A DNA stretch of 64,000 bases from Pelosinus sp. (GTDB taxonomy: Bacteria; Bacillota; Negativicutes; DSM-13327). Every line of letters starts with the position of its first letter. Positions within the stretch are counted from its first letter, which is position 1. Positions 1 to 64,000 of this stretch are shown piece by piece. The stretch spans positions 1 through 64,000 of the forward strand of contig JARBUM010000007.1 in NCBI GenBank assembly GCA_029239675.1. The letters are read 5' to 3'. The notes under the pieces were generated by a model. That model was not told the origin of the DNA. It worked only from the letters and a program-made list of their open reading frames with translations, and did no database searches. Both the position numbers and the translations under genes were made by a program.

Positions 1-1
1 T

Positions 2-364
2 CGCAGAAAAACCTCGGTTGCCAGAGTTCGTCTGGTTCCGGGTGAAGGCAATATTCTAGTTAACGACCGTACTATTGCAGAATATTTTGGTCGCAAAACT
101 TTAGAACTTATTGTAAAACAACCCCTTAATTTGACAGAAACTCTTGGCAAATATAATGTTTTAATTAAAGTGGAGGGCGGCGGTCCTTCAGGACAAGCTG
201 GCGCTGTTCGTCACGGTATTTCTCGTGCATTACTTAAAGTTGATGCTGAGTACCGTCCATCTTTGAAAAAAGCTGGATTCCTTACTCGTGACCCACGTGA
301 AAAAGAACGTCGTAAATACGGCTTGAAGAAAGCGCGTAAAGCGTCTCAGTTCTCAAAACGTTAA
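2..364 (+). CDS. rpsI: 30S ribosomal protein S9, 5' end outside window
   Basis: The reading frame is open from base 2 and gives 120 residues, starting [11 protein letters not shown] and ending [12 protein letters not shown]. Both are hallmark ends of ribosomal protein S9, whose basic C-terminal tail reaches the P-site tRNA in the 30S subunit. The usual length is about 130 residues, so only about the first ten are missing, cut by the window edge rather than truncated. A TTG at 131 lies in frame inside the gene and is not its start. The gene normally follows rplM in one transcript, and cwlD lies nearby in Bacillus too, so the local order fits a Firmicute. A strong terminator follows 15 bases after the stop. 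Confidence 0.97.
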
Positions 365-378
365 TATTGTTTTATATC

Positions 379-412
379 AAATCCAGAAAGAGTTTCTCTT
401 TCTGGATTTTTT
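379..412 (+). terminator. Intrinsic terminator after rpsI
   Basis: A perfect 14-bp stem (AAATCCAGAAAGAG and its complement) closes a TTT loop and is followed by a T-rich tract. It is a standard rho-independent terminator for the ribosomal protein transcript. Confidence 0.93.
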
Positions 413-459
413 ATTATGCTAAAAGCATATATTTTAGAAGAATCGAGGAAAAATGATTC

Positions 460-551
460 AACCGCAGAGGCACAGAGCGCGCAGAGGGATATTTTATAAT
501 CATCTATTTTTTCTCTGTGTCCTCTGCATCTCTGCGGATCAAAAGGACGTG
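460..551. repeat. Dispersed CAGAG palindrome, copy 1
   Basis: The left arm reads AACCGCAGAGGCACAGAG and the right arm reads CTCTGTGTCCTCTGC, then ATCTCTGCGG, forming an imperfect inverted repeat around an AT-rich centre of about 30 bases. It ends in AAAAGGACGTG, a tail shared with copies near 1540 and 62985. Each arm looks like degenerate tandem units of about 8 bases based on CACAGAGG. Other copies in this window lie near 1472, 4678, 5870, 59024, 61952 and 62952. Confidence 0.75.
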
Positions 552-566
552 TAGTGTTTTTCTTAC

Positions 567-660
567 GGAATCAGAAAGTATATCACTTTCTGATTCCAAG
601 TAAGAACGACTAAGGCTTCGACCTTCGTCTGAGGACTTGGTCGAAACCAAGTCTTTTCTT
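567..660 (+). repeat. Two-hairpin CGACTAAG element, copy A
   Basis: Hairpin 1 pairs GGAATCAGAAAG (567-578) with CTTTCTGATTCC (586-597). It is followed by AAGAACGACTAAGGCTTC and by hairpin 2, GACTTGGT-CGAA-ACCAAGTC (634-653), with a TTTTCTT tail like a terminator. A closely related element sits at 17237-17335 upstream of ilvE. Here it lies upstream of the secreted-protein gene at 735. It may be a structured leader RNA or a mobile terminator-like repeat; the sequence alone does not decide. Confidence 0.6.
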
Positions 661-734
661 ATGTTTAGCAGGAAATAAAGCAGGTAAGGTATAATAATAG
701 AGAGTAATGATATAAAGATGGAAGGGGTTAGTTT

Positions 735-1391
735 ATGAGAAAAATAATAGTAATGCTAGTTTTTTCGATGTTGTTGATGCTTTCTAGCGTAGCTTTTGCT
801 AGCTTGGATGACAACAAGATCTCCATTCAACAACAATATGGAGATTACCGCTTGCTGATTGATTCTGACAATCAATTATGGACAAAAGCTGATTGGGAAG
901 CGAAAGGTTCTAAAAAAGCAAAAGCTTCATCCTATCAATATTCCTTTAGTCGCCAAGGAATAGGCGTACAGATGGAAGTCATGTATGCAAATAATAAGCC
1001 TGATGCAAAAGTGGTTGCCCAACGGTTTACTCCTAATATGCCAATTACAATCAAAGAGCTAAAATTATATTTCCCAGAAGTCTATGCCTTGACGAAAGCA
1101 CCAAAAGCTAATTTTTTTGCAACCTATAATTCACTGAGTCGCAACTTTCAAGAAGGACAGTCTCCTGTAAGTATGGGCGTACTCATTAGAGAATTATCAG
1201 ATGGCAACTATTATTCTTTAATAGCCTTCAATATTCAAGATGAAGGTCGCTTAATAAAAGAAATAGAATATATTAACGAAGATACATATATTAGAGAATT
1301 TACTATTGAACGTGCTTCACGCACGACAGTACATGATAACATGGATACAAGCAATCCAGACTGGAAACCCATTAAAAATTACTTTAACTAA
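735..1391 (+). CDS. Secreted protein of unknown function
   Basis: This 218-residue protein begins with a clear signal peptide: MRK, then a hydrophobic core of about 15 residues ending SSVAFA before SLDD, so cleavage is expected near residue 22. The mature part is polar, about 195 residues, with no cysteine pair, repeat or catalytic motif I recognise. An AAGGGG site precedes the ATG by 7 bases. The gene stands alone between a two-hairpin repeat element and a strong terminator, so it is probably monocistronic. I do not recognise a family; it is likely exported or cell-surface. Confidence 0.8.
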   Translation: MRKIIVMLVFSMLLMLSSVAFASLDDNKISIQQQYGDYRLLIDSDNQLWTKADWEAKGSKKAKASSYQYSFSRQGIGVQMEVMYANNKPDAKVVAQRFTPNMPITIKELKLYFPEVYALTKAPKANFFATYNSLSRNFQEGQSPVSMGVLIRELSDGNYYSLIAFNIQDEGRLIKEIEYINEDTYIREFTIERASRTTVHDNMDTSNPDWKPIKNYFN

Positions 1392-1420
1392 AAAAAAGAG
1401 GCCATTGGCCTCTTTTTTTT
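1391..1420. terminator. Intrinsic terminator
   Basis: A run of seven A, then GAGGCC-ATT-GGCCTC and eight T. The symmetric A and T tracts mean it could stop transcripts from either side. Confidence 0.93.
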
Positions 1421-1471
1421 ACTATACTAGAATGTATAAGTTCTGTAGGTGAAAAAGTATAAGATTTTATG

Positions 1472-1550
1472 ACCCACAAAAAATAAGAATCCTTTGTGTT
1501 CGTTGCGTCTTTGTGGTTTGATTCGTTTTATATGTTTTAAAAGACGCGTA
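1472..1550. repeat. Dispersed CAGAG-type palindrome, copy 2 (diverged)
   Basis: ACCCACAAA on the left pairs with TTTGTGGTTTG on the right, with CCTTTGTGTTCGTTGCGTC between them, and the tail AAAAGACGCGTA matches other copies. It sits just beyond the 3' end of the glycosyltransferase gene. A 14-mer, AATGTATAAGTTCT at 1431, also precedes the copy near 62952. Confidence 0.5.
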
Positions 1551-1556
1551 TGTAGT

Positions 1557-2321
1557 CTACTTTGCCAATCTGATGGGGGCAAGCTTTGCTTCTTCTGCTG
1601 TTTGTGGGCCGATGAAGCCGTGGCGGGTCATGGCGGAGAGTACAATGGCTTGCCTTTGTTTCGCTGCATTAAAGTCAACATAGGGGGAATTCAGAGAAGG
1701 AGCGGTAGGGAGGCCAGCCAATAGAGTACATTCTGCTAAAGTAAGATTGATAGGTGCTTTATCGAAGTAAATTTTTGATGCATCACCTATACCATAAGCA
1801 CCGGATCCAAAATAAATGGTATTAAGATACATTTCCAATATTTCCTCTTTAGAATATCGAAATTCCATATTCATGGCGAGGATAAATTCTTCGGCCTTGC
1901 GACCATAGGTTTTTTCTTGGGTAAGAAATAAGTTCTTAATAAGTTGTTGTGTAATGGTGCTACCACCTTCGGAAAAATCTCCTGATTGCATATTAACCAG
2001 CATAGCCCTTATTATACCTTCAATATCAAAACCAACATGGCGATAAAAGCGGCTGTCTTCTACTGCAATAATACTTTGCTGCATGGTTAGGGGAATGTAT
2101 TGTATGGTTACATAATTTTTCTTATTAAGCTTTTCATTTACTGCACTTTTTAAGGCAATCATGCGATAAGTGCGTTCCCATGAACTTGATAAGTGAGTCG
2201 TTACAGCTTTGGATGAGGGCAATGTAGGTAGCAGTTCTGTTATATAGCTGGTACCACCAGCCCATCCAAATGATAGGGCAAATAATATGATCGAGAGTAT
2301 TATTAATCTACGAAACCTCAT
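1557..2321 (-). CDS. Monofunctional peptidoglycan glycosyltransferase
   Basis: This 254-residue protein polymerises lipid II glycan chains at the outer face of the membrane (GT51 family, class A PBP transglycosylase domain without a transpeptidase domain). One N-terminal membrane anchor (about residues 5-23) is followed by the signature motifs EDSRFYRHVGFD with the catalytic Glu, GGSTITQQ, RKAEE and a YFGSGAYGIG stretch. No Ser-x-x-Lys penicillin-binding module is present, and the length fits MtgA/SgtB-like enzymes. A GGAGG site precedes the ATG. It is divergent from cwlD, another wall enzyme, which suggests a shared intergenic promoter region. Confidence 0.92.
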   Translation of the reverse strand: MRFRRLIILSIILFALSFGWAGGTSYITELLPTLPSSKAVTTHLSSSWERTYRMIALKSAVNEKLNKKNYVTIQYIPLTMQQSIIAVEDSRFYRHVGFDIEGIIRAMLVNMQSGDFSEGGSTITQQLIKNLFLTQEKTYGRKAEEFILAMNMEFRYSKEEILEMYLNTIYFGSGAYGIGDASKIYFDKAPINLTLAECTLLAGLPTAPSLNSPYVDFNAAKQRQAIVLSAMTRHGFIGPQTAEEAKLAPIRLAK

Positions 2322-2462
2322 TGCTAGCCTCCTTTTATATCTGCTTAGTGTTATTTTACCTTACTGTATGATATTTGGCTATAAGTGCTTTTTTTTGTAT
2401 AATCCTAAAATAAAAAGCATAAGGTTGTAGAAGAGTTTTTGATAGTAGGGAGTTGTTATAGG

Positions 2463-3179
2463 ATGAGGCTAATTTGTATACGGCGGTCTAATGTGAATCT
2501 GGTCATCATGTTAAGCATCACCATGGTTGTACTTCATTTTCTAACCATGAACTATGTAATAGGCGATGATATAGAAAATGTGGACATGTCAGCATTGGCC
2601 GGACATCGCATTGCTATTGACCCTGGACATGGAGGAATTGATAGCGGTGCGAATGCGAATAAAGTTGACGAAAAGGATATTACATTAGTCATTTCTACTA
2701 AATTAGCAAATCTTCTAGAGCAGTATGGAGCTACTATTGTGCTTACTAGGGAAGCAGATGTTGACTATTATACAAAAGGTAAAGGCGGTAAACGTAATGA
2801 TTTGCTAGAGCGTGTTAAGAGAATTAACAGTTCAGAAGCAGAGCTTTTCTTAAGTATTCATTGCAATGCTTATCGGGGAGCAAACTTATCAGGTGCTCAG
2901 GTCTTTTATAATCCGAAACTTGAAGAAAATAAGACATTGGCAATACGATTGCAGCAAGTTCTTAAAGAATTTCCCCAAGGAAATAAACGTCAAGCAAAAG
3001 AGGATTTGCACATTTTAGTATTGAATGAAATCAATATACCAGGTGTATTAATTGAGACAGGATATTTAACCAATAGGGAAGAAGCATCTTTGTTGGCAGA
3101 AGATAGTTACCAACAGAAGATGGTAGAGAATATTGCCAAAGCATTGGCGTATCATTTTTATAAAAATGCGGCAAGATAA
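2463..3179 (+). CDS. cwlD: N-acetylmuramoyl-L-alanine amidase CwlD-like
   Basis: This is an Amidase_3 family zinc enzyme. Motifs in order are DPGHGGIDSGA with the first zinc His, DEKD with the second ligand Glu, SIHCN with the second His, and VLIETGYLTN with the catalytic Glu. One N-terminal membrane segment precedes the domain, as in CwlD, which helps make muramic-delta-lactam in the spore cortex. The ATG at 2463 is preferred because TAGGGAG lies about 10 bases upstream; a TTG at 2439 has no such site. Length is 238 residues, as usual for the family. The rpsI neighbourhood matches the CwlD locus of other Firmicutes and supports a spore former. Confidence 0.88.
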   Translation: MRLICIRRSNVNLVIMLSITMVVLHFLTMNYVIGDDIENVDMSALAGHRIAIDPGHGGIDSGANANKVDEKDITLVISTKLANLLEQYGATIVLTREADVDYYTKGKGGKRNDLLERVKRINSSEAELFLSIHCNAYRGANLSGAQVFYNPKLEENKTLAIRLQQVLKEFPQGNKRQAKEDLHILVLNEINIPGVLIETGYLTNREEASLLAEDSYQQKMVENIAKALAYHFYKNAAR

Positions 3180-3294
3180 GTGCTAGATATAACCATTACA
3201 GAAACTCTATGGTATAGGCGAAAATCTTTAGTGGTTTATATAAATCCATCAGGAGATTCTTTACTATTCTCTATGGAAGAAAAGGAGCAGTCAT

Positions 3295-4140
3295 ATGAAA
3301 AATCTAGAAATTTGTGCTCTGATGCCTCATCCCCCTATTATGATACCTGAGGTGGGAAAAGATGAGCTGGATAAAATAAAGAATACAGTTGCTGCTGCAA
3401 CAGAAGCTGCAAGACGAGTTAAGGAATGCAATCCTCAAACCATTATTCTAATTACACCCCATGGTCCTATATTTGAGGATTCTGCAAGTGTTAGCGTCCA
3501 TCCTAGGCTTAAAGGGAATTTTGCGTCCTTTGGTGCTCCTGAGATTTCTTTAGGATTTGAGACAGATGGCTTACTCGTGAGGCATATTTTAAAAAAGGCC
3601 GATCGATTGGGAGTGAATGTAGTAGAGCTTACTGATGATAAGGCAAAGGACAATTACTTACGCTTAGAACTGGACCATGGAGCGCTGGTTCCTCTTTATT
3701 ATCTAAGTAAGGCTGGCTTTAAAGGACAGTTGATACATATTTCCGTTGGTATGTTATCTTATGAAGAAATGTATACCTTTGGCAAAGCTGTGCAAGGAGC
3801 CATTGGTATGGTAGATAAGCGGGTAGCTGTCATTGCTTCCGGTGATTTATCCCATCGTTTAACACCTGATGCACCAGCAGGCTATAGTCCACAAGCTAGT
3901 GAATTTGATAAACAGGTCATGGAAGCGGTAGAAACTCTAAATATAAAAGCCTTATTACAAATGGATCAGAAATTAGTAGCAGATGCAGGGGAATGTGGCT
4001 TACGACCTATCTTTTTTCTTATGGGAATCGTAGGTGGCCTTAAGGCCACTGGGGAAATCTTATCTTATGAGGGTCCTTTTGGTGTTGGTTATGGGGTAGC
4101 CCTAATTAATATTCATAATGAAACAAAAGGGGTGAAATAA
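3295..4140 (+). CDS. amrB: AmmeMemoRadiSam system protein B (MEMO/LigB-like)
   Basis: This 281-residue protein belongs to the class III extradiol dioxygenase-like (LigB/MEMO) fold. Candidate metal-site residues are visible in MPHPPIMIPE, LITPHGPIFED and ASGDLSHRLTPDAP. It is the first of three genes that recur together in bacteria and archaea: MEMO-like, AMMECR1 and a PflA-type radical SAM protein. The stop codon overlaps the next ATG by one base, so the first two are translationally coupled. The system's reaction is not established to my knowledge. An AAGGAG site precedes the ATG. Confidence 0.9.
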   Translation: MKNLEICALMPHPPIMIPEVGKDELDKIKNTVAAATEAARRVKECNPQTIILITPHGPIFEDSASVSVHPRLKGNFASFGAPEISLGFETDGLLVRHILKKADRLGVNVVELTDDKAKDNYLRLELDHGALVPLYYLSKAGFKGQLIHISVGMLSYEEMYTFGKAVQGAIGMVDKRVAVIASGDLSHRLTPDAPAGYSPQASEFDKQVMEAVETLNIKALLQMDQKLVADAGECGLRPIFFLMGIVGGLKATGEILSYEGPFGVGYGVALINIHNETKGVK

Positions 4141-4655
4141 TGGCTAGTGAAAGTCAAGCTGTAGGACTAGCCAAGATGAGTTTAAAATATTTTTTAGAGA
4201 CTGGCAGCATCTTGCCGGTGCCTGCTACCTTAGGAGATGAGCTTAAAGGGCGGGCAGGGGTTTTTGTATCCTTAAAGAAGCAAGGCCAATTGCGAGGGTG
4301 TATTGGTACCTTTGAGCCTACCAGACTCAATATAGCCAGTGAGATTATCTACAACGCTATTAGTGCTGGTACAGAAGACCCTAGATTTTGGCCAGTGGAA
4401 CTGGAGGAGCTAGTAGAAATTACAATTTCTGTAGATATACTAGAAGCTCCTGAATTGATAGACAGCGTAGATAAGTTAGATCCACAAAAATATGGTGTAA
4501 TCGTTAAAAGAGGAAGAAGAAGTGGATTGCTGTTACCTATGCTTGAAGGCGTAGATACTGTAGACGAGCAAATCAGTATTGCGAAAGAAAAGGCAGGCAT
4601 TGGCACTGAAGAGGAAACAGAATTATATCGATTTTCCGTGGCTCGTTATACATAG
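4140..4655 (+). CDS. amrA: AmmeMemoRadiSam system protein A (AMMECR1 family)
   Basis: This 171-residue AMMECR1-domain protein carries the family's near-invariant LRGCIGTFEP motif near residue 55, plus a later GRRSGLLLPMLEGVDT stretch typical of the domain. Its start shares a base with the amrB stop, giving tight coupling. The domain is widespread but its biochemical role is unknown; co-occurrence with MEMO-like and radical SAM proteins implies a common modification pathway. A dispersed CAGAG-type palindrome separates it from the radical SAM gene, so read-through from here is possible but not certain. Confidence 0.92.
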   Translation: MASESQAVGLAKMSLKYFLETGSILPVPATLGDELKGRAGVFVSLKKQGQLRGCIGTFEPTRLNIASEIIYNAISAGTEDPRFWPVELEELVEITISVDILEAPELIDSVDKLDPQKYGVIVKRGRRSGLLLPMLEGVDTVDEQISIAKEKAGIGTEEETELYRFSVARYT

Positions 4656-4677
4656 TTTTTCTGGAGTAAAAACACTG

Positions 4678-4762
4678 AACCGCGAAGAAGTGAAGAAAAA
4701 GAAGGGGAGATTAGATCTATTTCGTATTCTTCATACTCTTCATCTCTTCGCGTTTCAAAGGT
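4678..4762. repeat. Dispersed CAGAG-type palindrome, copy 3 (diverged)
   Basis: GAACCGCGAAGAAGTGAAG on the left is mirrored by CTTCATCTCTTCGCGTTTC on the right around an AT-rich centre. The arm units are GAAGA-like here rather than CAGAG, so this is a diverged relative with the same architecture and flank (AACCGC and a TTTCAAAGG tail). Confidence 0.55.
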
Positions 4763-4817
4763 TTTATTTTTAGAGCGTGAAGCGTTTATCCTAATAAATC
4801 ATAATGGAGTGACTTCT

Positions 4818-5810
4818 ATGCGGGAGGCTATGTATTATCAGCCCCATGAAAAAGATATCCTTTGTAGTCTATGTCCTAAAGGATGTATCATTCCTGAAGG
4901 GCGGGCAGGTTTGTGCCGGGTACGCAGAAATATAGGCAATACACTTTATACGGAGAATTATGCTGCTTGTTCTTCCTATGCTCTTGATCCAATAGAGAAA
5001 AAACCTTTATATCATTTTTATCCTGGTAGTTTACTATTGTCACTTGGCACATGGGGGTGTAATTTTTCCTGTTCCTTTTGTCAGAATTGGGAAATTGCCC
5101 AAGAAAATCCTCAGACGATCAGATTACTGCCAGAAAGGGCAGTAAAATTAGCTGAAGAACAAAAAGAGCAAGGCAATATAGGGATAGCATATACATATTC
5201 AGAGCCAAGTGTCTGGTATGAATATGTGTTAGATACGGCCAAAGAGATTAAGCGGGCTGGAATGAAAAATGTACTTGTCACAAATGGCTTTATTAATAAA
5301 CAGCCGTTGCTGGAAATACTGCCTTATGTGGATGCTCTAAATATTGATGTTAAGGCTTTTACCAATGAATTTTACCATAAAATATGTGCAGGGAGTCTTG
5401 ATTCAGTAAAAGAGACAGTAGCACTAGCCGCTTCAGCTTGCCATGTGGAAATTACCACACTATTAGTTCCTGGATTGAATGATGATCAACAGGAAATTGC
5501 GGAACTTGCTAGCTGGTTAGGTACTATTAATAAGGACATTCCCTTACATTTATCTCGTTATTTTCCTAATTATAAAATGAAGGCAGCTCCTACGACAGAG
5601 AGTACCATGAAAATGGCTCGAGATATCGCAGAACAACATTTGAATTATGTATATCTTGGCAATATGGAAGGACAAGGAACAAATACGTATTGCCCTAAGT
5701 GTGATAAGTTGCTTATTGATCGAAATAAATGGCGTAGCACGATGGTTGATAAGAACAAATGTCCTCAATGTGGAAGTATAATTAGTATAATTGGTGATAT
5801 TGCTTTTTGA
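4818..5810 (+). CDS. amrS: AmmeMemoRadiSam system radical SAM enzyme
   Basis: This 330-residue radical SAM protein has the cluster motif GCNFSCSFCQNW (Cys-x3-Cys-x2-Cys), like pyruvate formate-lyase activating enzymes. It also has an extra N-terminal CSLCPKGC motif and a C-terminal zinc-ribbon-like pair of CPKC and CPQC. This three-part cysteine layout is typical of the AmmeMemoRadiSam radical SAM member. The ATG at 4818 is chosen because TGGAGTGA lies 8 bases upstream; a GTG at 4809 lacks a site. It presumably uses S-adenosylmethionine to modify a substrate handled with AmrA and AmrB, but the substrate is unknown. Confidence 0.92.
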   Translation: MREAMYYQPHEKDILCSLCPKGCIIPEGRAGLCRVRRNIGNTLYTENYAACSSYALDPIEKKPLYHFYPGSLLLSLGTWGCNFSCSFCQNWEIAQENPQTIRLLPERAVKLAEEQKEQGNIGIAYTYSEPSVWYEYVLDTAKEIKRAGMKNVLVTNGFINKQPLLEILPYVDALNIDVKAFTNEFYHKICAGSLDSVKETVALAASACHVEITTLLVPGLNDDQQEIAELASWLGTINKDIPLHLSRYFPNYKMKAAPTTESTMKMARDIAEQHLNYVYLGNMEGQGTNTYCPKCDKLLIDRNKWRSTMVDKNKCPQCGSIISIIGDIAF

Positions 5811-5869
5811 AACTCGTTTATTCTTATGCTAGAAAGTGTGTATTTGTGAAAGAGAGCAAAGAAATGATT

Positions 5870-5950
5870 TAGCTACAGAAGTACAGAGAATAGAGAGAAA
5901 CAATAAGAAATACCCTACAGTGTCCTCTGTGCCTCTGTGGTTAAAAAAAG
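5870..5950. repeat. Dispersed CAGAG palindrome, copy 4
   Basis: AGCTACAGAAGTACAGAGAA on the left pairs with TGTCCTCTGTGCCTCTGTGG on the right, followed by TTAAAAAAAG. The left flank TTATGCTAGAAAG and GAAATGATT resembles the left flank of copy 1 (TTATGCTAAAAG, AAATGATT), so homology extends beyond the palindrome. Confidence 0.65.
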
Positions 5951-5999
5951 AAAAATCGCGTTTTCGTATAGTTTTGTCACTGATGAAAATTTAGTATAG

Positions 6000-6035
6000 A
6001 TGCTCTACAAAGATTCTGATTTTGTAGAGCATTTA
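6000..6035. terminator. Hairpin / terminator
   Basis: A 12-bp stem, ATGCTCTACAAA and its complement, closes an 8-base loop and ends in TTATA. Almost the same stem occurs at 57735-57769, suggesting a recurrent hairpin sequence. Confidence 0.7.
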
Positions 6036-6118
6036 TACTTAGATATAAGAGTATGAGCAGGAAATCAATAAATTTTGTATAATAGTAAACCTCATTATAC
6101 AAAAGGGAGGAATTTTTA

Positions 6119-6577
6119 ATGCCATTAGAACGTGTTAAAGTATTCTTGAGTCAACATCCTGACTTAGAGATTATTTTATTTGATAAAAGTACTCATACAG
6201 CAGAATTAGCTGCCCAGGCCTTAGGAGTTCTGCCAGCACAAATCGCCAAAAGCCTAGTGTTTCTTGCAGATGGACAACCTGTACTAGTGGTAACCTGCGG
6301 TGATAAGAAAATAAACACAAAAAAATTAGCTAAGGTTTTAGAAGCTAAAAAAATTCGTTTTGCAGATGCTGAGGCGGTGATGGATGCTACCGGTTTTCCT
6401 CCAGGAGGTGTATCACCCATTGGATTAATTAGCGATATTCCCTTGTATCTCGATCAAAGCCTATGGAATTTTGATACTGTATATGCGGCTGCAGGAACTG
6501 CCAATTCAGCTTTGCCAGTAAGCCCGAATCGTTTATGTAACATTACGGGAGCAAAAGTCATTGATGTTTGCTGTTAG
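6119..6577 (+). CDS. YbaK/EbsC family aminoacyl-tRNA deacylase
   Basis: This 152-residue protein has the YbaK/ProX fold. Its landmarks are a Lys-containing AKSLVFL segment, VTCGDKKINTKKL, and the TGFPPGGVSPIG loop that shapes the substrate pocket. Family members hydrolyse mischarged aminoacyl-tRNAs such as Cys-tRNA(Pro) or Ala-tRNA(Pro). Which tRNA this one edits cannot be told from sequence alone. The start has a perfect GGGAGGAA site 6 bases upstream. It is a single gene between a terminator hairpin and a GGDEF gene, so it is likely housekeeping and monocistronic. Confidence 0.88.
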   Translation: MPLERVKVFLSQHPDLEIILFDKSTHTAELAAQALGVLPAQIAKSLVFLADGQPVLVVTCGDKKINTKKLAKVLEAKKIRFADAEAVMDATGFPPGGVSPIGLISDIPLYLDQSLWNFDTVYAAAGTANSALPVSPNRLCNITGAKVIDVCC

Positions 6578-6584
6578 ATTATGG

Positions 6585-6666
6585 TTGAGCATCCTTAGTT
6601 TATTCCAAGGCTATTAAAGAAGACATAATAGTCTAGAGCCCGTAGCTGTGATTGTCAATGCTCAGC
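6585..6666 (+). promoter_or_regulatory. Diverged c-di-GMP-I (GEMM) riboswitch-like element
   Basis: The segment is bracketed by a helix (TTGAGCAT at 6585, ATGCTCA at 6658) and contains GTAGCTGTGATTGTCA. That differs at two positions from GTAGCTATGATTGCCA in the GEMM riboswitch at 27644. Upstream, TTAGTTTATTCC then AAGGCT resembles TTAGTAAATTTCC and AAAGCCT of that riboswitch, with the first hairpin and the ACGCA stretch missing. It lies about 95 bases before a GGDEF-HD-GYP gene. It may be a remnant, a divergent variant or chance; binding cannot be assumed. Confidence 0.35.
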
Positions 6667-6760
6667 TTAATAGTGTATAATCATTTCTAGTGATTAACAA
6701 AAAAAGCTATGAATAAAGACTTTTTGCAGTAGAAAATTATAAATTGTTGTGGAGGCAAAG

Positions 6761-9055
6761 ATGAAACTAAAAGCTTCTCTTTTAGCTTTCCTAACTATAG
6801 CAACCATTCTTTTTAGTGTGTATGTTTTTGCAAAGATTGAACAACAACAATATCAAGAAAAGGTCCGGGCAGAAGTGTTAGGTCAGTTGAGGGCTAGCCA
6901 GGCTAGATTAGAAGGTGGATTTAATTCAAGGTTGTTACTCGAAAAGGGACTGATTGCTTTTGTTCTGACTCACCTTGCAATAGACCCTCAGCATCGGATT
7001 ACCCAAGATGAAGTCAATCAATTTGGTGCAGAATTTTTGCCTCAACGTTCTGGGATAAAGAATTTTACCTTAATTCAAAACAATAAGATTACCCATGTCT
7101 ACCCTTTCGATGAATACAAGATGGTTATTGGAACAGATTTGTCTCGAATACCAGAGCAAAGTGAAGTATTGCAAAAGGTAATAGAGAAGCGAGGTACGGT
7201 AATTGCTGGTCCAGTTAATCTGTTAGAGGGCGGAGTGGGGTTAATTAGTCGCACCGCCATATATTGGACTCCTAAAGGTAGGACAGAGGCTGTTTATTGG
7301 GGACAAGCCAGCTTGGCTTTATCCCAGGATACATTATTTTCAGAAGCGGGACTTTATGAGCACTCAGACATGCTCAACTTTGCTATACGCGGCCGTGATG
7401 GGCTTGGCAAAGATGGCGAGGTATTTTGGGGCGACGAAAGAGTATTTGTTACTAATCCAGTAATTGTAAATGTGAAAGTTGCCAATGGATTTTGGCAGCT
7501 GGCAGCAGTACCTATGGGAGGTTGGGAACAAAATAGTCCGGCATTTCTTTGGATTTGGCTGATTGGTGGTTTTTTAGCTCTTTGTTCCGGAGCCTTAGTG
7601 TGGTTTTTAATATACTCTAAAGAAGTGCAAATCTCATTGCGGTGTAGTCAAGAAGATTTGATTGAAAGTGAAGAACAATTTCGCCAGATGTTTACCAAAC
7701 ATGAGGCTATCATGTATTTAGTAGATCCAAATACCTTAGATATTTTGGATGTAAATGAAGCGGCTCAAAGATTCTATGGTTATTCTTTAGAAATATTTAA
7801 AACTATGAAACTGAACAATTTTAATCTTCTTTCAATGATAGAGATAAAGGATATCCTTGATCATGCAAATAAACAGAAAGGTGGTCATTGGGAATATAAG
7901 CATCGCTTAGCAAATGGAGATATTCGCGATGTGGAAGTTAATTCAACACTGATTGAGTTAAAAACTAAGAAGTTTTTCTTTTCTATTGTTCATGACATAT
8001 CCGAACGTAAAAAAGCAGAAGAACAATTACGGTACATCACCTTCCATGATTCACTTACAGAGTTGTATGCCAGATCCTATTTTGAAGAAGAGATGAGGCG
8101 GATTGATACACGCCGGGATGGAGCAGTCGGCTTAATTGTTTGCGATCTAGATGGGTTGAAGCTGGTAAATGATACATTAGGTCATGCAAGTGGGGACCAA
8201 ATGCTCATTAACACCGCCAATATTCTTAAGTATTGTTTCCGTGACAGCGATGTTATAGCAAGAGTAGGTGGCGATGAATTTGTTGTAATCATGGAAGGTA
8301 TCACCAAAGAACGTATAGAAGTTGCTTGTGAAAGATTGAAGAATGGGATCCGAATGAACAATGAAGCAAATCAGGGGGTGCCCGTTAGTTTATCCATTGG
8401 GTTTGCAATAAGTACTGGTCCTTCCTTATCTATGAAAGAGTTATTTAAAGAAGCAGATAATAATATGTATCGAGAAAAGTTGAATCGTAGCCAAAAAGCG
8501 CGCAGTGCAATCCTGCAAACTGTGATGAATCTCTTAGCAGCACGAGATTTTATTATAGATGGCCATGGTGAGCGTTTGCAAGAAATGGTTTCTAACCTTG
8601 CAAAGGCAGTGGGCTTGTCCAAAAGAAAAATAAGCGATTTGCAACTCTTGGCCCAATTTCATGACATTGGTAAAGTAGGTATATCGGAGAGCATTCTGAT
8701 GAAGGAAGAGGCACTTACACCAGAGGAATTGATGGAAATGCGGCGGCATTGTGAGATTGGGCAGCGAATTGCGTTGTCTGCACCTGATCTTACTTCTATT
8801 GCAGATTGGATTTTGAAACATCAGGAATGGTGGGATGGTACTGGATATCCCTTAGGTATAGCAGGTGAAGATATTCCATTAGAATGCCGCATACTTGCTA
8901 TTGCAGATGCCTACGATGTAATGACGAACGATAGACCTTACCGTAAGGCTATGGAACCGGAAATGGCTATTGCAGAGATAAAGCGTTGTTCAGGAACCCA
9001 GTTTGATCCTATGCTAGTGGAAAAATTCTGCGAGATTATGAGGACAGTTGAGTAG
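6761..9055 (+). CDS. CHASE-PAS-GGDEF-HD-GYP c-di-GMP enzyme
   Basis: This is a 764-residue membrane sensor. A first membrane segment (about 5-25) and a second (about 260-280) flank an extracytoplasmic CHASE-type domain. PAS (about 300-415), GGDEF (about 420-580) and HD-GYP (about 590-764) domains follow. The cyclase site is RVGGDEF with an RDSD inhibitory site five residues before GGDEF. The phosphodiesterase part has HDIGK, but the usual HHE is HQE in KHQEWWDGTGYP, as in some PAS-GGDEF-HD proteins. It could both make and break c-di-GMP. The ATG at 6761 follows GGAGG; a GTG at 6749 lies upstream of that site. A GEMM-like remnant precedes it. Confidence 0.9.
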   Translation: MKLKASLLAFLTIATILFSVYVFAKIEQQQYQEKVRAEVLGQLRASQARLEGGFNSRLLLEKGLIAFVLTHLAIDPQHRITQDEVNQFGAEFLPQRSGIKNFTLIQNNKITHVYPFDEYKMVIGTDLSRIPEQSEVLQKVIEKRGTVIAGPVNLLEGGVGLISRTAIYWTPKGRTEAVYWGQASLALSQDTLFSEAGLYEHSDMLNFAIRGRDGLGKDGEVFWGDERVFVTNPVIVNVKVANGFWQLAAVPMGGWEQNSPAFLWIWLIGGFLALCSGALVWFLIYSKEVQISLRCSQEDLIESEEQFRQMFTKHEAIMYLVDPNTLDILDVNEAAQRFYGYSLEIFKTMKLNNFNLLSMIEIKDILDHANKQKGGHWEYKHRLANGDIRDVEVNSTLIELKTKKFFFSIVHDISERKKAEEQLRYITFHDSLTELYARSYFEEEMRRIDTRRDGAVGLIVCDLDGLKLVNDTLGHASGDQMLINTANILKYCFRDSDVIARVGGDEFVVIMEGITKERIEVACERLKNGIRMNNEANQGVPVSLSIGFAISTGPSLSMKELFKEADNNMYREKLNRSQKARSAILQTVMNLLAARDFIIDGHGERLQEMVSNLAKAVGLSKRKISDLQLLAQFHDIGKVGISESILMKEEALTPEELMEMRRHCEIGQRIALSAPDLTSIADWILKHQEWWDGTGYPLGIAGEDIPLECRILAIADAYDVMTNDRPYRKAMEPEMAIAEIKRCSGTQFDPMLVEKFCEIMRTVE

Positions 9056-9120
9056 AATTAATACATTAGAATAATTACTCTAAATCAAAGCAGATAATAC
9101 AGATTATAGAAAAAAAGTTA

Positions 9121-9163
9121 TTGCATTATTATTCATGCATAATGTATAATTATAAACATTACG
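9121..9163 (+). promoter_or_regulatory. arg operon promoter with possible ArgR operator
   Basis: TTGCAT (9121-9126) and TATAAT (9145-9150) are spaced by 18 bases, a good housekeeping promoter, 28 bases before the argC start. The overlapping AT-rich stretch with ATTCATGCATAATGTATAATTA has partial dyad symmetry like arginine boxes. The promoter call is reasonable; the ArgR site is inference. Confidence 0.5.
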
Positions 9164-9177
9164 AGGAGGGGACGGTA

Positions 9178-10209
9178 ATGAAAGTAAGTGTTATCGGCGC
9201 AACAGGGTATACTGGAGCAGAGTTATTACGAATATTAGCGAATCATCCGGAGGTTGAGATTGCTAGTATTACTTCAGAAAGCCATACTGGCACAAGTATT
9301 ACAGAGATATATCCTCATTTGACGGGGTTTTATGATAAAAAATTAACGAGTATGACAGATAGTAATCAATTTGCTGATAGTCAGGCCGTATTTATTGGCT
9401 TGCCTCATGGGCATGCAATGGGGATTGGAAAACAGTTAGCAGAGCAGGGCATTAGAGTAATTGATTTAGGGGCTGATTATCGTTTTCGCGATGAATCCGT
9501 ATATGAGGCATGGTATAAAGTAGAGCATACTCACCGAAACTCTGGTGCTGTATATGGTTTAACTGAGTTGTATCGTCAGCAAATAAAGACGGCAAGCATT
9601 GTGGGTAATGCAGGTTGTTATACCACGGCTAGCATTCTAGCGTTAGCTCCTTTAGCTAAATTTCACTTAATTGATACTAAGAACATTGTTGTAGATGCGA
9701 AATCAGGCGTTTCAGGTGCAGGGCGTGGACTTAGTTTAAACACTCATTTTGCAGAGATGTCTGAGAATCTGAAAGCTTATAATATAGGGGGACATCGGCA
9801 TACACCGGAAATTGAGCAGGCACTACAGGAGATTGCAGGTAAGGAATCCCTGATTAGCTTTACTCCTCATTTGATTCCCATGTCAAGAGGAATCTTGAGC
9901 ACTTGCTATGCTACGTTACAAGAGGGTGTAAAAGCCGAAGATATTGATCAGGCCTTTTATGAAATGTATGGCCAAGAATACTTTATCAGATTATTAGGAC
10001 GAGGCGGATACCCAGCTGTGAAGCATACTCGTGGGTCCAATTTCTGTGATTTAGGCTGGCATATTGATCCTCGCACCAATAGGGTAGTTGTAGTATCAGC
10101 CATTGATAACTTAGTGAAAGGTGCAGCTGGTCAGGCTGTGCAAAATTTAAATGTAATGTTTGGTTTTGATGAAGGCAGCGGCTTGAAGCAAGTTGCGCTG
10201 TATCCTTGA
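9178..10209 (+). CDS. argC: N-acetyl-gamma-glutamyl-phosphate reductase
   Basis: This enzyme reduces N-acetylglutamyl phosphate to the semialdehyde with NADPH, the third step of arginine synthesis. The protein has 343 residues and starts MKVSVIGATGYTGAELLR, a Rossmann nucleotide-binding turn. The catalytic Cys lies in VGNAGCYTTA and a conserved His in GGHRHTPEIEQ. The start follows GAGGAGGGG. The longer frame from 9121 would run through the promoter and is rejected. It is first of a seven-gene arginine operon with gaps of 14 to about 60 bases or overlaps. Confidence 0.97.
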   Translation: MKVSVIGATGYTGAELLRILANHPEVEIASITSESHTGTSITEIYPHLTGFYDKKLTSMTDSNQFADSQAVFIGLPHGHAMGIGKQLAEQGIRVIDLGADYRFRDESVYEAWYKVEHTHRNSGAVYGLTELYRQQIKTASIVGNAGCYTTASILALAPLAKFHLIDTKNIVVDAKSGVSGAGRGLSLNTHFAEMSENLKAYNIGGHRHTPEIEQALQEIAGKESLISFTPHLIPMSRGILSTCYATLQEGVKAEDIDQAFYEMYGQEYFIRLLGRGGYPAVKHTRGSNFCDLGWHIDPRTNRVVVVSAIDNLVKGAAGQAVQNLNVMFGFDEGSGLKQVALYP

Positions 10210-10238
10210 TGAGATAGAAATTATAAGGAGGTTTATTT

Positions 10239-11444
10239 ATGTATACAGAAATTAAAGGCGGTATTACAGCGCCTAAAGGGTTTAAGGCTGCTGGGGTGCA
10301 GGCTGGGATAAAAAAGAGCGGTAAACATGATGTAGCTGTTATTTATAGTACAGTACCTGCTAGTGTAGCAGGAGTGTGCACAACCAATACAATGGCAGCA
10401 GCTCCGGTGGCTGTATCTCGTTTAGCTTTTGAAAACGGCATCGCTTCCGCCATTGTGGTGAATTCAGGCTGCGCGAATGCTTGTACGGGTGAACAAGGGC
10501 TTGCGGATGCTAAGACGATGGTTCAAGTAACAGCAGACCTTTTGAATGTACCAAAGGAAGATGTTTTAGTGGCATCAACTGGAATTATTGGCGTAACGTT
10601 GCCAATGGAAAAAATAACAGAGGGTATTAAAGCAGCCGTTGCCCAGTTAGGTCCAGACGAACAGGAAAAATCGATGTTAGCGATTATGACTACGGATACC
10701 TTTCCTAAGCATTGTGCTTATGAGTTCGAGTTAGGCGGTGTGCCTGTACGAATTGCCGGTATTGCCAAAGGATCAGGAATGATTCATCCTAACATGGCTA
10801 CGATGTTGGCTTTTATCACGACGGATGTTGCAATTGCTCCTGCTATGCTTAAACAGGCATTAACAGATGCAGTGAATGTATCTTTTAATATGATCTCAGT
10901 TGATGGAGACACTAGTACTAATGATATGGCAAGTGTACTTGCAAATGGCTTAGCTGGTAATAAACTAATTGAGACTGCAGATGAAGATTATGTTACCTTT
11001 ACTAAAGTTTTAACAGATGTATGCATCTATTTGGCAAAACAGATCGTTGTTGATGGCGAAGGTGCGACTAAATTCTTAGAATTAAATGTGACAGGAGCTG
11101 TAAATTTTGCAGATGCCAAAAAGACGGCTATGGCAATTGCGAAATCACCTCTTGTTAAAACTGCCTTTTTTGGTCAAGACGCCAATTGGGGACGGATTTT
11201 ATGCGCAGTAGGTTATTCTGAGGCAGCCGCTGATCCTACGAAAATATCCTTATCGATTGGTGATTTGACCATTGTAAAACAAGGCTTGGGTATTAAAATC
11301 GATGAACAAGAACTAAAGAAGATTATGGCTGAACACGAAATTAAAGTCGTGGTAGACTTAGGGTTAGGTCAGGCAGAAGCCACTATGTGGACTTGTGATT
11401 TTTCCTATGAATATGTGAAAATTAATGGAGAATATCATACATAA
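10239..11444 (+). CDS. argJ: Bifunctional ornithine acetyltransferase / N-acetylglutamate synthase
   Basis: ArgJ recycles the acetyl group from N-acetylornithine to glutamate and can also use acetyl-CoA, so no argA or argE is needed here. The 401-residue precursor contains KGSGMIHPNMATML. The protein is known to cleave itself before the Thr of the ATML motif, giving alpha and beta chains. GDTSTNDMAS is another conserved block. AAGGAGG lies 8 bases before the ATG. The gene sits between argC and argB in the usual cyclic-pathway order. Confidence 0.97.
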   Translation: MYTEIKGGITAPKGFKAAGVQAGIKKSGKHDVAVIYSTVPASVAGVCTTNTMAAAPVAVSRLAFENGIASAIVVNSGCANACTGEQGLADAKTMVQVTADLLNVPKEDVLVASTGIIGVTLPMEKITEGIKAAVAQLGPDEQEKSMLAIMTTDTFPKHCAYEFELGGVPVRIAGIAKGSGMIHPNMATMLAFITTDVAIAPAMLKQALTDAVNVSFNMISVDGDTSTNDMASVLANGLAGNKLIETADEDYVTFTKVLTDVCIYLAKQIVVDGEGATKFLELNVTGAVNFADAKKTAMAIAKSPLVKTAFFGQDANWGRILCAVGYSEAAADPTKISLSIGDLTIVKQGLGIKIDEQELKKIMAEHEIKVVVDLGLGQAEATMWTCDFSYEYVKINGEYHT

Positions 11445-11458
11445 TAGGAGGTAGAGAT

Positions 11459-12340
11459 TTGAAAAGTTTAGAAACTGCGGCGGTATTAATTGAAACATTG
11501 CCTTACATGCAGGACTTTTATGGCAAAACAGTTGTGATTAAATATGGTGGTAATGCCATGATTAACAGTGAACTCAAAAATAGTGTAATTCAAGATATTA
11601 CATTATTAAAATATGTAGGTATGAGACCGATTGTTGTACATGGCGGCGGTCCAGAAATCACTAGTGTTTTAAATAAATTTGGCAAAAAGACGGAATTTGT
11701 TAGTGGTCTTAGGGTCACTGATGAAGAAACCGTATCCATAGCGGAAATGGTGCTAGTGGGAAAAATTAATACAGAAATCGTGAATTTATTAAATCGGCAC
11801 GGTTCTAAGGCTGTAGGTTTAAGTGGGAAAGATGCTAATTTAATTAAAGCAAAAAAGCATTTTGCTGAAGTTCATGAGAATGGCAAAGTGAACATGGTAG
11901 ACATTGGCTTTGTGGGTGAAGTAGAAAGTATTAACACTGACATACTCAATACCCTCATCGACAGCGGTTATATTCCTGTTATTGCTCCTATTGGTGTAGG
12001 AAAGAATGGGGAGAGTTACAACATAAATGCTGATTATGTAGCAGGTGAAGTAGCAGGTGCCCTAGGCGCTGAAAAACTATTAATGTTAACAGATGTAGAA
12101 GGTATCTACCGTGATTATCAAGATAAAAGCTCATTTATCTCCTCTTTATCTCTCGAGGAAGCCCAGCAGATGATAGCAGATGGTTGCATTGGAGGCGGCA
12201 TGATTCCTAAGGTGGAAACATGCATCAAAGCCTTGCAAGGCGGTACGGCTAAAACTCACATTATTGACGGACGTCAACCCCATTCCATATTGCTTGAAAT
12301 TTTCACATCCCAAGGTATCGGTACACAGGTTGTAAAATAA
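11459..12340 (+). CDS. argB: Acetylglutamate kinase
   Basis: ArgB phosphorylates N-acetylglutamate and is the usual arginine feedback target. The 293-residue protein shows the amino-acid kinase motifs VIKYGGNAM, VHGGGPEIT and the TDVEGIYRD nucleotide loop. The N-terminal extension MKSLETAAVLIETLPYMQ resembles the helix that makes arginine-sensitive hexamers in other bacteria, so feedback inhibition is likely. The start is TTG, with AGGAGGT 5 bases upstream, and no ATG fits. Confidence 0.97.
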   Translation: MKSLETAAVLIETLPYMQDFYGKTVVIKYGGNAMINSELKNSVIQDITLLKYVGMRPIVVHGGGPEITSVLNKFGKKTEFVSGLRVTDEETVSIAEMVLVGKINTEIVNLLNRHGSKAVGLSGKDANLIKAKKHFAEVHENGKVNMVDIGFVGEVESINTDILNTLIDSGYIPVIAPIGVGKNGESYNINADYVAGEVAGALGAEKLLMLTDVEGIYRDYQDKSSFISSLSLEEAQQMIADGCIGGGMIPKVETCIKALQGGTAKTHIIDGRQPHSILLEIFTSQGIGTQVVK

Positions 12341-12355
12341 GGAGGGCGTAATGTT

Positions 12356-13546
12356 GTGAATACACAAGATATTATTCAAAGGGTTGAGGACCATTACATG
12401 CCGGTATTTGCCCGCTACAATATTGTATTGTCTCATGGCGAAGGTCCTTATGTGTATGATAATGATGGTAAGCAATATTTAGATTTTTTAGCAGGGATTG
12501 CTGTAAATGTGCTAGGGCATGCTCATCCTGCCTTGGTGGCAGCCATAACTAAGCAGGCTGGAAAGCTGATTCATTGCTCTAACCTGTATTACACAGAAGT
12601 TCAGGCTAAACTAGTGAGAAATTTAGTGGCAGTCAGTGGCTTAGACAAGGTATTTTTGGCAAACAGTGGAGCAGAAGCCAATGAAGGCGCTATTAAACTG
12701 GCCCGTAAGTATGCAAAGAAAAATAATGATGGTAAGTTTGAAATTATTACAGCCCAACATTGTTTTCACGGTAGAACCTTAGCGACGCTCACGGCCACTG
12801 CACAGCCAAAATATCAAGAAGGGTACGAACCTTTGCCTGGTGGCTTTAGCTATGTGCCATATAATGATATAGAAGCTCTAAAGGCTGCTGTAACGGAAAA
12901 TACCTGTGCTATTCTTCTTGAGCCGATTCAAGGAGAAGGCGGTATTAACATGCCGGATGACAACTATTTACAACAGGTACGCGAATTGTGTGATCAAAAG
13001 GGAGTACTTTTAATTTTAGATGAGATTCAAACAGGTATGGGGCGTACTGGTACCATGTTTGCTTATCAGCAATATGGGATTGTTCCTGATATTGTTACAT
13101 TGGCAAAAGGCTTAGGTGGCGGCGTGCCAATTGGTGCTTTTATTGCTAGTGATAAAGTAGCATCTTCTTTTAAAAGTGGTGATCATGGCTCCACCTTTGG
13201 CGGCAATCCATTAGCTTCTGCGGCAGGTAATGCAGTATTAGCAGCCATTGAAGAAGAAGGCTTGCTAGAAAACGCTAAAACAGTAGGAAACTACTTAGAA
13301 AAGGGATTGTTAGTCTTACAAACAAAATATCCTAAATTGATTACTCAGGTACGGGGCAAAGGCTTGATGTTAGGGGCTCAGTTAACCGTACCAGGCAGAG
13401 ATATTGTAAATTCTTGCCTAGAGAAAGGTGTCATTATAAATTGCACAGCAGGTGATGTACTGCGGTTTGTGCCACCACTCAATATTAAAAGAGTTCATGT
13501 GGATGAAGTGCTGGCTGTGTTAGATGCAGTGCTGGCAAGTCTATAG
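12356..13546 (+). CDS. argD: Acetylornithine aminotransferase
   Basis: This is a class III PLP transaminase of 396 residues, making N-acetylornithine from the semialdehyde. Visible motifs are NSGAEANEGAIKLARKYA, a LDEIQTGMGRTG cofactor stretch and TLAKGLGGG with the Schiff-base Lys. The start is GTG at 12356, because the nearby ATG at 12351 reads ATG-TTG-TGA and stops at once. GGAGGG is 9 bases upstream. Overlap of that ATG trinucleotide with the true start is a curiosity, not a gene. Confidence 0.96.
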   Translation: MNTQDIIQRVEDHYMPVFARYNIVLSHGEGPYVYDNDGKQYLDFLAGIAVNVLGHAHPALVAAITKQAGKLIHCSNLYYTEVQAKLVRNLVAVSGLDKVFLANSGAEANEGAIKLARKYAKKNNDGKFEIITAQHCFHGRTLATLTATAQPKYQEGYEPLPGGFSYVPYNDIEALKAAVTENTCAILLEPIQGEGGINMPDDNYLQQVRELCDQKGVLLILDEIQTGMGRTGTMFAYQQYGIVPDIVTLAKGLGGGVPIGAFIASDKVASSFKSGDHGSTFGGNPLASAAGNAVLAAIEEEGLLENAKTVGNYLEKGLLVLQTKYPKLITQVRGKGLMLGAQLTVPGRDIVNSCLEKGVIINCTAGDVLRFVPPLNIKRVHVDEVLAVLDAVLASL

Positions 13547-13605
13547 GAATAAAAAAAGATAGTTATGTCCCAAGGCTGATATGACTATGTATGGGGGTTA
13601 TTATC

Positions 13606-14538
13606 GTGGGTATCGAGGTGAAAGATTTATTATCCGTTCATGATTTATCAACAAAGGAAATCAATGACATACTAGACTTGGCTAAGACGCTGAAAGCACA
13701 ACTAAAAAACGGTGAACAGCATCATTTATTAAAAGGCAAAACGCTGGGGATGATTTTTCAAAAAGCATCTACCCGTACCAGAGTTTCTTTTGAAGTAGGT
13801 ATGTGGCAGCTTGGTGGTGCAGCGTTGTTTTTAAATGCCAATGATATGCAAATCGGCCGAGGAGAGCCTGTCAAAGATACTGCCCGTGTATTATCACGGT
13901 ATGTAGATGGCATCATGATTCGTACCTTTTCCCATGATGAGGTGATAGAGCTGGCAGAGTTTGCTACGGTACCAGTGATTAATGCTCTAACAGATTTAAT
14001 GCATCCTTGCCAAGCCTTAACGGATATCTTCACAGTTCTGGAACATAAAGGAACATTGCAAGGCTTGAAAATGGTTTATATCGGTGATGGCAACAATATG
14101 GTAAATTCTTTATTACAGGCCTGTGCGAAGGTGGGCATGAACATTTCTATTGCTACACCAAAAGGTTATGAGCCTGATGCTGCTATTGTAGCTGAAGCAC
14201 TAACAGATGCAGCAGTTACTGGCAGTAAAATTGAGATATGTGAAGATCCTTTCCTTGCAGCGAAGGATGCAGATGTGCTGTATACAGATGTTTGGGCTAG
14301 TATGGGCAAAGAAATAGAGCAGGAAGATCGAAGAGAGGTTTTTGCCCACTATCAAATAAATCAAGAAGTGATGAACGTTGCTAAACCCGATGCCATCGTT
14401 TTACACTGCTTGCCAGCTCACAGAGGGGAAGAAATTACGGAAGATGTATTAGAAAGCAAGCATTCTGTAGTTTTCGATCAAGCAGAAAATCGTTTGCACG
14501 TACAAAAAGCGATAATGGTATTATTAATGGGAAAATAA
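13606..14538 (+). CDS. argF: Ornithine carbamoyltransferase
   Basis: ArgF joins ornithine and carbamoyl phosphate to citrulline. The 310-residue protein has the carbamoyl-phosphate loop STRTRVSFE, the [11 protein letters not shown] block and the [12 protein letters not shown] ornithine motif. I prefer the GTG at 13606, 8 bases after GGGGGT. An ATG at 13591 would add five residues but has no ribosome site. The carbamoyl phosphate synthetase genes carA and carB are not in this window. Confidence 0.96.
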
Positions 14539-14564
14539 AAAATTTACATAAGGAGATTATAAGT

Positions 14565-15779
14565 ATGAGTGAAATTAAAAAAGTGGTATTGGCTTATTCA
14601 GGAGGATTGGATACCTCCGTTATTATTCCATGGTTGAAAGAAAACTATAACTGCGAAGTAATTGCCATGTGTGCTGATGTAGGCCAAGGAGATGAATTGG
14701 CACCTGTACACGATAAGGCCCTTAAATCAGGAGCTAGCAAAGTATATATTGAAGATTTAAAACAAGAGTTTGTAGAAAGCTATGTTTGGCCTACTTTGAA
14801 AGCTGGTGCTGTGTATGAAGGAAAATACCTATTAGGCACTTCTTTTGCTAGACCGATTATCGCTAAAGCTTTAGTAGCTATTGCGGAAAAAGAAGGGGCA
14901 GATGCTATTGCCCATGGCGCAACAGGCAAAGGGAATGACCAAGTACGCTTTGAACTTACTGTAAAAGCCTTGGCACCTCATCTAAAGATTATTGCTCCTT
15001 GGAGACTGTGGGATATTCGTTCTCGTGAGGATGCTTTTGATTATGCAGAAAAGCACAACATTCCGATTCCAGTAGCTAAGAGCCGTCCATATAGCATGGA
15101 TCGTAATATCTGGCATTTAAGTCATGAAGGTGCAGATTTAGAAAATCCAGCAAATGCACCGATGGATGATGTGTACATGGTATCAAACTCTCCTGAAAAT
15201 GCACCAGACAAAGCGGCTTATGTAGACATCTGCTTTGAGAAAGGTATTCCCGTAGCCGTTGATGGTGAAAGACTGGGTGCAGTTGCATTGCTAGAAAAAC
15301 TAAATGCCATAGGTGCAGAACATGGTATTGGTATTACGGATATTGTAGAAAATCGTTTGGTAGGTATGAAATCTCGTGGCGTATATGAAAATCCAGGTGG
15401 ATCTATTTTGTACTATGCACATAGAGAATTAGAATATTTGACACTAGATCGAGCAACGATGCATTATAAAGAGCAAGTAGCCATTCGTTATGCAGAACTT
15501 GTATATGATGGCATGTGGTTCTCTCCACTAAAGGAATCCTTAGATGCATTTGTTAATTCCACGCAACAGACGGTAACAGGTACTGTTCGTTTGAAATTAT
15601 ATAAAGGTAACATTATGAGTGCTGGAAGCAAATCTCCATACTCCTTGTATCATGAAGGGTTTGTAACATTTGGTCGTGACGAAGTGTACAACCAAAAAGA
15701 TGCAGAAGGATTTATTAACCTTTTCGGCTTACCATTGAAAGTAAGAGCGTTAATGTTGAAAGAGGCGGAGAAGAAATGA
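14565..15779 (+). CDS. argG: Argininosuccinate synthase
   Basis: ArgG condenses citrulline and aspartate using ATP. The 404-residue protein has the N-type ATP pyrophosphatase loop AYSGGLDTS, then [15 protein letters not shown] and [10 protein letters not shown] blocks conserved in the family. AAGGAG is 8 bases before the ATG. Its last four bases overlap the argH start (ATGA), so the two are translationally coupled. Confidence 0.97.
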
Positions 15780-17191
15780 GTAAATTATGGGGCGGTAGAT
15801 TTGCCAAAAATACAGATGTAATGGTGGAGGAATTTACCTCCTCCATTTCTTTTGACCAGCGTATGTATGCAGAAGATATTGCAGGCAGCATTGCTCATGC
15901 TACTATGCTGGCTAAATGCGGGATTATTGCACAAGAAGAAGCAGATACGATTATTGAAGGACTCAAAACAATTTTAGCAGACATCGAAGCGGGAAATTTT
16001 AGTTTTGAAATATCCTTAGAAGACATACATATGAATATAGAAAAGCGTCTAACGGAACGAATTGGGGCAGTAGGTGGTAAACTGCATACCGCCCGCAGTC
16101 GTAATGACCAAGTTGCTTTAGATACTCATATGTATCTAAAACATGAAATTGGAGCAATCGGTACACTTATCCAAGACTTACAACAAGCTCTTGTAGAAGT
16201 GGCGCAAAAATACCAATCTGTAGTTATGCCTGGGTATACTCATTTACAACGGGCGCAGCCAATCTTATTTTCCCATCATATGATGGCATACTTCTTCATG
16301 CTGACGCGAGATTTTAGACGTCTAAAAGGTGTATGGGAAGGCGCAGATATGATGCCATTAGGTGCAGGAGCATTAGCTGGTACGACCTTCCCTATTGACA
16401 GACATTTTGTGGCAGACCAGCTGAATTTTAGCAAAGTATATGAAAATAGTATGGATGCTGTCAGTGATCGAGACTATATCTTAGAATTCTTATCTTGTGC
16501 ATCTATCCTAATGATGCATTTAAGCCGCATCAGCGAAGAAATCATTCTCTGGTCTTCTACAGAATTTTCCTTTATTGAACTGGATGATAGCCATTGTACT
16601 GGTTCTAGCATTATGCCGCAGAAGAAAAACCCAGATGTTGCAGAACTAGTTCGTGGGAAAACAGGGCGGGTTTATGGTCATTTGATGGCATTATTGACTA
16701 CTGCAAAAGGCTTGCCATTAGCTTACAATAAAGACTTGCAAGAAGATAAAGAAGGTATGTTTGATACCATTGATACTTTAAAATTTAGTTTAAGTGTTTA
16801 TGCTTCTATGCTAAGAGCCATGAAAGTAAATGAACAAGTGATGGGCTCTGCGGTACGTAATGATTTTTCCAATGCTACGGATATGGCTGATTATCTGGTG
16901 AAAAAAGGATTGCCTTTCCGCCAAGCCCATGAAGTAGTAGGGAAATCTGTGGCCTACTGTCTAGGAAACAACAAATGGCTGATGGATTTATCCTTAGCTG
17001 AGTTTAAAGAGTTCTCACCCTTATTTGAAAGTGATATTTTAGAAGCTATAAAAGTAGAGACTTGTGTGGATGCTCGTAACTCCTATGGAGGAACTTCGTC
17101 CGCTGGAGTAAAACATCAATTTACGGTAGCTCAAGACACTTTAGCAAAACAACAAAGTGTTCTTGACATGTATACAAATAGCAATATATAA
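15776..17191 (+). CDS. argH: Argininosuccinate lyase
   Basis: ArgH releases arginine and fumarate in the last step. The 471-residue protein is a fumarase/aspartase superfamily member with [14 protein letters not shown] and the signature [11 protein letters not shown] that holds the catalytic Ser loop. It overlaps argG by four bases. It ends the operon; a two-hairpin repeat element follows about 45 bases later and could end the transcript. Confidence 0.97.
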
Positions 17192-17236
17192 TAAACATAA
17201 ATTATAGCAAAATAGTAAGCCTTGTAAAGTTTCTGT

Positions 17237-17417
17237 GGAATCAGGAAAGCAGCCTTTCTTGATTCCGCATAAGAACGACTAAGGCTTCTGTTTGCATCTG
17301 AGAACTTGGCTTGAGCCAAGTCTTTTCTTAGTAAATCAGTAAGTAGGATTCTCTGATTTATATGAGTACAACTAAGGTTTGTGCCTTGCTGAGGATTGGA
17401 ACAAGCCAAGTTTTCTA
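17237..17417 (+). repeat. Two-hairpin CGACTAAG element, copy B plus degenerate copy
   Basis: Hairpin 1 pairs GGAATCAGGAAAG with CTTTCTTGATTCC (17237-17266). It is followed by AAGAACGACTAAGGCTTC and hairpin 2, ACTTGGCT-TG-AGCCAAGT (17304-17321), with TCTTTTCTTA. This matches copy A near 567-660. A second degraded unit follows at about 17340-17417 (ACAACTAAGGTTTG, then CCAAGTTTTCT). Together they fill the argH-ilvE gap. No T-box (specifier hairpin and TGG bulge) was found here. Confidence 0.6.
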
Positions 17418-17441
17418 AAAAAGACAAGGAGGCACTCTAAT

Positions 17442-18515
17442 ATGACTGAGATTGCAGTTACAAAGAATAACACAATCGGGGTAATGCCCCCAGAGGAACA
17501 ACTAGGGTTTGGCAAATATTTTACTGATCACATGTTTACCATGGATTATGATCCTGAAAAAGGTTGGCATAATCCAGCAGTTGTTCCTTACAATGAATTT
17601 TCTGTCTTTCCAGCGGCAATGGTTTTTCATTATGGGCAAGCTATCTTTGAAGGAATGAAAGCCTTCCGGACTGAGGATGATCGGATTGTTATCTTCCGCA
17701 CAAAAGATTATTTGGCTCGATTCAATCGTTCAGCAGATGCTCTTTGTATTCCTAACATTGATGTGGATGTAGTGGCGGCAGGACTAAAAAAGGTAGTAGA
17801 AGTTGATAAAAAATGGGTACCAAGCAAAGTTGGTACAGCATTGTATATCAGACCTTTTATTATTGCTACAGATCCTTATGTTGGTGTAAAAGTATCCGAT
17901 ACTTATAAATTATTCATTTTATTATCGCCAGTAGGTGCTTATTATGCAGCAGGGTTTAACCCAGTCAGCATAAAAGTGGAAGATAAATATGTTCGTGCTA
18001 CTTTAGGTGGTTTGGGTGAGGCGAAAACTCCTGCCAACTATGCCATGAGTTTAAGAGCCCAAGAGGAAGCCAAGAAAGACGGCTTTGCTCAAGTATTATG
18101 GCTAGATGCTGTTGAACGTAAATATATTGAAGAAGTCGGTACCATGAATATTTTCTTCAAAATTAATGGAGAGTTGATTACTCCCGATTTAATAGGTAGT
18201 ATCTTGAGTGGTATGACAAGAAGGACCGTATTGGAACTGGCTAAATCTTGGGGGTTAAAAGTTTCTGAACGCCGTATCTCCGTGGAAGAAGTCTTTGAAG
18301 CCCATGAAAAAGGCCAGTTGGAAGAAGTCTTTGGTACAGGGACGGCAGCCGTGATTTCTCCTGTTGGTGAATTGTCTTGGAAAGGCAAAAAGATTGTTAT
18401 CAATCAGAACCAGACTGGCGAGTTTGCCAAAAAGTTATTTGACACCGTTACTGGTATTCAATATGGTAAAGTAGCGGACACCTTTGGCTGGGTTGATGAA
18501 GTAACAAAACTATAG
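17442..18515 (+). CDS. ilvE: Branched-chain amino acid aminotransferase
   Basis: This is a class IV PLP aminotransferase of 357 residues that interconverts Val, Leu, Ile and their keto acids. Motifs include VFHYGQAIFEGMKAFR near residue 70, GGLGEAKTPANYA with the Schiff-base Lys, and a FGTGTAAVISPVGEL loop binding the cofactor phosphate. It belongs to the longer subgroup that has an N-terminal LGFGKYFTDHMF segment. The ATG follows AAGGAGG by 8 bases. It is monocistronic: a repeat-filled leader before it and a strong terminator after it. Confidence 0.95.
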   Translation: MTEIAVTKNNTIGVMPPEEQLGFGKYFTDHMFTMDYDPEKGWHNPAVVPYNEFSVFPAAMVFHYGQAIFEGMKAFRTEDDRIVIFRTKDYLARFNRSADALCIPNIDVDVVAAGLKKVVEVDKKWVPSKVGTALYIRPFIIATDPYVGVKVSDTYKLFILLSPVGAYYAAGFNPVSIKVEDKYVRATLGGLGEAKTPANYAMSLRAQEEAKKDGFAQVLWLDAVERKYIEEVGTMNIFFKINGELITPDLIGSILSGMTRRTVLELAKSWGLKVSERRISVEEVFEAHEKGQLEEVFGTGTAAVISPVGELSWKGKKIVINQNQTGEFAKKLFDTVTGIQYGKVADTFGWVDEVTKL

Positions 18516-18537
18516 AATGAAGCATTGGTAATTGCCC

Positions 18538-18576
18538 AAAATAATACCTCTTGTAGGGAGGTATTATTTTTTTTTA
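18538..18576 (+). terminator. Intrinsic terminator after ilvE
   Basis: A 12-bp stem (AAATAATACCTC and its complement) with a 7-base loop runs into a long T tract. Confidence 0.92.
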
Positions 18577-18674
18577 TTTCTATTAGTAAAATATTAAAGG
18601 TTTTCCGTAATATTGGGTAGAATAAATTAATATTTATTGTTATTATTCTTACATTTATGATGAGGAGTTTGGCT

Positions 18675-19493
18675 ATGTTGCTACAAATTCAAGGAATTAT
18701 CTCTACGATTAGCTTATTAGATCTTCTGGATATGATTATCGTTGCTTTTGTTCTGTATAAGCTGTATGTTATGATTCGGGATACTAGAGCCTTGGCTTTA
18801 TTAAAAGGACTAATTGTGCTTCTAATTGCCACTGTTATTAGTAAATGGCTAGGGCTTAATGTGATTAACTGGTTGCTGAATAAAACAATGACCGTCGTTT
18901 TAGTAGCCTTGCCAGTTGTTTTTCAGCCAGAGCTTAGACGCACCTTAGAACAACTCGGTCGAGGAAAATTATTCAAGAAAAGTGTATTTTTAGACGAGCA
19001 GGAGCAAGAAACCCTGCTAGACGAATTAGGCAAAGCAGTTGCTGTATTAGCTAAGAATAAAATTGGTGCCCTTGTTGTCTTAGAACGAGAAACAGGCCTT
19101 AGTGATTACATTGAAACAGGAATAAAAGTTGATGGACTTGTTTCAAATGAATTTCTAATTAATATCTTTATCCCCAATACACCGATGCATGATGGAGCGG
19201 CTATTTTGAGAGGAGATCGAATCATGGCAGCAGGCTGTTTGCTACCATTGACTGAGGATCGAAGTCTGAATAAAGAGTTGGGTACAAGGCACAGAGCAGC
19301 CATCGGCATTACAGAGCAAACAGATGCAGCGGTCGTGATCGTGAGTGAAGAAACAGGGATTATATCTTTAGCCCGAGGTGGGAGGCTTGTGAGAGATCTG
19401 GATGCAGAGTTATTAAAAGAGAAATTACGTCCGCTGTTTGCCAGTAAAAACCATACATTAGGCAACTTTTTGAACTGGAGGCAGTATTCATAA
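18675..19493 (+). CDS. cdaA: Diadenylate cyclase CdaA
   Basis: CdaA makes c-di-AMP from two ATP. The 272-residue membrane protein has three N-terminal transmembrane segments (about residues 10-85) and then a DisA_N domain with MHDGAAILRGDRI (DGA motif) and GTRHRAAIG (RHR motif). The ATG at 18675 has GAGGAG 7 bases upstream; the ATG at 18657 has none. The cdaR start overlaps the stop by one base. The cdaA-cdaR-glmM grouping is the standard Firmicute arrangement, in which CdaR and GlmM modulate the cyclase. Confidence 0.95.
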   Translation: MLLQIQGIISTISLLDLLDMIIVAFVLYKLYVMIRDTRALALLKGLIVLLIATVISKWLGLNVINWLLNKTMTVVLVALPVVFQPELRRTLEQLGRGKLFKKSVFLDEQEQETLLDELGKAVAVLAKNKIGALVVLERETGLSDYIETGIKVDGLVSNEFLINIFIPNTPMHDGAAILRGDRIMAAGCLLPLTEDRSLNKELGTRHRAAIGITEQTDAAVVIVSEETGIISLARGGRLVRDLDAELLKEKLRPLFASKNHTLGNFLNWRQYS

Positions 19494-20416
19494 TGGATAG
19501 ACTTCCGAAGAAGAACCTTACAGCAAAGATTGTAGCTCTCATTTTAGCAATAATTTTATGGGTTTATGTAATGAATGAACAGAATCCTCCTGTAGAGGTA
19601 AATATGGAAATTCCTCTGGAAGTACGCAATCTTTCTAGTAACCTTGTTCCGGTGGATAATCCTGATTATGTAAGAATTAGAGTGCGAGGACCTCGGACGT
19701 TAATTGCAGGTATTGGAAAGCAAGACATAAAAACATATATTGATTTAAAGGGCTTAACAGAAGGTGTAAATACGACAAAGGTTCATACTACCATTCCCAC
19801 AGGCATGGAGGTGGTGGAAGTTGCACCTGATAAAGTTACACTTCACCTAGAAAGTCTTGTGAGTCGGCAAGTGCCTGTGGAGGTTAAATTAAAAGGTGCA
19901 CCTCCTGCAGATAGCATTGTGGATAAAGTTACCTATAGTTCTCACAAAGTAGCTGTGGAAGGGCCAAAGGGTTTGCTAGATACAGCGGTTAAAGCGGTAG
20001 CATATGTAGATGTAGCTGGTAAAAATACTGATTTTACTCTATCCGTTCCTCTAAAAATTTTAGATCAGAATGGTAAAGAGGTAGAAGAAGGCCTGCAAAT
20101 AAGACCAAACAGTATGTATGTCTCCCTTTTCTTTGTTTCAAGTACCACTAAAAAGACTGTTGATATCAAACCCAATATCACAGGCCAGTTAGTGAAAGGC
20201 GTTACTTTAAAACAGATTCTGACCAATCCTCAAAAGATAGAAATTAGCGGTGATCGCCAAATTATAGATAAAATAGATGCTCTTTATACAGAACCTATTA
20301 GTCTAAATGGGATTGATAAGGATGTAGAGCTAGATGGTAAGCTGCAAGTTAGAGATGGTGTGACGATCAGCAGCAAAAATGTTAAAGTAAGTATTAGTGT
20401 AATCAAACAGCAATGA
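19493..20416 (+). CDS. cdaR: CdaA regulator, YbbR-domain protein
   Basis: This 307-residue protein has one N-terminal membrane anchor (KIVALILAIILWVYVMN) followed by an extracytoplasmic part. That part is made of about three or four YbbR repeats of roughly 80 residues; each has the VRVRGP / VAVEGP-like turn. It is coupled to cdaA by a one-base overlap. CdaR is known to bind CdaA and modulate c-di-AMP synthesis. I infer the same here from position and domain content. Confidence 0.92.
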   Translation: MDRLPKKNLTAKIVALILAIILWVYVMNEQNPPVEVNMEIPLEVRNLSSNLVPVDNPDYVRIRVRGPRTLIAGIGKQDIKTYIDLKGLTEGVNTTKVHTTIPTGMEVVEVAPDKVTLHLESLVSRQVPVEVKLKGAPPADSIVDKVTYSSHKVAVEGPKGLLDTAVKAVAYVDVAGKNTDFTLSVPLKILDQNGKEVEEGLQIRPNSMYVSLFFVSSTTKKTVDIKPNITGQLVKGVTLKQILTNPQKIEISGDRQIIDKIDALYTEPISLNGIDKDVELDGKLQVRDGVTISSKNVKVSISVIKQQ

Positions 20417-20448
20417 TAGAAATATAGCAAAGGAAGGAGCAAAACTAG

Positions 20449-22044
20449 TTGTTACGGATAATCAATATGCGGGTGCTGCTCGAGAATGATACACCTATGA
20501 ATAAGTTGGCAGCAAAAAGGCTTAAAATACCACCCCAAGCTGTGCTTGAGGTGGTCATTGTGCGTCGGGCCTTGGATGCCCGTCGAAAAAGTAATATCAG
20601 TTTTGTATACACCCTTGATGTGAAAGTGGCAATACCCGAAGGGCAAGTGCTGTCACGTTTAAAAGGGGATAAAGATGTGTCTATAGCCAAGGAGTCTATA
20701 GCAGAGGCGATTATACCAGGACAAGTTAAATTAGAACAGCGTCCTGTAGTAGTTGGTTTGGGACCTGCAGGTATGCTGGCAGCGCTAACCTTGGCCCGCC
20801 ATGGCTATAAGCCAATCATATTAGAACGAGGCCGCAATGTGGAGCAGCGTACCAAAGATGTAAGTAGATTTTGGCAGACTGGACAATTTGATGCAATCTC
20901 CAATGTACAATTTGGTGAAGGTGGTGCAGGTACCTTTTCTGATGGAAAATTGACGACTCGTGTCAATGATCCCCTCATGAGCCAAGTATTGGATATTTTC
21001 GTTAAGGCTGGAGCACCAGAGGAAATTACTTATTTGCATAAACCTCATATTGGTACTGATAAACTGCGAGAAGTGGTAAAGAATATTAGACAAGAGATAC
21101 TTGCTTTAGGCGGTCAGGTGGAGTTTGAAGCTAAGGTTACAGATATGGATATAAAAGACGGTCAGTTAAAAGGCCTGGTTGTCAATGAAACAAAATACAT
21201 ACCATGTTCTATAGCGTTATTCGGCATTGGCCACAGTGCACGTGATACCTATGAGATGCTTTATCAACGAGGAGTTGCTATGGAGGCAAAAGCCTTCTCC
21301 ATAGGTGTACGAATTGAACATCCTCAAGAGGTAATTGATGCATCTCAATATGGCGTAGCTGCAGGACATCCTCAACTTAAGGCTGCTGATTATTCTCTTG
21401 TCTATCATGCCAAAGACACTGGCCGTACTGCTTATTCTTTCTGTATGTGTCCAGGTGGTCTGGTAGTGGCTGCTGCTTCGGAAGCAGGAGGAGTAGTGAC
21501 CAATGGGATGAGCATGTATGATCGGGCTTCAGGAATGGCTAATAGCGCTTTGGTGGTAAATGTGACACCAGAAGATTTTGGCGGGCAAATACTAGGTGGT
21601 ATACATTTTCAGCGTAAATATGAGCAATTGGCTTTTCAATGTGGGGGCAGCAATTATCATGCTCCTTTCCAGACAGTGGGTGATTTCTTGGCAGGGAAAA
21701 CTGGCAGTACTCTTTTTAACATCAAGCCTAGTTATAAGCCAGGCGTGATTGCAGCTGATTTGCGTCAATGCTTACCAGAGTTTGTTACAGATACCCTTGC
21801 CCAAGCACTTCCAGAGTTTGAACGCAAAATCAAAGGCTTTGCGAATCCTGAGGCTATTATGATAGGGGTAGAGACTAGAACCTCGGCCCCTGTGCGTATT
21901 ATGCGCGACAATGACTATCAATCTTTAAACAGTAAAGGGCTATATCCTATTGGGGAAGGGGCCGGTTATGCAGGCGGCATCATGAGTGCCGCTCTTGATG
22001 GTCTTAATTCTGCAATTGCTATTATAAGAAAATACAAGATATAG
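20449..22044 (+). CDS. FAD-dependent dehydrogenase, COG2509 type
   Basis: This 531-residue flavoprotein has an N-terminal domain of about 95 residues, then the dinucleotide-binding motif VVGLGPAGMLAALTLARHGY. Further on are a NVQFGEGGAGTFSDGKL block and a C-terminal GEGAGYAGGIMSAALDG motif that closes the FAD site. This matches uncharacterised FAD-dependent dehydrogenases found widely in Firmicutes. The start is TTG with AAGGAG 9 bases upstream. Sitting between cdaR and glmM, it is probably co-transcribed with them. Its substrate is unknown. Confidence 0.85.
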   Translation: MLRIINMRVLLENDTPMNKLAAKRLKIPPQAVLEVVIVRRALDARRKSNISFVYTLDVKVAIPEGQVLSRLKGDKDVSIAKESIAEAIIPGQVKLEQRPVVVGLGPAGMLAALTLARHGYKPIILERGRNVEQRTKDVSRFWQTGQFDAISNVQFGEGGAGTFSDGKLTTRVNDPLMSQVLDIFVKAGAPEEITYLHKPHIGTDKLREVVKNIRQEILALGGQVEFEAKVTDMDIKDGQLKGLVVNETKYIPCSIALFGIGHSARDTYEMLYQRGVAMEAKAFSIGVRIEHPQEVIDASQYGVAAGHPQLKAADYSLVYHAKDTGRTAYSFCMCPGGLVVAAASEAGGVVTNGMSMYDRASGMANSALVVNVTPEDFGGQILGGIHFQRKYEQLAFQCGGSNYHAPFQTVGDFLAGKTGSTLFNIKPSYKPGVIAADLRQCLPEFVTDTLAQALPEFERKIKGFANPEAIMIGVETRTSAPVRIMRDNDYQSLNSKGLYPIGEGAGYAGGIMSAALDGLNSAIAIIRKYKI

Positions 22045-22086
22045 GGACAATGCTATATTGTTCATCAGAAGGGAGAAATATAATAT

Positions 22087-23430
22087 ATGGGTAGACTTTT
22101 TGGAACGGATGGCGTACGTGGGGTAGCTAATGCTCAGTTAACACCGGAACTAGCCTTCAAATTAGGATGGGCAGCAACAACCTATTTCGGTAGGGAATAC
22201 CATACCAGTCCCGTTATGTTGATTGGCCGTGATACCCGCATTTCAGGACAAATGCTAGAAGCAGCACTAGCAGCAGGTATTTGTTCTGCAGGAGGACAGG
22301 CTGTATTATTGGGAGTAGTTCCTACTCCTGCAGTAGCTTATTTAGCAGGCCAAATCAATGCCCAAGCAGGTGTTGTGATTTCTGCATCCCATAATCCATA
22401 TCCTGATAACGGAATCAAATTTTTTGCAGGTACTGGCTATAAACTGTCTGATGCTGTAGAGGATGAATTGGAAGAGCTGGTATTAAATTATAAAGAAGAC
22501 ATGGAGCGTCCTGTTGGCGATGGGATTGGCACTATTCTTTATCGACATGACTTACTAAAAACCTATACGGATTATTTAATCAGTACTGTAGATGTTGATT
22601 TTAAAGGATTAAAGATGGTAGTGGACTGTGCTCATGGGGCAGCTTATGAAGTAGGACCTATCGTATATCAACATTTAGGTGCTGAAGTGATTACGATTAA
22701 TGACCAACCAACTGGCGTAAATATTAATGCCAACTGTGGTTCTACTCATATGGAGGAGCTACAAAAAGCAGTTGTACGTCATCAAGCTCATTTTGGTATT
22801 GCTCATGATGGTGATGCAGACCGCTGTTTGGCTGTAGATGAAAAAGGAGTTATTATTGATGGCGATCAAATGATGGTAATTTGTGCATTAGATCGTTTAA
22901 AAGCTAATAAACTAAAAGACAATACTCTGGTTGCCACCGTGATGAGTAACATTGGTTTATACCAAGCTATTAAAAAGGCAGGAGGCAAAGTAGAAGTAAC
23001 AGCCGTTGGTGACCGCTATGTATTAGAGGCTATGCTAGAAAAATCACTCATGCTAGGTGGCGAACAATCTGGACATGTTATATTTGCTGAGCATAGTACT
23101 ACAGGTGATGGCGTATTAACCGCCTTACAACTGATTGCTGCATTGAAAAAAAGTGGTAAGAGTATGTCAGAACTGGCAGGTATCATGACTCGTTACCCTC
23201 AATTATTGGTGAATGTCACTGTAGCGAGTAAAGATGGCTGGGAAGAAAATGAGGCTATCATCCATGCTATCAAAAAAGGAAATACGGAACTGGGTGAAGA
23301 GGGGCGAATTTTAGTACGTCCATCAGGTACGGAACAGTTGATTCGCGTAATGGCAGAAGGACCATGTATGACAGAACTTGAGCGCATTGTACATGATATC
23401 GCTGCTGTTGTAAAAAAAGAACAAGGATAA
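22087..23430 (+). CDS. glmM: Phosphoglucosamine mutase
   Basis: GlmM converts glucosamine-6-phosphate to glucosamine-1-phosphate for UDP-GlcNAc and wall synthesis. The 447-residue protein starts MGRLFGTDGVRGVAN. It has the phosphoserine loop VVISASHNPYPDNGIKF, the metal-binding DGDADRC and the phosphate-binding RPSGTEQLIRVM near the end. These are the four classical blocks of the family. A GAAGGGAG site precedes the ATG. It follows the c-di-AMP genes and precedes glmS, which supplies its substrate. Confidence 0.97.
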   Translation: MGRLFGTDGVRGVANAQLTPELAFKLGWAATTYFGREYHTSPVMLIGRDTRISGQMLEAALAAGICSAGGQAVLLGVVPTPAVAYLAGQINAQAGVVISASHNPYPDNGIKFFAGTGYKLSDAVEDELEELVLNYKEDMERPVGDGIGTILYRHDLLKTYTDYLISTVDVDFKGLKMVVDCAHGAAYEVGPIVYQHLGAEVITINDQPTGVNINANCGSTHMEELQKAVVRHQAHFGIAHDGDADRCLAVDEKGVIIDGDQMMVICALDRLKANKLKDNTLVATVMSNIGLYQAIKKAGGKVEVTAVGDRYVLEAMLEKSLMLGGEQSGHVIFAEHSTTGDGVLTALQLIAALKKSGKSMSELAGIMTRYPQLLVNVTVASKDGWEENEAIIHAIKKGNTELGEEGRILVRPSGTEQLIRVMAEGPCMTELERIVHDIAAVVKKEQG

Positions 23431-23464
23431 GTTGACCAAAGCCATTCTTTATATTACAATGGAG

Positions 23465-23496
23465 ATGCAAAGGAGCACAATGGTGCTCCTTTGCAT
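23465..23496 (+). other. Perfect hairpin after glmM without T tract
   Basis: A 14-bp perfect stem (ATGCAAAGGAGCAC and its complement) with loop AATG is followed by ATGTATAT rather than a T run. It may be a weak terminator, a processing site or an mRNA 3' stabiliser. Confidence 0.6.
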
Positions 23497-23524
23497 ATGT
23501 ATATTATGAAAATGGAGGTGAGAA

Positions 23525-23572
23525 ATGGATAAAGCAAGAATGTTTGGTGGAAACTATCTTTTACAGGACTAG
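23525..23572 (+). CDS. Possible 15-residue leader peptide before the glmS ribozyme
   Basis: An ATG with a very strong GGAGGTGAG site opens a 15-codon frame (MDKARMFGGNYLLQD) that ends 20 bases before the ribozyme cleavage site. The ribosome site is better than for many genes here, but nothing in the peptide is recognisable. It could be a leader peptide or the leftover start of a lost gene. Confidence 0.3.
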   Translation: MDKARMFGGNYLLQD

Positions 23573-23587
23573 GAGTTTGAATTTAGT

Positions 23588-23770
23588 AATAGCGCTGGAG
23601 CTTGCGTGACATAGTACCACATCTCGGTGGCAGCCTGCAGAAGGGCGTGTCAAGGCAAGCAGACGAGGAAGAGGTTTATCGAAAATTCAGCGGATACCTC
23701 TCGGCTATTCTGCAGCCGCTAAACAGCGACAAAACTGCAAGGTAACTTGCAGGACAAAGCGTCTGGGGCA
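23588..23770 (+). ncRNA. glmS ribozyme (glucosamine-6-phosphate sensing)
   Basis: The predicted cleavage site is A23591/G23592 in AATAGCGCTGG. The core AGACGAGGAAGAGGTTTATC, then GAAAATTCAGCGGATACCTC, matches the conserved pseudoknot and metabolite pocket of glmS ribozymes. The distal CTGCAAGGTAACTTGCAG hairpin and ACAAAGCG follow. The P1 arm is longer than in Bacillus: GCTTGC pairs with GCAAGC and carries an extension of about 50 bases. When glucosamine-6-phosphate is high, cleavage destabilises glmS mRNA. The glmS start lies about 50 bases downstream. Confidence 0.93.
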
Positions 23771-23819
23771 GATTGACAGAATGATTTGAATTTTATTGAA
23801 ATTTAGGAGGAATTACCAT

Positions 23820-25649
23820 ATGTGTGGTATTGTTGGTTATATAGGGCCTAAACAGGCATCAACATTTTTAATGGAAGGTTTAAGCAAACTTGAGTATCGG
23901 GGTTATGATTCTGCAGGTATAGCTGTATTTGACGGAACTAAAATTCATGTAGAGAAAAGCGTAGGCCGTTTGGCAAATTTAGAAATAAAATTAGAAAGCA
24001 ACCAGCTTGCAGGTAGTTTGGGTATTGGACATACTCGTTGGGCAACTCATGGTCGGCCTTCTGATGTTAACTCCCATCCTCATACTGACTGCTCAGGAGA
24101 TTTCGTTGTAGTGCATAATGGTATTATTGAAAACTATATGCACTTAAAAGAAAAACTAATTGAAAAAGGTCATACCTTTGTTTCTGAGACAGATACGGAA
24201 GTAGTAGCTCATCTGTTAGAAGACAACTATAAAGGTGACTTTGAAGCAGCTGTTAAACAAGTATTGGATGAAATTGAAGGCTCTTATGCCTTAGTATTTA
24301 TGAGCAAACATGAACCAGACAAAATTATTTGTACGAAACAAGACAATCCATTGGTTATTGGCTTAGGTGAAGGCGAAAATTTTGTGGCTTCTGATATACC
24401 AGCCATTATTAACCGCACACGCAAGACCTATATCTTAAGTGATGGAGAATTAGCTGTTGTCACAAAAGATTCTGTATGGGTGATGAATCGCCAGGGTGTG
24501 CCTATTACTAAGAAAGTATTTGAAGTGAATTGGGATGCAGAAGCAGCTGAAAAAGGCGGCTATGAGCATTTCATGATCAAAGAAATCTACGAACAGCCAA
24601 GAGCCATTCGGGAAACCATGTCAAGCCGTCTAGCTAAGGATGATACTCATGTAGTATTGGACGAACTGAAATGGACGAAACATGAGATTGCAGCTATTAA
24701 AAAAGTGGTAATCGTAGCTTGCGGTACTGCTTATAATGCTGGTCTAGTAGGTAAATATTATCTTGAGTCATTGAGTCGCCTACCAGTAGAAGTGGATGTA
24801 GCTTCAGAATTCCGCTATCGTTCACCACTTGTGGATGAAAATACGTTAGCTATTGTAGTTAGCCAATCCGGTGAAACCTTAGACACCTTAGCTGCATTGA
24901 AAGAAGCGAAACGTCTTGGCGCTAAAACCTTGGCAATTACTAATGTAGTAGGTTCTTCTATTTCTCGTGAAGCTGATCAAGTTATCTATACTTGGGCGGG
25001 TCCAGAAATAGCAGTAGCTTCTACGAAGGCATATACTACTCAATTGGTTACCATGACTATGCTGGCAATCTATATTGCAGGCTTACGGGAAACTATCACA
25101 CCAGAACGTACTCGTGAGTTAATTTCTGGCTTACGTAATCTTCCAAGCCAATTACATGAAATCTTAGAAGATGTAGAAGCCATTAAAACTTTTGCTCAAC
25201 AGTATGGTTTCAACGAAGATGTATTCTTTATTGGACGTTCCCTTGACTATGCTGTAGCTCTAGAAGGCGCTCTTAAATTGAAAGAAATCTCCTACATTCA
25301 TGCAGAAGCCTATGCTGCTGGTGAATTGAAGCATGGTACATTAGCTCTCATTATTGAAGGCGTACCTGTTATCGCTTTAGCTACGCAACATGATGTATAT
25401 GACAAAACTCTTAGCAATATCAAAGAAGTGAAAGCTCGTGATGCTGTTGTTATCGGTATCGCTCAACAAGGCGATGAACAAATTAAAAAGTATGTGGATC
25501 ACACCATTTTTATTCCACAAGCTGATAAATTCCTAGCACCTATCCTAGCAGTTCTTCCCCTCCAATTATTGGCCTACTACGCTGCCGTAACCCGTGGTTG
25601 CGACGTAGATAAACCAAGAAACTTGGCTAAGAGTGTTACTGTAGAATAA
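23820..25649 (+). CDS. glmS: Glutamine-fructose-6-phosphate aminotransferase
   Basis: GlmS makes glucosamine-6-phosphate from fructose-6-phosphate and glutamine. The 609-residue protein starts MCGIVGYIG, so Cys2 becomes the N-terminal nucleophile. A class II glutaminase domain (about 1-220, with HTRWATHG and HNGIIENY) is followed by two SIS domains (ACGTAYNAG, SQSGETLDT). It ends KPRNLAKSVTVE, the classical C-terminus. The ATG at 23820 follows AGGAGG. The upstream frame from 23796 is excluded because Cys must be residue 2. Expression is set by the ribozyme just upstream. Confidence 0.98.
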   Translation: MCGIVGYIGPKQASTFLMEGLSKLEYRGYDSAGIAVFDGTKIHVEKSVGRLANLEIKLESNQLAGSLGIGHTRWATHGRPSDVNSHPHTDCSGDFVVVHNGIIENYMHLKEKLIEKGHTFVSETDTEVVAHLLEDNYKGDFEAAVKQVLDEIEGSYALVFMSKHEPDKIICTKQDNPLVIGLGEGENFVASDIPAIINRTRKTYILSDGELAVVTKDSVWVMNRQGVPITKKVFEVNWDAEAAEKGGYEHFMIKEIYEQPRAIRETMSSRLAKDDTHVVLDELKWTKHEIAAIKKVVIVACGTAYNAGLVGKYYLESLSRLPVEVDVASEFRYRSPLVDENTLAIVVSQSGETLDTLAALKEAKRLGAKTLAITNVVGSSISREADQVIYTWAGPEIAVASTKAYTTQLVTMTMLAIYIAGLRETITPERTRELISGLRNLPSQLHEILEDVEAIKTFAQQYGFNEDVFFIGRSLDYAVALEGALKLKEISYIHAEAYAAGELKHGTLALIIEGVPVIALATQHDVYDKTLSNIKEVKARDAVVIGIAQQGDEQIKKYVDHTIFIPQADKFLAPILAVLPLQLLAYYAAVTRGCDVDKPRNLAKSVTVE

Positions 25650-25659
25650 TAGAATGACG

Positions 25660-25703
25660 AACCGCCCCTATCCTCAAAATACTGAGGGTAGGGGCGGTTT
25701 TTG
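25660..25703 (+). terminator. Intrinsic terminator after glmS
   Basis: AACCGCCCCTATCCTCA pairs with TGAGGGTAGGGGCGGTT and is followed by T. The inner part CCTATCCTCAAAATACTGAGG recurs in hairpins near 29130 and 38498. Confidence 0.93.
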
Positions 25704-25705
25704 TA

Positions 25706-25972
25706 CTGTGTGGGATTTTTTTGTATTTTGGGAAATGAGAAAGCTCTTTTTATAAAGGATATTTTTTGCTTTATGAGAGGGAATGGGTCAATGGCACTAA
25801 CGCTACGCCGTGTTACATAACCTTCACTTATGTCCATTACGAAAACAATGGAATTTAATGTAAGAATAATACTTACATTAAATTCAGAAAATTTCCTCGT
25901 TTCCATGTTATCTACATTATGGAATAATAATAAGTGATACCATTAGTATAAATTAGAAGATGGAGGGATATT
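25706..25972. other. Gap with a 14-bp inverted repeat
   Basis: The only structure seen is GAATTTAATGTAAG (25851-25864) and its perfect complement (25872-25885) around AATAATA. With no T run it may be an operator for the following gene. The rest holds nothing I recognise. Confidence 0.45.
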
Positions 25973-26875
25973 ATGTTAAAACGCTATGCTATGTTGATAG
26001 TTGTTCTGAGCGTGAGCCTTTTTGCAACGGGTGCTTTTGCAAAAGAAGCTCCTAAGAAAATGAGTGAACTTCCGACTTATGATTATAATCTAGTAGGATC
26101 TTTTGAAGTTAAGGGGCGTCAGGGTATCACCACTGATGGAGATTTCTATTATGTAAGTGGTAGTAAGGCTTTGTACAAGTATGACAAAGCTGGAAAACTT
26201 CTTCTTACAAATGAGAATCCTTTTGAAGGATATGCCGTTGCTTCCAACCATATTGGGGATATTGATGTTTTTAATGGTGAAGTTTTTGTTAGTGCTGAAA
26301 ATTTCATGGATGGCGTAGGTAAAGATATTCAGATTGCTATTCATGATGCTGAAACTCTAAAATTAAAGCGCACTTTTAAATTTGAACCTTCTAGTGGACA
26401 GGAAGAAGTATCTGGTATCACTGTAGATACAGACAAAAGAACGGTGTGGATGTGTTCTTGGGTTGGAGAAGAGAGTGGTCGATATCTGTATGAATATAGC
26501 TTAGATACGGGAGAATATCTGCGAAAAATACATTTACAGCCAGTTCCACAATGGGTTCAGGGGATATTTTACTACAAAGGTTCTATATATTTAACTGCGG
26601 ATGACGGTACTGCCGATCTCGATGAGCCTGATCATCTCTATCGTGTAGATTTATCTGACAAATCCTATGCTACTGTCGTTTTGGAAAAAACATTTACTGA
26701 GGTAAAGAAACAGGGAGAAATCGAAGGACTTACTGTTGATCCTAAGACAGGAGAACTATTAGTTCATTTCAATAGAGGTGCTCGCATTGTCCTTGGTATG
26801 GGTAAAGGTTTATATCCTGGATATACTAAGGAAATTTCTGAAGTCTATAAATATAAGATGGTCCCTCACAAATAG
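25973..26875 (+). CDS. Secreted protein, probable beta-propeller
   Basis: This 300-residue protein has a signal peptide (MLKRYAML, a hydrophobic core, then TGAFA-KEAP, cleavage near residue 23). The mature part has repeated short beta-rich blocks, such as GITTDGDFYYVSGSKALYKYD, VSGITVDTDKRTVWMCSW and IEGLTVDPKTGELLVHF. That spacing suggests a six- or seven-bladed propeller of the NHL/SMP-30-like kind. GATGGAGGG precedes the ATG. No catalytic residues can be assigned. It stands alone and is probably periplasmic or surface-located. Confidence 0.8.
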   Translation: MLKRYAMLIVVLSVSLFATGAFAKEAPKKMSELPTYDYNLVGSFEVKGRQGITTDGDFYYVSGSKALYKYDKAGKLLLTNENPFEGYAVASNHIGDIDVFNGEVFVSAENFMDGVGKDIQIAIHDAETLKLKRTFKFEPSSGQEEVSGITVDTDKRTVWMCSWVGEESGRYLYEYSLDTGEYLRKIHLQPVPQWVQGIFYYKGSIYLTADDGTADLDEPDHLYRVDLSDKSYATVVLEKTFTEVKKQGEIEGLTVDPKTGELLVHFNRGARIVLGMGKGLYPGYTKEISEVYKYKMVPHK

Positions 26876-27060
26876 TAGAGATCCAGTTACTTAGGAAGTC
26901 GTTAAGGTATATTGAAATAGAATATTAAAAGGGAAAAGAAAGCCTGAGGGTTCTGGTATTATTCCTCTTTAGATTGACAGTGCAAAAAAGACCATTGATG
27001 CAATGGACTTAAGCTGACAAACTGAGGGGATTTTTTCTGACTAAAAAGGGGCAGGAGTAT

Positions 27061-27221
27061 ATGCGTTACTGTATTAGTTATAATGGTCTCGTAGTAGATG
27101 CTTAGGAACAATGCCGTATCGTATTAAATTTAGTTATGGTATGGCTATATTTAGCAATGCGTATAATAGTATAGATGAGCTTATTCAGCATAATGATAAG
27201 CTCATCTATAAAGAAAAGTAA
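27061..27221 (+). pseudogene. Broken GGDEF gene fragment
   Basis: Bases 27114-27221 encode PYRIKFSYGMAIFSNAYNSI and then DELIQHNDKLIYKEK before a stop. This is nearly the same as residues near the C-terminus of the GGDEF protein at 27918-29060 (PYRIKFSYGMAIFSNGYKSI, then DELIQHSDKLMYEEK), and the DNA matches over about 120 bases including 3' of the stop. Just upstream, an ATG at 27061 with GGCAGGAG opens a 14-codon frame that stops at TAG. The cyclase site is absent, so this is a remnant of a duplicated cyclase gene. Confidence 0.8.
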
Positions 27222-27329
27222 AAAATAAGGGAAATTTCAAAAGTTGACCTTGACCCCATCTGTCCTATGATGCAGGAGATACGTGGGAGGGTGGGGAAGA
27301 TAGGTTAAGTTAATGAAAGGGGATTTATT

Positions 27330-27506
27330 ATGAGCATTATTGATAAAACACAGCTGAATGATTTAACAATGTTAGTACTTAATAAAAGTCAGTTTGTATG
27401 GGAGGAAAAAGACATAACCAAACTATCAGAGGAAATTGCTCGAAAATATATTGAAGTGAATAAGATACTTAAAGAAGAATTTAAAAAGAACGGATACGTT
27501 TTGTGA
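27330..27506 (+). CDS. Small protein of 58 residues, unknown
   Basis: The ATG at 27330 has AAAGGGGA 7 bases upstream, and the frame ends just before a terminator. The sequence begins MSIIDKTQLNDLTMLVLNK and its second half (about residues 25-53) should form a charged helix (LSEEIARKYIEVNKILKEE). The size and helix recall Spo0E-like phosphatases, but the SQELD signature is absent, so I do not assign it. It lies between a GGDEF gene remnant and a c-di-GMP riboswitch. Confidence 0.6.
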   Translation: MSIIDKTQLNDLTMLVLNKSQFVWEEKDITKLSEEIARKYIEVNKILKEEFKKNGYVL

Positions 27507-27515
27507 AATAAATTA

Positions 27516-27538
27516 AGAGCCATTAGGCTCTTTTTATT
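27516..27538 (+). terminator. Intrinsic terminator
   Basis: AGAGCC-ATTA-GGCTCT followed by TTTTATTTG ends the small gene at 27330. Confidence 0.85.
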
Positions 27539-27602
27539 TGCCCTATTCTATTTACTTTGGTAACCAACATATTATTTAAGTCTTGAATTATTCTAGATTT
27601 AA

Positions 27603-27733
27603 TTGTCGAGATATAGTAAAATATTCATAATAAGCAAAATATTTAGTAAATTTCCTAAAAGGTAAGGACGCAAAGCCTAGGGATCTAATGTACCGATAGT
27701 CGGTAGCTATGATTGCCAGGTTGCCATTTTAGT
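27603..27733 (+). promoter_or_regulatory. c-di-GMP-I (GEMM) riboswitch with promoter
   Basis: The aptamer (about 27644-27733) contains GGTAAGGACGCAAAGCCTAG, the hallmark GACGCAAAGCC of GEMM-I. The second hairpin follows, closed by GTAGCTATGATTGCCAGG and TTGCC. A promoter TTGTCG-17-CATAAT (27603-27631) lies just upstream. Twenty bases after the aptamer, ACCAG/CTGGT with TTTTTT forms a short terminator, so it should act at transcription level. The next gene is a diguanylate cyclase, so its own product would be the ligand. The sequence match to the class is strong; which way the switch works is not shown. Confidence 0.93.
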
Positions 27734-27749
27734 CCAACTAGAATGATCT

Positions 27750-27773
27750 ACCAGGCTAACGTCTGGTTTTTTG
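27750..27773 (+). terminator. Riboswitch-linked terminator
   Basis: ACCAG-GCTAACGT-CTGGT is followed by TTTTTG. The short stem suits an expression platform that ligand binding could open or close. Confidence 0.65.
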
Positions 27774-27917
27774 TTATCTGAGCAACCGCTATAACGATGG
27801 TACTAGCAACCACAAACAAATTAACTGCATCATTTTTAAATGCGCCAATTTTATTGATATTACTACTGTAAATGTAGCATAAATAGTTGGTGAAGGGATT
27901 GATGACCAATTAATACA

Positions 27918-29060
27918 ATGCTTGCAATTCAGATGAATATTTGTATGGTTATATTATTATCTAGTATTGCTGTACATGCCTATTTTAAGCTAGATAGAAA
28001 AGAGCAAGTCTATAGAATATTTTTAGCATTAATATTTTTAACGATATTAATATTGATATTAGAAATTTTGAGTGTAGCATTGAATTCAGGTTATTATATT
28101 AATTTCATAATTGTTCATAAGTTGGTTGATACATTAGGATTCACGCTGTCACCATTAGTTCCAATTAGTACATTACTATATGTATATAAAAGAACGAACA
28201 AATACAAGAAAATATATGCAAATAAATTTTTCTGGTTGGGTGTGCCCTTTGTCATAAATGGCATCCTATCATTAGCTAGCTATAAATTTAATTGTATATT
28301 TGGTTTAACCGACGAGAATATGTATGTACGAGGACCACTGTTTTTTGTTTCACCAATGACAAGCTATGTTTATTACATAATAAACTTATTATTCTTATAC
28401 GATAGCCGAAAGAAACTCAATAAAGAAGAGCTATTTATCCTTAGTTTGCTTACAATCATTCCTACTGTGATGTCTATCTTTCAATTATATTATTTTATAT
28501 ATTTAACAATCTGGAATAGTACAGCTATTGCGGTTATAATTAACTATATTTTTATAGTACACAGTCAGACAAGGTTCGACTCATTAACAGGATTATGTAA
28601 TCGCGTGGCTTATAATGAGTATCTTGCAAGTTTGTGTAGGAAAAGTAACATTGTTTTATCGGTTGTAAATATTGATCTGGATGACTTTAAAAGCATAAAT
28701 GATGCTTTTGGGCATCACGAAGGCGATAAAGTATTGAAGCTATTCGCTAGGCAGTTGGAAGATGTATTCGAAGGAAAAGGAGTCTCTATCCGTATGGGTG
28801 GTGATGAATTTATTGTTTTGCTTAACGAGAACCAAAAAGAAGTGTTAGAGAAGTATATAAAAACGCTAGTTGATAAGATTAATGCATATAATGAAATAAG
28901 TAAAAAGCCTTATCGTATTAAATTTAGTTATGGTATGGCGATATTTAGCAATGGGTATAAGAGTATAGATGAACTTATTCAGCATAGCGATAAGCTCATG
29001 TATGAAGAGAAGCAAAAAAACAAGGGAAATTCCAAGAGCGAAAGCAATAGTTCAACATGA
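27918..29060 (+). CDS. Membrane diguanylate cyclase
   Basis: This 380-residue protein has about six to seven predicted membrane segments in residues 1-215 and then a GGDEF domain (about 220-370) with DLDDFKSINDAFGHHEGD and RMGGDEF. No RxxD inhibitory site lies five residues before GGDEF (the stretch there is EGKG), so product inhibition at the usual I-site is not expected. The ATG at 27918 has only a weak ribosome site, and one at 27933 is possible. It lies behind a GEMM riboswitch, giving feedback at the RNA level instead. Its 3' end is duplicated at 27114-27221. Confidence 0.88.
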   Translation: MLAIQMNICMVILLSSIAVHAYFKLDRKEQVYRIFLALIFLTILILILEILSVALNSGYYINFIIVHKLVDTLGFTLSPLVPISTLLYVYKRTNKYKKIYANKFFWLGVPFVINGILSLASYKFNCIFGLTDENMYVRGPLFFVSPMTSYVYYIINLLFLYDSRKKLNKEELFILSLLTIIPTVMSIFQLYYFIYLTIWNSTAIAVIINYIFIVHSQTRFDSLTGLCNRVAYNEYLASLCRKSNIVLSVVNIDLDDFKSINDAFGHHEGDKVLKLFARQLEDVFEGKGVSIRMGGDEFIVLLNENQKEVLEKYIKTLVDKINAYNEISKKPYRIKFSYGMAIFSNGYKSIDELIQHSDKLMYEEKQKNKGNSKSESNSST

Positions 29061-29129
29061 AAGAGTAATAACGACTAAGGCAACTGTCTGGAGTTCTTTT
29101 GATGAGATTAAAAGTAATTTAATGATGAT

Positions 29130-29170
29130 CCGCCCCTATTCTCAGAAGTTTGAGGTTAGAGGCGGTTTTT
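29130..29170 (+). terminator. Intrinsic terminator
   Basis: CCGCCCCTATTCTCA pairs imperfectly with TGAGGTTAGAGGCGG and is followed by five T. It shares its core with the glmS terminator and the hairpin at 38498. Confidence 0.88.
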
Positions 29171-29289
29171 GTATATTGTTTTAGGTATATCAGTAAAAAA
29201 CAAGAGTCATCCTGAAGGGCTCGAGAAGGTTATCACTACGGAAATGCATCGGGCTAAACGGCTGAAATATATCTTCTTCCGAGTAAAAA

Positions 29290-29339
29290 TTTAGCAGGAA
29301 ACAGCACTTGATAAAAAGAAAATACCCATAACCAACCTT
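29290..29339. repeat. 50-bp direct repeat, copy 1
   Basis: TTTAGCAGGAAACAGCACTT continues with GATAAAAAGAAAATACCCATAACCAACC. It matches 36945-36994 with only about six differences. Both copies lie upstream of a gene on the plus strand. A shorter TTTAGCAGGAAATA also occurs near 664, before the gene at 735. Confidence 0.6.
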
Positions 29340-29379
29340 GCCAGAAGTAGGTCATCTGTTATAGTGAGGAGAGATATGT

Positions 29380-30795
29380 GTGGTTGTAGATATAATGAGC
29401 ATTGATAAAGATTCCATTGAATTAAGCTCTGTCAAAGAACTGTTTAAAGAATTGGAAGCGATTATCAGTTCTTCCTATGATGGTATGTTTATTACCGATG
29501 GTAAAGGTTTTGTCTTGCGGGTAAATCACGCTTATGAACGCATTACAGGGATTAAGGCCAGTGAGGTATTGGGTCGCAATATGAAAGACTTGGTAGAGGA
29601 AGGATATTATGACGAGTCGGTTACCCTATTGGTAATGGAGAGGCGGAAAACTGTTACTATTAATCAAACGGTAAAGAAAGACCGTAAGATATTGGTCACA
29701 GGGAACCCAATATTTGATGAGCAGGGTGATTTATTTCGTGTTGTAACAAATGTCCGGGATATTACAGAACTGGCTAATTTGCAAAACCAATTAATAAAAA
29801 CAAAAGAGCAGACATTGAAATATAAAACTGAATTGTCTCATTTACGGGCCCAGCATATTGAAGATAAAGAGACGATTTCCCGGAGTCCTGAAATGGAGAG
29901 GGTTATTGAACTAGCCATGAAAATTGCCGATGTAGATTCTACAGTATTAATCAGTGGAGAATCGGGTACAGGTAAAGAATTAATTGCTAAGTTAATTCAC
30001 AAACAAGGAAAAGGCACCTCGAAACCTTTTATTAAGATTAATTGTGCCGCTATTCCTGAACAACTACTGGAATCAGAACTGTTTGGTTATGAGGGCGGGG
30101 CATTTACTGGAGCCAGAAAAGAAGGCAAACCTGGCTTATTTGAATTATCACATAATGGCACCTTGTTTCTGGACGAGGTGGGAGATTTGCCCCTGTTGCT
30201 ACAGGTCAAATTACTGAGAGCTATACAAGAAAAAGAGGTGATAAGAGTCGGCGGTACAAAGGCTTTTACGATTAATGCAAGAATTATTGCTGCTACCCAC
30301 AGAGATATTAGCAACATGGTAAAACTGGGGACTTTTCGTGGAGACCTGTATTATAGGCTTATGGTTGTGCCAATTTACCTGCCCCCTCTGCGTAATCGAA
30401 AAGAAGACATTCCATTATTGATAATGCATTTCATCGAGAAATTTAATCACCATTTTGGATATAACAAAAAAATTATGCCCAAAGTAATTGATAAATTGAT
30501 AGGCTACTCATGGCCTGGTAATGTACGTGAATTGGAAAATGTTATAGAGCGTATGATGGTCACTGCCCCAAGTGAAGAAATTACTGTTAATCTTGTACCG
30601 GAGACTATTTCGAATAAAATCTTCTTACCTAAGCGGGGGACAAAGCTGAAGGAGGCCGTAGAACAAACCGAGACATATCTGTTGGATGAAAGCTACAAAG
30701 AATATGGATCATGGAACAGGGTTGCTGAAAAGTTAGGTGTTGATAGGACGACTATTTTTCGTAAGGTCGTCAAATATGGACTTAAAAAAGAATAG
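29380..30795 (+). CDS. Sigma-54-dependent PAS-AAA-HTH activator
   Basis: This 471-residue enhancer-binding protein has a PAS sensor (about 20-135), a coiled linker, an AAA+ domain (about 165-395) and a C-terminal Fis-type helix-turn-helix ending DRTTIFRKVVKYGLKKE. The ATPase shows GESGTGKE (Walker A), GAFTGARK (the loop contacting sigma-54) and LFLDEVGDLP (Walker B). The start is GTG at 29380, about 10 bases after GAGGAG. It lies directly upstream of a -24/-12 promoter and a 4-hydroxybutyryl-CoA dehydratase operon and very probably activates it. The PAS ligand is unknown. Confidence 0.93.
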   Translation: MVVDIMSIDKDSIELSSVKELFKELEAIISSSYDGMFITDGKGFVLRVNHAYERITGIKASEVLGRNMKDLVEEGYYDESVTLLVMERRKTVTINQTVKKDRKILVTGNPIFDEQGDLFRVVTNVRDITELANLQNQLIKTKEQTLKYKTELSHLRAQHIEDKETISRSPEMERVIELAMKIADVDSTVLISGESGTGKELIAKLIHKQGKGTSKPFIKINCAAIPEQLLESELFGYEGGAFTGARKEGKPGLFELSHNGTLFLDEVGDLPLLLQVKLLRAIQEKEVIRVGGTKAFTINARIIAATHRDISNMVKLGTFRGDLYYRLMVVPIYLPPLRNRKEDIPLLIMHFIEKFNHHFGYNKKIMPKVIDKLIGYSWPGNVRELENVIERMMVTAPSEEITVNLVPETISNKIFLPKRGTKLKEAVEQTETYLLDESYKEYGSWNRVAEKLGVDRTTIFRKVVKYGLKKE

Positions 30796-30827
30796 TGTGC
30801 AGAATTGCTACTGTTGCAATTGCACAC
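30795..30827. promoter_or_regulatory. Possible activator-binding palindrome
   Basis: GTGTGCAGAATTGC and GCAATTGCACAC form an imperfect inverted repeat around TACTGTT, about 130 bases before the sigma-54 promoter. That is a normal distance for an upstream activator site. It also starts at the regulator's last base, so a terminator role is not excluded. Confidence 0.45.
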
Positions 30828-30860
30828 AAAACTAGCTGTTCCTTAGGGCAATAGCGGTTA

Positions 30861-30902
30861 AATGGGGATGCTATTGCAGAAATGCAACAGCATCCCCATT
30901 TT
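30861..30902 (+). terminator. Intrinsic terminator after the sigma-54 activator gene
   Basis: AATGGGGATGCT and AGCATCCCCATT form a perfect 12-bp stem; TTGCAG and TGCAA can extend it. It is followed by TT only, so termination may be moderate. Confidence 0.7.
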
Positions 30903-30953
30903 CGGAATAGTCTAAATGTACGGAGAATAACAAAAAAATAATTGTTTTAGTTG

Positions 30954-30969
30954 TGGCACGAATTCTGCA
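30954..30969 (+). promoter_or_regulatory. Sigma-54 (-24/-12) promoter
   Basis: TGGCACGAATTCTGCA fits the consensus TGGCACG-N4-TTGCW at all but one position, with the GG and GC pairs exactly 12 bases apart. It lies 79 bases before the lactonase start and downstream of a sigma-54 activator gene. Confidence 0.85.
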
Positions 30970-31047
30970 TTAGTAATATGACGTAAGTAAATCGTTATTT
31001 ATTTTGGTAATGTAGTAGGAATAAATTCAAAATTATGAGGAGGGCTT

Positions 31048-31854
31048 GTGTTGAAGGTTTACGTATTAGATAATGGTTGGCTAGAGTGTGATGCAAATTG
31101 GATGGTGGCATTTTCGTCACTAGCAACATTGCAAGATCAGAAATGTACGCATAAGTGGATAAAAATTCCCGTATATGCAGTTCTTATTGATCATCCAGAA
31201 GGAAAAATTTTATATGACCTAGGCTGTCATCCTGATGCAATGAAGGGTTATTGGCCAGATGGATTATTAAGTGCATTTCCTTATTACTATAATGGGAATC
31301 AAGACTTTGTGAATCAACTGGCTTTGACTGGGACAAAACCAGAAGACATAAAAACAGTGGTTTTATCTCATATGCATCTTGATCATGCTGGCAATTTGAA
31401 TTTGTTTGAACATGCTGATGTTTATGTACACCGTAAGGATTTTGAATATGGTCAAACGCTTGTCCATTTATCTCCGAATCCTGCTAATCATGGGGCTTAT
31501 GTGAAAGCGGATATGGAAGTTCCAGTAAAACAATTCCATTTAGTAGAGGAAGACTTTGAGTTGGTCCCTGGAGTTGAGATTATTACCGTACCAGGACATA
31601 CCCCAGGTTTGTTGGGAATGATGGTTCATCTTAAAGAAGAAGGCACTTTAATATTTCCACAAGACGCTGTTTATACTCAAGAAAATTATGGCCCTCCAGC
31701 TAAAGCATCTGGAATTATGTATGATAATTTAGCATTCTTTGAATCCATTGAAAAAATTCGTAGTTATGCAAAAAAACATAATGCAAAAGTAATGTTTTCT
31801 CATGATATGGAATTTTTTAAAAATATGAAGCTGGCTCCTCAATTTTATAAATAA
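31048..31854 (+). CDS. Metallo-beta-lactamase-fold lactonase, BlcC/AttM-like
   Basis: This 268-residue protein has the dinuclear metal motif SHMHLDHAG (His108, His110, Asp112, His113). VPGHTPG, the bridging Asp in FPQDAVYTQE and a last His in FSHDMEF follow. This is the N-acyl-homoserine lactonase family, which includes Agrobacterium BlcC (AttM), a gamma-butyrolactonase. In this operon I infer hydrolysis of gamma-butyrolactone to 4-hydroxybutyrate, because the next genes activate and dehydrate that acid; quorum quenching is the alternative. The start is GTG 31048 or TTG 31051 after GAGGAGGG. Confidence 0.82.
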   Translation: MLKVYVLDNGWLECDANWMVAFSSLATLQDQKCTHKWIKIPVYAVLIDHPEGKILYDLGCHPDAMKGYWPDGLLSAFPYYYNGNQDFVNQLALTGTKPEDIKTVVLSHMHLDHAGNLNLFEHADVYVHRKDFEYGQTLVHLSPNPANHGAYVKADMEVPVKQFHLVEEDFELVPGVEIITVPGHTPGLLGMMVHLKEEGTLIFPQDAVYTQENYGPPAKASGIMYDNLAFFESIEKIRSYAKKHNAKVMFSHDMEFFKNMKLAPQFYK

Positions 31855-31896
31855 AGTAAGATGCAAAGCAGATAAAATTCAAGGGAGGATATTAAT

Positions 31897-33351
31897 ATGT
31901 CTTTAAAAACAGCGCAGCAGTATGAGGAAAGCTTACGCAAACTTAATCTCAAAGTATACTTGCAAGGTGAACTAGTAAAAAATTGCGTCGATCATCCCAT
32001 TATCAGACCATCTATGAATTCTGTAAAAATGACCTATGAATTGGCCCAAGACCCCCAATATGCAGATCTCATGACTGCTACTTCTCATCTAACTGGTAAA
32101 AAAATAAATCGTTTTTGCCATCTGCACCAAAGCACAGAGGATCTTGTTAAAAAAGTAAAAATGCAACGCTTATTAGGCCAGAAGACGGCTGCCTGCTTCC
32201 AACGTTGCGTAGGAATGGATGCAATCAATGCTGTTGACAGTGTTACTTTTGAAATGGACAAAAAACTAGGTACTACTTATCATGATCGGTTTACTAAATT
32301 TCTACTGCAAATGCAGGAGGAAGATTGGACAGTAGACGGTGCCATGACTGATCCTAAAGGTGACCGAAGTTTATCGCCAAGCAAACAAATTGATCCTGAT
32401 TTATATGTGCATGTTGTGGAGAAAAGAGAAGATGGTATTGTAGTTTGTGGCGCTAAGGCCCATCAAACAGGTGCTCTAAACTCTCACATGATATTGGTTA
32501 TGCCAACAATCGCCATGGTTAAAGAAGATGCTGATTATGCTGTTTCCTTCGTGGCTCCAGCAGATGCAGAAGGCATACTTTATATTTATGGACGCCAATC
32601 TTGTGATACCCGTAAACTGGAAGGCGGGGATATCGATGTTGGAAACAAACAGTTTGGCGGACACGAAGCACTGATGGTATTTGATCATGTATTTATTCCT
32701 TGGGAGAATGTCCTCATGTGTGGTGAATATGAATTTAGCGGTGCACTAGTAGAACGTTTTGCTGGATATCATCGCCAAAGTTATGGTGGCTGTAAAGTCG
32801 GAGTAGGCGACGTATTAATTGGTGCAACGGCACTCGCTGCAGATTATAACGGTGCAGCGAAAGCCTCCCATGTTAAAGATAAGCTCATTGAAATGATGCA
32901 TCTCAATGAAACCTTATATGCCTGTGGTATCGCCTGCTCAGCTGAAGGTTATAAAACAGCGTCAGGCAATTATATGATAGATCTCTTACTGGCTAACGTC
33001 TGCAAACAAAACGTGACTCGGTTCCCCTATGAAATTGCCCGTTTGGCCGAAGATGTTGCTGGTGGTTTAATGGTCACTATGCCGTCTGAAAAGGATTTGC
33101 TTAATCCTGAAATTGGAAAAGTAGTTGAAAAGTATTTCCGCGGTATAGGGGCAATACCAACGGAGCATCGTATGCGTATTTTACGCTTGATTGAGAATAT
33201 TACCTTAGGTACTGCCGCTGTTGGCTATCGGACAGAATCTATGCATGGTGCTGGATCTCCACAAGCACAGCGTATCATGATCGCTCGTCAAGGCAACCTA
33301 GAGCAGAAAAAAGAGCTGGCTAAAGTAATTGCTGGTATTCCTCAGAAATAA
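31897..33351 (+). CDS. abfD: 4-hydroxybutyryl-CoA dehydratase / vinylacetyl-CoA isomerase
   Basis: This enzyme dehydrates 4-hydroxybutyryl-CoA to crotonyl-CoA with a flavin and a [4Fe-4S] cluster. The 484-residue protein closely matches the Clostridium aminobutyricum enzyme from memory. It has the cluster ligands Cys100 and Cys104 (KTAACFQRCVGMDA) and the His and Cys of FAGYHRQSYGGCKVG, plus MTDPKGDRS and ESMHGAGSPQAQRIMIARQG. All four ligands are present, so it should be active. GGGAGG precedes the ATG. It sits second in a sigma-54-controlled operon. The enzyme is oxygen sensitive and fits an anaerobe. Confidence 0.95.
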   Translation: MSLKTAQQYEESLRKLNLKVYLQGELVKNCVDHPIIRPSMNSVKMTYELAQDPQYADLMTATSHLTGKKINRFCHLHQSTEDLVKKVKMQRLLGQKTAACFQRCVGMDAINAVDSVTFEMDKKLGTTYHDRFTKFLLQMQEEDWTVDGAMTDPKGDRSLSPSKQIDPDLYVHVVEKREDGIVVCGAKAHQTGALNSHMILVMPTIAMVKEDADYAVSFVAPADAEGILYIYGRQSCDTRKLEGGDIDVGNKQFGGHEALMVFDHVFIPWENVLMCGEYEFSGALVERFAGYHRQSYGGCKVGVGDVLIGATALAADYNGAAKASHVKDKLIEMMHLNETLYACGIACSAEGYKTASGNYMIDLLLANVCKQNVTRFPYEIARLAEDVAGGLMVTMPSEKDLLNPEIGKVVEKYFRGIGAIPTEHRMRILRLIENITLGTAAVGYRTESMHGAGSPQAQRIMIARQGNLEQKKELAKVIAGIPQK

Positions 33352-33497
33352 TTTGAATATAAATGTTAGATACAAAGGGTAGGAAGAGCGTAAAGACAAA
33401 GCTGTTATAATTTATAGCTCGACCTGCCCTTTAGGTTTTTATAGTTAAAGCTTACTTCTTTACTTCGTTGTATATAACAAAATAAGAGGATGGTCAA

Positions 33498-33779
33498 ATG
33501 GAAAAAATACGCGAGATTATAGCACAAAAAATTCGCCCAATGCTTAATGCTCACAATGGAGATATTGAACTGGTAGAAATAACAGCCGACGGGTTTGTTA
33601 AAGTAAGGCTTACTGGAGCATGCGCAACGTGTCATGGTGCTAGGCAAACCATGACTGAAGTGGTTGAAGTCGCATTAAAAGAGGTATGTCCACAAATCAA
33701 AGGTGTCATACCAGTGCAACAGGTAAGCGATGATCTAATTAATCAGGCGCTAAAGATCCTACGCAAAGAAAAAACATAA
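33498..33779 (+). CDS. NifU C-terminal-domain (Nfu) iron-sulfur protein
   Basis: This 93-residue protein is a stand-alone Nfu domain with the scaffold motif GACATCHGA (Cys-x2-Cys; the usual Pro after the second Cys is His). Nfu proteins carry and deliver [4Fe-4S] clusters. Its place between abfD, whose product needs such a cluster, and the CoA-transferase gene suggests a dedicated maturation role. GAGGATGG lies before the ATG. The next gene starts three bases after the stop, implying coupling. Confidence 0.9.
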   Translation: MEKIREIIAQKIRPMLNAHNGDIELVEITADGFVKVRLTGACATCHGARQTMTEVVEVALKEVCPQIKGVIPVQQVSDDLINQALKILRKEKT

Positions 33780-33782
33780 ATC

Positions 33783-34085
33783 ATGGAAAATCGGCGAATC
33801 AGCATTGTTTTTTGCGGAGGATGCAATCCGCGGATTGATCGGGGGAACGTTGCCCTTCAAATACAGGCTATTCTTGTGGCAAGGGGTTATCAAATTGGAT
33901 ATAACTCGTTAGATGGTGATTTCGTTATATATATGAGTGGATGTACGGTCAATTGTGCACTAAAGTACAACCTGAACAATCAACCTTCTGTTGTAGTTGC
34001 TGCAACCTCTGTTGATGCAGTGGCTATAGACGAAGGAGAACTTGTCAGTGAAATTGTGATGAAAGTGAGGGATTATTTTGAATAA
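33783..34085 (+). CDS. Small cysteine-motif protein of unknown function
   Basis: This 100-residue protein has FCGGCNPRIDRG at residues 10-21 and MSGCTVNCALKY near residue 55. Two Cys pairs like this could bind a metal or cluster. The rest reads like a small alpha/beta fold (VALQIQAILVARGYQIGY). There is no clear ribosome site and only three bases separate it from the Nfu gene, so translation is probably coupled; its own 3' end overlaps the CoA-transferase start by 8 bases. I do not recognise a named family. Context suggests a role tied to the AbfD operon, possibly redox or cluster handling. Confidence 0.75.
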   Translation: MENRRISIVFCGGCNPRIDRGNVALQIQAILVARGYQIGYNSLDGDFVIYMSGCTVNCALKYNLNNQPSVVVAATSVDAVAIDEGELVSEIVMKVRDYFE

Positions 34086-35373
34086 TTGGAGAGACCTTTA
34101 TCAGAATAAAATCGTTTCTGCTGAGCAAGCTGTACAACATATAAAATCTGGTGATCGAGTAGTAATTGGGCATGCCTGCGGTGAACCACCTACACTGGTA
34201 GAAGCATTGGTAACTCGGGCACCTGAGATTAGCAATGTGGAAATTGTACACATGGTAGCTATGGGGCCAGCTAAATTCGCCCAACCGGAGATGGAAAGAA
34301 GTTTTCGGCACAATGCGTTATTTGTGGGCGGGTCAACACGAAAAGCGGTAGAAGAAAAACGGGCAGATTTTACACCATGCTTTTTTTCGGAAATCCCCAG
34401 ATTATTTAAAAACAATATATTACCTGTAGATGTTGTATTACTCCAGGTTACACCACCTGATGAACAGGGATTTTGCAGTTATGGTGTTTCAGTTGATTAT
34501 ACAAAAATTGCAGCGGAATGTGCTCACATTGTTATTGCCCAAATGAATAATTGTCTTCCACGTACAGGGGGGGCAAAAATTCATCTGGACGTCATTGACT
34601 TTATTGTGGAGCAGGATGAGTCAATCATTGAGTTAAAGCCTCCGAAAATTGGTGACGTGGAGAAAGCTATAGGGGAAAATATCGCTGCACTCATCCCCGA
34701 TGGTGCAACGCTACAATTGGGTATTGGCGCTATTCCAGATGCAGTACTCTTATTTTTAACCGACAAAAAGGATCTGGGTATTCATTCGGAGATGTTTTCT
34801 GATGGCGTAGTGGTCTTAGCTGAGGCTGGTGTTATTACGAATCGGAAAAAGACAATTAATACTGGGAAATTTATGGCCACTTTCCTAATGGGCACCAAAA
34901 GATTGTATGATTTTGTGAATAATAACCCAGATGTGGAAATGCAATCTGTGGATTATATTAATGATCCGTATATTATTGGCCAGCATGAGAACATGGTTTC
35001 CATCAATTCTGCCTTGCAGGTGAATCTAATGGGAGAAGTTAATGCAGAAATGATAGGTACAAGACAATTTAGTGCTGTAGGTGGACAGGTAGACTTTGTT
35101 CGTGGTGCTAGCAGATCGCTGAATGGCAAATCCATTATTGCGTTGCCGTCTACAGCATCTGGCGGTAAAATATCGCGTATTACCTGTCAACTTGACTGTG
35201 GGGCTGCGGTAACTACTTCACGTAATGATGTACATTATGTTGTTACAGAATATGGCGTAGCAGAATTACGGGGGAAATGCATTCGTGAGCGGGCAGAAGC
35301 CCTGATTGCTATCAGTCATCCAGATTTTCGCCATAGCTTGACGACCGAAGCCAAAGAAAAAGGACTTATGTAA
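34078..35373 (+). CDS. abfT: 4-hydroxybutyrate CoA-transferase (acetyl-CoA hydrolase/transferase family)
   Basis: This 431-residue class I-type CoA-transferase moves CoA from acetyl-CoA to a carboxylic acid. Motifs include VTPPDEQGFCSYG, QLGIGAIPDAVL, and LGIHSEMFSDG with the likely catalytic Glu near residue 237, as in the Clostridium aminobutyricum 4-hydroxybutyrate enzyme. Activity on 4-hydroxybutyrate is inferred from the linked abfD. The start is TTG with GAGGG upstream, overlapping the preceding gene by 8 bases. It is the last full gene of the operon. Confidence 0.88.
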   Translation: MNNWRDLYQNKIVSAEQAVQHIKSGDRVVIGHACGEPPTLVEALVTRAPEISNVEIVHMVAMGPAKFAQPEMERSFRHNALFVGGSTRKAVEEKRADFTPCFFSEIPRLFKNNILPVDVVLLQVTPPDEQGFCSYGVSVDYTKIAAECAHIVIAQMNNCLPRTGGAKIHLDVIDFIVEQDESIIELKPPKIGDVEKAIGENIAALIPDGATLQLGIGAIPDAVLLFLTDKKDLGIHSEMFSDGVVVLAEAGVITNRKKTINTGKFMATFLMGTKRLYDFVNNNPDVEMQSVDYINDPYIIGQHENMVSINSALQVNLMGEVNAEMIGTRQFSAVGGQVDFVRGASRSLNGKSIIALPSTASGGKISRITCQLDCGAAVTTSRNDVHYVVTEYGVAELRGKCIRERAEALIAISHPDFRHSLTTEAKEKGLM

Positions 35374-35447
35374 ATTCTACTGAGGTGTGCTGTGCCGGTT
35401 ATTACTTTGTTGCAAGAAATTTTTTCAGTAGTAAAAGTGGAGGCATT

Positions 35448-35597
35448 ATGATTACTATTGATGGATTTGCGGCAGAGTATATAAAAAAGCGCCAATCATC
35501 AGCCGTTATTGAGCTGAAATTCGAGCCAGCTATTGGTGGATGCGCCTGCTCAGGTAAGAACATAACAGGCAGTTATGTTCCATTTGTGTTAGTGTGA
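35448..35597 (+). pseudogene. Truncated HesB/IscA-like Cys-motif protein
   Basis: The ATG at 35448 has GTGGAGG upstream. The product is 49 residues, starting MITIDGFAAEYIKKRQSS and containing PAIGGCACSGKNITGSYVP. This resembles the first half of small HesB-like (CC/Se motif) proteins, which I recall as about 95 residues. The frame then ends at TGA and the rest of the domain is missing. Its last 25 bases overlap the 3' end of the convergent transporter gene, so a rearrangement probably cut it. It might still be made as a short peptide. Confidence 0.55.
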
Positions 35598-36511
35598 TGT
35601 GAGAGAGGTTGAGGTTGTGGTTTATTTTGTGTCGTAATGAACACGCCTGTTATTGTTAAAGTCATACCAATCAAATGATAAACCGAAATTTTTTCACCAT
35701 ATAACAGTGCGGCGATCCACAGTGCATTTACAGGCATTAAATTAATATAGGCGGATGCTTTTGTTGCACCGATACGCTGAATGCCCCAATTGAACAACAA
35801 AAAGGCCACAAATGTAGCACATACGCTTAGATATAAAAGTTCTAGTTGAATTTGATTGGATAAGTCTAACGTTTTACCCCATTGTCCTTCGCTTATGACT
35901 GAAATTATCAGTAGCATTATTGCACCAAACACCGTAGAGACGGCAGTGACTACACTCGCTTCCATTTTACGGGTGAGTTTCTTTACCATCAGTGTGTAAG
36001 CAACCCAACTGGCTACTGCGCCGAACATATAGACTTCACCAACACCGATAGACATTTGAGTGAGTACACTTAAACTTCCTTTACTTATTACTAAAGACAC
36101 GCCGAGTAAGGATAAGATTACCCCTAGTAGAGTACGCCAATTTCGCGGCTCTCCCATAAAAAAGCAGGCAATACAAGTTGTAATTGCGGGGTTGATTACA
36201 ATTATAAGTGCAGATGTGACTGCAGACGTATATTGTAGGCCAGCTGCAAAAAAATAATTATAGGAAAAAACACCTGTTGCCCCTAACACGAGTAAACTTA
36301 AGAAGTTCTGTTTAATCGCTACCCAATCTAACTCTCGGCGCCATCCGCTCCAGAGTAACATAAGTAAGCCGGCAATCATAAATCGAATCGCTGATGTTGT
36401 AATTGGAGATAATTCTGTCAATACATGCTTAGTAGTGGCAAATGCTCCACCCCAGAAAATAGGTACCAGCAGCAGAATGACATATATTTTAGTAAGATTC
36501 TGTTTTTCCAT
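35573..36511 (-). CDS. EamA/DMT-family transporter
   Basis: This 312-residue protein has ten predicted membrane segments in two EamA repeats; the first starts LLLVPIFWGGAFATTKHVL and the second AVASWVAYTLMVKKL. Members export amino acids or metabolites, but the substrate cannot be read from sequence. The ATG at 36511 follows AAAAGGAG; an upstream extension to 36598 lacks a site. The C-terminal tail (KPQPQPLSHHTNTNGT) is polar. The gene is convergent with, and slightly overlaps, a truncated HesB-like gene. Confidence 0.88.
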   Translation of the reverse strand: MEKQNLTKIYVILLLVPIFWGGAFATTKHVLTELSPITTSAIRFMIAGLLMLLWSGWRRELDWVAIKQNFLSLLVLGATGVFSYNYFFAAGLQYTSAVTSALIIVINPAITTCIACFFMGEPRNWRTLLGVILSLLGVSLVISKGSLSVLTQMSIGVGEVYMFGAVASWVAYTLMVKKLTRKMEASVVTAVSTVFGAIMLLIISVISEGQWGKTLDLSNQIQLELLYLSVCATFVAFLLFNWGIQRIGATKASAYINLMPVNALWIAALLYGEKISVYHLIGMTLTITGVFITTQNKPQPQPLSHHTNTNGT

Positions 36512-36610
36512 AATTAAACTCCTTTTATCCTTATAGTTGAATCGGTCATACAATGAAGCTACTTCTCTAATTGGCCCAGGGACGACTATGTTCCCCAATA
36601 TAGTGTAGTA

Positions 36611-36650
36611 AAGCAGACAGCACGCTTTTGGGCGTGCTGTCTGCTTTTAC
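36611..36650. terminator. Strong hairpin, orphan terminator
   Basis: AAGCAGACAGCACGC and its complement form a perfect 15-bp stem followed by TTTTA. It lies upstream of the minus-strand transporter and no plus-strand gene ends nearby, so what it terminates is unclear. Confidence 0.75.
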
Positions 36651-36705
36651 CAGCTAGAATGTGCAGGGTGTTTTTGCTGATTTGGATTTTATCCGATGAC
36701 CAAAT

Positions 36706-36820
36706 CGCTCTAAGACTCCCATCTTCTACAATTGGGAGTTAAGAGCGACTAAGTCCCTGGATAAGTGCGGCTAAGATTCAGATGGAATTAAAACTCCACC
36801 TAAATCAAGTCTTCTTTATA
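36706..36820 (+). repeat. Two-hairpin CGACTAAG element, copy C
   Basis: Hairpin 1 pairs CGCTCTAAGACTCCCA with TGGGAGTTAAGAGCG. Then come ACTAAGTCCCTGGATAAGTG and hairpin 2, GATTCAGATGGAATT-AAAA-CTCCACCTAAATC, ending AAGTCTTCTTTAT. The second half matches 40210-40288 closely. It is upstream of the membrane-protein gene at 37084. Confidence 0.6.
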
Positions 36821-36944
36821 TCTATTATCATCTTATCTGACCGTAACTGAACTGTCAATAAGCCTCGTGGCGGGGTTCCCTTCGTCCATTAATTCATTAA
36901 GTGTGCAAAATCAATGGCAAAATATATATTGTTTTCTGTAAAGA

Positions 36945-36994
36945 TTTAGCAGGAAATAGCACTTGATGAAAGGAAAATATCCATAACCAACTTT
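36945..36994. repeat. 50-bp direct repeat, copy 2
   Basis: TTTAGCAGGAAATAGCACTT continues with GATGAAAGGAAAATATCCATAACCAAC. It matches 29290-29339 with about six changes. The rest of the gap from 36821 to 37083 holds nothing I recognise. Confidence 0.6.
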
Positions 36995-37083
36995 ATTAGA
37001 CATTCGACATAATATTGTCAATATAGGAACGTCCCTAATGTCCAGTGTGTATCTTCAAGTATGACTAACGAAGGAGGTGCAAG

Positions 37084-37815
37084 ATGATTACACGGGTTAT
37101 GAGAAAAGCGAATATAATTGACCGTATGATACATAAAATGTTGGATGGTAAAACATTGGCAATTCTCATACTGTATAGTTTTTTAGTTGCTGCTTGTATT
37201 ATGTGCTTTGTAATGCTCCAAAGTGTTTATGGAACATATATATGGTGGGCTACTACAACAGAGGGACAGCTTACTGCAGAGGCTAATCCCGAAGAATTAT
37301 ACAGAAATTGTTGGTGGAGTGCATTAACGATCATTAACAATGTGGTTTTTATTTCTTTATTTGTCCGAATTATTGTTAGTCGATTACAACAATTAGATGC
37401 TATGGAATATTCGATATATCCGACCATCCCGTATACTGGATTTTTGACCGGAGTATTTTCCAGCCTCTATTTTATAACAGCCCTTTGGAGTTTAGTGAGC
37501 AATAATCTTCAGTTGCTGTTAAAAAGACAACTAGTAACTATCTCAGGAACTTGGCAGGATTTATTTCCATATCATAAAATAAAAGAGTTTAATGATGGGC
37601 AAGGAAGTTTCATTTTTTCCTGGAACGATTTTTGGTCATTTAATATTGAAATGATAATTTATTTTATGATTCTTACAATAGTATTAAAATTTTTCTCTCA
37701 ATTCATCCTGTCCTATTATTCGTATGTGATTGAAAGTAGAATAGCATCCAAAGAGGAATGTAATAAGAATAGGCATATAGGCAACGCGGATAAAAAAACG
37801 ATTTTCCTTGAATGA
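37084..37815 (+). CDS. Membrane protein of unknown function
   Basis: This 243-residue protein has about four hydrophobic segments (near residues 25-45, 80-100, 115-140 and 190-215). A polar loop (TTTEGQLTAEANPEELYRN) follows the first and a charged C-terminal tail ends the protein. AAGGAGGTGC precedes the ATG. No motif that I can name is present. It is isolated between a repeat-rich gap and a strong terminator. Similar proteins of unknown role occur in anaerobic Firmicutes, but I cannot place it. Confidence 0.75.
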   Translation: MITRVMRKANIIDRMIHKMLDGKTLAILILYSFLVAACIMCFVMLQSVYGTYIWWATTTEGQLTAEANPEELYRNCWWSALTIINNVVFISLFVRIIVSRLQQLDAMEYSIYPTIPYTGFLTGVFSSLYFITALWSLVSNNLQLLLKRQLVTISGTWQDLFPYHKIKEFNDGQGSFIFSWNDFWSFNIEMIIYFMILTIVLKFFSQFILSYYSYVIESRIASKEECNKNRHIGNADKKTIFLE

Positions 37816-37877
37816 TTTTAATCAATACCTAAATACGAGAAGGTCTGCAAGAAGCAAACCAGAACGGCCATGATATC

Positions 37878-37925
37878 AGCCCCTTGTATTGGATGTTTTT
37901 TAAAATGTCCAATACAAGGGGCTCA
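37878..37925 (+). terminator. Intrinsic terminator
   Basis: AGCCCCTTGTATTGGA and its perfect 16-bp complement enclose a T/A-rich loop. The 3' side has only CATTC, so the internal loop T run or the stem alone must stop polymerase. Confidence 0.7.
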
Positions 37926-38050
37926 TTCAATGTTTAGCTTTCGTAAGCTGGTATGTGAATGTATTGGAAACTAGATAGTGGCGAAGACAAAGTAGGGATT
38001 GGGTTAGTCTGATATCAGACTTTTTTCTCATGACACCTAGGACCTAAGTC

Positions 38051-38176
38051 TTGACTAAAATATGTAATTACTGTATTATAATAAGTAATTACATATTTTA
38101 GCAAACTTATCGAAAGATAAGGGCGCAAAGCTATGGGTCTAAGAACATTTGTTTATGATTGCCAGGTTGCCGCTTT
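38051..38176 (+). promoter_or_regulatory. c-di-GMP-I (GEMM) riboswitch with promoter
   Basis: The aptamer (about 38096-38176) reads TTTAGCAAACTTATCGAAAG then ATAAGGGCGCAAAGCTATGG. It has a GAAA tetraloop, the GGCGCAAAGC core, a TCTAAG receptor side and TATGATTGCCAGGTTGCC. This aligns base for base with the riboswitch near 27644. TTGACT-17-TATTAT (38051-38079) is the likely promoter. A terminator follows at 38194, so it acts on transcription of a 55-residue gene and possibly on the GGDEF gene beyond. Confidence 0.94.
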
Positions 38177-38193
38177 GTTTAAGCGTAATTATT

Positions 38194-38227
38194 GCACCAG
38201 CATTCCCATGCCTAGGTGCTTTTTTTG
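38194..38227 (+). terminator. Riboswitch-linked terminator
   Basis: GCACC-AGCAT-TCCC-ATGCC-TA-GGTGC followed by seven T. Placed 18 bases after the aptamer, it is the probable expression platform. Confidence 0.85.
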
Positions 38228-38313
38228 TGTGATAAGAGTAAGAGTGGCATTATGGAGAGTAGGAATCAACAGTCGGGTATTTCTTAAAAAGTACAAATTC
38301 GGAGGCAATAATA

Positions 38314-38481
38314 ATGAGAGAAGAAAACATAGAGGCAAAAGAGTTGATTGCAGAGGTATGTGACCTTCAAAAGAAACTAGCAGAGCTTGATTCCAAGCAA
38401 AAAGAAGAATTGGCCTATGTCATTCAATTATATATTATGGGGGAAACAGAGATCCCCAATGAGAAAAGAATATATCATTGA
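38314..38481 (+). CDS. Small acidic helical protein under riboswitch control
   Basis: This 55-residue frame starts at an ATG with GGAGG 8 bases upstream. It is rich in Glu and Lys and should form two helices (EAKELIAEVCDLQKKLAEL and KQKEELAYVIQLYIMG). It is the first gene after a c-di-GMP riboswitch and its terminator, and a second terminator follows it. It is therefore the most direct target of c-di-GMP control here. No family is recognised; the size suggests a protein-protein adaptor. Confidence 0.65.
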   Translation: MREENIEAKELIAEVCDLQKKLAELDSKQKEELAYVIQLYIMGETEIPNEKRIYH

Positions 38482-38497
38482 TTTAATGCGAATTCCA

Positions 38498-38536
38498 CCG
38501 TATTCTCAAAATTTTGAGGGTACGGATATTTTTTAT
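38498..38536 (+). terminator. Hairpin / terminator after the 55-residue gene
   Basis: CCGTATTCTCAAA pairs with TTTTGAGGGTACGG and ATATTTTTTATTT follows. The core is shared with terminators at 25660 and 29130. Confidence 0.8.
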
Positions 38537-38645
38537 TTATTTTTACTTTTATCCTGTCAATAGACTCATACCAATAGCAGGTATTTGTCGAGATATACAG
38601 AATATGGTTTAGGTGAAATGATTCTCGAAAGGTGCGCTGTCTCCC

Positions 38646-40151
38646 ATGCGATTTTTGCATAAGTTAATACTATTACTCTGTACATTGATAATCCTTAGTA
38701 GCCTTATTCAATTTTTTGCTTTTGATAGATTTTTTCTTACTAATACCAATTCCTTGTTATTAGCTACTAATGAAAAGGCTGCAAACAATCTTGGAGAGCA
38801 GCTTTTAGCATATTTTGAAAATGCTGAGGAATCATTAAAAGTTATTGCATCAGATCCTGAAATTAGAAAGAATCAAGAGCTTCTTGATAAAATTAATGAT
38901 ATTATTCCTGAAATAAATATGATTATTGTACTTGATAAAAAAGGGGATATTTCTCACATTACAAAACCTGATAAGATATCAAGTTTCAACGTATCCCATA
39001 GAGATTACTTTCAACATGCTATGAAGGGTGAGACTTATATCAGTGGCGTGTATACAGGTGCCCAAGGACGGGAAGTCATTGCAATTGCGACTCCCAGTAT
39101 TGAAGATCATAATATAGTGGGTGTGGTGGTTGGAACAATTTGGCTGCATGAAAATAAGCTGGCAATGATCTTTGGTAATAAATCCTTTGGCCGCAACGGA
39201 CATATTGCAATTACTGATCAACGAGGAATTATCGTTTATCATTCAGATCAAGAACGTATTGGCGAGCAGGATAAGATAGTCGATAGCTTAGAAGGAGCAA
39301 CAGGCTCTGTAATTATGAAGAACCACTCTGGAATTGAAAACTATATTGGATATAGTACGGTTCCAGAATTAGGCTGGCATATTATTGTAAGTACCCCTAC
39401 TACCGAGCTAACACGATTTCGTAGCATGATGCTATACGAGATATTAACGATAACAATACTCACAATTATTGTAGTTGCTATAATTGGTACTTACACAGTA
39501 AGGCGATATATGAGGCCCCTTGAGAATTTAGTGGCGGCTTTTAGCTCTGTAAAAAAAGGAAAATATATGAAAATTGCTTCTGATAGCTATGCTCCTGAAT
39601 TTGACGAAATGATTCAGATCTATAATGACACAATTAGAAAACTTGAAGAAGTCCATGTTGCATTACAAGGAGCTGCAGATATTGATGGATTGACAGGAGC
39701 CTATAATCGCAGATCCTTTGATAAAATATTAGAATTAATTAAAGGTGAATTGCAGGCAGGATCTCTTAATTCCCTAGGAATTATGGTATTAGATCTGGAT
39801 AATTTCAAGAGGCAAAATGATACATGCGGTCATTTAGTAGGTGATGATATTTTAAAAGAATTTACCGCTATAGCACAAGCTGTTGTAGGACCTCGATCCG
39901 TATTTCGCTTTGGTGGAGATGAGTTTGCGATTATCTTACGAAATATCTCGGATACAACTTTCATTTCCTATGCAGAAGAAATACGTTTGCACTGTGCCAA
40001 GAAATTGGTTGACTGTACAGTAAGTATAGGCCTTGCAACCTATCCTAAAAATGCAGATACTATAGAGGAATTGTTAGATTTTGCAGATAAGGCACTTTAT
40101 ATTAGTAAGGATACTAGAAATAAAGTAACAGAGTATCCAACTGATAGCTAA
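38646..40151 (+). CDS. dCACHE-HAMP-like-GGDEF diguanylate cyclase
   Basis: This 501-residue sensor has an N-terminal membrane segment (about 6-27) and an extracytoplasmic double-CACHE-like domain (about 35-255, with YISGVYTGAQGREVIAIATP). A second membrane segment (about 262-285), a HAMP-like linker and a GGDEF domain (about 335-495) follow. The cyclase site is RFGGDEFA with DLDNFKRQNDTCGH. The RxxD inhibitory site is absent. The ATG has only a weak AAAGGTG site. It lies downstream of a GEMM riboswitch and a small gene, with a terminator between. Confidence 0.9.
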   Translation: MRFLHKLILLLCTLIILSSLIQFFAFDRFFLTNTNSLLLATNEKAANNLGEQLLAYFENAEESLKVIASDPEIRKNQELLDKINDIIPEINMIIVLDKKGDISHITKPDKISSFNVSHRDYFQHAMKGETYISGVYTGAQGREVIAIATPSIEDHNIVGVVVGTIWLHENKLAMIFGNKSFGRNGHIAITDQRGIIVYHSDQERIGEQDKIVDSLEGATGSVIMKNHSGIENYIGYSTVPELGWHIIVSTPTTELTRFRSMMLYEILTITILTIIVVAIIGTYTVRRYMRPLENLVAAFSSVKKGKYMKIASDSYAPEFDEMIQIYNDTIRKLEEVHVALQGAADIDGLTGAYNRRSFDKILELIKGELQAGSLNSLGIMVLDLDNFKRQNDTCGHLVGDDILKEFTAIAQAVVGPRSVFRFGGDEFAIILRNISDTTFISYAEEIRLHCAKKLVDCTVSIGLATYPKNADTIEELLDFADKALYISKDTRNKVTEYPTDS

Positions 40152-40172
40152 GAGTTTTACCCCATGGCTAAG

Positions 40173-40288
40173 TCGCTCTAAGAGTATCATTTTATATAAA
40201 TGGTAAATTTAGAGTGACTAAGTATCTAGATAAGTGTGACTAAGATTCAGATGGAGTTAAAACTTCACCTGAATCGAGTCTTCTTTAT
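40173..40288 (+). repeat. Two-hairpin CGACTAAG element, copy D
   Basis: TCGCTCTAAGAGTATCATTT pairs with AAATGGTAAATTTAGAGTGA to form hairpin 1. Then GACTAAGTATCTAGATAAGTG and hairpin 2 (GATTCAGATGGAGTT-AAAA-CTTCACCTGAATC) end in GAGTCTTCTTTAT. It closely matches copy C and lies upstream of the TPR gene. Confidence 0.6.
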
Positions 40289-40328
40289 AGTTAATGTGAT
40301 AATTTATATTAAAAGGGGAGAATTGATT

Positions 40329-41669
40329 TTGGGTATCTTTTCGTGGATGTTTTCAAAAAATACGGAGCGCAATTCCCAGGTTCGTAAATGGGTAGCACAA
40401 GAAATTGAGAAGGTGGATACCACTAATCCTGATGTTTACGCAATGTTTGTAGGACTAATACACTCTGCTGTTCAGTGTGGGAAGTATAGCATAGAAGAAC
40501 AAGATGAGAAGATTTCCCAAGTGTCGAAGCAATATCTAGGAGACGCTACTATTTTTGAAATTGCTTGCTATACTTATTTTCGACTGGAAAATTGGTTAGC
40601 CAAGAATCAACCGCAGCTTAAACCTGACCAAATAGCTCTTCCTATTGGCAAATGGATAGTGGAGAAGTTCTCCTTAACATTTTATTTGGAGGAAGAGTGG
40701 GTTAATAAATTATTTACGGAGCAGCTGGATCGATATAAGAGACTAGCGGATGCTGGTAAGGGGGTTGAAGAATTTCATCTTGAATTGGAGCAGCGTATTT
40801 TAATGACCAAAGGGGATAAATTTGATAAAAAAAATCCTCCCCAAGATGCTTCAAGTGTAGCCCTCGATTCTCAATATATTAAACGCAGCTTGGCAAAGTA
40901 TGAAGAATATATAGCAGCTCTCATGGTGGATATACAGAATTACTGCAATAGGAATACTAAGAGGCAAGTGAGCCAAGGACAGAGACTAGAAGTAAACCAG
41001 GATGTGAATCTAGGGCAGAAGGATTATTTATATGGGATGGCATTAGTGGCCCAGCAAGATTGGATTAGAGCATGTAAGGCTTTCACAAAAGTAATAGATG
41101 CTACTCCTGGGCACTATGATGCATTGGTACAGCGTGCCTTATTGTATCTAACTTTGCATCAACCTGTAGATGCGTTACAAGATTTGACGAAGGCAATTGA
41201 GGTAAATCCTAGTGGGGCCGTAGCCTATTTTCATCGGGGAAAATGTTATCACCGTTACTTGCGGCAAAAAGATAAAGCTTTAGCCGATTATTCCGAGGCA
41301 ATTCGTTTAGCACCTGGGGATATGGCAGCATATTTTGGTCGCGGTGAACTGTATGACGAAATAGTCTTGTATAATGAAAAGCAAGCTCTTGAACAGAATG
41401 ATCACGCTTTTCATAATCAGATTTCCGAGGAATTTTTGGCAGCGATTAATGATTATAGTCAAGTCATTACGTTAGCACCCGAACATGATGGAGCTTATGT
41501 TAACAGAGGCTTAGCTTATGCACGAAAGGCTCGCATAAATAAAAATGTGGATTTTATTGAGAAATCCATTGCTGACTTTGAAAGAGCTATCAGTTTGAAT
41601 TGGGAGAATGGTTATTTATATAAGCAGCAGGACGAACTAAAAGAATTATTGATAGCATGCAGGATGTAA
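40329..41669 (+). CDS. TPR-repeat protein
   Basis: This 446-residue soluble protein has an N-terminal part of about 235 residues with no known domain. At least four tetratricopeptide repeats follow (for example ALVAQQDWIRACKAFTKVID, AYFHRGKCYHRY and AYVNRGLAYARKARINK). The start is TTG at 40329, 8 bases after AAAAGGGGAG; a longer frame back to 40236 would overlap the repeat element. TPR proteins act as binding scaffolds. A link to the large PAS regulator that starts 70 bases later is possible. Confidence 0.82.
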   Translation: MGIFSWMFSKNTERNSQVRKWVAQEIEKVDTTNPDVYAMFVGLIHSAVQCGKYSIEEQDEKISQVSKQYLGDATIFEIACYTYFRLENWLAKNQPQLKPDQIALPIGKWIVEKFSLTFYLEEEWVNKLFTEQLDRYKRLADAGKGVEEFHLELEQRILMTKGDKFDKKNPPQDASSVALDSQYIKRSLAKYEEYIAALMVDIQNYCNRNTKRQVSQGQRLEVNQDVNLGQKDYLYGMALVAQQDWIRACKAFTKVIDATPGHYDALVQRALLYLTLHQPVDALQDLTKAIEVNPSGAVAYFHRGKCYHRYLRQKDKALADYSEAIRLAPGDMAAYFGRGELYDEIVLYNEKQALEQNDHAFHNQISEEFLAAINDYSQVITLAPEHDGAYVNRGLAYARKARINKNVDFIEKSIADFERAISLNWENGYLYKQQDELKELLIACRM

Positions 41670-41739
41670 AATAATTTAATACAATAGAGTGTACTGCTTC
41701 TCGTTACGTTGGAGGAAGGTAAGCTTAGAGGAGGTAAGG

Positions 41740-44538
41740 ATGACACATAGTAAGTTGAAAGGCGAAAGTATAAATCCATTCGATAATGTATTTTACAAAA
41801 CGATTATGGAACAAGCGCCCGATATTATTTTGGTAATCCACCCGGATGGCCGGATCTGGGATGCAAATGAAGCCGCATCATTGGGGTACGGTTATTCTGC
41901 TGAGGAGTTGCGCACCCTTCGAATTCAAGACCTCCACGGAATAGATACAGGGGAAGCAGTGAAAAATCAATGGTATAAAGCCAATCAAAGTCCTCTTGTT
42001 TATCGCACAAATCATTTACGTAAAGACGGTGAGGGATTTCCTGTCGAAATGAGATGTCAACATATCTTATTTCAGGATAAGGATGTATTTATCATCATTG
42101 TAAGAAATATGACTGAAGTAAAAGAATTAGAAAATGCTATTCAAGTATGCAATCATGAGCGAGATCAATTGGCTGATGATTGGACGAATTTATTTCAAAA
42201 AGCACCTGGTGGGTACCATTCGCTGCATTCGGATGGAAATTTTATTTATATAAATGAGACCGAATTGATGTGGCTTGGTTATAGGAGAGAAGAAGTTGTT
42301 GGCATACTGCGCTTTGAAGACCTATTGACAGAAAAGAGCCGTGGGGTTTACCAAGACTATTATACTGAGCTGATGAGAGCAGGACAGGTTGTTGAGACCG
42401 ATTTAGAGATGGTTCGTAAAGATGGTTCAGTTTTTCCCGTATTAGTAAGTACAGTAGCGATTAAGGATGAAAATGGTATTTATAGTAAGAGTTTGTCAAC
42501 TTGTATGGATATCACAGAGCGTAAGTTATGGGAAGAGGGAATTATTGCTAGTGAAAACCAGTATCGGGCTCTTGCGGAGAATTCCAATGATCTTATTGCC
42601 CGCTTCGATGGGGAATGCCGCTATTTATATGTAAATCCAGCTATTGGTCCAATAGCTGGGATTGCCCAGGAAGCATTTATTGGCAAGACAAATGAAGAAC
42701 TAAAACTGCCTCGTGCTTTCTGTATTATTATTAGGCAAGGAATCAAAGGGGTATTCAATAAAGGGCAATCCATCCAGCGGGAACTTGAGCATTTTATAGC
42801 TGGAAAAAGAATGATGTTTCATTTGCAACTCGTCCCAGAGTTTCATACTGATGGTAGTATCGCTTCCGTACTATGTGTTGGACGCGATATTACTAAATTT
42901 CGAGAGTTGCAGGATGAGATGTTCCGCAACGAATTGAAGTATGCCAATTTATTCGAGTATATGAGTGAGGGATTCAATTACGAAAGGATTGTAACAGGGG
43001 ATGATGGCAATATTGTGGATTCTATCATCCTAGAAGCTAATGCTGCATATTGCCGTATGGCGAACCGGTCTGTTAGTGATATTATCGGCAAAAAATCAAG
43101 TGAGGTCACATTGAAGATTATTTTGCCTACTCTAAACTGGACCCGATTATGCCAGAAGGTAATAAATCAAGGACCTACTACCATTGAATGCTTCTCTTTA
43201 CCATTAAGAAAATGGTTCTCTGTTATCGCTTATAGTCCAATTCAAGATCATTTGGCGATTCTCTACATCGATATTACAAAAAGAATAGAGGCAGAGAAGA
43301 AGCTACAGGAAAGTGATCAGCGCTATAAAGAACTTGTCCAGGACGCGAAGGTAATTATTGCAAGTATTAATTATTCTGGTGAGATTGTTTTTATGAATGA
43401 ATGGGGATTGTCTTTCTTTGGTTTCCGCAGTGAAGAACTAATCGGGAAGTCTGTGTTTGGGACGATAACACCAGTCTATGATTCAATGGGACAAGATCTT
43501 CGAGAAATATTTGAGAATTTAAAGGCAAATAACGGATTGTTCCAGCGCCACTTGAGTGAGAATATGACTTCTTCAGGTAAGAAAGTATGGATTGACTGGA
43601 CTAATCGTGTTGTGATTGATTCTATCACAGGCGAATTTCAGCTGTCTGTCATCGGGTTTGACGTTACCGCTGCGAAAAAGGCTGACCAAGAGCACTTGTA
43701 TGGCTATGAGCGGCGCAGGCGTAGGGAATTATTAAATGATGTTATCAATCGACGGATTTCTCAGGAAGAATTGGCGACAGGAGCTGCTCAATTAGAGATA
43801 AAGATTAAACCTCCTTTTGTGATTCTTTTACTGGCTATGCCTTGGCAGGATTTATCCCCAGATGCATCTATAGAAGAAAATGAGAATCGGCAGTATTCTA
43901 TTGAAATAATGATTGATAACATTCAGCGTCAAGGAAAAGGAGTTACTTGGCAGACGCAAGAGGGCATTGCCATCTTACATCCCCTGCCAGGAACAGGAGC
44001 GAATGTATCACTTAATCAGGCTAAAATTATAGCAGAGGAAATCATAGGAAAAATCTCTCGTTTTTGGCAAGGAGTGAATATTCGTGGTGGAATCTCTCAT
44101 TCTTCTGAAGGGACACAGTTGATTGCGGATGTCTATGATCAGGCCCGCCTGTCTTTTCTTTGCAGTCCAGTGCTTTATCCAGAGAACCTACTACATTATT
44201 GGGAGGAACTAGGTTGCTATCAATTTATCTTTAATGACTGCACTTCCCAGCAGGCACAGCAATTTATTGATTATCATTTGGGGATGCTGTTGCATCCAGA
44301 TGGAAAGAGTGATCAGAGTGAATTACTTGCCACATTAAAGGAAATTATTACAGGGGCCTCAGCTCAAGTAATCGGTAAACGGCTCTTTGTGCATCCCCAG
44401 ACCGTTGTTTTTCGTAAAAGAAACTTAGAAAAAATAATGGGTGTTGATTTGGATTCATTAAAAGTGCGTATGGACTTATCTGTGGCGTTAAAACTTTTAT
44501 CATTACTGGAGAAAACTTTTTCTGATATTAAATCCTGA
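41740..44538 (+). CDS. Multi-PAS PucR/CdaR-type transcription regulator
   Basis: This 932-residue cytoplasmic protein has five PAS-like domains in tandem (near residues 20-130, 145-270, 275-395, 400-520 and 525-650). A middle domain of the type found in CdaR/PucR proteins follows. The C-terminal PucR helix-turn-helix is VIGKRLFVHPQTVVFRKRNLE. No kinase, GGDEF or EAL domain is visible. Each PAS domain could bind a different cofactor or ligand. The ATG at 41740 follows AGAGGAGG. Most PucR proteins act locally, but no obvious target operon adjoins it. Confidence 0.85.
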   Translation: MTHSKLKGESINPFDNVFYKTIMEQAPDIILVIHPDGRIWDANEAASLGYGYSAEELRTLRIQDLHGIDTGEAVKNQWYKANQSPLVYRTNHLRKDGEGFPVEMRCQHILFQDKDVFIIIVRNMTEVKELENAIQVCNHERDQLADDWTNLFQKAPGGYHSLHSDGNFIYINETELMWLGYRREEVVGILRFEDLLTEKSRGVYQDYYTELMRAGQVVETDLEMVRKDGSVFPVLVSTVAIKDENGIYSKSLSTCMDITERKLWEEGIIASENQYRALAENSNDLIARFDGECRYLYVNPAIGPIAGIAQEAFIGKTNEELKLPRAFCIIIRQGIKGVFNKGQSIQRELEHFIAGKRMMFHLQLVPEFHTDGSIASVLCVGRDITKFRELQDEMFRNELKYANLFEYMSEGFNYERIVTGDDGNIVDSIILEANAAYCRMANRSVSDIIGKKSSEVTLKIILPTLNWTRLCQKVINQGPTTIECFSLPLRKWFSVIAYSPIQDHLAILYIDITKRIEAEKKLQESDQRYKELVQDAKVIIASINYSGEIVFMNEWGLSFFGFRSEELIGKSVFGTITPVYDSMGQDLREIFENLKANNGLFQRHLSENMTSSGKKVWIDWTNRVVIDSITGEFQLSVIGFDVTAAKKADQEHLYGYERRRRRELLNDVINRRISQEELATGAAQLEIKIKPPFVILLLAMPWQDLSPDASIEENENRQYSIEIMIDNIQRQGKGVTWQTQEGIAILHPLPGTGANVSLNQAKIIAEEIIGKISRFWQGVNIRGGISHSSEGTQLIADVYDQARLSFLCSPVLYPENLLHYWEELGCYQFIFNDCTSQQAQQFIDYHLGMLLHPDGKSDQSELLATLKEIITGASAQVIGKRLFVHPQTVVFRKRNLEKIMGVDLDSLKVRMDLSVALKLLSLLEKTFSDIKS

Positions 44539-44715
44539 GAATAATGCAATTATGATCTATAATTTCTAATGAAAAGGAATAACGAATTATCAAATATGTA
44601 TAAAACTACCTATGTTTTTGTGATGAACCTTGTTACTTATAGCGAAGGAAAAATAAAGCTATTTAGTGAATGTGTAGGTATAAACCTCAAATAAGTAACC
44701 AAGGGAGGAATCAAA

Positions 44716-44916
44716 ATGAACCAGGATATTTTAAAGGGCAAGTGGAAAGGGATAAAAGGGAGCCTTAAAGAACAGTGGGGCAAGCTTACAGATGATGATC
44801 TCACTATGCTAGAAGGGAAATCAGAAAAGTTGGTTGGGATTCTTCAAGAACGATATGGTTATACGAAAGATAAGGCAGAAGAAGAATATAAAAAATTTGT
44901 AGGCCGTTTTAAGTGA
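44716..44916 (+). CDS. CsbD-family stress protein
   Basis: This 66-residue protein is typical CsbD: MNQDILKGKWKGIKGSLKEQ, then WGKLTDDDLTMLEGKSEKL. These small soluble helical proteins are induced by general stress in many bacteria, with no known activity. GGGAGG lies 7 bases before the ATG. A terminator with a GACTAAG-like stem follows. It opens a run of small envelope and stress genes. Confidence 0.93.
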   Translation: MNQDILKGKWKGIKGSLKEQWGKLTDDDLTMLEGKSEKLVGILQERYGYTKDKAEEEYKKFVGRFK

Positions 44917-44923
44917 AATAGAG

Positions 44924-44959
44924 ATACGACTGAGTAGAGATGCTTAGTCGTATTTTTTT
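44924..44959 (+). terminator. Intrinsic terminator after csbD-like gene
   Basis: ATACGACTGAG pairs with CTTAGTCGTAT and is followed by seven T. The CGACT-AG / CTTAGTCG stem resembles the terminator at 45428. Confidence 0.9.
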
Positions 44960-45095
44960 ATACAAGCTTAATAAAATATAGTTCTTTTTTATGAGAATTC
45001 TTATTGTCGTTATCGCAGGGGAAAAAGAAGAAAAGATGTAATTATTTATCATATCTAGTAATAATTGATGAAACAATGGATGGGAGGAAAAAAAT

Positions 45096-45422
45096 ATGTC
45101 TATATTGGATTTATTGCAAAGAGGTAAAAAGAATCGTGAAAAAGAATTGCGCCAAAAGGTAGCAATTGGTGCTACTGTAGGGATGACATTAGGAGCCGTT
45201 GCCGGAGTACTATTAGCCCCTAAGGCTGGCAAAGAGACTCGTGCAGATCTCGCCAAAAATGCCCAAGAATTGTCGGATAAGGTCAAAGTAATATCGGGTA
45301 AGACTCAGGAAATAATTGAAGAGACAAAAGAAAGAATTAATGAAAAAACACAAGATATCATGAGTGGAGTAAAAGATAAAATTGCTGATATAAAGAAGGA
45401 AGCAAATGAAGATAATCAATAA
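45096..45422 (+). CDS. YtxH-domain protein
   Basis: This 108-residue protein has a hydrophobic glycine-rich segment (about 24-45, ending GVLLAPKAGKETR), the YtxH signature. A long charged helical tail follows (KTQEIIEETKERINEKTQD). It is probably membrane-attached through the glycine-rich part, with the helix in the cytoplasm. YtxH proteins are general stress proteins in Bacillus. GGGAGG precedes the ATG. Confidence 0.9.
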   Translation: MSILDLLQRGKKNREKELRQKVAIGATVGMTLGAVAGVLLAPKAGKETRADLAKNAQELSDKVKVISGKTQEIIEETKERINEKTQDIMSGVKDKIADIKKEANEDNQ

Positions 45423-45427
45423 GCAAA

Positions 45428-45462
45428 AACGCGACTAAGCAGAGGATGCTTAGTCGTGTTTT
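45428..45462 (+). terminator. Intrinsic terminator
   Basis: AACGCGACTAAGCA and TGCTTAGTCGTGTT form a 14-bp stem followed by TTCC. Confidence 0.8.
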
Positions 45463-45843
45463 CCTATTAGGGCTGTTTGTGAAGTATCTGTGTAAGGTGT
45501 TATTATAGTGTCTTCAAGGCATTTAGCATGTTAATTAGAAGAGCCCAAAGGATTACTTATGCAATCTTGATAAAATTTTTCTCATTTCCATAAAAAAGCT
45601 TATTATAATTATGGAAGGAAAAAAAGAGTGATTAACTGAAATAATACAACATAAGTCATTGATCGACAAATTGTATCGGAAATAGATTAGGTACGGTAGA
45701 AATAACATGAAAGCTAGCAGGGGGAAGTACCTATTAGAATGAAATAGCAGCAATTGAGAGATGTAGTTTATTGCTACCACTAGATCTGGCAATTAATAGT
45801 GAGAACTAAGATTGAACCATAACGCTAAGGGAGGGTGGACAAG
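45463..45843. other. Gap of about 380 bases
   Basis: This AT-rich stretch holds no recognisable gene, hairpin or repeat. It presumably contains the promoter for the small-gene run starting at 45844; TTGATC (near 45659) is a weak -35 candidate only. Confidence 0.4.
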
Positions 45844-45921
45844 GTGAGTTTGGTGGTAGTAGCAGTCTTGTTGGTTGCTATATTTTGGGGGATGGGGCAA
45901 TTAACGAAAAAGAATTGGTAA
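45844..45921 (+). CDS. Micro membrane protein, 25 residues
   Basis: A GTG with GGAGGG 9 bases upstream opens a frame encoding MSLVVVAVLLVAIFWGMGQL and then TKKNW. The product is one membrane helix with a basic end. It lies 33 bases before the next gene. No homologue is known to me; the form resembles small membrane modulators. Confidence 0.55.
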   Translation: MSLVVVAVLLVAIFWGMGQLTKKNW

Positions 45922-45954
45922 CTTATCCGTTCAAAAAAATGAGGGGGGAATGTT

Positions 45955-46251
45955 ATGGAGAGTGAAAATGATAGATGGGATTGGATAGATTCTCATTTAA
46001 CAAAATATAATGAAATCCTTCAGGAAATGAAAGGCAGGGCTTTTATTATTCCCGCAGACTTAAAGCTGGATTATCTTAGGCAAGTCCAACAACTTGAGCA
46101 ACAACAAAATACATTTAATGCTAAGTACAGAAAACTTCAGGAGGCTAGCGGTGATGAGCGGGACAAGATGCAAGAACCACTAGATAAATTTAGGAAAGAA
46201 TTAGAGAAATCTTTTGATCATGTGATAAAAAAATATAGTAAAATATTTTGA
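45955..46251 (+). CDS. Small coiled-coil protein, unknown
   Basis: This 98-residue soluble protein is highly charged and helical. Its middle (QVQQLEQQQNTFNAKYRKLQ) and end (KFRKELEKSFDHVIKKYSKI) look like coiled coil. It has no signal or membrane segment. AGGGGGGAA precedes the ATG. It overlaps or abuts the DUF948-like gene and is likely co-translated with it. No family name can be given. Confidence 0.75.
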   Translation: MESENDRWDWIDSHLTKYNEILQEMKGRAFIIPADLKLDYLRQVQQLEQQQNTFNAKYRKLQEASGDERDKMQEPLDKFRKELEKSFDHVIKKYSKIF

Positions 46252-46265
46252 AAGTAGGGGAAAGC

Positions 46266-46598
46266 ATGTATATATCAATATATGATTTAGGTATATTAAT
46301 TATTTTTTTGATTGTGGTTATTATAGGTATTTATCTGATTAGTGTCATACGAAAAGTAATGTTTATTCTTGATGATGTCAAACGGGTTCTTGATACCAAT
46401 GAGACTAGTATAAGAGAAACAATATCATTATTGCCTGCAGTGCTCAGCAATGTGAATCAGATAACAGCAAGTATTAAGGAAACAGCTAGTCAGGCAAATG
46501 ATGTTATCTATGATGTGCGGGTTGAGTGGGAAACGTTGCTAATTTATGCAAAGGCAGTGGGACAGATTATTAAAGCCCTTTTCTCTAAAGGTAAATAA
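46266..46598 (+). CDS. DUF948-like membrane-anchored protein
   Basis: This 110-residue protein has one N-terminal membrane helix (LGILIIFLIVVIIGIYLISV). A helical domain of about 75 residues follows (RVLDTNETSIRETISLLPAV), resembling DUF948 general-stress proteins. The ATG at 46266 has TAGGGGAA 3 to 10 bases upstream; a TTG at 46248 overlapping the previous gene is less likely. DUF948 and YtxH genes often occur together, as here. Confidence 0.8.
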   Translation: MYISIYDLGILIIFLIVVIIGIYLISVIRKVMFILDDVKRVLDTNETSIRETISLLPAVLSNVNQITASIKETASQANDVIYDVRVEWETLLIYAKAVGQIIKALFSKGK

Positions 46599-46693
46599 AA
46601 ACAAGTATATATATTTAGGGAATTACATAGATGTAACTTAGAAGAGCATTAAATTTGTTAAAAAAATTATTAGAGAAATAAGGAGGTTGAAGA

Positions 46694-47263
46694 GTGATGA
46701 AAAAATTTATAAAAATAGTCACGACCCTAATGATTATTTTGGGTTTGACTATTTCAGTAGTAAGCGCGGCAAGTGTGGAAGAAAAACGTCAATCCATACG
46801 AAATTCAGCGAACGAAACGCTGAACAAACTCTATGCGATTCACCCGAGTGCTAGACAATCCGTTGATAATGCTGCAGGATATGCTGTATTTAGTATTACG
46901 GATGTTAAAATTGTTTTCTTGGGAGGTGGGGGCGGCAAAGGGGTAGCTGTTAATAATAGCACCAAGGAAGAAACATTTATGAGAACAGGTGATGTACAGG
47001 TTGGATTTGGTCTTGGCATAAAAAAATTTGACGTGGTTTTAGGATTTCAAACACAAGAAGCCTTTATGGATTTTATCAATGATAGATGGGTAGTCGGTGG
47101 ACAGGCTACCGTGGCTGCGACAGATAGTGTAAATGGAGGTTCCTTGGAAGGTGCTGTGTCGGCAGGTAAGGACACTTGGATGTATCAATTAACAGATAAG
47201 GGATTGGAAGCCAGTTTGACTATCAGAGGAATCCGATATTTTAGAGATAAAGATCTGAATTAA
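46694..47263 (+). CDS. SYLF (YSC84) domain exported protein
   Basis: This 189-residue protein has a signal peptide (MMKKFIKIVTTLMI, then SVVSAASVEE) and a SYLF/YSC84 lipid-binding domain. Motifs are AAGYAVFSITDVKIVFLGGG, GVGFGLGIKKFDVVLGF-like glycine-rich strands and a final LEASLTIRGIRYF. SYLF domains bind phosphoinositides in eukaryotes; bacterial members are exported and of unknown role. AAGGAGGT precedes GTG 46694 and ATG 46697, either of which could start it. Confidence 0.88.
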   Translation: MMKKFIKIVTTLMIILGLTISVVSAASVEEKRQSIRNSANETLNKLYAIHPSARQSVDNAAGYAVFSITDVKIVFLGGGGGKGVAVNNSTKEETFMRTGDVQVGFGLGIKKFDVVLGFQTQEAFMDFINDRWVVGGQATVAATDSVNGGSLEGAVSAGKDTWMYQLTDKGLEASLTIRGIRYFRDKDLN

Positions 47264-47325
47264 GAAATTTGAATTTTACTAGTGAAGTTGGTGTTAGGTG
47301 AAATTCCAAAGAGGGGGTTGTAAAA

Positions 47326-47391
47326 ATGATCTATACAATTATAGCTGTTATTTTAGCAGTGATCATTATGAAATATTTTGGAATTCTATAG
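47326..47391 (+). CDS. Micro membrane protein, 21 residues
   Basis: An ATG with GAGGGGG 8 bases upstream encodes MIYTIIAVILAVIIMKYFGI plus Leu, a single membrane helix. It sits between the SYLF and LRAT genes. The strong ribosome site and all-hydrophobic sequence argue for a real product; no homologue is known to me. Confidence 0.55.
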   Translation: MIYTIIAVILAVIIMKYFGIL

Positions 47392-47436
47392 CGGTCCGAA
47401 TGTCGAAAAAATTATAAAGAGAGTATAGGTGATAAT

Positions 47437-47895
47437 ATGGAGATAATTACAAATGAATTTAAAAAAGGTGATGTGTTATACGTGTCAGTTATAAGACCTG
47501 CAGGTTTTGGACCGTTGCATTATGGTGTGTATGATGGTTATGGCGGAGTATTTCACTTTAACGGTATAACACCAGATACAGCGTTTATACACTATTCACT
47601 GCTTAAGGACTTTGCAAATGGTGGAACTGTAAAAATAGACCCATGCGTGAAGAGTTTTTCGCCTGATGAGATTGTGGAACGGGCTAGTGGTACATTAGGA
47701 GATAATTTTGGTGGCTTCAATTTACTCACAAATAATTGTGAGCATTTTGCAAAATGGTGTGCCATGGGTGTACGGCAATCAACACAAATCATAGAACAAA
47801 AAAAGAACATTGTAAATATCGGTGACAGACTAACACGGCTATCGAATAAAGTCAGTCAATCAATTAAGAATGGGATGAGAATCTTTGGTAACTAA
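47437..47895 (+). CDS. LRAT/NC-domain cysteine acyltransferase-like protein
   Basis: This 152-residue protein has an LRAT-type (NlpC/P60 superfamily) domain. The His is in LHYGVYDGYGGVFHF and the nucleophile in TNNCEHFAKWCAMG, the NCEHF motif of lecithin retinol acyltransferase relatives. Such enzymes move acyl groups on lipids or act as thiol hydrolases; bacterial members are uncharacterised. There is no signal peptide. The C-terminal 35 residues are basic and helical. It may act on membrane lipids together with the SYLF protein two genes upstream. Confidence 0.88.
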   Translation: MEIITNEFKKGDVLYVSVIRPAGFGPLHYGVYDGYGGVFHFNGITPDTAFIHYSLLKDFANGGTVKIDPCVKSFSPDEIVERASGTLGDNFGGFNLLTNNCEHFAKWCAMGVRQSTQIIEQKKNIVNIGDRLTRLSNKVSQSIKNGMRIFGN

Positions 47896-47949
47896 TAAAA
47901 AAGAATGTGATAGAGGAATTCTAAACAAGAGAAATCAGAAACCAACTAT

Positions 47950-47996
47950 AAATCGTCTTTTAAGAATGTGAATTTGGCACTCTTGAAAGACGATTT
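47950..47996 (+). terminator. Intrinsic terminator after LRAT-like gene
   Basis: AAATCGTCTTTTAAGA pairs with TCTTGAAAGACGATTT with one mismatch. The remainder of the gap to 48195 has only a short AGATTGGCCAATCT palindrome near 48130. Confidence 0.8.
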
Positions 47997-48195
47997 GTAT
48001 TATCATAATGTAAAGTAGAATGATTTTCTAGAATAAAGATGGATTTTGTTGATTTATAGCAAATCTATACCTTTTGGTAGAGGTATAGACTGTTCAAATA
48101 CTTTATTCTATAGCTAGGGCTAACCAGATTGGCCAATCTAGCAAGAAAAGATACTTGTTGTACTAGAGACATGGTAATATTGGAGGAATTCATTC

Positions 48196-49281
48196 ATGAA
48201 AAAGGTGGCGTATGCTGATCTTCAGCCTGGTATGATTATTGCGGAAGCGATTAATTCACTCAATGGAAAACAAATTTTATTTCCTAAAGGGATAACATTG
48301 ACGAATAAAGCAATTCATAATATAAAAAATTGGGATATTCCTTATGTAATGGTGATGGAAGATGCCTCCTCACCTATGGAGATGTCAAAGGAGGAGTCGG
48401 AAGATCTATCCTTATCTCCCGCTCTATTGCCCACAATGTTATTGGAAAAATCGCTTAACTTTAGCAATACGCTACAGGATTCTATTGGTAAAGTAAACGA
48501 TTTATTTGACAATACCAGAAGAAGTAAAAGTGTTGATATAAGAGAATTTAACAAAGTAGCTCTTCAAATTTTTGAACATTCGATTTATCCATCAGAAGCT
48601 GTCCACCGCCTGTTATTTAGTTTACCCAATGATAATTCTTTAGCGTATCATTCTGTCATGGTGGCGTCTTTATCAGGTATGCTCGCTCAGTGGATGAATT
48701 GGAGTGCAAAAGATATAAAGGAAATCATTCTTGCTGGGTTATTGCATGATGTGGGGAAAACTCAACTCCCCATAGAAGTAATCGAAGATACAGATTCTGC
48801 TTTCATGAACCCTGAAAGTATTAAAACACATATACTTTTAGCTTTCAAATTATTAAAGGGTACTAAAGCCCTTTCTCCTAATGTTCTAGCAGCAATCGTA
48901 CAGCATCATGAATACATGGATGGCAGTGGGTATCCTCAACAATTATCTGGAGATAGGATACACATCTTTGCCCGAGTGGTCAGCGTAGTTAATTATTTAA
49001 GCACAATGATAGCAGCATCTAAGAATATAAATCCATTTATGCTATTACAATCCATAAAGACAGAGATGTTTATAAAGTTAGACCCAGAGGTATGTGATGT
49101 CTTTACTCGCCGTATTACTGATTATCTCTGTAGCAGTATAGTAAACCTTAAAGATGGGCGCCAAGCAAAGGTGGTATTTTTACCTAACGTGAATCCCATA
49201 TTTCCAGTCCTGCAAGTAGATGATGAGTTTATTGATATAACAAGAAATAAAGAGGTCAAGATTGTTGGGCTACTTATGTAA
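48196..49281 (+). CDS. HD-GYP c-di-GMP phosphodiesterase
   Basis: This 361-residue cytoplasmic protein has an N-terminal segment of about 130 residues and an HD-GYP domain (about 150-310). The motifs are intact: LLHDVGKTQLP, and QHHEYMDGSGYP with the full HHE and GYP. It should therefore hydrolyse c-di-GMP, unlike the HQE variant in the protein at 6761. TGGAGG precedes the ATG. It is convergent with a GGDEF gene across a bidirectional terminator. Confidence 0.9.
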   Translation: MKKVAYADLQPGMIIAEAINSLNGKQILFPKGITLTNKAIHNIKNWDIPYVMVMEDASSPMEMSKEESEDLSLSPALLPTMLLEKSLNFSNTLQDSIGKVNDLFDNTRRSKSVDIREFNKVALQIFEHSIYPSEAVHRLLFSLPNDNSLAYHSVMVASLSGMLAQWMNWSAKDIKEIILAGLLHDVGKTQLPIEVIEDTDSAFMNPESIKTHILLAFKLLKGTKALSPNVLAAIVQHHEYMDGSGYPQQLSGDRIHIFARVVSVVNYLSTMIAASKNINPFMLLQSIKTEMFIKLDPEVCDVFTRRITDYLCSSIVNLKDGRQAKVVFLPNVNPIFPVLQVDDEFIDITRNKEVKIVGLLM

Positions 49282-49296
49282 GGGATGCCTAATAAA

Positions 49297-49340
49297 GAAC
49301 CTCCGATTGTAGAAATTAATTTTACAATCGGAGGTCTTAT
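49297..49340. terminator. Bidirectional terminator
   Basis: ACCTCCGATTGTA and TACAATCGGAGGT form a long stem between convergent genes, with A-rich and T-rich flanks on both sides. Confidence 0.88.
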
Positions 49341-49342
49341 TT

Positions 49343-50611
49343 TTAACTACTTACGCAATTTCTACCATTTTCCTTCGCTCGATAAAGGGCTTTATCTGCT
49401 AATTTGATTACTTCGTCAGGACTTATTAATTTTTGATTAGAATCAGCTACGCCAATACTGACCGTAATGCTTAATTTCCGATTCGCATTTTTAGGGATTT
49501 TGCTCCCTTCACGCAGCGTAAATTTACATTTTGCAACTTCTTCCCGCAGTTCCTCCAAATAAGGAGTTGCTTCAGCGAGGCTCTTCCCAGGGAATAAAAG
49601 TGTAAATTCTTCGCCACCATAGCGAAAAGACTTTCCACCTTTAAAGTTTTTCATCACCTTACCAATCAATCGCAGAACATCATCACCAGCATCATGCCCA
49701 TAGGTATCATTAAACTTTTTGAAGAAATCTACATCCACCATGGCAATTGTATAGATACTGTCAAGCTTCATCATATCTTCGTTAAGGGAACGGCGTGAGG
49801 GGAGACCAGTGAGTTCGTCCAGATACGCCTTAAAATAATAATCTTGAATCACAGATAAGATGATGATTAGTCCTGCTGTAGCATAAAAGAAGGGGATTGC
49901 AATCTCAATCGTATTAAAATGATGGGCAACAGCTATAGCTACTAATGCGCCAAATATAGTTGTTTTAAAATGAGCATTGTTCCGTCTTCGTTTTGTGAGT
50001 AATATAATGCCAGTGAGCAGAAAAGCAACAAGTGCTACATCGGGAATAGGAGTTGAGGGCATAAAAGTAAAAAAGAAAAGTTTTTTACTGATTTCGCTGA
50101 AAAGTTCCTTGTCTCCAGATAACACTAAGCCCATCACAAAGACCACTTGGAGAAAAATGAATAGAAAGCATCGTTGTCCCCACTTTGAAAGGATACCCCG
50201 CTCTGACCAAGAGGAAAAAAAGAGGAGATTTAAAGGAAGCAGCAAACTAATTATCAGATAAATACCATGCCAGGCATAGATTTTATCAAGATGTGCGGGA
50301 ATCGTGACAACCATTCCTATTTGACTTAGAAAAAGAGTTAATAAAATAAAAAAACCACGACTACGGTTGAAGCAGGAGGTAATAGCGATTCCAAAAAGAA
50401 GTATCATATAGGAGATGGTTGGTATGGCAGAAGTGAAGGAAGCAGGTAGAGCTTCCAAATAGAAAAATGTAATTCCTGCAATCAGTATAATTCCTAATGG
50501 CGTGGTGCGAATTGCAGACATTACCCCTCCGGAAACAGCTTTGCCATCGATTTTAGGCACAGCTTTATGAGCGGTAGGCTTATTGCCCTTTTTTTTGTAG
50601 GCTCTTGGCAT
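49343..50611 (-). CDS. Membrane GGDEF protein
   Basis: This 422-residue protein has a basic N-terminus (MPRAYKKKGNKP), about eight membrane segments (residues 40-245) and a C-terminal GGDEF domain with DVDFFKKFNDTYGHDAGDD and RYGGEEF (GGEEF variant, still active in the family). No RxxD site is seen before GGEEF. The ATG at 50611 follows CAGGAGG. It faces an HD-GYP gene, so a synthase and a hydrolase lie side by side. The membrane part may sense a ligand. Confidence 0.88.
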   Translation of the reverse strand: MPRAYKKKGNKPTAHKAVPKIDGKAVSGGVMSAIRTTPLGIILIAGITFFYLEALPASFTSAIPTISYMILLFGIAITSCFNRSRGFFILLTLFLSQIGMVVTIPAHLDKIYAWHGIYLIISLLLPLNLLFFSSWSERGILSKWGQRCFLFIFLQVVFVMGLVLSGDKELFSEISKKLFFFTFMPSTPIPDVALVAFLLTGIILLTKRRRNNAHFKTTIFGALVAIAVAHHFNTIEIAIPFFYATAGLIIILSVIQDYYFKAYLDELTGLPSRRSLNEDMMKLDSIYTIAMVDVDFFKKFNDTYGHDAGDDVLRLIGKVMKNFKGGKSFRYGGEEFTLLFPGKSLAEATPYLEELREEVAKCKFTLREGSKIPKNANRKLSITVSIGVADSNQKLISPDEVIKLADKALYRAKENGRNCVSS

Positions 50612-50790
50612 TGGTTTCCTCCTGTAGATAAACAATATTTGGGGAAAAAATTGTAAAAAATAGTATAATTATGACTTAATATAGTTCGATAATCATAAGA
50701 AATGTTCCTTCTATCAAAAGGTAGAGATTCTTTTTTTTGAGGAATCTATATATAAAGTATAATAAGGGAATGAGATCTAAGGGGTGAATC

Positions 50791-51336
50791 ATGTATAATA
50801 TTATTTCATTTACTGGCCCAAGTGGGTCAGGAAAGACGACAATACAAAAATATGTAGGTACCGATCCAATTATCACTTATACCTCAAGGGAGGCAAGAAA
50901 GGGAGAAATTGACGGAGTACACTATCACTTTACAACTCGTGAAACAATACTGGCGATGAAAGACAAGGGGGATCTACTGGAATTTACCGAGTATAGCGGT
51001 AATCTTTATGCATCAGACTTGAAGTCCATTCACGAAATATTAGACAAGAATAAAATAGGCTCAATTGTAGTAGATGTTCATGGTGCTAGAGAATTGAAAA
51101 AACACTTTAATGAAAGAGCGTTATTAGTGGGAATTTTTGCATCGAAGGATGAATGTAGAGAAAGAATATATAGCCGGAGTGATAGTAACATTGAGAAAAG
51201 GCTTGCCTCTTATGAGGAAGAAGTTCAAGGGATGCTAGGAATCTGTGATTTTGTTATTATTAATTCCACAGAGAATTGGTTGAAAAATAAAAAAATCCTT
51301 CAATGGCTGCGTCAAGGCTTACTTAAAATTAACTAA
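50791..51336 (+). CDS. Guanylate kinase-like P-loop protein
   Basis: This 181-residue protein has TGPSGSGKTT (P-loop) and a guanylate-kinase-like TSREARKGEIDGVHYHF segment, where housekeeping GMK has TTRKPRPGEVDG. GMP-binding tyrosines YSGNLYA are present. It is about 25 residues shorter than housekeeping Gmk, so it is probably a paralogue with a specialised nucleotide or regulatory role. It lies upstream of the TyrR-type regulator, but no shared function is evident. Confidence 0.8.
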   Translation: MYNIISFTGPSGSGKTTIQKYVGTDPIITYTSREARKGEIDGVHYHFTTRETILAMKDKGDLLEFTEYSGNLYASDLKSIHEILDKNKIGSIVVDVHGARELKKHFNERALLVGIFASKDECRERIYSRSDSNIEKRLASYEEEVQGMLGICDFVIINSTENWLKNKKILQWLRQGLLKIN

Positions 51337-51419
51337 TATTTCTAGAGAAGACATAAAAGAAGATTTTCTAAAAAATGAGATTGATCTAGAAACTACAAGC
51401 AAAAAAGGAAGTGGGAAGC

Positions 51420-52970
51420 ATGCGACTGCGGATGCCTTGCATTGACCGTGTAGGATTAGTTCGGGATATTAGCATCATACTGGAAGAACGTAAGATTAAC
51501 ATCGTTGCCATTGAAGTAGAACAAGAGGCTATTTTTTTAGAGTGTCATGGTGTACCTACGGAGATGAGGCAGGAACTTATTGAGGTGCTAGGAAAGGTAG
51601 TGGACGTACATAAAGTGGAAAAAACCCGCTTTATGCCTTCAAAGGAACGCGCCGAGCAACTTGATGCCGTATTAACTTCAGTACGTGATGGAATTTTAGT
51701 TGTGAATTGTGATGGTAAGATTATTCAATGCAATGCGGCAGCAGCACGCATTCTAAACTTATTGGATGGGAAAATCACAGGGGAAAAAATAGAAGATCAT
51801 CTCGCTAACAATCTACTGGTATCAGAGACCTTGAAAACAGGCTTCTCTTATCGCGACCGGGAAGTGTTTGTTGAATGTATCGGTAGTTATTGTGTAATTA
51901 GTACCATCCCACTTAAAGATAATAATAATGAAGTGATTGGGGTTGTAGCGGTACTTAGGGATATTAGGGATGTAAGGGACTTGGTACAGAAAATGACAGC
52001 TTCCTTACCTGTAGATTTTGGCGACATTACCTGCTCCAGCTTGGTAATGAAGGAATTGATTCTTCAGTCTCGTAGGTATGCTCTAAGTGACTCTACCGTT
52101 CTGATTCGAGGAGAGACGGGTACTGGTAAGGAACTTTTTGCTCGGGCATTACATAGTGGCTCTATGAGGTCACAAGGTACCTTCGTGCCAATTAACTGTG
52201 CTGCAATTCCTGAGACCTTAATGGAGAGTGAACTTTTTGGATATGAAGAAGGCGCTTTTACAGGGGCTGTGAAGGGAGGAAAGCCAGGGCTATTTGAATT
52301 ATCCAATGGAGGTACTCTATTTCTTGACGAAATTGGAGAAATGTCCGTGCATTTGCAAGTGAAACTATTGCGGGTACTTCAGGAACGGAAGGTGCGGCGT
52401 TTAGGCAGTTCTCGAGAAGTAGGGGTGGATGTGCGCGTGATCACTGCTACGAATCGCAATCTGGAAGAAATGGTGGCCCGTGGCGCTTTTCGCGAAGATT
52501 TATATTATCGTTTAAATGTGATTCCTCTCACGCTGCCGCCTCTTCGGGAACGTCCCGAGGATATTAGTTTGCTAGCTAAATATTTCTTACAGCGTTTTGC
52601 TGATAAAATGCGTCGCCCAGTGAATGGTTTTACAAAAGAGGCAATAGAACGGCTACAGGAGTACGATTGGCCTGGTAATGTGCGGGAATTGGAAAATATT
52701 ATTGAGCGGGCAGTGAATTTGGTGGACGGCCCTCAAGTCCATCCAGAACACATTTGTCTAGGGAGAATTGCAGCGACTAAAAGTCCGTTATCTACCATAC
52801 AGTTCGAGACATATCAGAGTTTGAAGGAACGTCTAGCTGAGGCAGAACGAGCCATTTTAAAGGAAACCTTAAAACGTTATCGTTCTTCTCGGCGAGTTGG
52901 GTCTGTTTTGGACTTATCTCATACCGCTGTATTAAAAAAAATGCGGAAATATAATTTGGTTGATGTTTAA
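51420..52970 (+). CDS. TyrR-type sigma-54-dependent regulator
   Basis: This 516-residue protein has an N-terminal ACT-like domain (about 1-75), a PAS domain (about 80-190) and an AAA+ domain (about 205-440). The AAA+ part shows GETGTGKE, EGAFTGAVKGG and LFLDEIGEM. A C-terminal TyrR-like helix-turn-helix (VLDLSHTAVLKKMRKYNL) ends it. The intact GAFTGA loop means it should drive sigma-54, unlike E. coli TyrR. The ATG at 51420 follows AAAGGAAG. It lies just upstream of the tyrosine phenol-lyase promoter and is its probable, aromatic-amino-acid-responsive activator. Confidence 0.92.
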   Translation: MRLRMPCIDRVGLVRDISIILEERKINIVAIEVEQEAIFLECHGVPTEMRQELIEVLGKVVDVHKVEKTRFMPSKERAEQLDAVLTSVRDGILVVNCDGKIIQCNAAAARILNLLDGKITGEKIEDHLANNLLVSETLKTGFSYRDREVFVECIGSYCVISTIPLKDNNNEVIGVVAVLRDIRDVRDLVQKMTASLPVDFGDITCSSLVMKELILQSRRYALSDSTVLIRGETGTGKELFARALHSGSMRSQGTFVPINCAAIPETLMESELFGYEEGAFTGAVKGGKPGLFELSNGGTLFLDEIGEMSVHLQVKLLRVLQERKVRRLGSSREVGVDVRVITATNRNLEEMVARGAFREDLYYRLNVIPLTLPPLRERPEDISLLAKYFLQRFADKMRRPVNGFTKEAIERLQEYDWPGNVRELENIIERAVNLVDGPQVHPEHICLGRIAATKSPLSTIQFETYQSLKERLAEAERAILKETLKRYRSSRRVGSVLDLSHTAVLKKMRKYNLVDV

Positions 52971-53003
52971 ACAGAGTATGTCTACTTGGTTTCGAGAATA
53001 GAC

Positions 53004-53034
53004 ATTGGAAACTTTTTGCAGTATTGGAAACTTT
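53004..53034 (+). promoter_or_regulatory. Direct repeats, possible activator sites
   Basis: ATTGGAAACTTT occurs twice (53004-53015, 53023-53034), 19 bases apart, about 90 bases before the sigma-54 promoter. This placement suits binding of the adjacent TyrR-type protein. They do not match the E. coli TyrR box. Confidence 0.45.
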
Positions 53035-53070
53035 CTTACAACAAAAGATTGCCAAACCATGAAATAGTAG

Positions 53071-53120
53071 TGTGCCAGTTCAAGTACAATCGTACTTTTG
53101 AACTTGGCATACTTTTTGCA
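53071..53120 (+). promoter_or_regulatory. Sigma-54 promoter overlapping a palindrome
   Basis: TGGCATACTTTTTGCA (53105-53120) is a good -24/-12 promoter with GG and GC 12 bases apart. The -24 half is also the right arm of an inverted repeat, GTGCCAGTTCAAGTAC-AATC-GTACTTTTGAACTTGGCAT (53071-53110 region), which could be a repressor or hairpin site. Confidence 0.85.
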
Positions 53121-53198
53121 ATTATATAAAGTAAGCTTACAGAATACTACCCGGAGTTTTAGGTAGTAGGTCAAATATGTAGCTAGGAAAATAATTAA

Positions 53199-54605
<1,407 letters not shown>

Positions 54606-54638
54606 TATCTTCTTATTGATTCATTAGTAGTTTAGTAA

Positions 54639-54684
54639 AGCTCTATTTGAAAAAGTCTAACTTTTTTAAATAGAGCTAATTTTA
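54639..54684 (+). terminator. Intrinsic terminator after tpl
   Basis: AGCTCTATTTGAAAAAG pairs with CTTTTTTAAATAGAGCT and is followed by AATTTTAG. It separates tpl from the permease gene, so read-through or a second promoter would be needed for the latter. Confidence 0.85.
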
Positions 54685-54772
54685 GAAATATGCCAGAAAT
54701 ACAGGAATGTAGAGTCAATAGGTGGAAAAGGTACCTCTTAGGATGGGTTTTTATTTAGGAGGAGGATGACCA

Positions 54773-56167
54773 ATGGATATTTTTCGCACCAAAAGTGTTA
54801 CGATAATGGAAAATGAAGCAAAGACACATTCCCTTAAAAAGACCATGGGAGCCTTAGACATTATATTAATTGGGATCGGTGTAATTATCGGTACAGGAAT
54901 TTTTGTTCTAACTGGTGTAGCAGCTGCTAAGTACGCTGGTCCTGGTATTATGTTATCCTTTGTTATATCGGGTATTACATGTGCTTTCGTGTGCCTTGCC
55001 TATGCGGAACTGGCTTCTATGGTTCCCATTGCTGGTAGTGCTTATACTTATACGTATACATCCCTAGGTGAGGGAATTGCCTGGCTGGTTGGTTGGAATT
55101 TAGTACTGGAATATTCCGTAGGAGCAAGTGCTATCGCAGGCGGTTGGTCAGCGTATACTGTTGGCTTACTCAAATCCGCAGGTATTGATATACCCTTGGC
55201 ATTAACCGCCGTTCCGGCAGATGGAGGCATTGTCAATTTACCAGCTGTTCTGGTTACGTTGTTTATGACTTGTTTGCTAGTTCTAGGCGTAAAAGAAAGT
55301 GTGACAGTCAATAGGGTATTGGTAGCCGTAAAACTAGGAGCTATTTTTATATTCTTGCTAATGGCTGGTCCTAAAGTGAATACAGCTAATTGGACACCTT
55401 TTATGCCATTTGGTTTTGCAGGAGTTTCCGCGGGAGCTGCGGTTATATTCTTTGCTTATCTTGGTGTTGATTCTATTGCTACCGCTGCTGAAGAAACTAA
55501 GAATCCTAGACGTGATATGCCCATTGGTATTATCGGATCTTTAGCAGTATGTACTGTTTTATATATTGCAGTAGCTGCCGTTATGACGGGGGTGGTGCCT
55601 TATTATCAATTAAATAATGCAGAACCTGTAGCTTTTGTTCTACGCACTCTTGGTTATAATTTTGGCTCTGCTTTAGTCGGTACGGGAGCTATTTGCGGAC
55701 TTTCTACTGTATTATTAGTCATGATGTATGCACAAACCAGGGTGTTTTTTACCATGTCTAGGGATGGACTTATTCCAGCAGTAGTTGGGAAAATTCATTC
55801 TAAATATAGGACTCCTCACGTTATTACCATTATAGTAGGTGTGGGTGTAGCACTCATTAGCGGTTTCACTCCTATCGGCATTGTCGCTGAAATGTGTAGT
55901 ATTGGTACCTTATTTGCTTTTGTCATTGCAACCATTGGTGTAGTTGTTCTTCGTAGAACCAAACCGGATATGGAACGTCCCTTCCGTTGTCCTGCAGTAA
56001 ACATTGTTGTTACACTGGCAGTGCTTTGCTGCTTTTATATCATGTATAATTTGGCCTTTGCAACCTGGATTCGGTTCTTTATCTGGAGTGGGATTGGTTT
56101 AGTCATTTATTTTACATATGGCTATTCTCATAGCAATTTACATGAGAGTAACAAAAAAGATATATAG
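54773..56167 (+). CDS. APC-family amino acid permease
   Basis: This 464-residue protein has twelve predicted membrane segments. It shows the APC signature GIGVIIGTGIFVLTG in segment 1 and a conserved AEETKNPRRDMPIGI loop after segment 6, like YfnA/CAT-type transporters. Substrate range in this group is broad. Its position after tyrosine phenol-lyase suggests uptake of tyrosine or another amino acid, but this is inference. GGAGGAGG precedes the ATG. A terminator follows. Confidence 0.9.
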   Translation: MDIFRTKSVTIMENEAKTHSLKKTMGALDIILIGIGVIIGTGIFVLTGVAAAKYAGPGIMLSFVISGITCAFVCLAYAELASMVPIAGSAYTYTYTSLGEGIAWLVGWNLVLEYSVGASAIAGGWSAYTVGLLKSAGIDIPLALTAVPADGGIVNLPAVLVTLFMTCLLVLGVKESVTVNRVLVAVKLGAIFIFLLMAGPKVNTANWTPFMPFGFAGVSAGAAVIFFAYLGVDSIATAAEETKNPRRDMPIGIIGSLAVCTVLYIAVAAVMTGVVPYYQLNNAEPVAFVLRTLGYNFGSALVGTGAICGLSTVLLVMMYAQTRVFFTMSRDGLIPAVVGKIHSKYRTPHVITIIVGVGVALISGFTPIGIVAEMCSIGTLFAFVIATIGVVVLRRTKPDMERPFRCPAVNIVVTLAVLCCFYIMYNLAFATWIRFFIWSGIGLVIYFTYGYSHSNLHESNKKDI

Positions 56168-56191
56168 CTAATTAAATCGGTCATAGTTTTG

Positions 56192-56235
56192 AAGCTCAGC
56201 TTTGCCTAATGCAAAACTGAGCTTTATTTTTTTTA
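56192..56235 (+). terminator. Intrinsic terminator after the permease
   Basis: AAGCTCAGCTTTGC pairs with GCAAAACTGAGCTT and is followed by ATTTTTTTTTT. Confidence 0.9.
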
Positions 56236-56313
56236 GCAGCAGCTCTATAGGTAGCTGTTTTCTTTACATTCGCATACACTGTCATAGTATTGAAATTAGA
56301 AAGGGGGAAGTTT

Positions 56314-57720
56314 ATGATTGAACTTACTTCTTTACACTGGATGTTCACTAGTTTTATTCTCTTGATTATTCTTACTATGGTAATGCGCAGAGATACTAGT
56401 TTGGTATGTATTTTGGGGATATTTTTAATAGGCTATGTGGCAAAAGGATCACTAAATCAGGCCGTTATTGGGATATTCAATAGTTTCGTCTATGCTATCA
56501 ATGAATTGTCAGGTACTATTTTGGTTATTTCTCTCATTGTAGCTATGAGCAAGGCCTTGTTACATACAGGAGTAAATGAAATTATGGTAGAGCCCTTTGC
56601 TAAAGTGATTCGCACTCCTAGTATGGCATATTGGATAATTGGATTGTTCATGATGGTTATTTCTTTATTTTTCTGGCCGTCACCAGCAGCGGCACTTATG
56701 GGAGCGGTATTACTGCCTGTTAGCCGCCGCGTAGGATTACCAGCGATGGGAGTGGCTGTGGCTATGAATTTGTTTGGTCACGGTATTGCTTTATCAGGAG
56801 ACTGGGTAATCCAAGGAGCACCGAAATTGACTGCAGCTGCCGCGGGCATCCCCGTACAGGATGTAGTGAATGCGAGTATACCATTGGTTATTGTAATGGG
56901 CCTAGTAACTGTTAGTGTTGCTTATTGGATGCTCAGACGCGATATGATAAGTGGCAAGCTGAGTGTGGAAAATGAAGCTGTGGTAGTTAGTTATCGGGAC
57001 GGCATTGAAGAGACCACTGCTGTATATCATCAGCTCTCAAATGTAATGAAAAAATGGATAGCAGCTATGGTACCAATTCTCTTTGGTCTTGATGTGGTAG
57101 CTTTGTATATGTTTAATCTTCGAGGGGGAGATGCGACTGCTTTAATTGGTGGAACCTCAATCTTGATTATGATTATTATTGCACTTGTGGCTCATCGAGG
57201 AAAAGGAATTGAAAAATCTACTATTTATCTGCTTGAAGGTTTCAAGTTCGGTATCACTGTTTTTGGGCCGATTATTCCGATTGCTGCCTTTTTCTATTTA
57301 GGAGATAGCGGTTTCACTGCTATTTTTGGTAAAATATTACCGTTAGAATCTCAAGGTTTAGTTAATGATCTAGGTCTAGCCATGGCTCAGAGCGTTTCTA
57401 TAAGTCCGGCAATTGGGGCATTTACCATCATGGCCGTTGGCGTCATCACAGGCTTGGATGGCTCTGGATTTTCAGGAGTATCTCTCGTTGGCTCTCTAGC
57501 TAAACTTTTCTCTGTTTCCATTGGCTCTGGTATAGGGACTCTTACAGCATTAGGGCAAATTGCTGCCATCTTTACTGGAGGAGGGACTTTAGTACCTTGG
57601 AGCTTAATCGCCGCCGCAGCCATATGTAATGTAAGTCCTTTTGAATTAGCACGGCGTAACTTGTTGCCCGTTATGATTGGTTTGTTTGTAACAACCATTG
57701 TGGCTATCGTCTTGATTTAA
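56314..57720 (+). CDS. Ion-transporter-superfamily membrane protein
   Basis: This 468-residue protein has about eleven to twelve membrane segments and a glycine/serine-rich second half (GVITGLDGSGFSGVSLVGSL, then AIFTGGGTLVPW). It resembles ion-transporter-superfamily carriers such as NhaC- or gluconate-type permeases, but no substrate signature can be read. The ATG at 56314 follows AAGGGGGAAG; a TTG at 56290 lies upstream of that site. Its place after the tpl and permease genes hints at export or uptake of a related small molecule or ion. Confidence 0.75.
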   Translation: MIELTSLHWMFTSFILLIILTMVMRRDTSLVCILGIFLIGYVAKGSLNQAVIGIFNSFVYAINELSGTILVISLIVAMSKALLHTGVNEIMVEPFAKVIRTPSMAYWIIGLFMMVISLFFWPSPAAALMGAVLLPVSRRVGLPAMGVAVAMNLFGHGIALSGDWVIQGAPKLTAAAAGIPVQDVVNASIPLVIVMGLVTVSVAYWMLRRDMISGKLSVENEAVVVSYRDGIEETTAVYHQLSNVMKKWIAAMVPILFGLDVVALYMFNLRGGDATALIGGTSILIMIIIALVAHRGKGIEKSTIYLLEGFKFGITVFGPIIPIAAFFYLGDSGFTAIFGKILPLESQGLVNDLGLAMAQSVSISPAIGAFTIMAVGVITGLDGSGFSGVSLVGSLAKLFSVSIGSGIGTLTALGQIAAIFTGGGTLVPWSLIAAAAICNVSPFELARRNLLPVMIGLFVTTIVAIVLI

Positions 57721-57731
57721 TTTGTAAAGAA

Positions 57732-57772
57732 AATAAATGCTCTACAACTTTAAAAATTGTAGAGCATTTATT
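57732..57772. terminator. Bidirectional hairpin terminator
   Basis: AATAAATGCTCTACAA and TTGTAGAGCATTTATT form a 15-bp stem. The ATGCTCTACAA core repeats that at 6000-6032. Confidence 0.85.
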
Positions 57773-57878
57773 TATAGAATTTAGGTTGAATTTTAGTCTC
57801 ATTGGAATTCAAGCCCAATATATGTTATAGTTTTTATAGTCATTTAATAAGAGTATCTTTATCACATTAGAATTAGGG

Positions 57879-58472
57879 GTGATTGTTATAAATAGCGCAG
57901 ATCAATCCAATGGGATTAGTAGTTGGATGCAAAAAGATAAGGTAGAGCAGGCTTTACTAGTGGGAGTCCATGGGGCACCTGAGTTGAAATATGACGAGAA
58001 AGTACAATACCTTGGCGAGTTTAGGGAACGAATTCTAAGAAAATTGACCAAAAATCAAGTAAGAGAAAAAGCTATTTATCCGGAAATCCTTCAGGCACTA
58101 AAGGGTAAGAAGGCAGACAAGCTAATCATCAATGGGAGTATAGACTATCGTTTTATCGAAAAATATAAAGAACTGGCAACAGATCTTAATAAAACAAGTA
58201 CTGTACGTAGTGATCCTGGTTTTCAGGGGGATACAGGACTCATTGTTATCAGTAATGAGGCAGTAGAGGTACAGGATATTACTGTTGAAGACAGGAGTAG
58301 TCGCTTAAGACGTTTGGGAGTTCCAGCTGATCTCATTGAGACAGCTGGACAAAAGGTATGTACGGAATGTTTGAGCAAAATTGCCGAAGCAGATAAAAAT
58401 GAGCTAATAAACTATCAGCAATTAACCTGGATTGACCGATTAGCTGGCGATAGATGTCCAGGACACAAATGA
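57879..58472 (+). CDS. YueI-like (DUF1694) protein with Cys-rich C-terminus
   Basis: Residues 17-140 resemble Bacillus YueI (VEQALLVGVHGAPELKYDEK, LGEFRERILRKLTKNQV, KLIINGSIDYRFI). YueI is about 132 residues; this protein has 197, with an added C-terminal part containing VCTECLSKI and a final DRCPGHK that could hold zinc. The start is uncertain: GTG 57879 has its purine-rich stretch overlapping it, and ATG 57927 matches the YueI start. The function of the family is unknown. Confidence 0.75.
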   Translation: MIVINSADQSNGISSWMQKDKVEQALLVGVHGAPELKYDEKVQYLGEFRERILRKLTKNQVREKAIYPEILQALKGKKADKLIINGSIDYRFIEKYKELATDLNKTSTVRSDPGFQGDTGLIVISNEAVEVQDITVEDRSSRLRRLGVPADLIETAGQKVCTECLSKIAEADKNELINYQQLTWIDRLAGDRCPGHK

Positions 58473-58556
58473 GATATACATACTTGTATGTTTAAAAATA
58501 AAATGTTATTATGTATTCATTAAGGTTATTATGAATACATAAAATTTCATACATTG

Positions 58557-58711
58557 AGATAGGTGCCCCAAGGGGCTTAATAGGGAAGTCCGGTTAATGC
58601 CGGCGCGGTCCCGCCACTGTAATGAGGAGTAAACCCAAGTTATACCACTGAAACGAGAGTTTTGGGAAGGTTTGGGCAAACGATGATCCAGAGCCAGGAG
58701 AACTGCCTATT
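58557..58711 (+). promoter_or_regulatory. Cobalamin riboswitch
   Basis: The aptamer shows the class hallmarks: GGTGCC at 58562, AATAGGGAAGTCCGGTTAATG then CCGGCGCGGTCCCGCCACTG, and GAGCCAGGAGAACTGCCT near the end. A terminator follows 77 bases later, with a second and third beyond. It should respond to adenosylcobalamin or another corrinoid. Unlike usual cases, no clear cobalamin or cobalt gene follows on this strand before 59 kb, where minus-strand genes begin. Confidence 0.95.
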
Positions 58712-58740
58712 TGATAATCACCGATTTTTACCCACGAGCG

Positions 58741-58956
58741 ATGGGGAGGGGATTAAGTGCACAGCAAAAGTTGTATTGTACTTATATCCTGGCGTTTTTA
58801 ACGCTGGGATTTTTTGTAGGTATGGCTGTGATGCTCTTAATTGTTTCTCCCGACCAGTGGTCGGGAGATTTTTATTTGTTATGTGACTGTTTCGTATCTG
58901 GTACGGAATGGCTAACATATGATTCAAACTTTCATTATCCAATTGTTTTGTTGTGA
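58741..58956 (+). CDS. Doubtful small membrane protein after the riboswitch
   Basis: This 71-residue frame contains one good membrane helix (YILAFLTLGFFVGMAVMLLI). It has no ribosome site before its ATG, and two terminator hairpins lie inside it. GGGGAGGGG lies inside the frame, and a GTG 5 bases after it opens only a 14-codon frame (58757-58801) that stops in the terminator loop. A one-base slip would join the two frames, so this may be a decayed target gene. I keep it as a low-confidence call. Confidence 0.25.
   Translation: MGRGLSAQQKLYCTYILAFLTLGFFVGMAVMLLIVSPDQWSGDFYLLCDCFVSGTEWLTYDSNFHYPIVLL
58788..58816 (+). terminator. Riboswitch expression-platform terminator
   Basis: CCTGGCG-TTTTTAA-CGCTGGG (seven pairs, two of them G-T) is followed by ATTTTTTG. 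It is the first terminator downstream of the cobalamin aptamer. Confidence 0.75.
58846..58875 (+). terminator. Second intrinsic terminator
   Basis: TCTCCCGAC-CAGTG-GTCGGGAGA followed by TTTTTATTTG. Confidence 0.88.
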
Positions 58957-58977
58957 GTTGTCTTGGGAAGGGCAACG

Positions 58978-59006
58978 AAGTTCCGTGTAAACGGAACTTT
59001 TTTTTT
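58978..59006 (+). terminator. Third intrinsic terminator
   Basis: AAGTTCCGT-GTAA-ACGGAACTT followed by nine or more T. It ends whatever is transcribed from the riboswitch promoter. Confidence 0.92.
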
Positions 59007-59023
59007 GCTAACAGGGAGTGCTC

Positions 59024-59062
59024 TTTTCTCTTGTTCTCTGCGCCTCTGTGGTTTAAAAAGAT
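59024..59062. repeat. Dispersed CAGAG repeat, half copy 5
   Basis: CTCTTGTTCTCTGCGCCTCT then GTGGTTTAAAAAG is the right arm and tail of the family. No left arm is visible. Confidence 0.5.
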
Positions 59063-59081
59063 GTTAGAGTAAAACTTAGGA

Positions 59082-59351
59082 CTAAAATAGTAGCTCAACA
59101 ATTTCTTTCATTTGTTTATTTACTACCTTGTAGCTGATCTCTAGGCCTTTTCTTTCTCCTTCAATAATGCCTGCAGACTTTAATTTGGCAAGATGCTGAG
59201 ATACGGTAGATTGTGGCAAATTAAGACATTCTTGCATTTTGCTTACATTACATTGTTGATTAATTAATCCTCTTATAATGCATAGTCTTACTGGATGAGC
59301 GATTGCTTTGAGTAACTCACTCTTTTGTATATAGTTTTTCATATCTTCCAT
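59082..59351 (-). CDS. ArsR-family repressor
   Basis: This 89-residue winged-helix protein has the ArsR core AIAHPVRLCIIRGL and NLPQSTVSQHLAKLKSAGII. Cys residues near 24, 34 and 42 (RLCII, QQCNV, QECLN) could sense a metal, polysulfide or oxidant. The usual ELCVCDL metal motif is not present. AAGGTGAT precedes the ATG. It sits just downstream of, and in line with, the CoA-disulfide reductase fusion, so the two are probably one transcript and the repressor may control that gene. Confidence 0.9.
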   Translation of the reverse strand: MEDMKNYIQKSELLKAIAHPVRLCIIRGLINQQCNVSKMQECLNLPQSTVSQHLAKLKSAGIIEGERKGLEISYKVVNKQMKEIVELLF

Positions 59352-59375
59352 GTTATCACCTTCAGCTTTTGTTAA

Positions 59376-61838
59376 TTAGATAAATAGATTGGTATCAGCT
59401 AGCTCTGCTGCACTAAGATAAGAGGCGACGCCCGCGATTTCTATGCCGTCGATTAATTCTTCTGCCTTTATTCCCATTACATCTAAGGACATGCTGCAAG
59501 CTACAATTCGGATGCCTTGTTTTTGGGCCTGGATAATTAACTCTTCGAGGGAAGAAACATTTTTTTTGTTCATGATATACCGAATCATTTTACCACCAAT
59601 ACCACCCATATTCATAGTAGATAAGCCAAGTTTTTTTGAACCTCTAGGCATCATCATACTAAGCATGGATTCCAGTAGAGTTTTCGTGACATTGACATTG
59701 TCAGGCTTTCTGAGAATATTTAGGCCCCAGAAGGTAAAGAACATAGTTACCTTTCTGCCCATGGCAGCAGCTCCATTGGCTATAATAAATGCTGCCATGG
59801 CTCTATCTAAATCGCCGCTAAATACAACCATGGTCTTATCGTTGCCTGCAGAATGGATCATGTTAGTTTCTTGGGGTATCGTTTTGCCTTTTTTAATATA
59901 GGCTTTGATAAATTGGGCTGATTTATTTACTTCTAGTAATGGATTTCCTGTACTTTCACACCAGGATTTTATATCAGAGGCAAAGGCTGGATCTGTGGCA
60001 GTTACTTCTAGAATGGTATCAGTTTCCATAGAATTAAGGGCTTTATATACTTGCATAATAGGACCAGGACATTGTAGACCGCAGGCATTGATTTTAATGT
60101 CTCCTTGGAGATCTTGGGAAGGATTGGGCGAATCTTGTAATACTTTATTTTCCTGCAAATCCTCATAGCGGAAGATATCCCTATTCGATTGTTCTTGCAT
60201 AGCAGCGGTATACGTTTTATAACCACCGCTTAAATTTTTCACTTTTGTATAATCATTTTGGATGAGTATTCTATAGGCTAGATAGCCTCTTAATCCTACT
60301 TGACAAAAGAGAATTACTTCTTTATCTGTAGGAATTTCTTCTAGTCTATCGCGCAGCTCATCAAGAGGAATATTGACTGCTCCTTCAATGGAACCGATAG
60401 TAAATTCTTGAGGCGTACGTACATCGATTAGAATCGAGTTCGTTTTATCTAAGGTACTGATTTCATCCCAATGAATAACTTGATGATCTTCTTTCAATAT
60501 ATTGGATGCAACATAACCTGCCATATTTACAGGGTCTTTTGCGGATGAATAAGGAGGTGCATAGGATAATTCTAGTGTTTCTAGATCATGGACGGTCATG
60601 CCTGCCCGAATTGCTGTAGCAATGACATCAATCCTTTTTTCTACACCTGTGTAGCCGACTGCTTGCGCACCTAGTAGTTTTCCATCTGTTGGTGAGAAGA
60701 GGAGTTTTAGAGAAATGGGTGTAGCTCCACGATAGTAGCCTGCATGAGAGAGAGAATGGGTATAGGATTTCTCATAGGGGATCTGAAATCTCTTTAGTAC
60801 CTTTTCATTATTGCCTGTAGAGGACACGGTTATATCAAATACTTTTAAGACAGAAGTTCCTTGCGTACCAGCATATTCATCTTTAATTCCATAGATATTG
60901 TTGGCTGCAATTCTTCCTTGTTTATTTGCTGGGCCTGCCAGTGGAATAAGAGTTGGCCTGCCGTTAACGAAATCGATTACTTCAATTGCATCCCCAACAG
61001 CATAAATATCCGGGTTAGAAGTTCTTAAATTCTTATCTACCTTAATCCCGCCTCTTTCTCCTAAAGCCAAATTGGCGGTCTTTGCCAATGTAGTATCAGG
61101 AATTACGCCAATACCTAATAATATCATATCTGCTTTTAGCTCTGTTTTGCTTCTTAGAGAAATAATAGAGTAGCTTTCTTCATGTCTTACGGACGTAACG
61201 CCATCCTCTAAATAAACTTCCATACCTTTTTCTTTCAAATATTGATGCACTAAGGCTGCCATTTCAAAGTCAATAGGTCCCATAACCTGGTTAGCTAATT
61301 CTACTAAGGTAACTTTGATACCCCTCTCAACCAGATTTTCTGCTAATTCAATGCCGATAAATCCGCCACCGACAACAACTGCTCTTTTTGGTTGATGATT
61401 GTCGATAAAATCCTTAATGGCATAGGTATCTGGAATATTTCTCATAGTGAAAACGTTGTCAGCATCTAAGCCAGGTATAGGTGGTTTGATTGGAGCAGCG
61501 CCTGGAGAAAGGAGTAGTTTATCATAGGTTTCTCGATAAATAGTGCCGTTATCAAGGTCCTTGACTTCAAGTTCTTTTTTATCTGTATCAATGCTTAGAG
61601 CCTCGCTGAAAGTACGTATATCAATGTTAAAACGTAGCTTCATAGCTTCAGGAGTCTGTACTACCAGTTGTTCTTTTTCTGTAATCACTTCTCCCACATA
61701 ATAAGGTAAACCGCAATTGGCAAATGAAATATGTTCTCCTTTTTCAAAAAGAATGATTTGCATTTTTTCATCTAAACGTCTTAAACGTGCTGCTGCACTC
61801 GCCCCACCAGCAACTCCACCAACGATCAATACTTTCAT
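59376..61838 (-). CDS. CoA-disulfide reductase-rhodanese-TusA-DsrE fusion
   Basis: This 820-residue fusion has four parts. A pyridine nucleotide-disulfide oxidoreductase (1-445, GGVAGGASAAARLRR) has the single redox Cys42 in SFANCGLPYYVG. A rhodanese (about 450-550) has active CQVGLRGY. A TusA/SirA domain (about 580-655) has CGLQCPGP. A DsrE/F-like domain (about 665-820) has FSGDLDRAMAAFIIANGA. All four handle sulfane sulfur or CoA persulfide, so the enzyme probably reduces CoA-disulfide, persulfide or polysulfide and passes sulfur on. The ATG at 61838 has AGAGGGG 9 bases upstream. Confidence 0.92.
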   Translation of the reverse strand: MKVLIVGGVAGGASAAARLRRLDEKMQIILFEKGEHISFANCGLPYYVGEVITEKEQLVVQTPEAMKLRFNIDIRTFSEALSIDTDKKELEVKDLDNGTIYRETYDKLLLSPGAAPIKPPIPGLDADNVFTMRNIPDTYAIKDFIDNHQPKRAVVVGGGFIGIELAENLVERGIKVTLVELANQVMGPIDFEMAALVHQYLKEKGMEVYLEDGVTSVRHEESYSIISLRSKTELKADMILLGIGVIPDTTLAKTANLALGERGGIKVDKNLRTSNPDIYAVGDAIEVIDFVNGRPTLIPLAGPANKQGRIAANNIYGIKDEYAGTQGTSVLKVFDITVSSTGNNEKVLKRFQIPYEKSYTHSLSHAGYYRGATPISLKLLFSPTDGKLLGAQAVGYTGVEKRIDVIATAIRAGMTVHDLETLELSYAPPYSSAKDPVNMAGYVASNILKEDHQVIHWDEISTLDKTNSILIDVRTPQEFTIGSIEGAVNIPLDELRDRLEEIPTDKEVILFCQVGLRGYLAYRILIQNDYTKVKNLSGGYKTYTAAMQEQSNRDIFRYEDLQENKVLQDSPNPSQDLQGDIKINACGLQCPGPIMQVYKALNSMETDTILEVTATDPAFASDIKSWCESTGNPLLEVNKSAQFIKAYIKKGKTIPQETNMIHSAGNDKTMVVFSGDLDRAMAAFIIANGAAAMGRKVTMFFTFWGLNILRKPDNVNVTKTLLESMLSMMMPRGSKKLGLSTMNMGGIGGKMIRYIMNKKNVSSLEELIIQAQKQGIRIVACSMSLDVMGIKAEELIDGIEIAGVASYLSAAELADTNLFI

Positions 61839-62215
61839 TCGTTTCAACCCCTCTAAATTATTATATCTATATATTACGATATTATGATATACATTACAAG
61901 TAATAAATTTAAGAAAAAAACTATGCGTCCTGTTAAAATATTAAAATATATTCGAACCACAAAGGGGGACTAGTATAATCTTTATGTTCTCCTTTGTGTG
62001 CCGCATCAGCGGCATTGTGCCTTTGTGGTTCGTAAAATCTTATATTTGTCTACTCAAAACTTATAAATGCTGAGGTAGAAGGAGAAGTTGATAAGAGAGG
62101 CGAAATGACCAAGATAACTTTTGCTATATATGGAAGTTAGCCCGTATAGTTTTTTTCATGATGGAGATTCTATTGAGAATATAACACTATTCCAAAACAA
62201 AAGGAGAGGGAAAAT
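61839..62215. other. Divergent gap containing a CAGAG-type repeat
   Basis: The gap serves the minus-strand fusion gene and the plus-strand isochorismatase gene. Besides the repeat at 61952-62036, no hairpin or operator is clear; ATATCTATATATTACGATATTATGATATACATTAC near 61862-61897 has loose dyads and may hold the minus-strand promoter and a repressor site. Confidence 0.4.
61952..62036. repeat. Dispersed CAGAG-type palindrome, copy 6
   Basis: CGAACCACAAAGG on the left pairs with CCTTTGTGGTTCG on the right, enclosing TTCTCCTTTGTGTGCCGC then ATCAGCGGC. Just left, ATGCGTCCTGTTAAAA is the reverse complement of the GGACGC tail, so the tail occurs on the opposite side here. The arm pairing is perfect over 13 bases. 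Confidence 0.65.
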
Positions 62216-62752
62216 ATGCGATTGGAAAAAGAAAACTCTCAGTTTTTGCTGGTAGATGTGCAAGAAAAATTGTTTCCTTATATTGTTGGTAATGAGATAG
62301 TTGCTAAAAAGGCAATCCTTCTTATGGAAGGAATGAAAGCATTGGAGATTCCTATGACGGCTGCTCAGCAATATCCAAAGGGGTTAGGAAATACTATTGA
62401 AGAATTACGTCCATTCTTTACTAAATTCCACGATAAAATGACCTTTAGTTGTTGTGGCAATGAGATGTTAGTAAAGGAACTTCATGAGCAGGATAGAAAA
62501 AATATTATAATTGCAGGGATTGAAGCCCATATTTGTGTATTACAAACGGTAATTGATTTGAAAGCCCTTGGTTTTCAGCCGATTGTGGTTGTCGATGCTG
62601 TTGGTTCTCGCACGAGAAGTGACTATGAGATCGCATTAGAGCGTATGAAATACGAAGGTGCTATTCTTACCACAGTGGAATCCATTCTTTTTGAACTTTG
62701 TTTTCAAGCAGGTTCTGATGCGTTTAGAACCATATCCAAATTAGTAAAATAG
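62216..62752 (+). CDS. Isochorismatase-family cysteine hydrolase
   Basis: This 178-residue protein has the fold's triad: Asp14 in LLVDVQEKL, Lys in FHDKMTFSC, and the nucleophile Cys in GIEAHICVLQTVIDL. This subgroup (YcaC-like) includes amidases of unknown substrate rather than isochorismatases. AGGAGAGGG precedes the ATG. It is monocistronic, ending at a strong terminator. Confidence 0.9.
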   Translation: MRLEKENSQFLLVDVQEKLFPYIVGNEIVAKKAILLMEGMKALEIPMTAAQQYPKGLGNTIEELRPFFTKFHDKMTFSCCGNEMLVKELHEQDRKNIIIAGIEAHICVLQTVIDLKALGFQPIVVVDAVGSRTRSDYEIALERMKYEGAILTTVESILFELCFQAGSDAFRTISKLVK

Positions 62753-62773
62753 TAAATAGTAGTATTTGATTAT

Positions 62774-62817
62774 AAAGATGCCTATCCCCTTAGTATGGAG
62801 GGGGTAGGCATCTTTTG
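62774..62817 (+). terminator. Intrinsic terminator
   Basis: AAAGATGCCTATCCCC pairs with GGGGGTAGGCATCTTTT across a TTAGTATGGA loop. Confidence 0.9.
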
Positions 62818-62866
62818 ATGGTATCATAATGTATAAGTTCTAAGTGGATTTTGTTGCATTTAGGTC

Positions 62867-62937
62867 GCGCTGTGTCTATGTTATTAACGCTCGCCATTAG
62901 CATTTAACCTCCGCTTATAATAATATAGACACAGTGC
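62867..62937. repeat. 20-bp inverted repeat
   Basis: GCGCTGTGTCTATGTTATTA (62867-62886) and TAATAATATAGACACAGTGC (62918-62937) pair with two mismatches around a 31-base loop. It lies just before the half copy of the CAGAG repeat. Confidence 0.6.
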
Positions 62938-62951
62938 TTAATTACATCCTA

Positions 62952-62999
62952 ACTTTCTCTGTGTTCTCTGCATCTCTGCAGTTAAAAAGGACGCGTAAC
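62952..62999. repeat. Dispersed CAGAG repeat, half copy 7
   Basis: TTTCTCTGTGTTCTCTGCAT, then CTCTGCAGTTAAAAAGGACGCGTAACG, is the right arm and full tail of the family. The AATGTATAAGTTCT 14-mer found before copy 2 occurs here at 62829. Confidence 0.6.
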
Positions 63000-63010
63000 G
63001 ATATTTTTAT

Positions 63011-63898
63011 TTAGCTGCGAGACTGGAGATAAGAAAGAAAAGTTTGCGTAGCAATGGATAATGTTTTTTTCTTATCAAAAATAATACCTACTTCTCTTGG
63101 AGGCATGGCTGGTGAAACTGGAATTTCAATGAGTCTTTCTTCCTCCAGATCTTTTTCAATAAAATTTTTAATGACGACAGTTATACCCAGTCCAATTTTG
63201 GCAAATTCGATGAGAAAGTCCATAGTATTAATTTCGATTTCTGGTTTCATAAAGATATTATTCTCAGCAAAAAATTGATCAACATATTGTCGTGTAATGT
63301 TATCGGATTCGAGAAGCATAAGAATTCCTTTAGAAAAAATATCATTAGGCTGGACAATTTGTAATGATTTTAAATATTCCTTTTCCGCAACAAAAATATC
63401 TTGAATATCCCCTAATTTGATAAAAGTATAGGGAGTAATATTAAATGGACGACTGACAATGCCAAAATCAATGATTCCTTGATCAATATTTTTTAAAGTA
63501 TCAAAAGTAGTTTTATTAATAATTTTTATTTTTATTTCCGGGTATTCATTCATAAAAGGTTTAAGATGAGAAAGAAGGAAGTGCTTGCATAAAACAGTAC
63601 TAACCCCAATGGTAATCATGCCTTGTTTTTTACTCTTGAGTTCTGTTAACAAATTCTCCCCATCTGATATGATATGAAGTGCTTTTTGAATATACTCATA
63701 GAATATTTGTCCTTCTGTTGTAAGGGTTACTCCTTTTGAACCGCGAGAAAATAATTTAACGTCTAAAATGGTTTCTAGTTTTTTTATGGATTTACTTACG
63801 GCTGGTTGGCTTATATATAAGGACTCTGCTGCATGGGAAATATTCTTATAGAAGGCGACAGTATGAAAAATTTTATAAAGCTCTAAATCTTTACTCAT
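63011..63898 (-). CDS. LysR-family transcription regulator
   Basis: This 295-residue protein has the N-terminal winged helix (FHTVAFYKNISHAAESLYIS, then QPAVSKSIKKLE) and a periplasmic-binding-like effector domain (about 90-290). The effector cannot be told. AAGGGG precedes the ATG at 63898. It is divergent from whatever starts beyond 64000, its likely target. The 100 bases after it are AT-rich, with TTATATTAAATATAATTAAT as a possible operator. Confidence 0.93.
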   Translation of the reverse strand: MSKDLELYKIFHTVAFYKNISHAAESLYISQPAVSKSIKKLETILDVKLFSRGSKGVTLTTEGQIFYEYIQKALHIISDGENLLTELKSKKQGMITIGVSTVLCKHFLLSHLKPFMNEYPEIKIKIINKTTFDTLKNIDQGIIDFGIVSRPFNITPYTFIKLGDIQDIFVAEKEYLKSLQIVQPNDIFSKGILMLLESDNITRQYVDQFFAENNIFMKPEIEINTMDFLIEFAKIGLGITVVIKNFIEKDLEEERLIEIPVSPAMPPREVGIIFDKKKTLSIATQTFLSYLQSRS

Positions 63899-64000
63899 GA
63901 TATAACCCCTTGTTATATTAAATATAATTAATATGTATTATTATTATAGCATATAAAAATTTATAATATACTAATAGAGAGTTTGGAAAGAGAGATGATA

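Follow-up and report, generated by a model that had tools for sequence, protein, structure and literature searches.

A predicted sigma-54 operon that places a lactonase with 4-hydroxybutyryl-CoA dehydratase in a Negativicutes anaerobe

The 64,000-nucleotide stretch of Pelosinus DNA analysed here (the window) holds what is likely a catabolic operon that lets a Negativicutes anaerobe ferment gamma-butyrolactone by way of 4-hydroxybutyrate. Gamma-butyrolactone is small and neutral, and would diffuse into the cell, where a two-metal lactonase encoded by the first gene would open it to 4-hydroxybutyrate. A CoA-transferase would then form 4-hydroxybutyryl-CoA, and AbfD would convert this to crotonyl-CoA. 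Onward use of crotonyl-CoA would fall to the butyrate/acetyl-CoA genes of the genome; genes for thiolase, acyl-CoA dehydrogenase and 3-hydroxyacyl-CoA dehydrogenase lie on one of its contigs. The neighbouring enhancer-binding protein (EBP), acting at TTGCA-N4-TGCAA sites, would turn the operon on through sigma-54, with 4-hydroxybutyrate or the lactone probably serving as its inducer. A lactone-to-crotonyl-CoA route under sigma-54 had been proposed in the first-pass annotation, and comparison with relatives supports it through recurring lactonase-abfD rows, the promoter, the palindromes and the presence of rpoN; the direction of flux, from lactone to crotonyl-CoA, is our reading of the gene content. 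The result is a specific route by which anaerobes might use gamma-butyrolactone, one that is open to experimental test and whose hosts include the cultured Lucifera butyrica. The unit and its surroundings comprise the following features.

29380–30795, + strand: sigma-54 enhancer-binding protein with PAS, Sigma54_activat (AAA+) and HTH_50 domains (Pfam)
30797–30810, + strand: distal candidate activator site GTGCAGAATTGCTA, 8/10 letters, 157 bp upstream of the promoter
30874–30887, + strand: proximal candidate activator site TTGCAGAAATGCAA, 10/10 letters, 80 bp upstream of the promoter
30954–30969, + strand: sigma-54 (−24/−12) promoter TGGCACGAATTCTGCA, from pattern match and recurrence in relatives
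31048–31854, + strand: AiiA-type metallo-lactonase, proposed gamma-butyrolactonase, from domain and structure matches and active-site residues
31897–33351, + strand: AbfD, 4-hydroxybutyryl-CoA dehydratase type, from the 1u8v match and cluster ligands
33375–33431, + strand: predicted hairpin in the abfD-nfu gap (centroid structure)
33498–33779, + strand: Nfu / NifU C-terminal-like Fe-S carrier (PF01106)
33783–34085, + strand: small Cys protein with motifs CGGCNPRIDR and SGCTVNC
34078–35373, + strand: AbfT-type 4-hydroxybutyrate CoA-transferase with a TTG start, from the 3eh7 match and E238
35448–35597, + strand: 3'-truncated remnant of a CC/Se-motif gene, 61% identical over 49 aa to a 111-aa protein of locus L095

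What kind of lactonase stands first? The protein, which may start at TTG 31051 rather than GTG 31048 because homologues begin at MKVYV, keeps H108, H110, D112, H113, H184, D206, Y209 and H252. This is the AiiA-type set of an HxHxDH motif with a further His, a bridging Asp, a His and a Tyr. Its best PDB match and closest solved relative is AaL (6CGY; 215 bits). The first-pass label of a “BlcC/AttM-like lactonase” was correct as to lactonase but loose as to the family likeness, since the scores against the AhlS model (236 bits, cut-off 475) and the BlcC/AttM model NF045700 (127.7 bits, cut-off 390) both fall under their cut-offs; the protein is closer to AaL, GcL and AiiB than to BlcC, and BlcC orthology was set aside on the NF045700 score. 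AaL hydrolyses gamma-butyrolactone with a kcat/KM of 1.4e5 per M per s (PMC6062542, Table 2). It acts on several gamma- and delta-lactones and also on acyl-homoserine lactones (AHLs), with a kcat/KM for C4-AHL about 10 times that for gamma-butyrolactone (PMC6062542). AaL and GcL have the metal ligands and, by alignment reading, a W/F/I pocket patch in common with the window lactonase; they have been studied as quorum-quenching enzymes, whereas a catabolic role is proposed here. An alignment read by eye places the W26/F87/I237 patch of AaL at W18/F77/I223, while M20, M22 and M86 are replaced by L12, C14 and A76. Because the patch is kept, despite the three Met changes, there is no sign of narrowing to a small lactone. 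Gamma-butyrolactone is probably a substrate. By eye, the protein has no evident leader peptide; AlphaFold, given 6 sequences, returned a poor model (mean pLDDT 52.8), which was set aside. Recent acquisition of a foreign lactonase gene is not favoured, given 81–82% identity to the copies at L101 and L103 against 77–80% for AbfT, although the lower GC of the lactonase gene (0.359, versus 0.422 for abfD and abfT and 0.385 for the window) leaves some room for it.

The remaining genes of the first-pass annotation were all borne out. AbfD is a near full-length match to 1u8v (796 bits over residues 3–481) with all four cluster ligands in place (C100, C104, H292 and C299); in 1u8v numbering the [4Fe-4S] ligands are presumably C99, C103, H292 and C299. 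The CoA-transferase at the operon end is of the 4-hydroxybutyrate type, scoring 547 bits to 3eh7 (“4-hydroxybutyrate CoA-transferase”) and 472 to 3gk7, and it has E238, which we take to be the catalytic Glu of AbfT. Against the butyryl-CoA:acetate model it reaches 349 bits and misses the cut-off of 675. The Nfu protein and the small Cys protein are likewise present. The genes had been described as standing in tight order with overlaps. This is true of nfu-cys (3-bp gap) and cys-abfT (8-bp overlap), but not of lactonase-abfD (42 bp) or abfD-nfu (146 bp). The whole 146-nt abfD-nfu gap folds better than 198 of 200 shuffles (z = −2.7), and the unit may be split there.

The promoter that had been placed downstream of the EBP gene was borne out as well. 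Within the 64 kb, TGGCACGAATTCTGCA alone matches TGGCACN5YTGCW without a mismatch. Tolerating one mismatch gives 9 matches versus 3.2 expected, so the pattern alone is not rare; it is recurrence in relatives that puts the promoter well above chance. The scan was limited to loci with an EBP gene directly upstream and covered 18 EBP-to-operon regions from 17 loci, the window included. A sigma-54 site occurs in all 18, versus a random mean of 0.06, and a chance origin was set aside on this ground. The palindrome TTGCA-N4-TGCAA lies upstream in most of the same regions, and a distal-type site occurs at 157–161 bp in 9 of the 17 regions other than the window's. The proximal site TTGCAGAAATGCAA is nested in a longer palindrome, as read from the sequence, that may also terminate the EBP transcript. 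Mononucleotide shuffles were the control in the first palindrome analysis. Because the motif was first noticed in the window, L101 and L103, these were left out of the palindrome test. The 14 held-out regions, which include the close pairs L092/L093 and L094/L098, hold 15 palindromes at 9/10 letters or better versus 0.15 in random stretches; the palindrome is found at 9/10 letters in only 8 of the 14, and L103a lacks it even at 8/10. The EBP is likely the activator of the operon. Its best NCBIfam model is PrdR (444 bits, under the cut-off of 795), and in 16 fetched loci a homologue of 59–82% identity is encoded upstream of an abfD unit. The genome also has rpoN; hence the predicted promoter, the candidate upstream sites, the EBP gene and the sigma factor gene expected of a sigma-54/EBP unit are all in place.

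How often is a lactonase found in this position? Outside the window's own, 45 AbfD rows had at least 79% identity, and 38 neighbourhoods were fetched; of the 7 unfetched rows, three lie at contig ends and are partial or fragment matches. An NCS2-like permease gene directly precedes abfD in 13 of the 38, and a lactonase gene does so, as in the window, in 2. The window's gene order, which the first-pass annotation had proposed to seek in other Negativicutes, was found again in the isolate Lucifera butyrica and in a Selenomonadales MAG, with lactonases 81–82% identical to the window's. Recurrence in these two genomes, which belong to other families and of which one comes from an isolate, led us to set aside chance adjacency or a binning artefact. 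The three lactonase-led operons do not form one clade (AU p = 4e-6); the first gene appears to have changed repeatedly. Across the class, a lactonase at E ≤ 1e-50 occurs in 5 of 380 genomes, and in 4 of these 5 (the window's own included) it is in a row with abfD; in G368 the order is abfD-abfT-lactonase. Elsewhere, the Clostridia-type MAG UBA1305 has a lactonase gene that overlaps a 4-hydroxybutyrate dehydrogenase homologue by 4 bp, and archaeon L134 has a 65% lactonase in a genome with no AbfD match. In the window's own genome, neither a permease homologue nor a close Hbd was found (best Hbd-like match 31%), absences that are weak because the assembly has 271 contigs and is 89% complete.

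Since many relatives have the NCS2-like permease in the lactonase's place, the unit can be seen as a fixed core with an exchangeable feeding gene, and the sequence comparison suggests that this gene was swapped more than once in evolution. Among solved structures the permease is best matched by 7tak, which its depositors call PurT, so import of 4-hydroxybutyrate is not claimed. The core includes the two small genes. The small Cys protein matched no Pfam or NCBIfam family at E ≤ 0.001 and no PDB sequence at E ≤ 10, and its model (pLDDT 78.5, 3 sequences) matched no PDB fold at E ≤ 0.001. Of the 150 genomes searched, 29 have a homologue and every one of them also has an AbfD match (29 of 45 AbfD-bearing genomes versus 0 of the 105 others). 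This distribution marks the unnamed family as a possible partner of AbfD, an Fe-S/flavin enzyme with an unusual mechanism. Nfu and the Cys protein probably act in building or repairing the [4Fe-4S] cluster of AbfD. A broader proposal, which we put forward tentatively and with less than even confidence, is that the core abfD-nfu-cys-abfT is fixed, that an NCS2-like permease and a dedicated gamma-butyrolactonase have replaced one another in its first place on more than one occasion, and that Nfu and the Cys protein are a dedicated pair for maturation of the unusual His-ligated cluster of AbfD. If so, one switch would serve species that import a compound as well as species fed by a membrane-permeant lactone. 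In either case the feeding gene changes in an operon whose promoter, regulator and core enzymes stay the same.

Could the lactonase have another function? 4-Hydroxybutyryl-CoA is prone to cyclise to gamma-butyrolactone, and the enzyme might serve metabolite repair by returning the leaked lactone to the pathway. No outside lactone would be required, because the lactone would come from the pathway itself. This cyclisation is not mentioned in PMC7090098. Repair would suit the loci where the lactonase adjoins abfD-abfT (L157) or a 4-hydroxybutyrate dehydrogenase homologue (L133), since internal 4-hydroxybutyrate is possible there. However, we consider it unlikely, because a lactonase is found in 0 of the 13 fetched permease-type stretches, though such operons would leak too, and because the window lactonase sits in the relatives' permease place in a genome where no homologue of that permease was found. 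The argument from the permease-type stretches is softened by G074, host of two such operons, which has a 59% lactonase copy elsewhere, not seen beside abfD, with surrounding genes listed by length only.

A different lactone, such as a substituted gamma- or delta-lactone, might also be the true substrate, its hydroxy acid passing through the same CoA-transferase and dehydratase. The breadth of AaL (PMC6062542) and the kept pocket patch would allow this, but AbfD and the CoA-transferase are both of the 4-hydroxybutyrate type, and we find this reading quite improbable. An acyl-homoserine lactonase that came to lie in the operon by chance and acts in quorum quenching would fit the family, the best scores, which are to AHL lactonases, and the preference of AaL for C4-AHL. 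The recurrent association with abfD in four of five lactonase-bearing class genomes, and with a 4-hydroxybutyrate-type dehydrogenase in UBA1305, make it very improbable.

Fermentation of gamma-butyrolactone, the reading preferred here, has partial counterparts among described systems. Other members of the class carry SSADH-hbd-abfD clusters (L110, L112, L113, L115 and L123), which we take to be the C. kluyveri-type succinate route. They have the same abfD, with abfT nearby, as in the window, but no lactonase, and their 4-hydroxybutyrate would derive from succinic semialdehyde. No EBP gene lies directly in front of them; in L115 an EBP homologue lies ~3.8 kb before SSADH. In the blcABC (attKLM) operon of Agrobacterium, as outlined in PMC5924552, a lactonase likewise opens gamma-butyrolactone to 4-hydroxybutyrate in a catabolic setting. 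That lactonase is distant from the window's (128 bits to the AttM model, cut-off 390), and 4-hydroxybutyrate goes to succinic semialdehyde there, whereas CoA activation and dehydration are proposed here; BlcR is a repressor, in contrast to the sigma-54 activator of the window (both per the same account in PMC5924552). Neither the 4-hydroxybutyrate dehydrogenase nor the semialdehyde dehydrogenase that marks blcABC is encoded in the window operon. The closest precedent is in Clostridium, where sigma-54/XanR control of abfD-nifU-hyp-ach has been predicted (Nie et al. 2019; PMC6615313, Table 1). As listed there, the XanR regulon (abfD-nifU-hyp-ach-golB) is predicted to be under sigma-54 with an EBP of its own, as in the window, which belongs to Negativicutes rather than Clostridium. 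The order abfD-nifU-hyp-ach is present in the window, with the small protein matched by position, and golB was not recognised there. Its authors file the regulon under butyrate/butanol synthesis, and the word “lactonase” has 0 occurrences in the main text of PMC6615313. The first-pass annotation knew of no description of this exact arrangement. The core is already covered by the Table 1 entry of PMC6615313, so the apparent novelty is the lactonase in first place; no lactonase version of a sigma-54 abfD operon was found in print by word searches, which miss synonyms.

Downstream of abfT, the CC/Se-motif remnant matched no family in an NCBIfam model search. The gene is full length after abfT in some relatives, and the L102 homologue passes NF041239.

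The operon behind the enhancer-binding protein (EBP) gene is real and well-formed, and it is a variant of a known operon that looks new by its lactonase. Its parts, identified by family searches and PDB comparison unless another source is given, are as follows:

29380-30795, + strand: EBP gene, with PAS, Sigma54_activat and HTH_50 (family search)
30954-30969, + strand: sigma-54 promoter TGGCACGAATTCTGCA (pattern scan)
31048-31854, + strand: lactonase gene
31897-33351, + strand: abfD
33375-33431, + strand: predicted hairpin in the abfD-nfu gap (folding of the gap)
33498-33779, + strand: nfu
33783-34085, + strand: gene for the Cys protein, 100 aa (no family name)
34078-35373, + strand: CoA-transferase gene (abfT)

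The EBP gene, -24/-12 promoter, Nfu, Cys protein and CoA-transferase are thus all present on the + strand in the order described by the first-pass annotation, although the Cys protein received no name from the family searches or PDB comparison that named the other operon genes. The four cluster ligands reported for AbfD were borne out (C100, C104, H292 and C299), and the lactonase retains HxHxDH, H184, D206, Y209 and H252. The description “tight order with overlaps” holds for the order but not for tightness at abfD-nfu, where the genes are 146 bp apart. Since 198 of 200 shuffled versions of this gap fold less well than the gap itself (whole gap z = -2.7), the operon may be processed or attenuated there. 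Beyond abfT, a reading frame at 35448-35597 (+) is a 3'-truncated remnant that covers residues 1-49 of a CC/Se-motif protein, which is found full length (108-116 aa) at or near the equivalent place in four other loci (L095, L102, L105 and L109). The same genome encodes a second AbfD-like protein (36%) on contig C23, where the 12 kb fetched contain neither a cys nor an nfu match.

What is known of such operons? XanR with abfD-nifU-hyp-ach-golB has been listed in Clostridium (Nie et al. 2019, PMC6615313), so the sigma-54 core was already known by prediction. The Clostridium unit shares the sigma-54 abfD core, whereas the window adds the lactonase; “lactonase” and “hydroxybutyr-” are absent from its main text. 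A 2025 survey also assigns COG2368, whose name there covers 4-hydroxybutyryl-CoA dehydratase, to sigma-54 control in Clostridia (PMC12316311). No publication on AbfD with a lactonase and butyrolactone was found in the open-licence literature, so this absence is weak; what related searches returned was, judged by title, work on polymers, metabolic engineering and the like.

The nearest PDB sequence to the lactonase is 6CGY (215 bits), called AaL in PMC6062542, followed by GcL and AiiB. All three are closer than AttM, whose model gives a score far below its cut-off, and the earlier label “BlcC/AttM-like” is loose. In a plasmid search, the best matches (38%) were to a protein annotated as N-acyl homoserine lactonase family. 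AaL hydrolyses both gamma-butyrolactone (kcat/KM 1.4e5 per M per s) and C4-AHL (1.3e6 per M per s), as given in PMC6062542. In the proposed pathway, the lactonase would open the lactone to 4-hydroxybutyrate, AbfT would convert this to 4-hydroxybutyryl-CoA, and AbfD would yield crotonyl-CoA; this reading is probably right in outline. Thiolase, acyl-CoA dehydrogenase and 3-hydroxyacyl-CoA dehydrogenase genes lie on contig C20 of the same genome, in a row that, going by gene order and opening residues only, would also include a CoA-transferase, two etf genes and a crotonase. A sigma-54-like site TGGCATAAGAATTGCA lies 59 bp 5' of the first C20 cluster gene (about 4145 in the fetched locus, L167), with no TTGCA-N4-TGCAA at 9/10 letters nearby.

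Two features are of most interest: a first gene that is exchangeable and a Cys protein linked to AbfD. In 38 neighbourhoods fetched around AbfD, the gene immediately 5' of abfD is a permease of ~470 aa in 13 (358 bits to PDB 7tak, “PurT”), a homologue of 4-hydroxybutyrate dehydrogenase (Hbd) in six, the window's type of lactonase in two, and other or none recognised in 17. Permease and lactonase occur together in none of the 38 (lactonase matches <40% identity excluded), and the full order abfD-nfu-cys-abfT is found in 15 of them plus the window. For 16 operons, the AbfD, AbfT, Nfu and Cys sequences were joined to build one tree, the single-gene trees having been inspected beforehand. The three lactonase operons do not form a single clade, and their constrained grouping is rejected (AU p = 4e-6); the window operon clusters (99/95) with the two operons from its own genus, both of the permease type. 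These placements indicate that the first gene was altered while the operon core persisted, with three gains or losses on the joined tree, at least two of them forced by well-supported branches. A neutral lactone would make a permease unnecessary, consistent with the changed first gene; neither a permease homologue nor a close Hbd was found in the window's genome (89% complete). AbfD homologues occur in 45 of 150 genomes (own included, E <= 0.001), and all 29 genomes with the Cys protein are among these (Fisher p = 8e-20, kinship ignored). Measured against 38 AbfD positions, 26 of the 35 Cys matches are no more than 1 kb away from one and 30 no more than 6 kb, the remaining five being on contigs without an AbfD match.

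At E <= 1e-50, the lactonase is found in five of 380 genomes of the class (the window's own, G130, G134, G074 and G368), and in four of these it is in a row with abfD. Its position in G130 and G134 is that of the window; in G368 the lactonase is 3' of abfD-abfT, and in G074, where both operons are of the permease type, a 59% lactonase is encoded on a separate contig. A scan of named genomes, not a census because exact peptide patterns were required, gave six lactonase loci: Lucifera butyrica, a Selenomonadales MAG and a Bacillota MAG (matching G130, G134 and G074 in turn), Planctomycetota (partial match), a Hungateiclostridiaceae MAG (UBA1305) and the archaeon Ca. Methanomethylicus mesodigestus, whose genome has a 65% lactonase yet no AbfD match. 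In UBA1305, the lactonase gene overlaps an iron-type alcohol dehydrogenase gene by 4 bp, and the sole AbfD-like match (40% identical) is at another place. This dehydrogenase is named by PDB kinship (“Cvir-Hbd2”, 369 bits; runner-up 103) and context, because it reaches only 104 of 500 bits on the NCBI 4-hydroxybutyrate dehydrogenase model; it is 48% identical to the dehydrogenase preceding abfD in another locus (L114). Lucifera butyrica belongs to the Sporomusaceae (PMC6315149), within Negativicutes (PMC6406122), and since G130 shares the window's class, the window is assigned to Negativicutes too. The accessible part of PMC6315149 lists succinate, citrate, malate and pyruvate among the substrates it ferments, does not mention gamma-butyrolactone, and enters 3-hydroxybutyrate as “not tested” in what appears to be its column.

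Promoters and upstream sites were read in 17 loci with the EBP directly upstream, window included (18 regions, L103 being in two pieces). The sigma-54 promoter of the earlier annotation has an equivalent (GG and GC in register, >=10/12 consensus letters) in all 18 regions, compared with 0.06 regions per set of 18 in random stretches of the same loci, and rpoN is present in the window's genome. A recurrent palindrome, TTGCA-N4-TGCAA, lies 78-91 and 147-161 bp upstream of the promoter in many regions and farther away in L101 (168-255 bp). In the 14 regions not used in spotting the motif, there are 15 matches at >=9/10 letters, spread over eight regions, versus 0.15 in random stretches; at 8/10 all 14 have one, versus a random mean of 2.7. 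One piece of L103 (L103a) has none at 8/10 letters. The stretch that separates EBP from lactonase in L103 (G134; 9600-10450, - strand) holds two sigma-54-like sites, with a small reading frame after the first that looks by eye like a membrane protein. In the window, a longer terminator-like inverted repeat (30858-30903) encloses the proximal candidate activator palindrome, as if one element both ended the EBP transcript and bound the EBP; by eye, L094 and L098 have a similar repeat.

The operon is not the sole unit of its kind in the window, since a second EBP gene (51411-52970) is followed by a sigma-54-like site TGGCATACTTTTTGCA at 53105, 5' of a beta-eliminating lyase gene (53226-54605) and then an amino-acid permease gene (54773-56167). 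The sequence TTGCAGTATTGGAA lies 89 bp upstream of that site.
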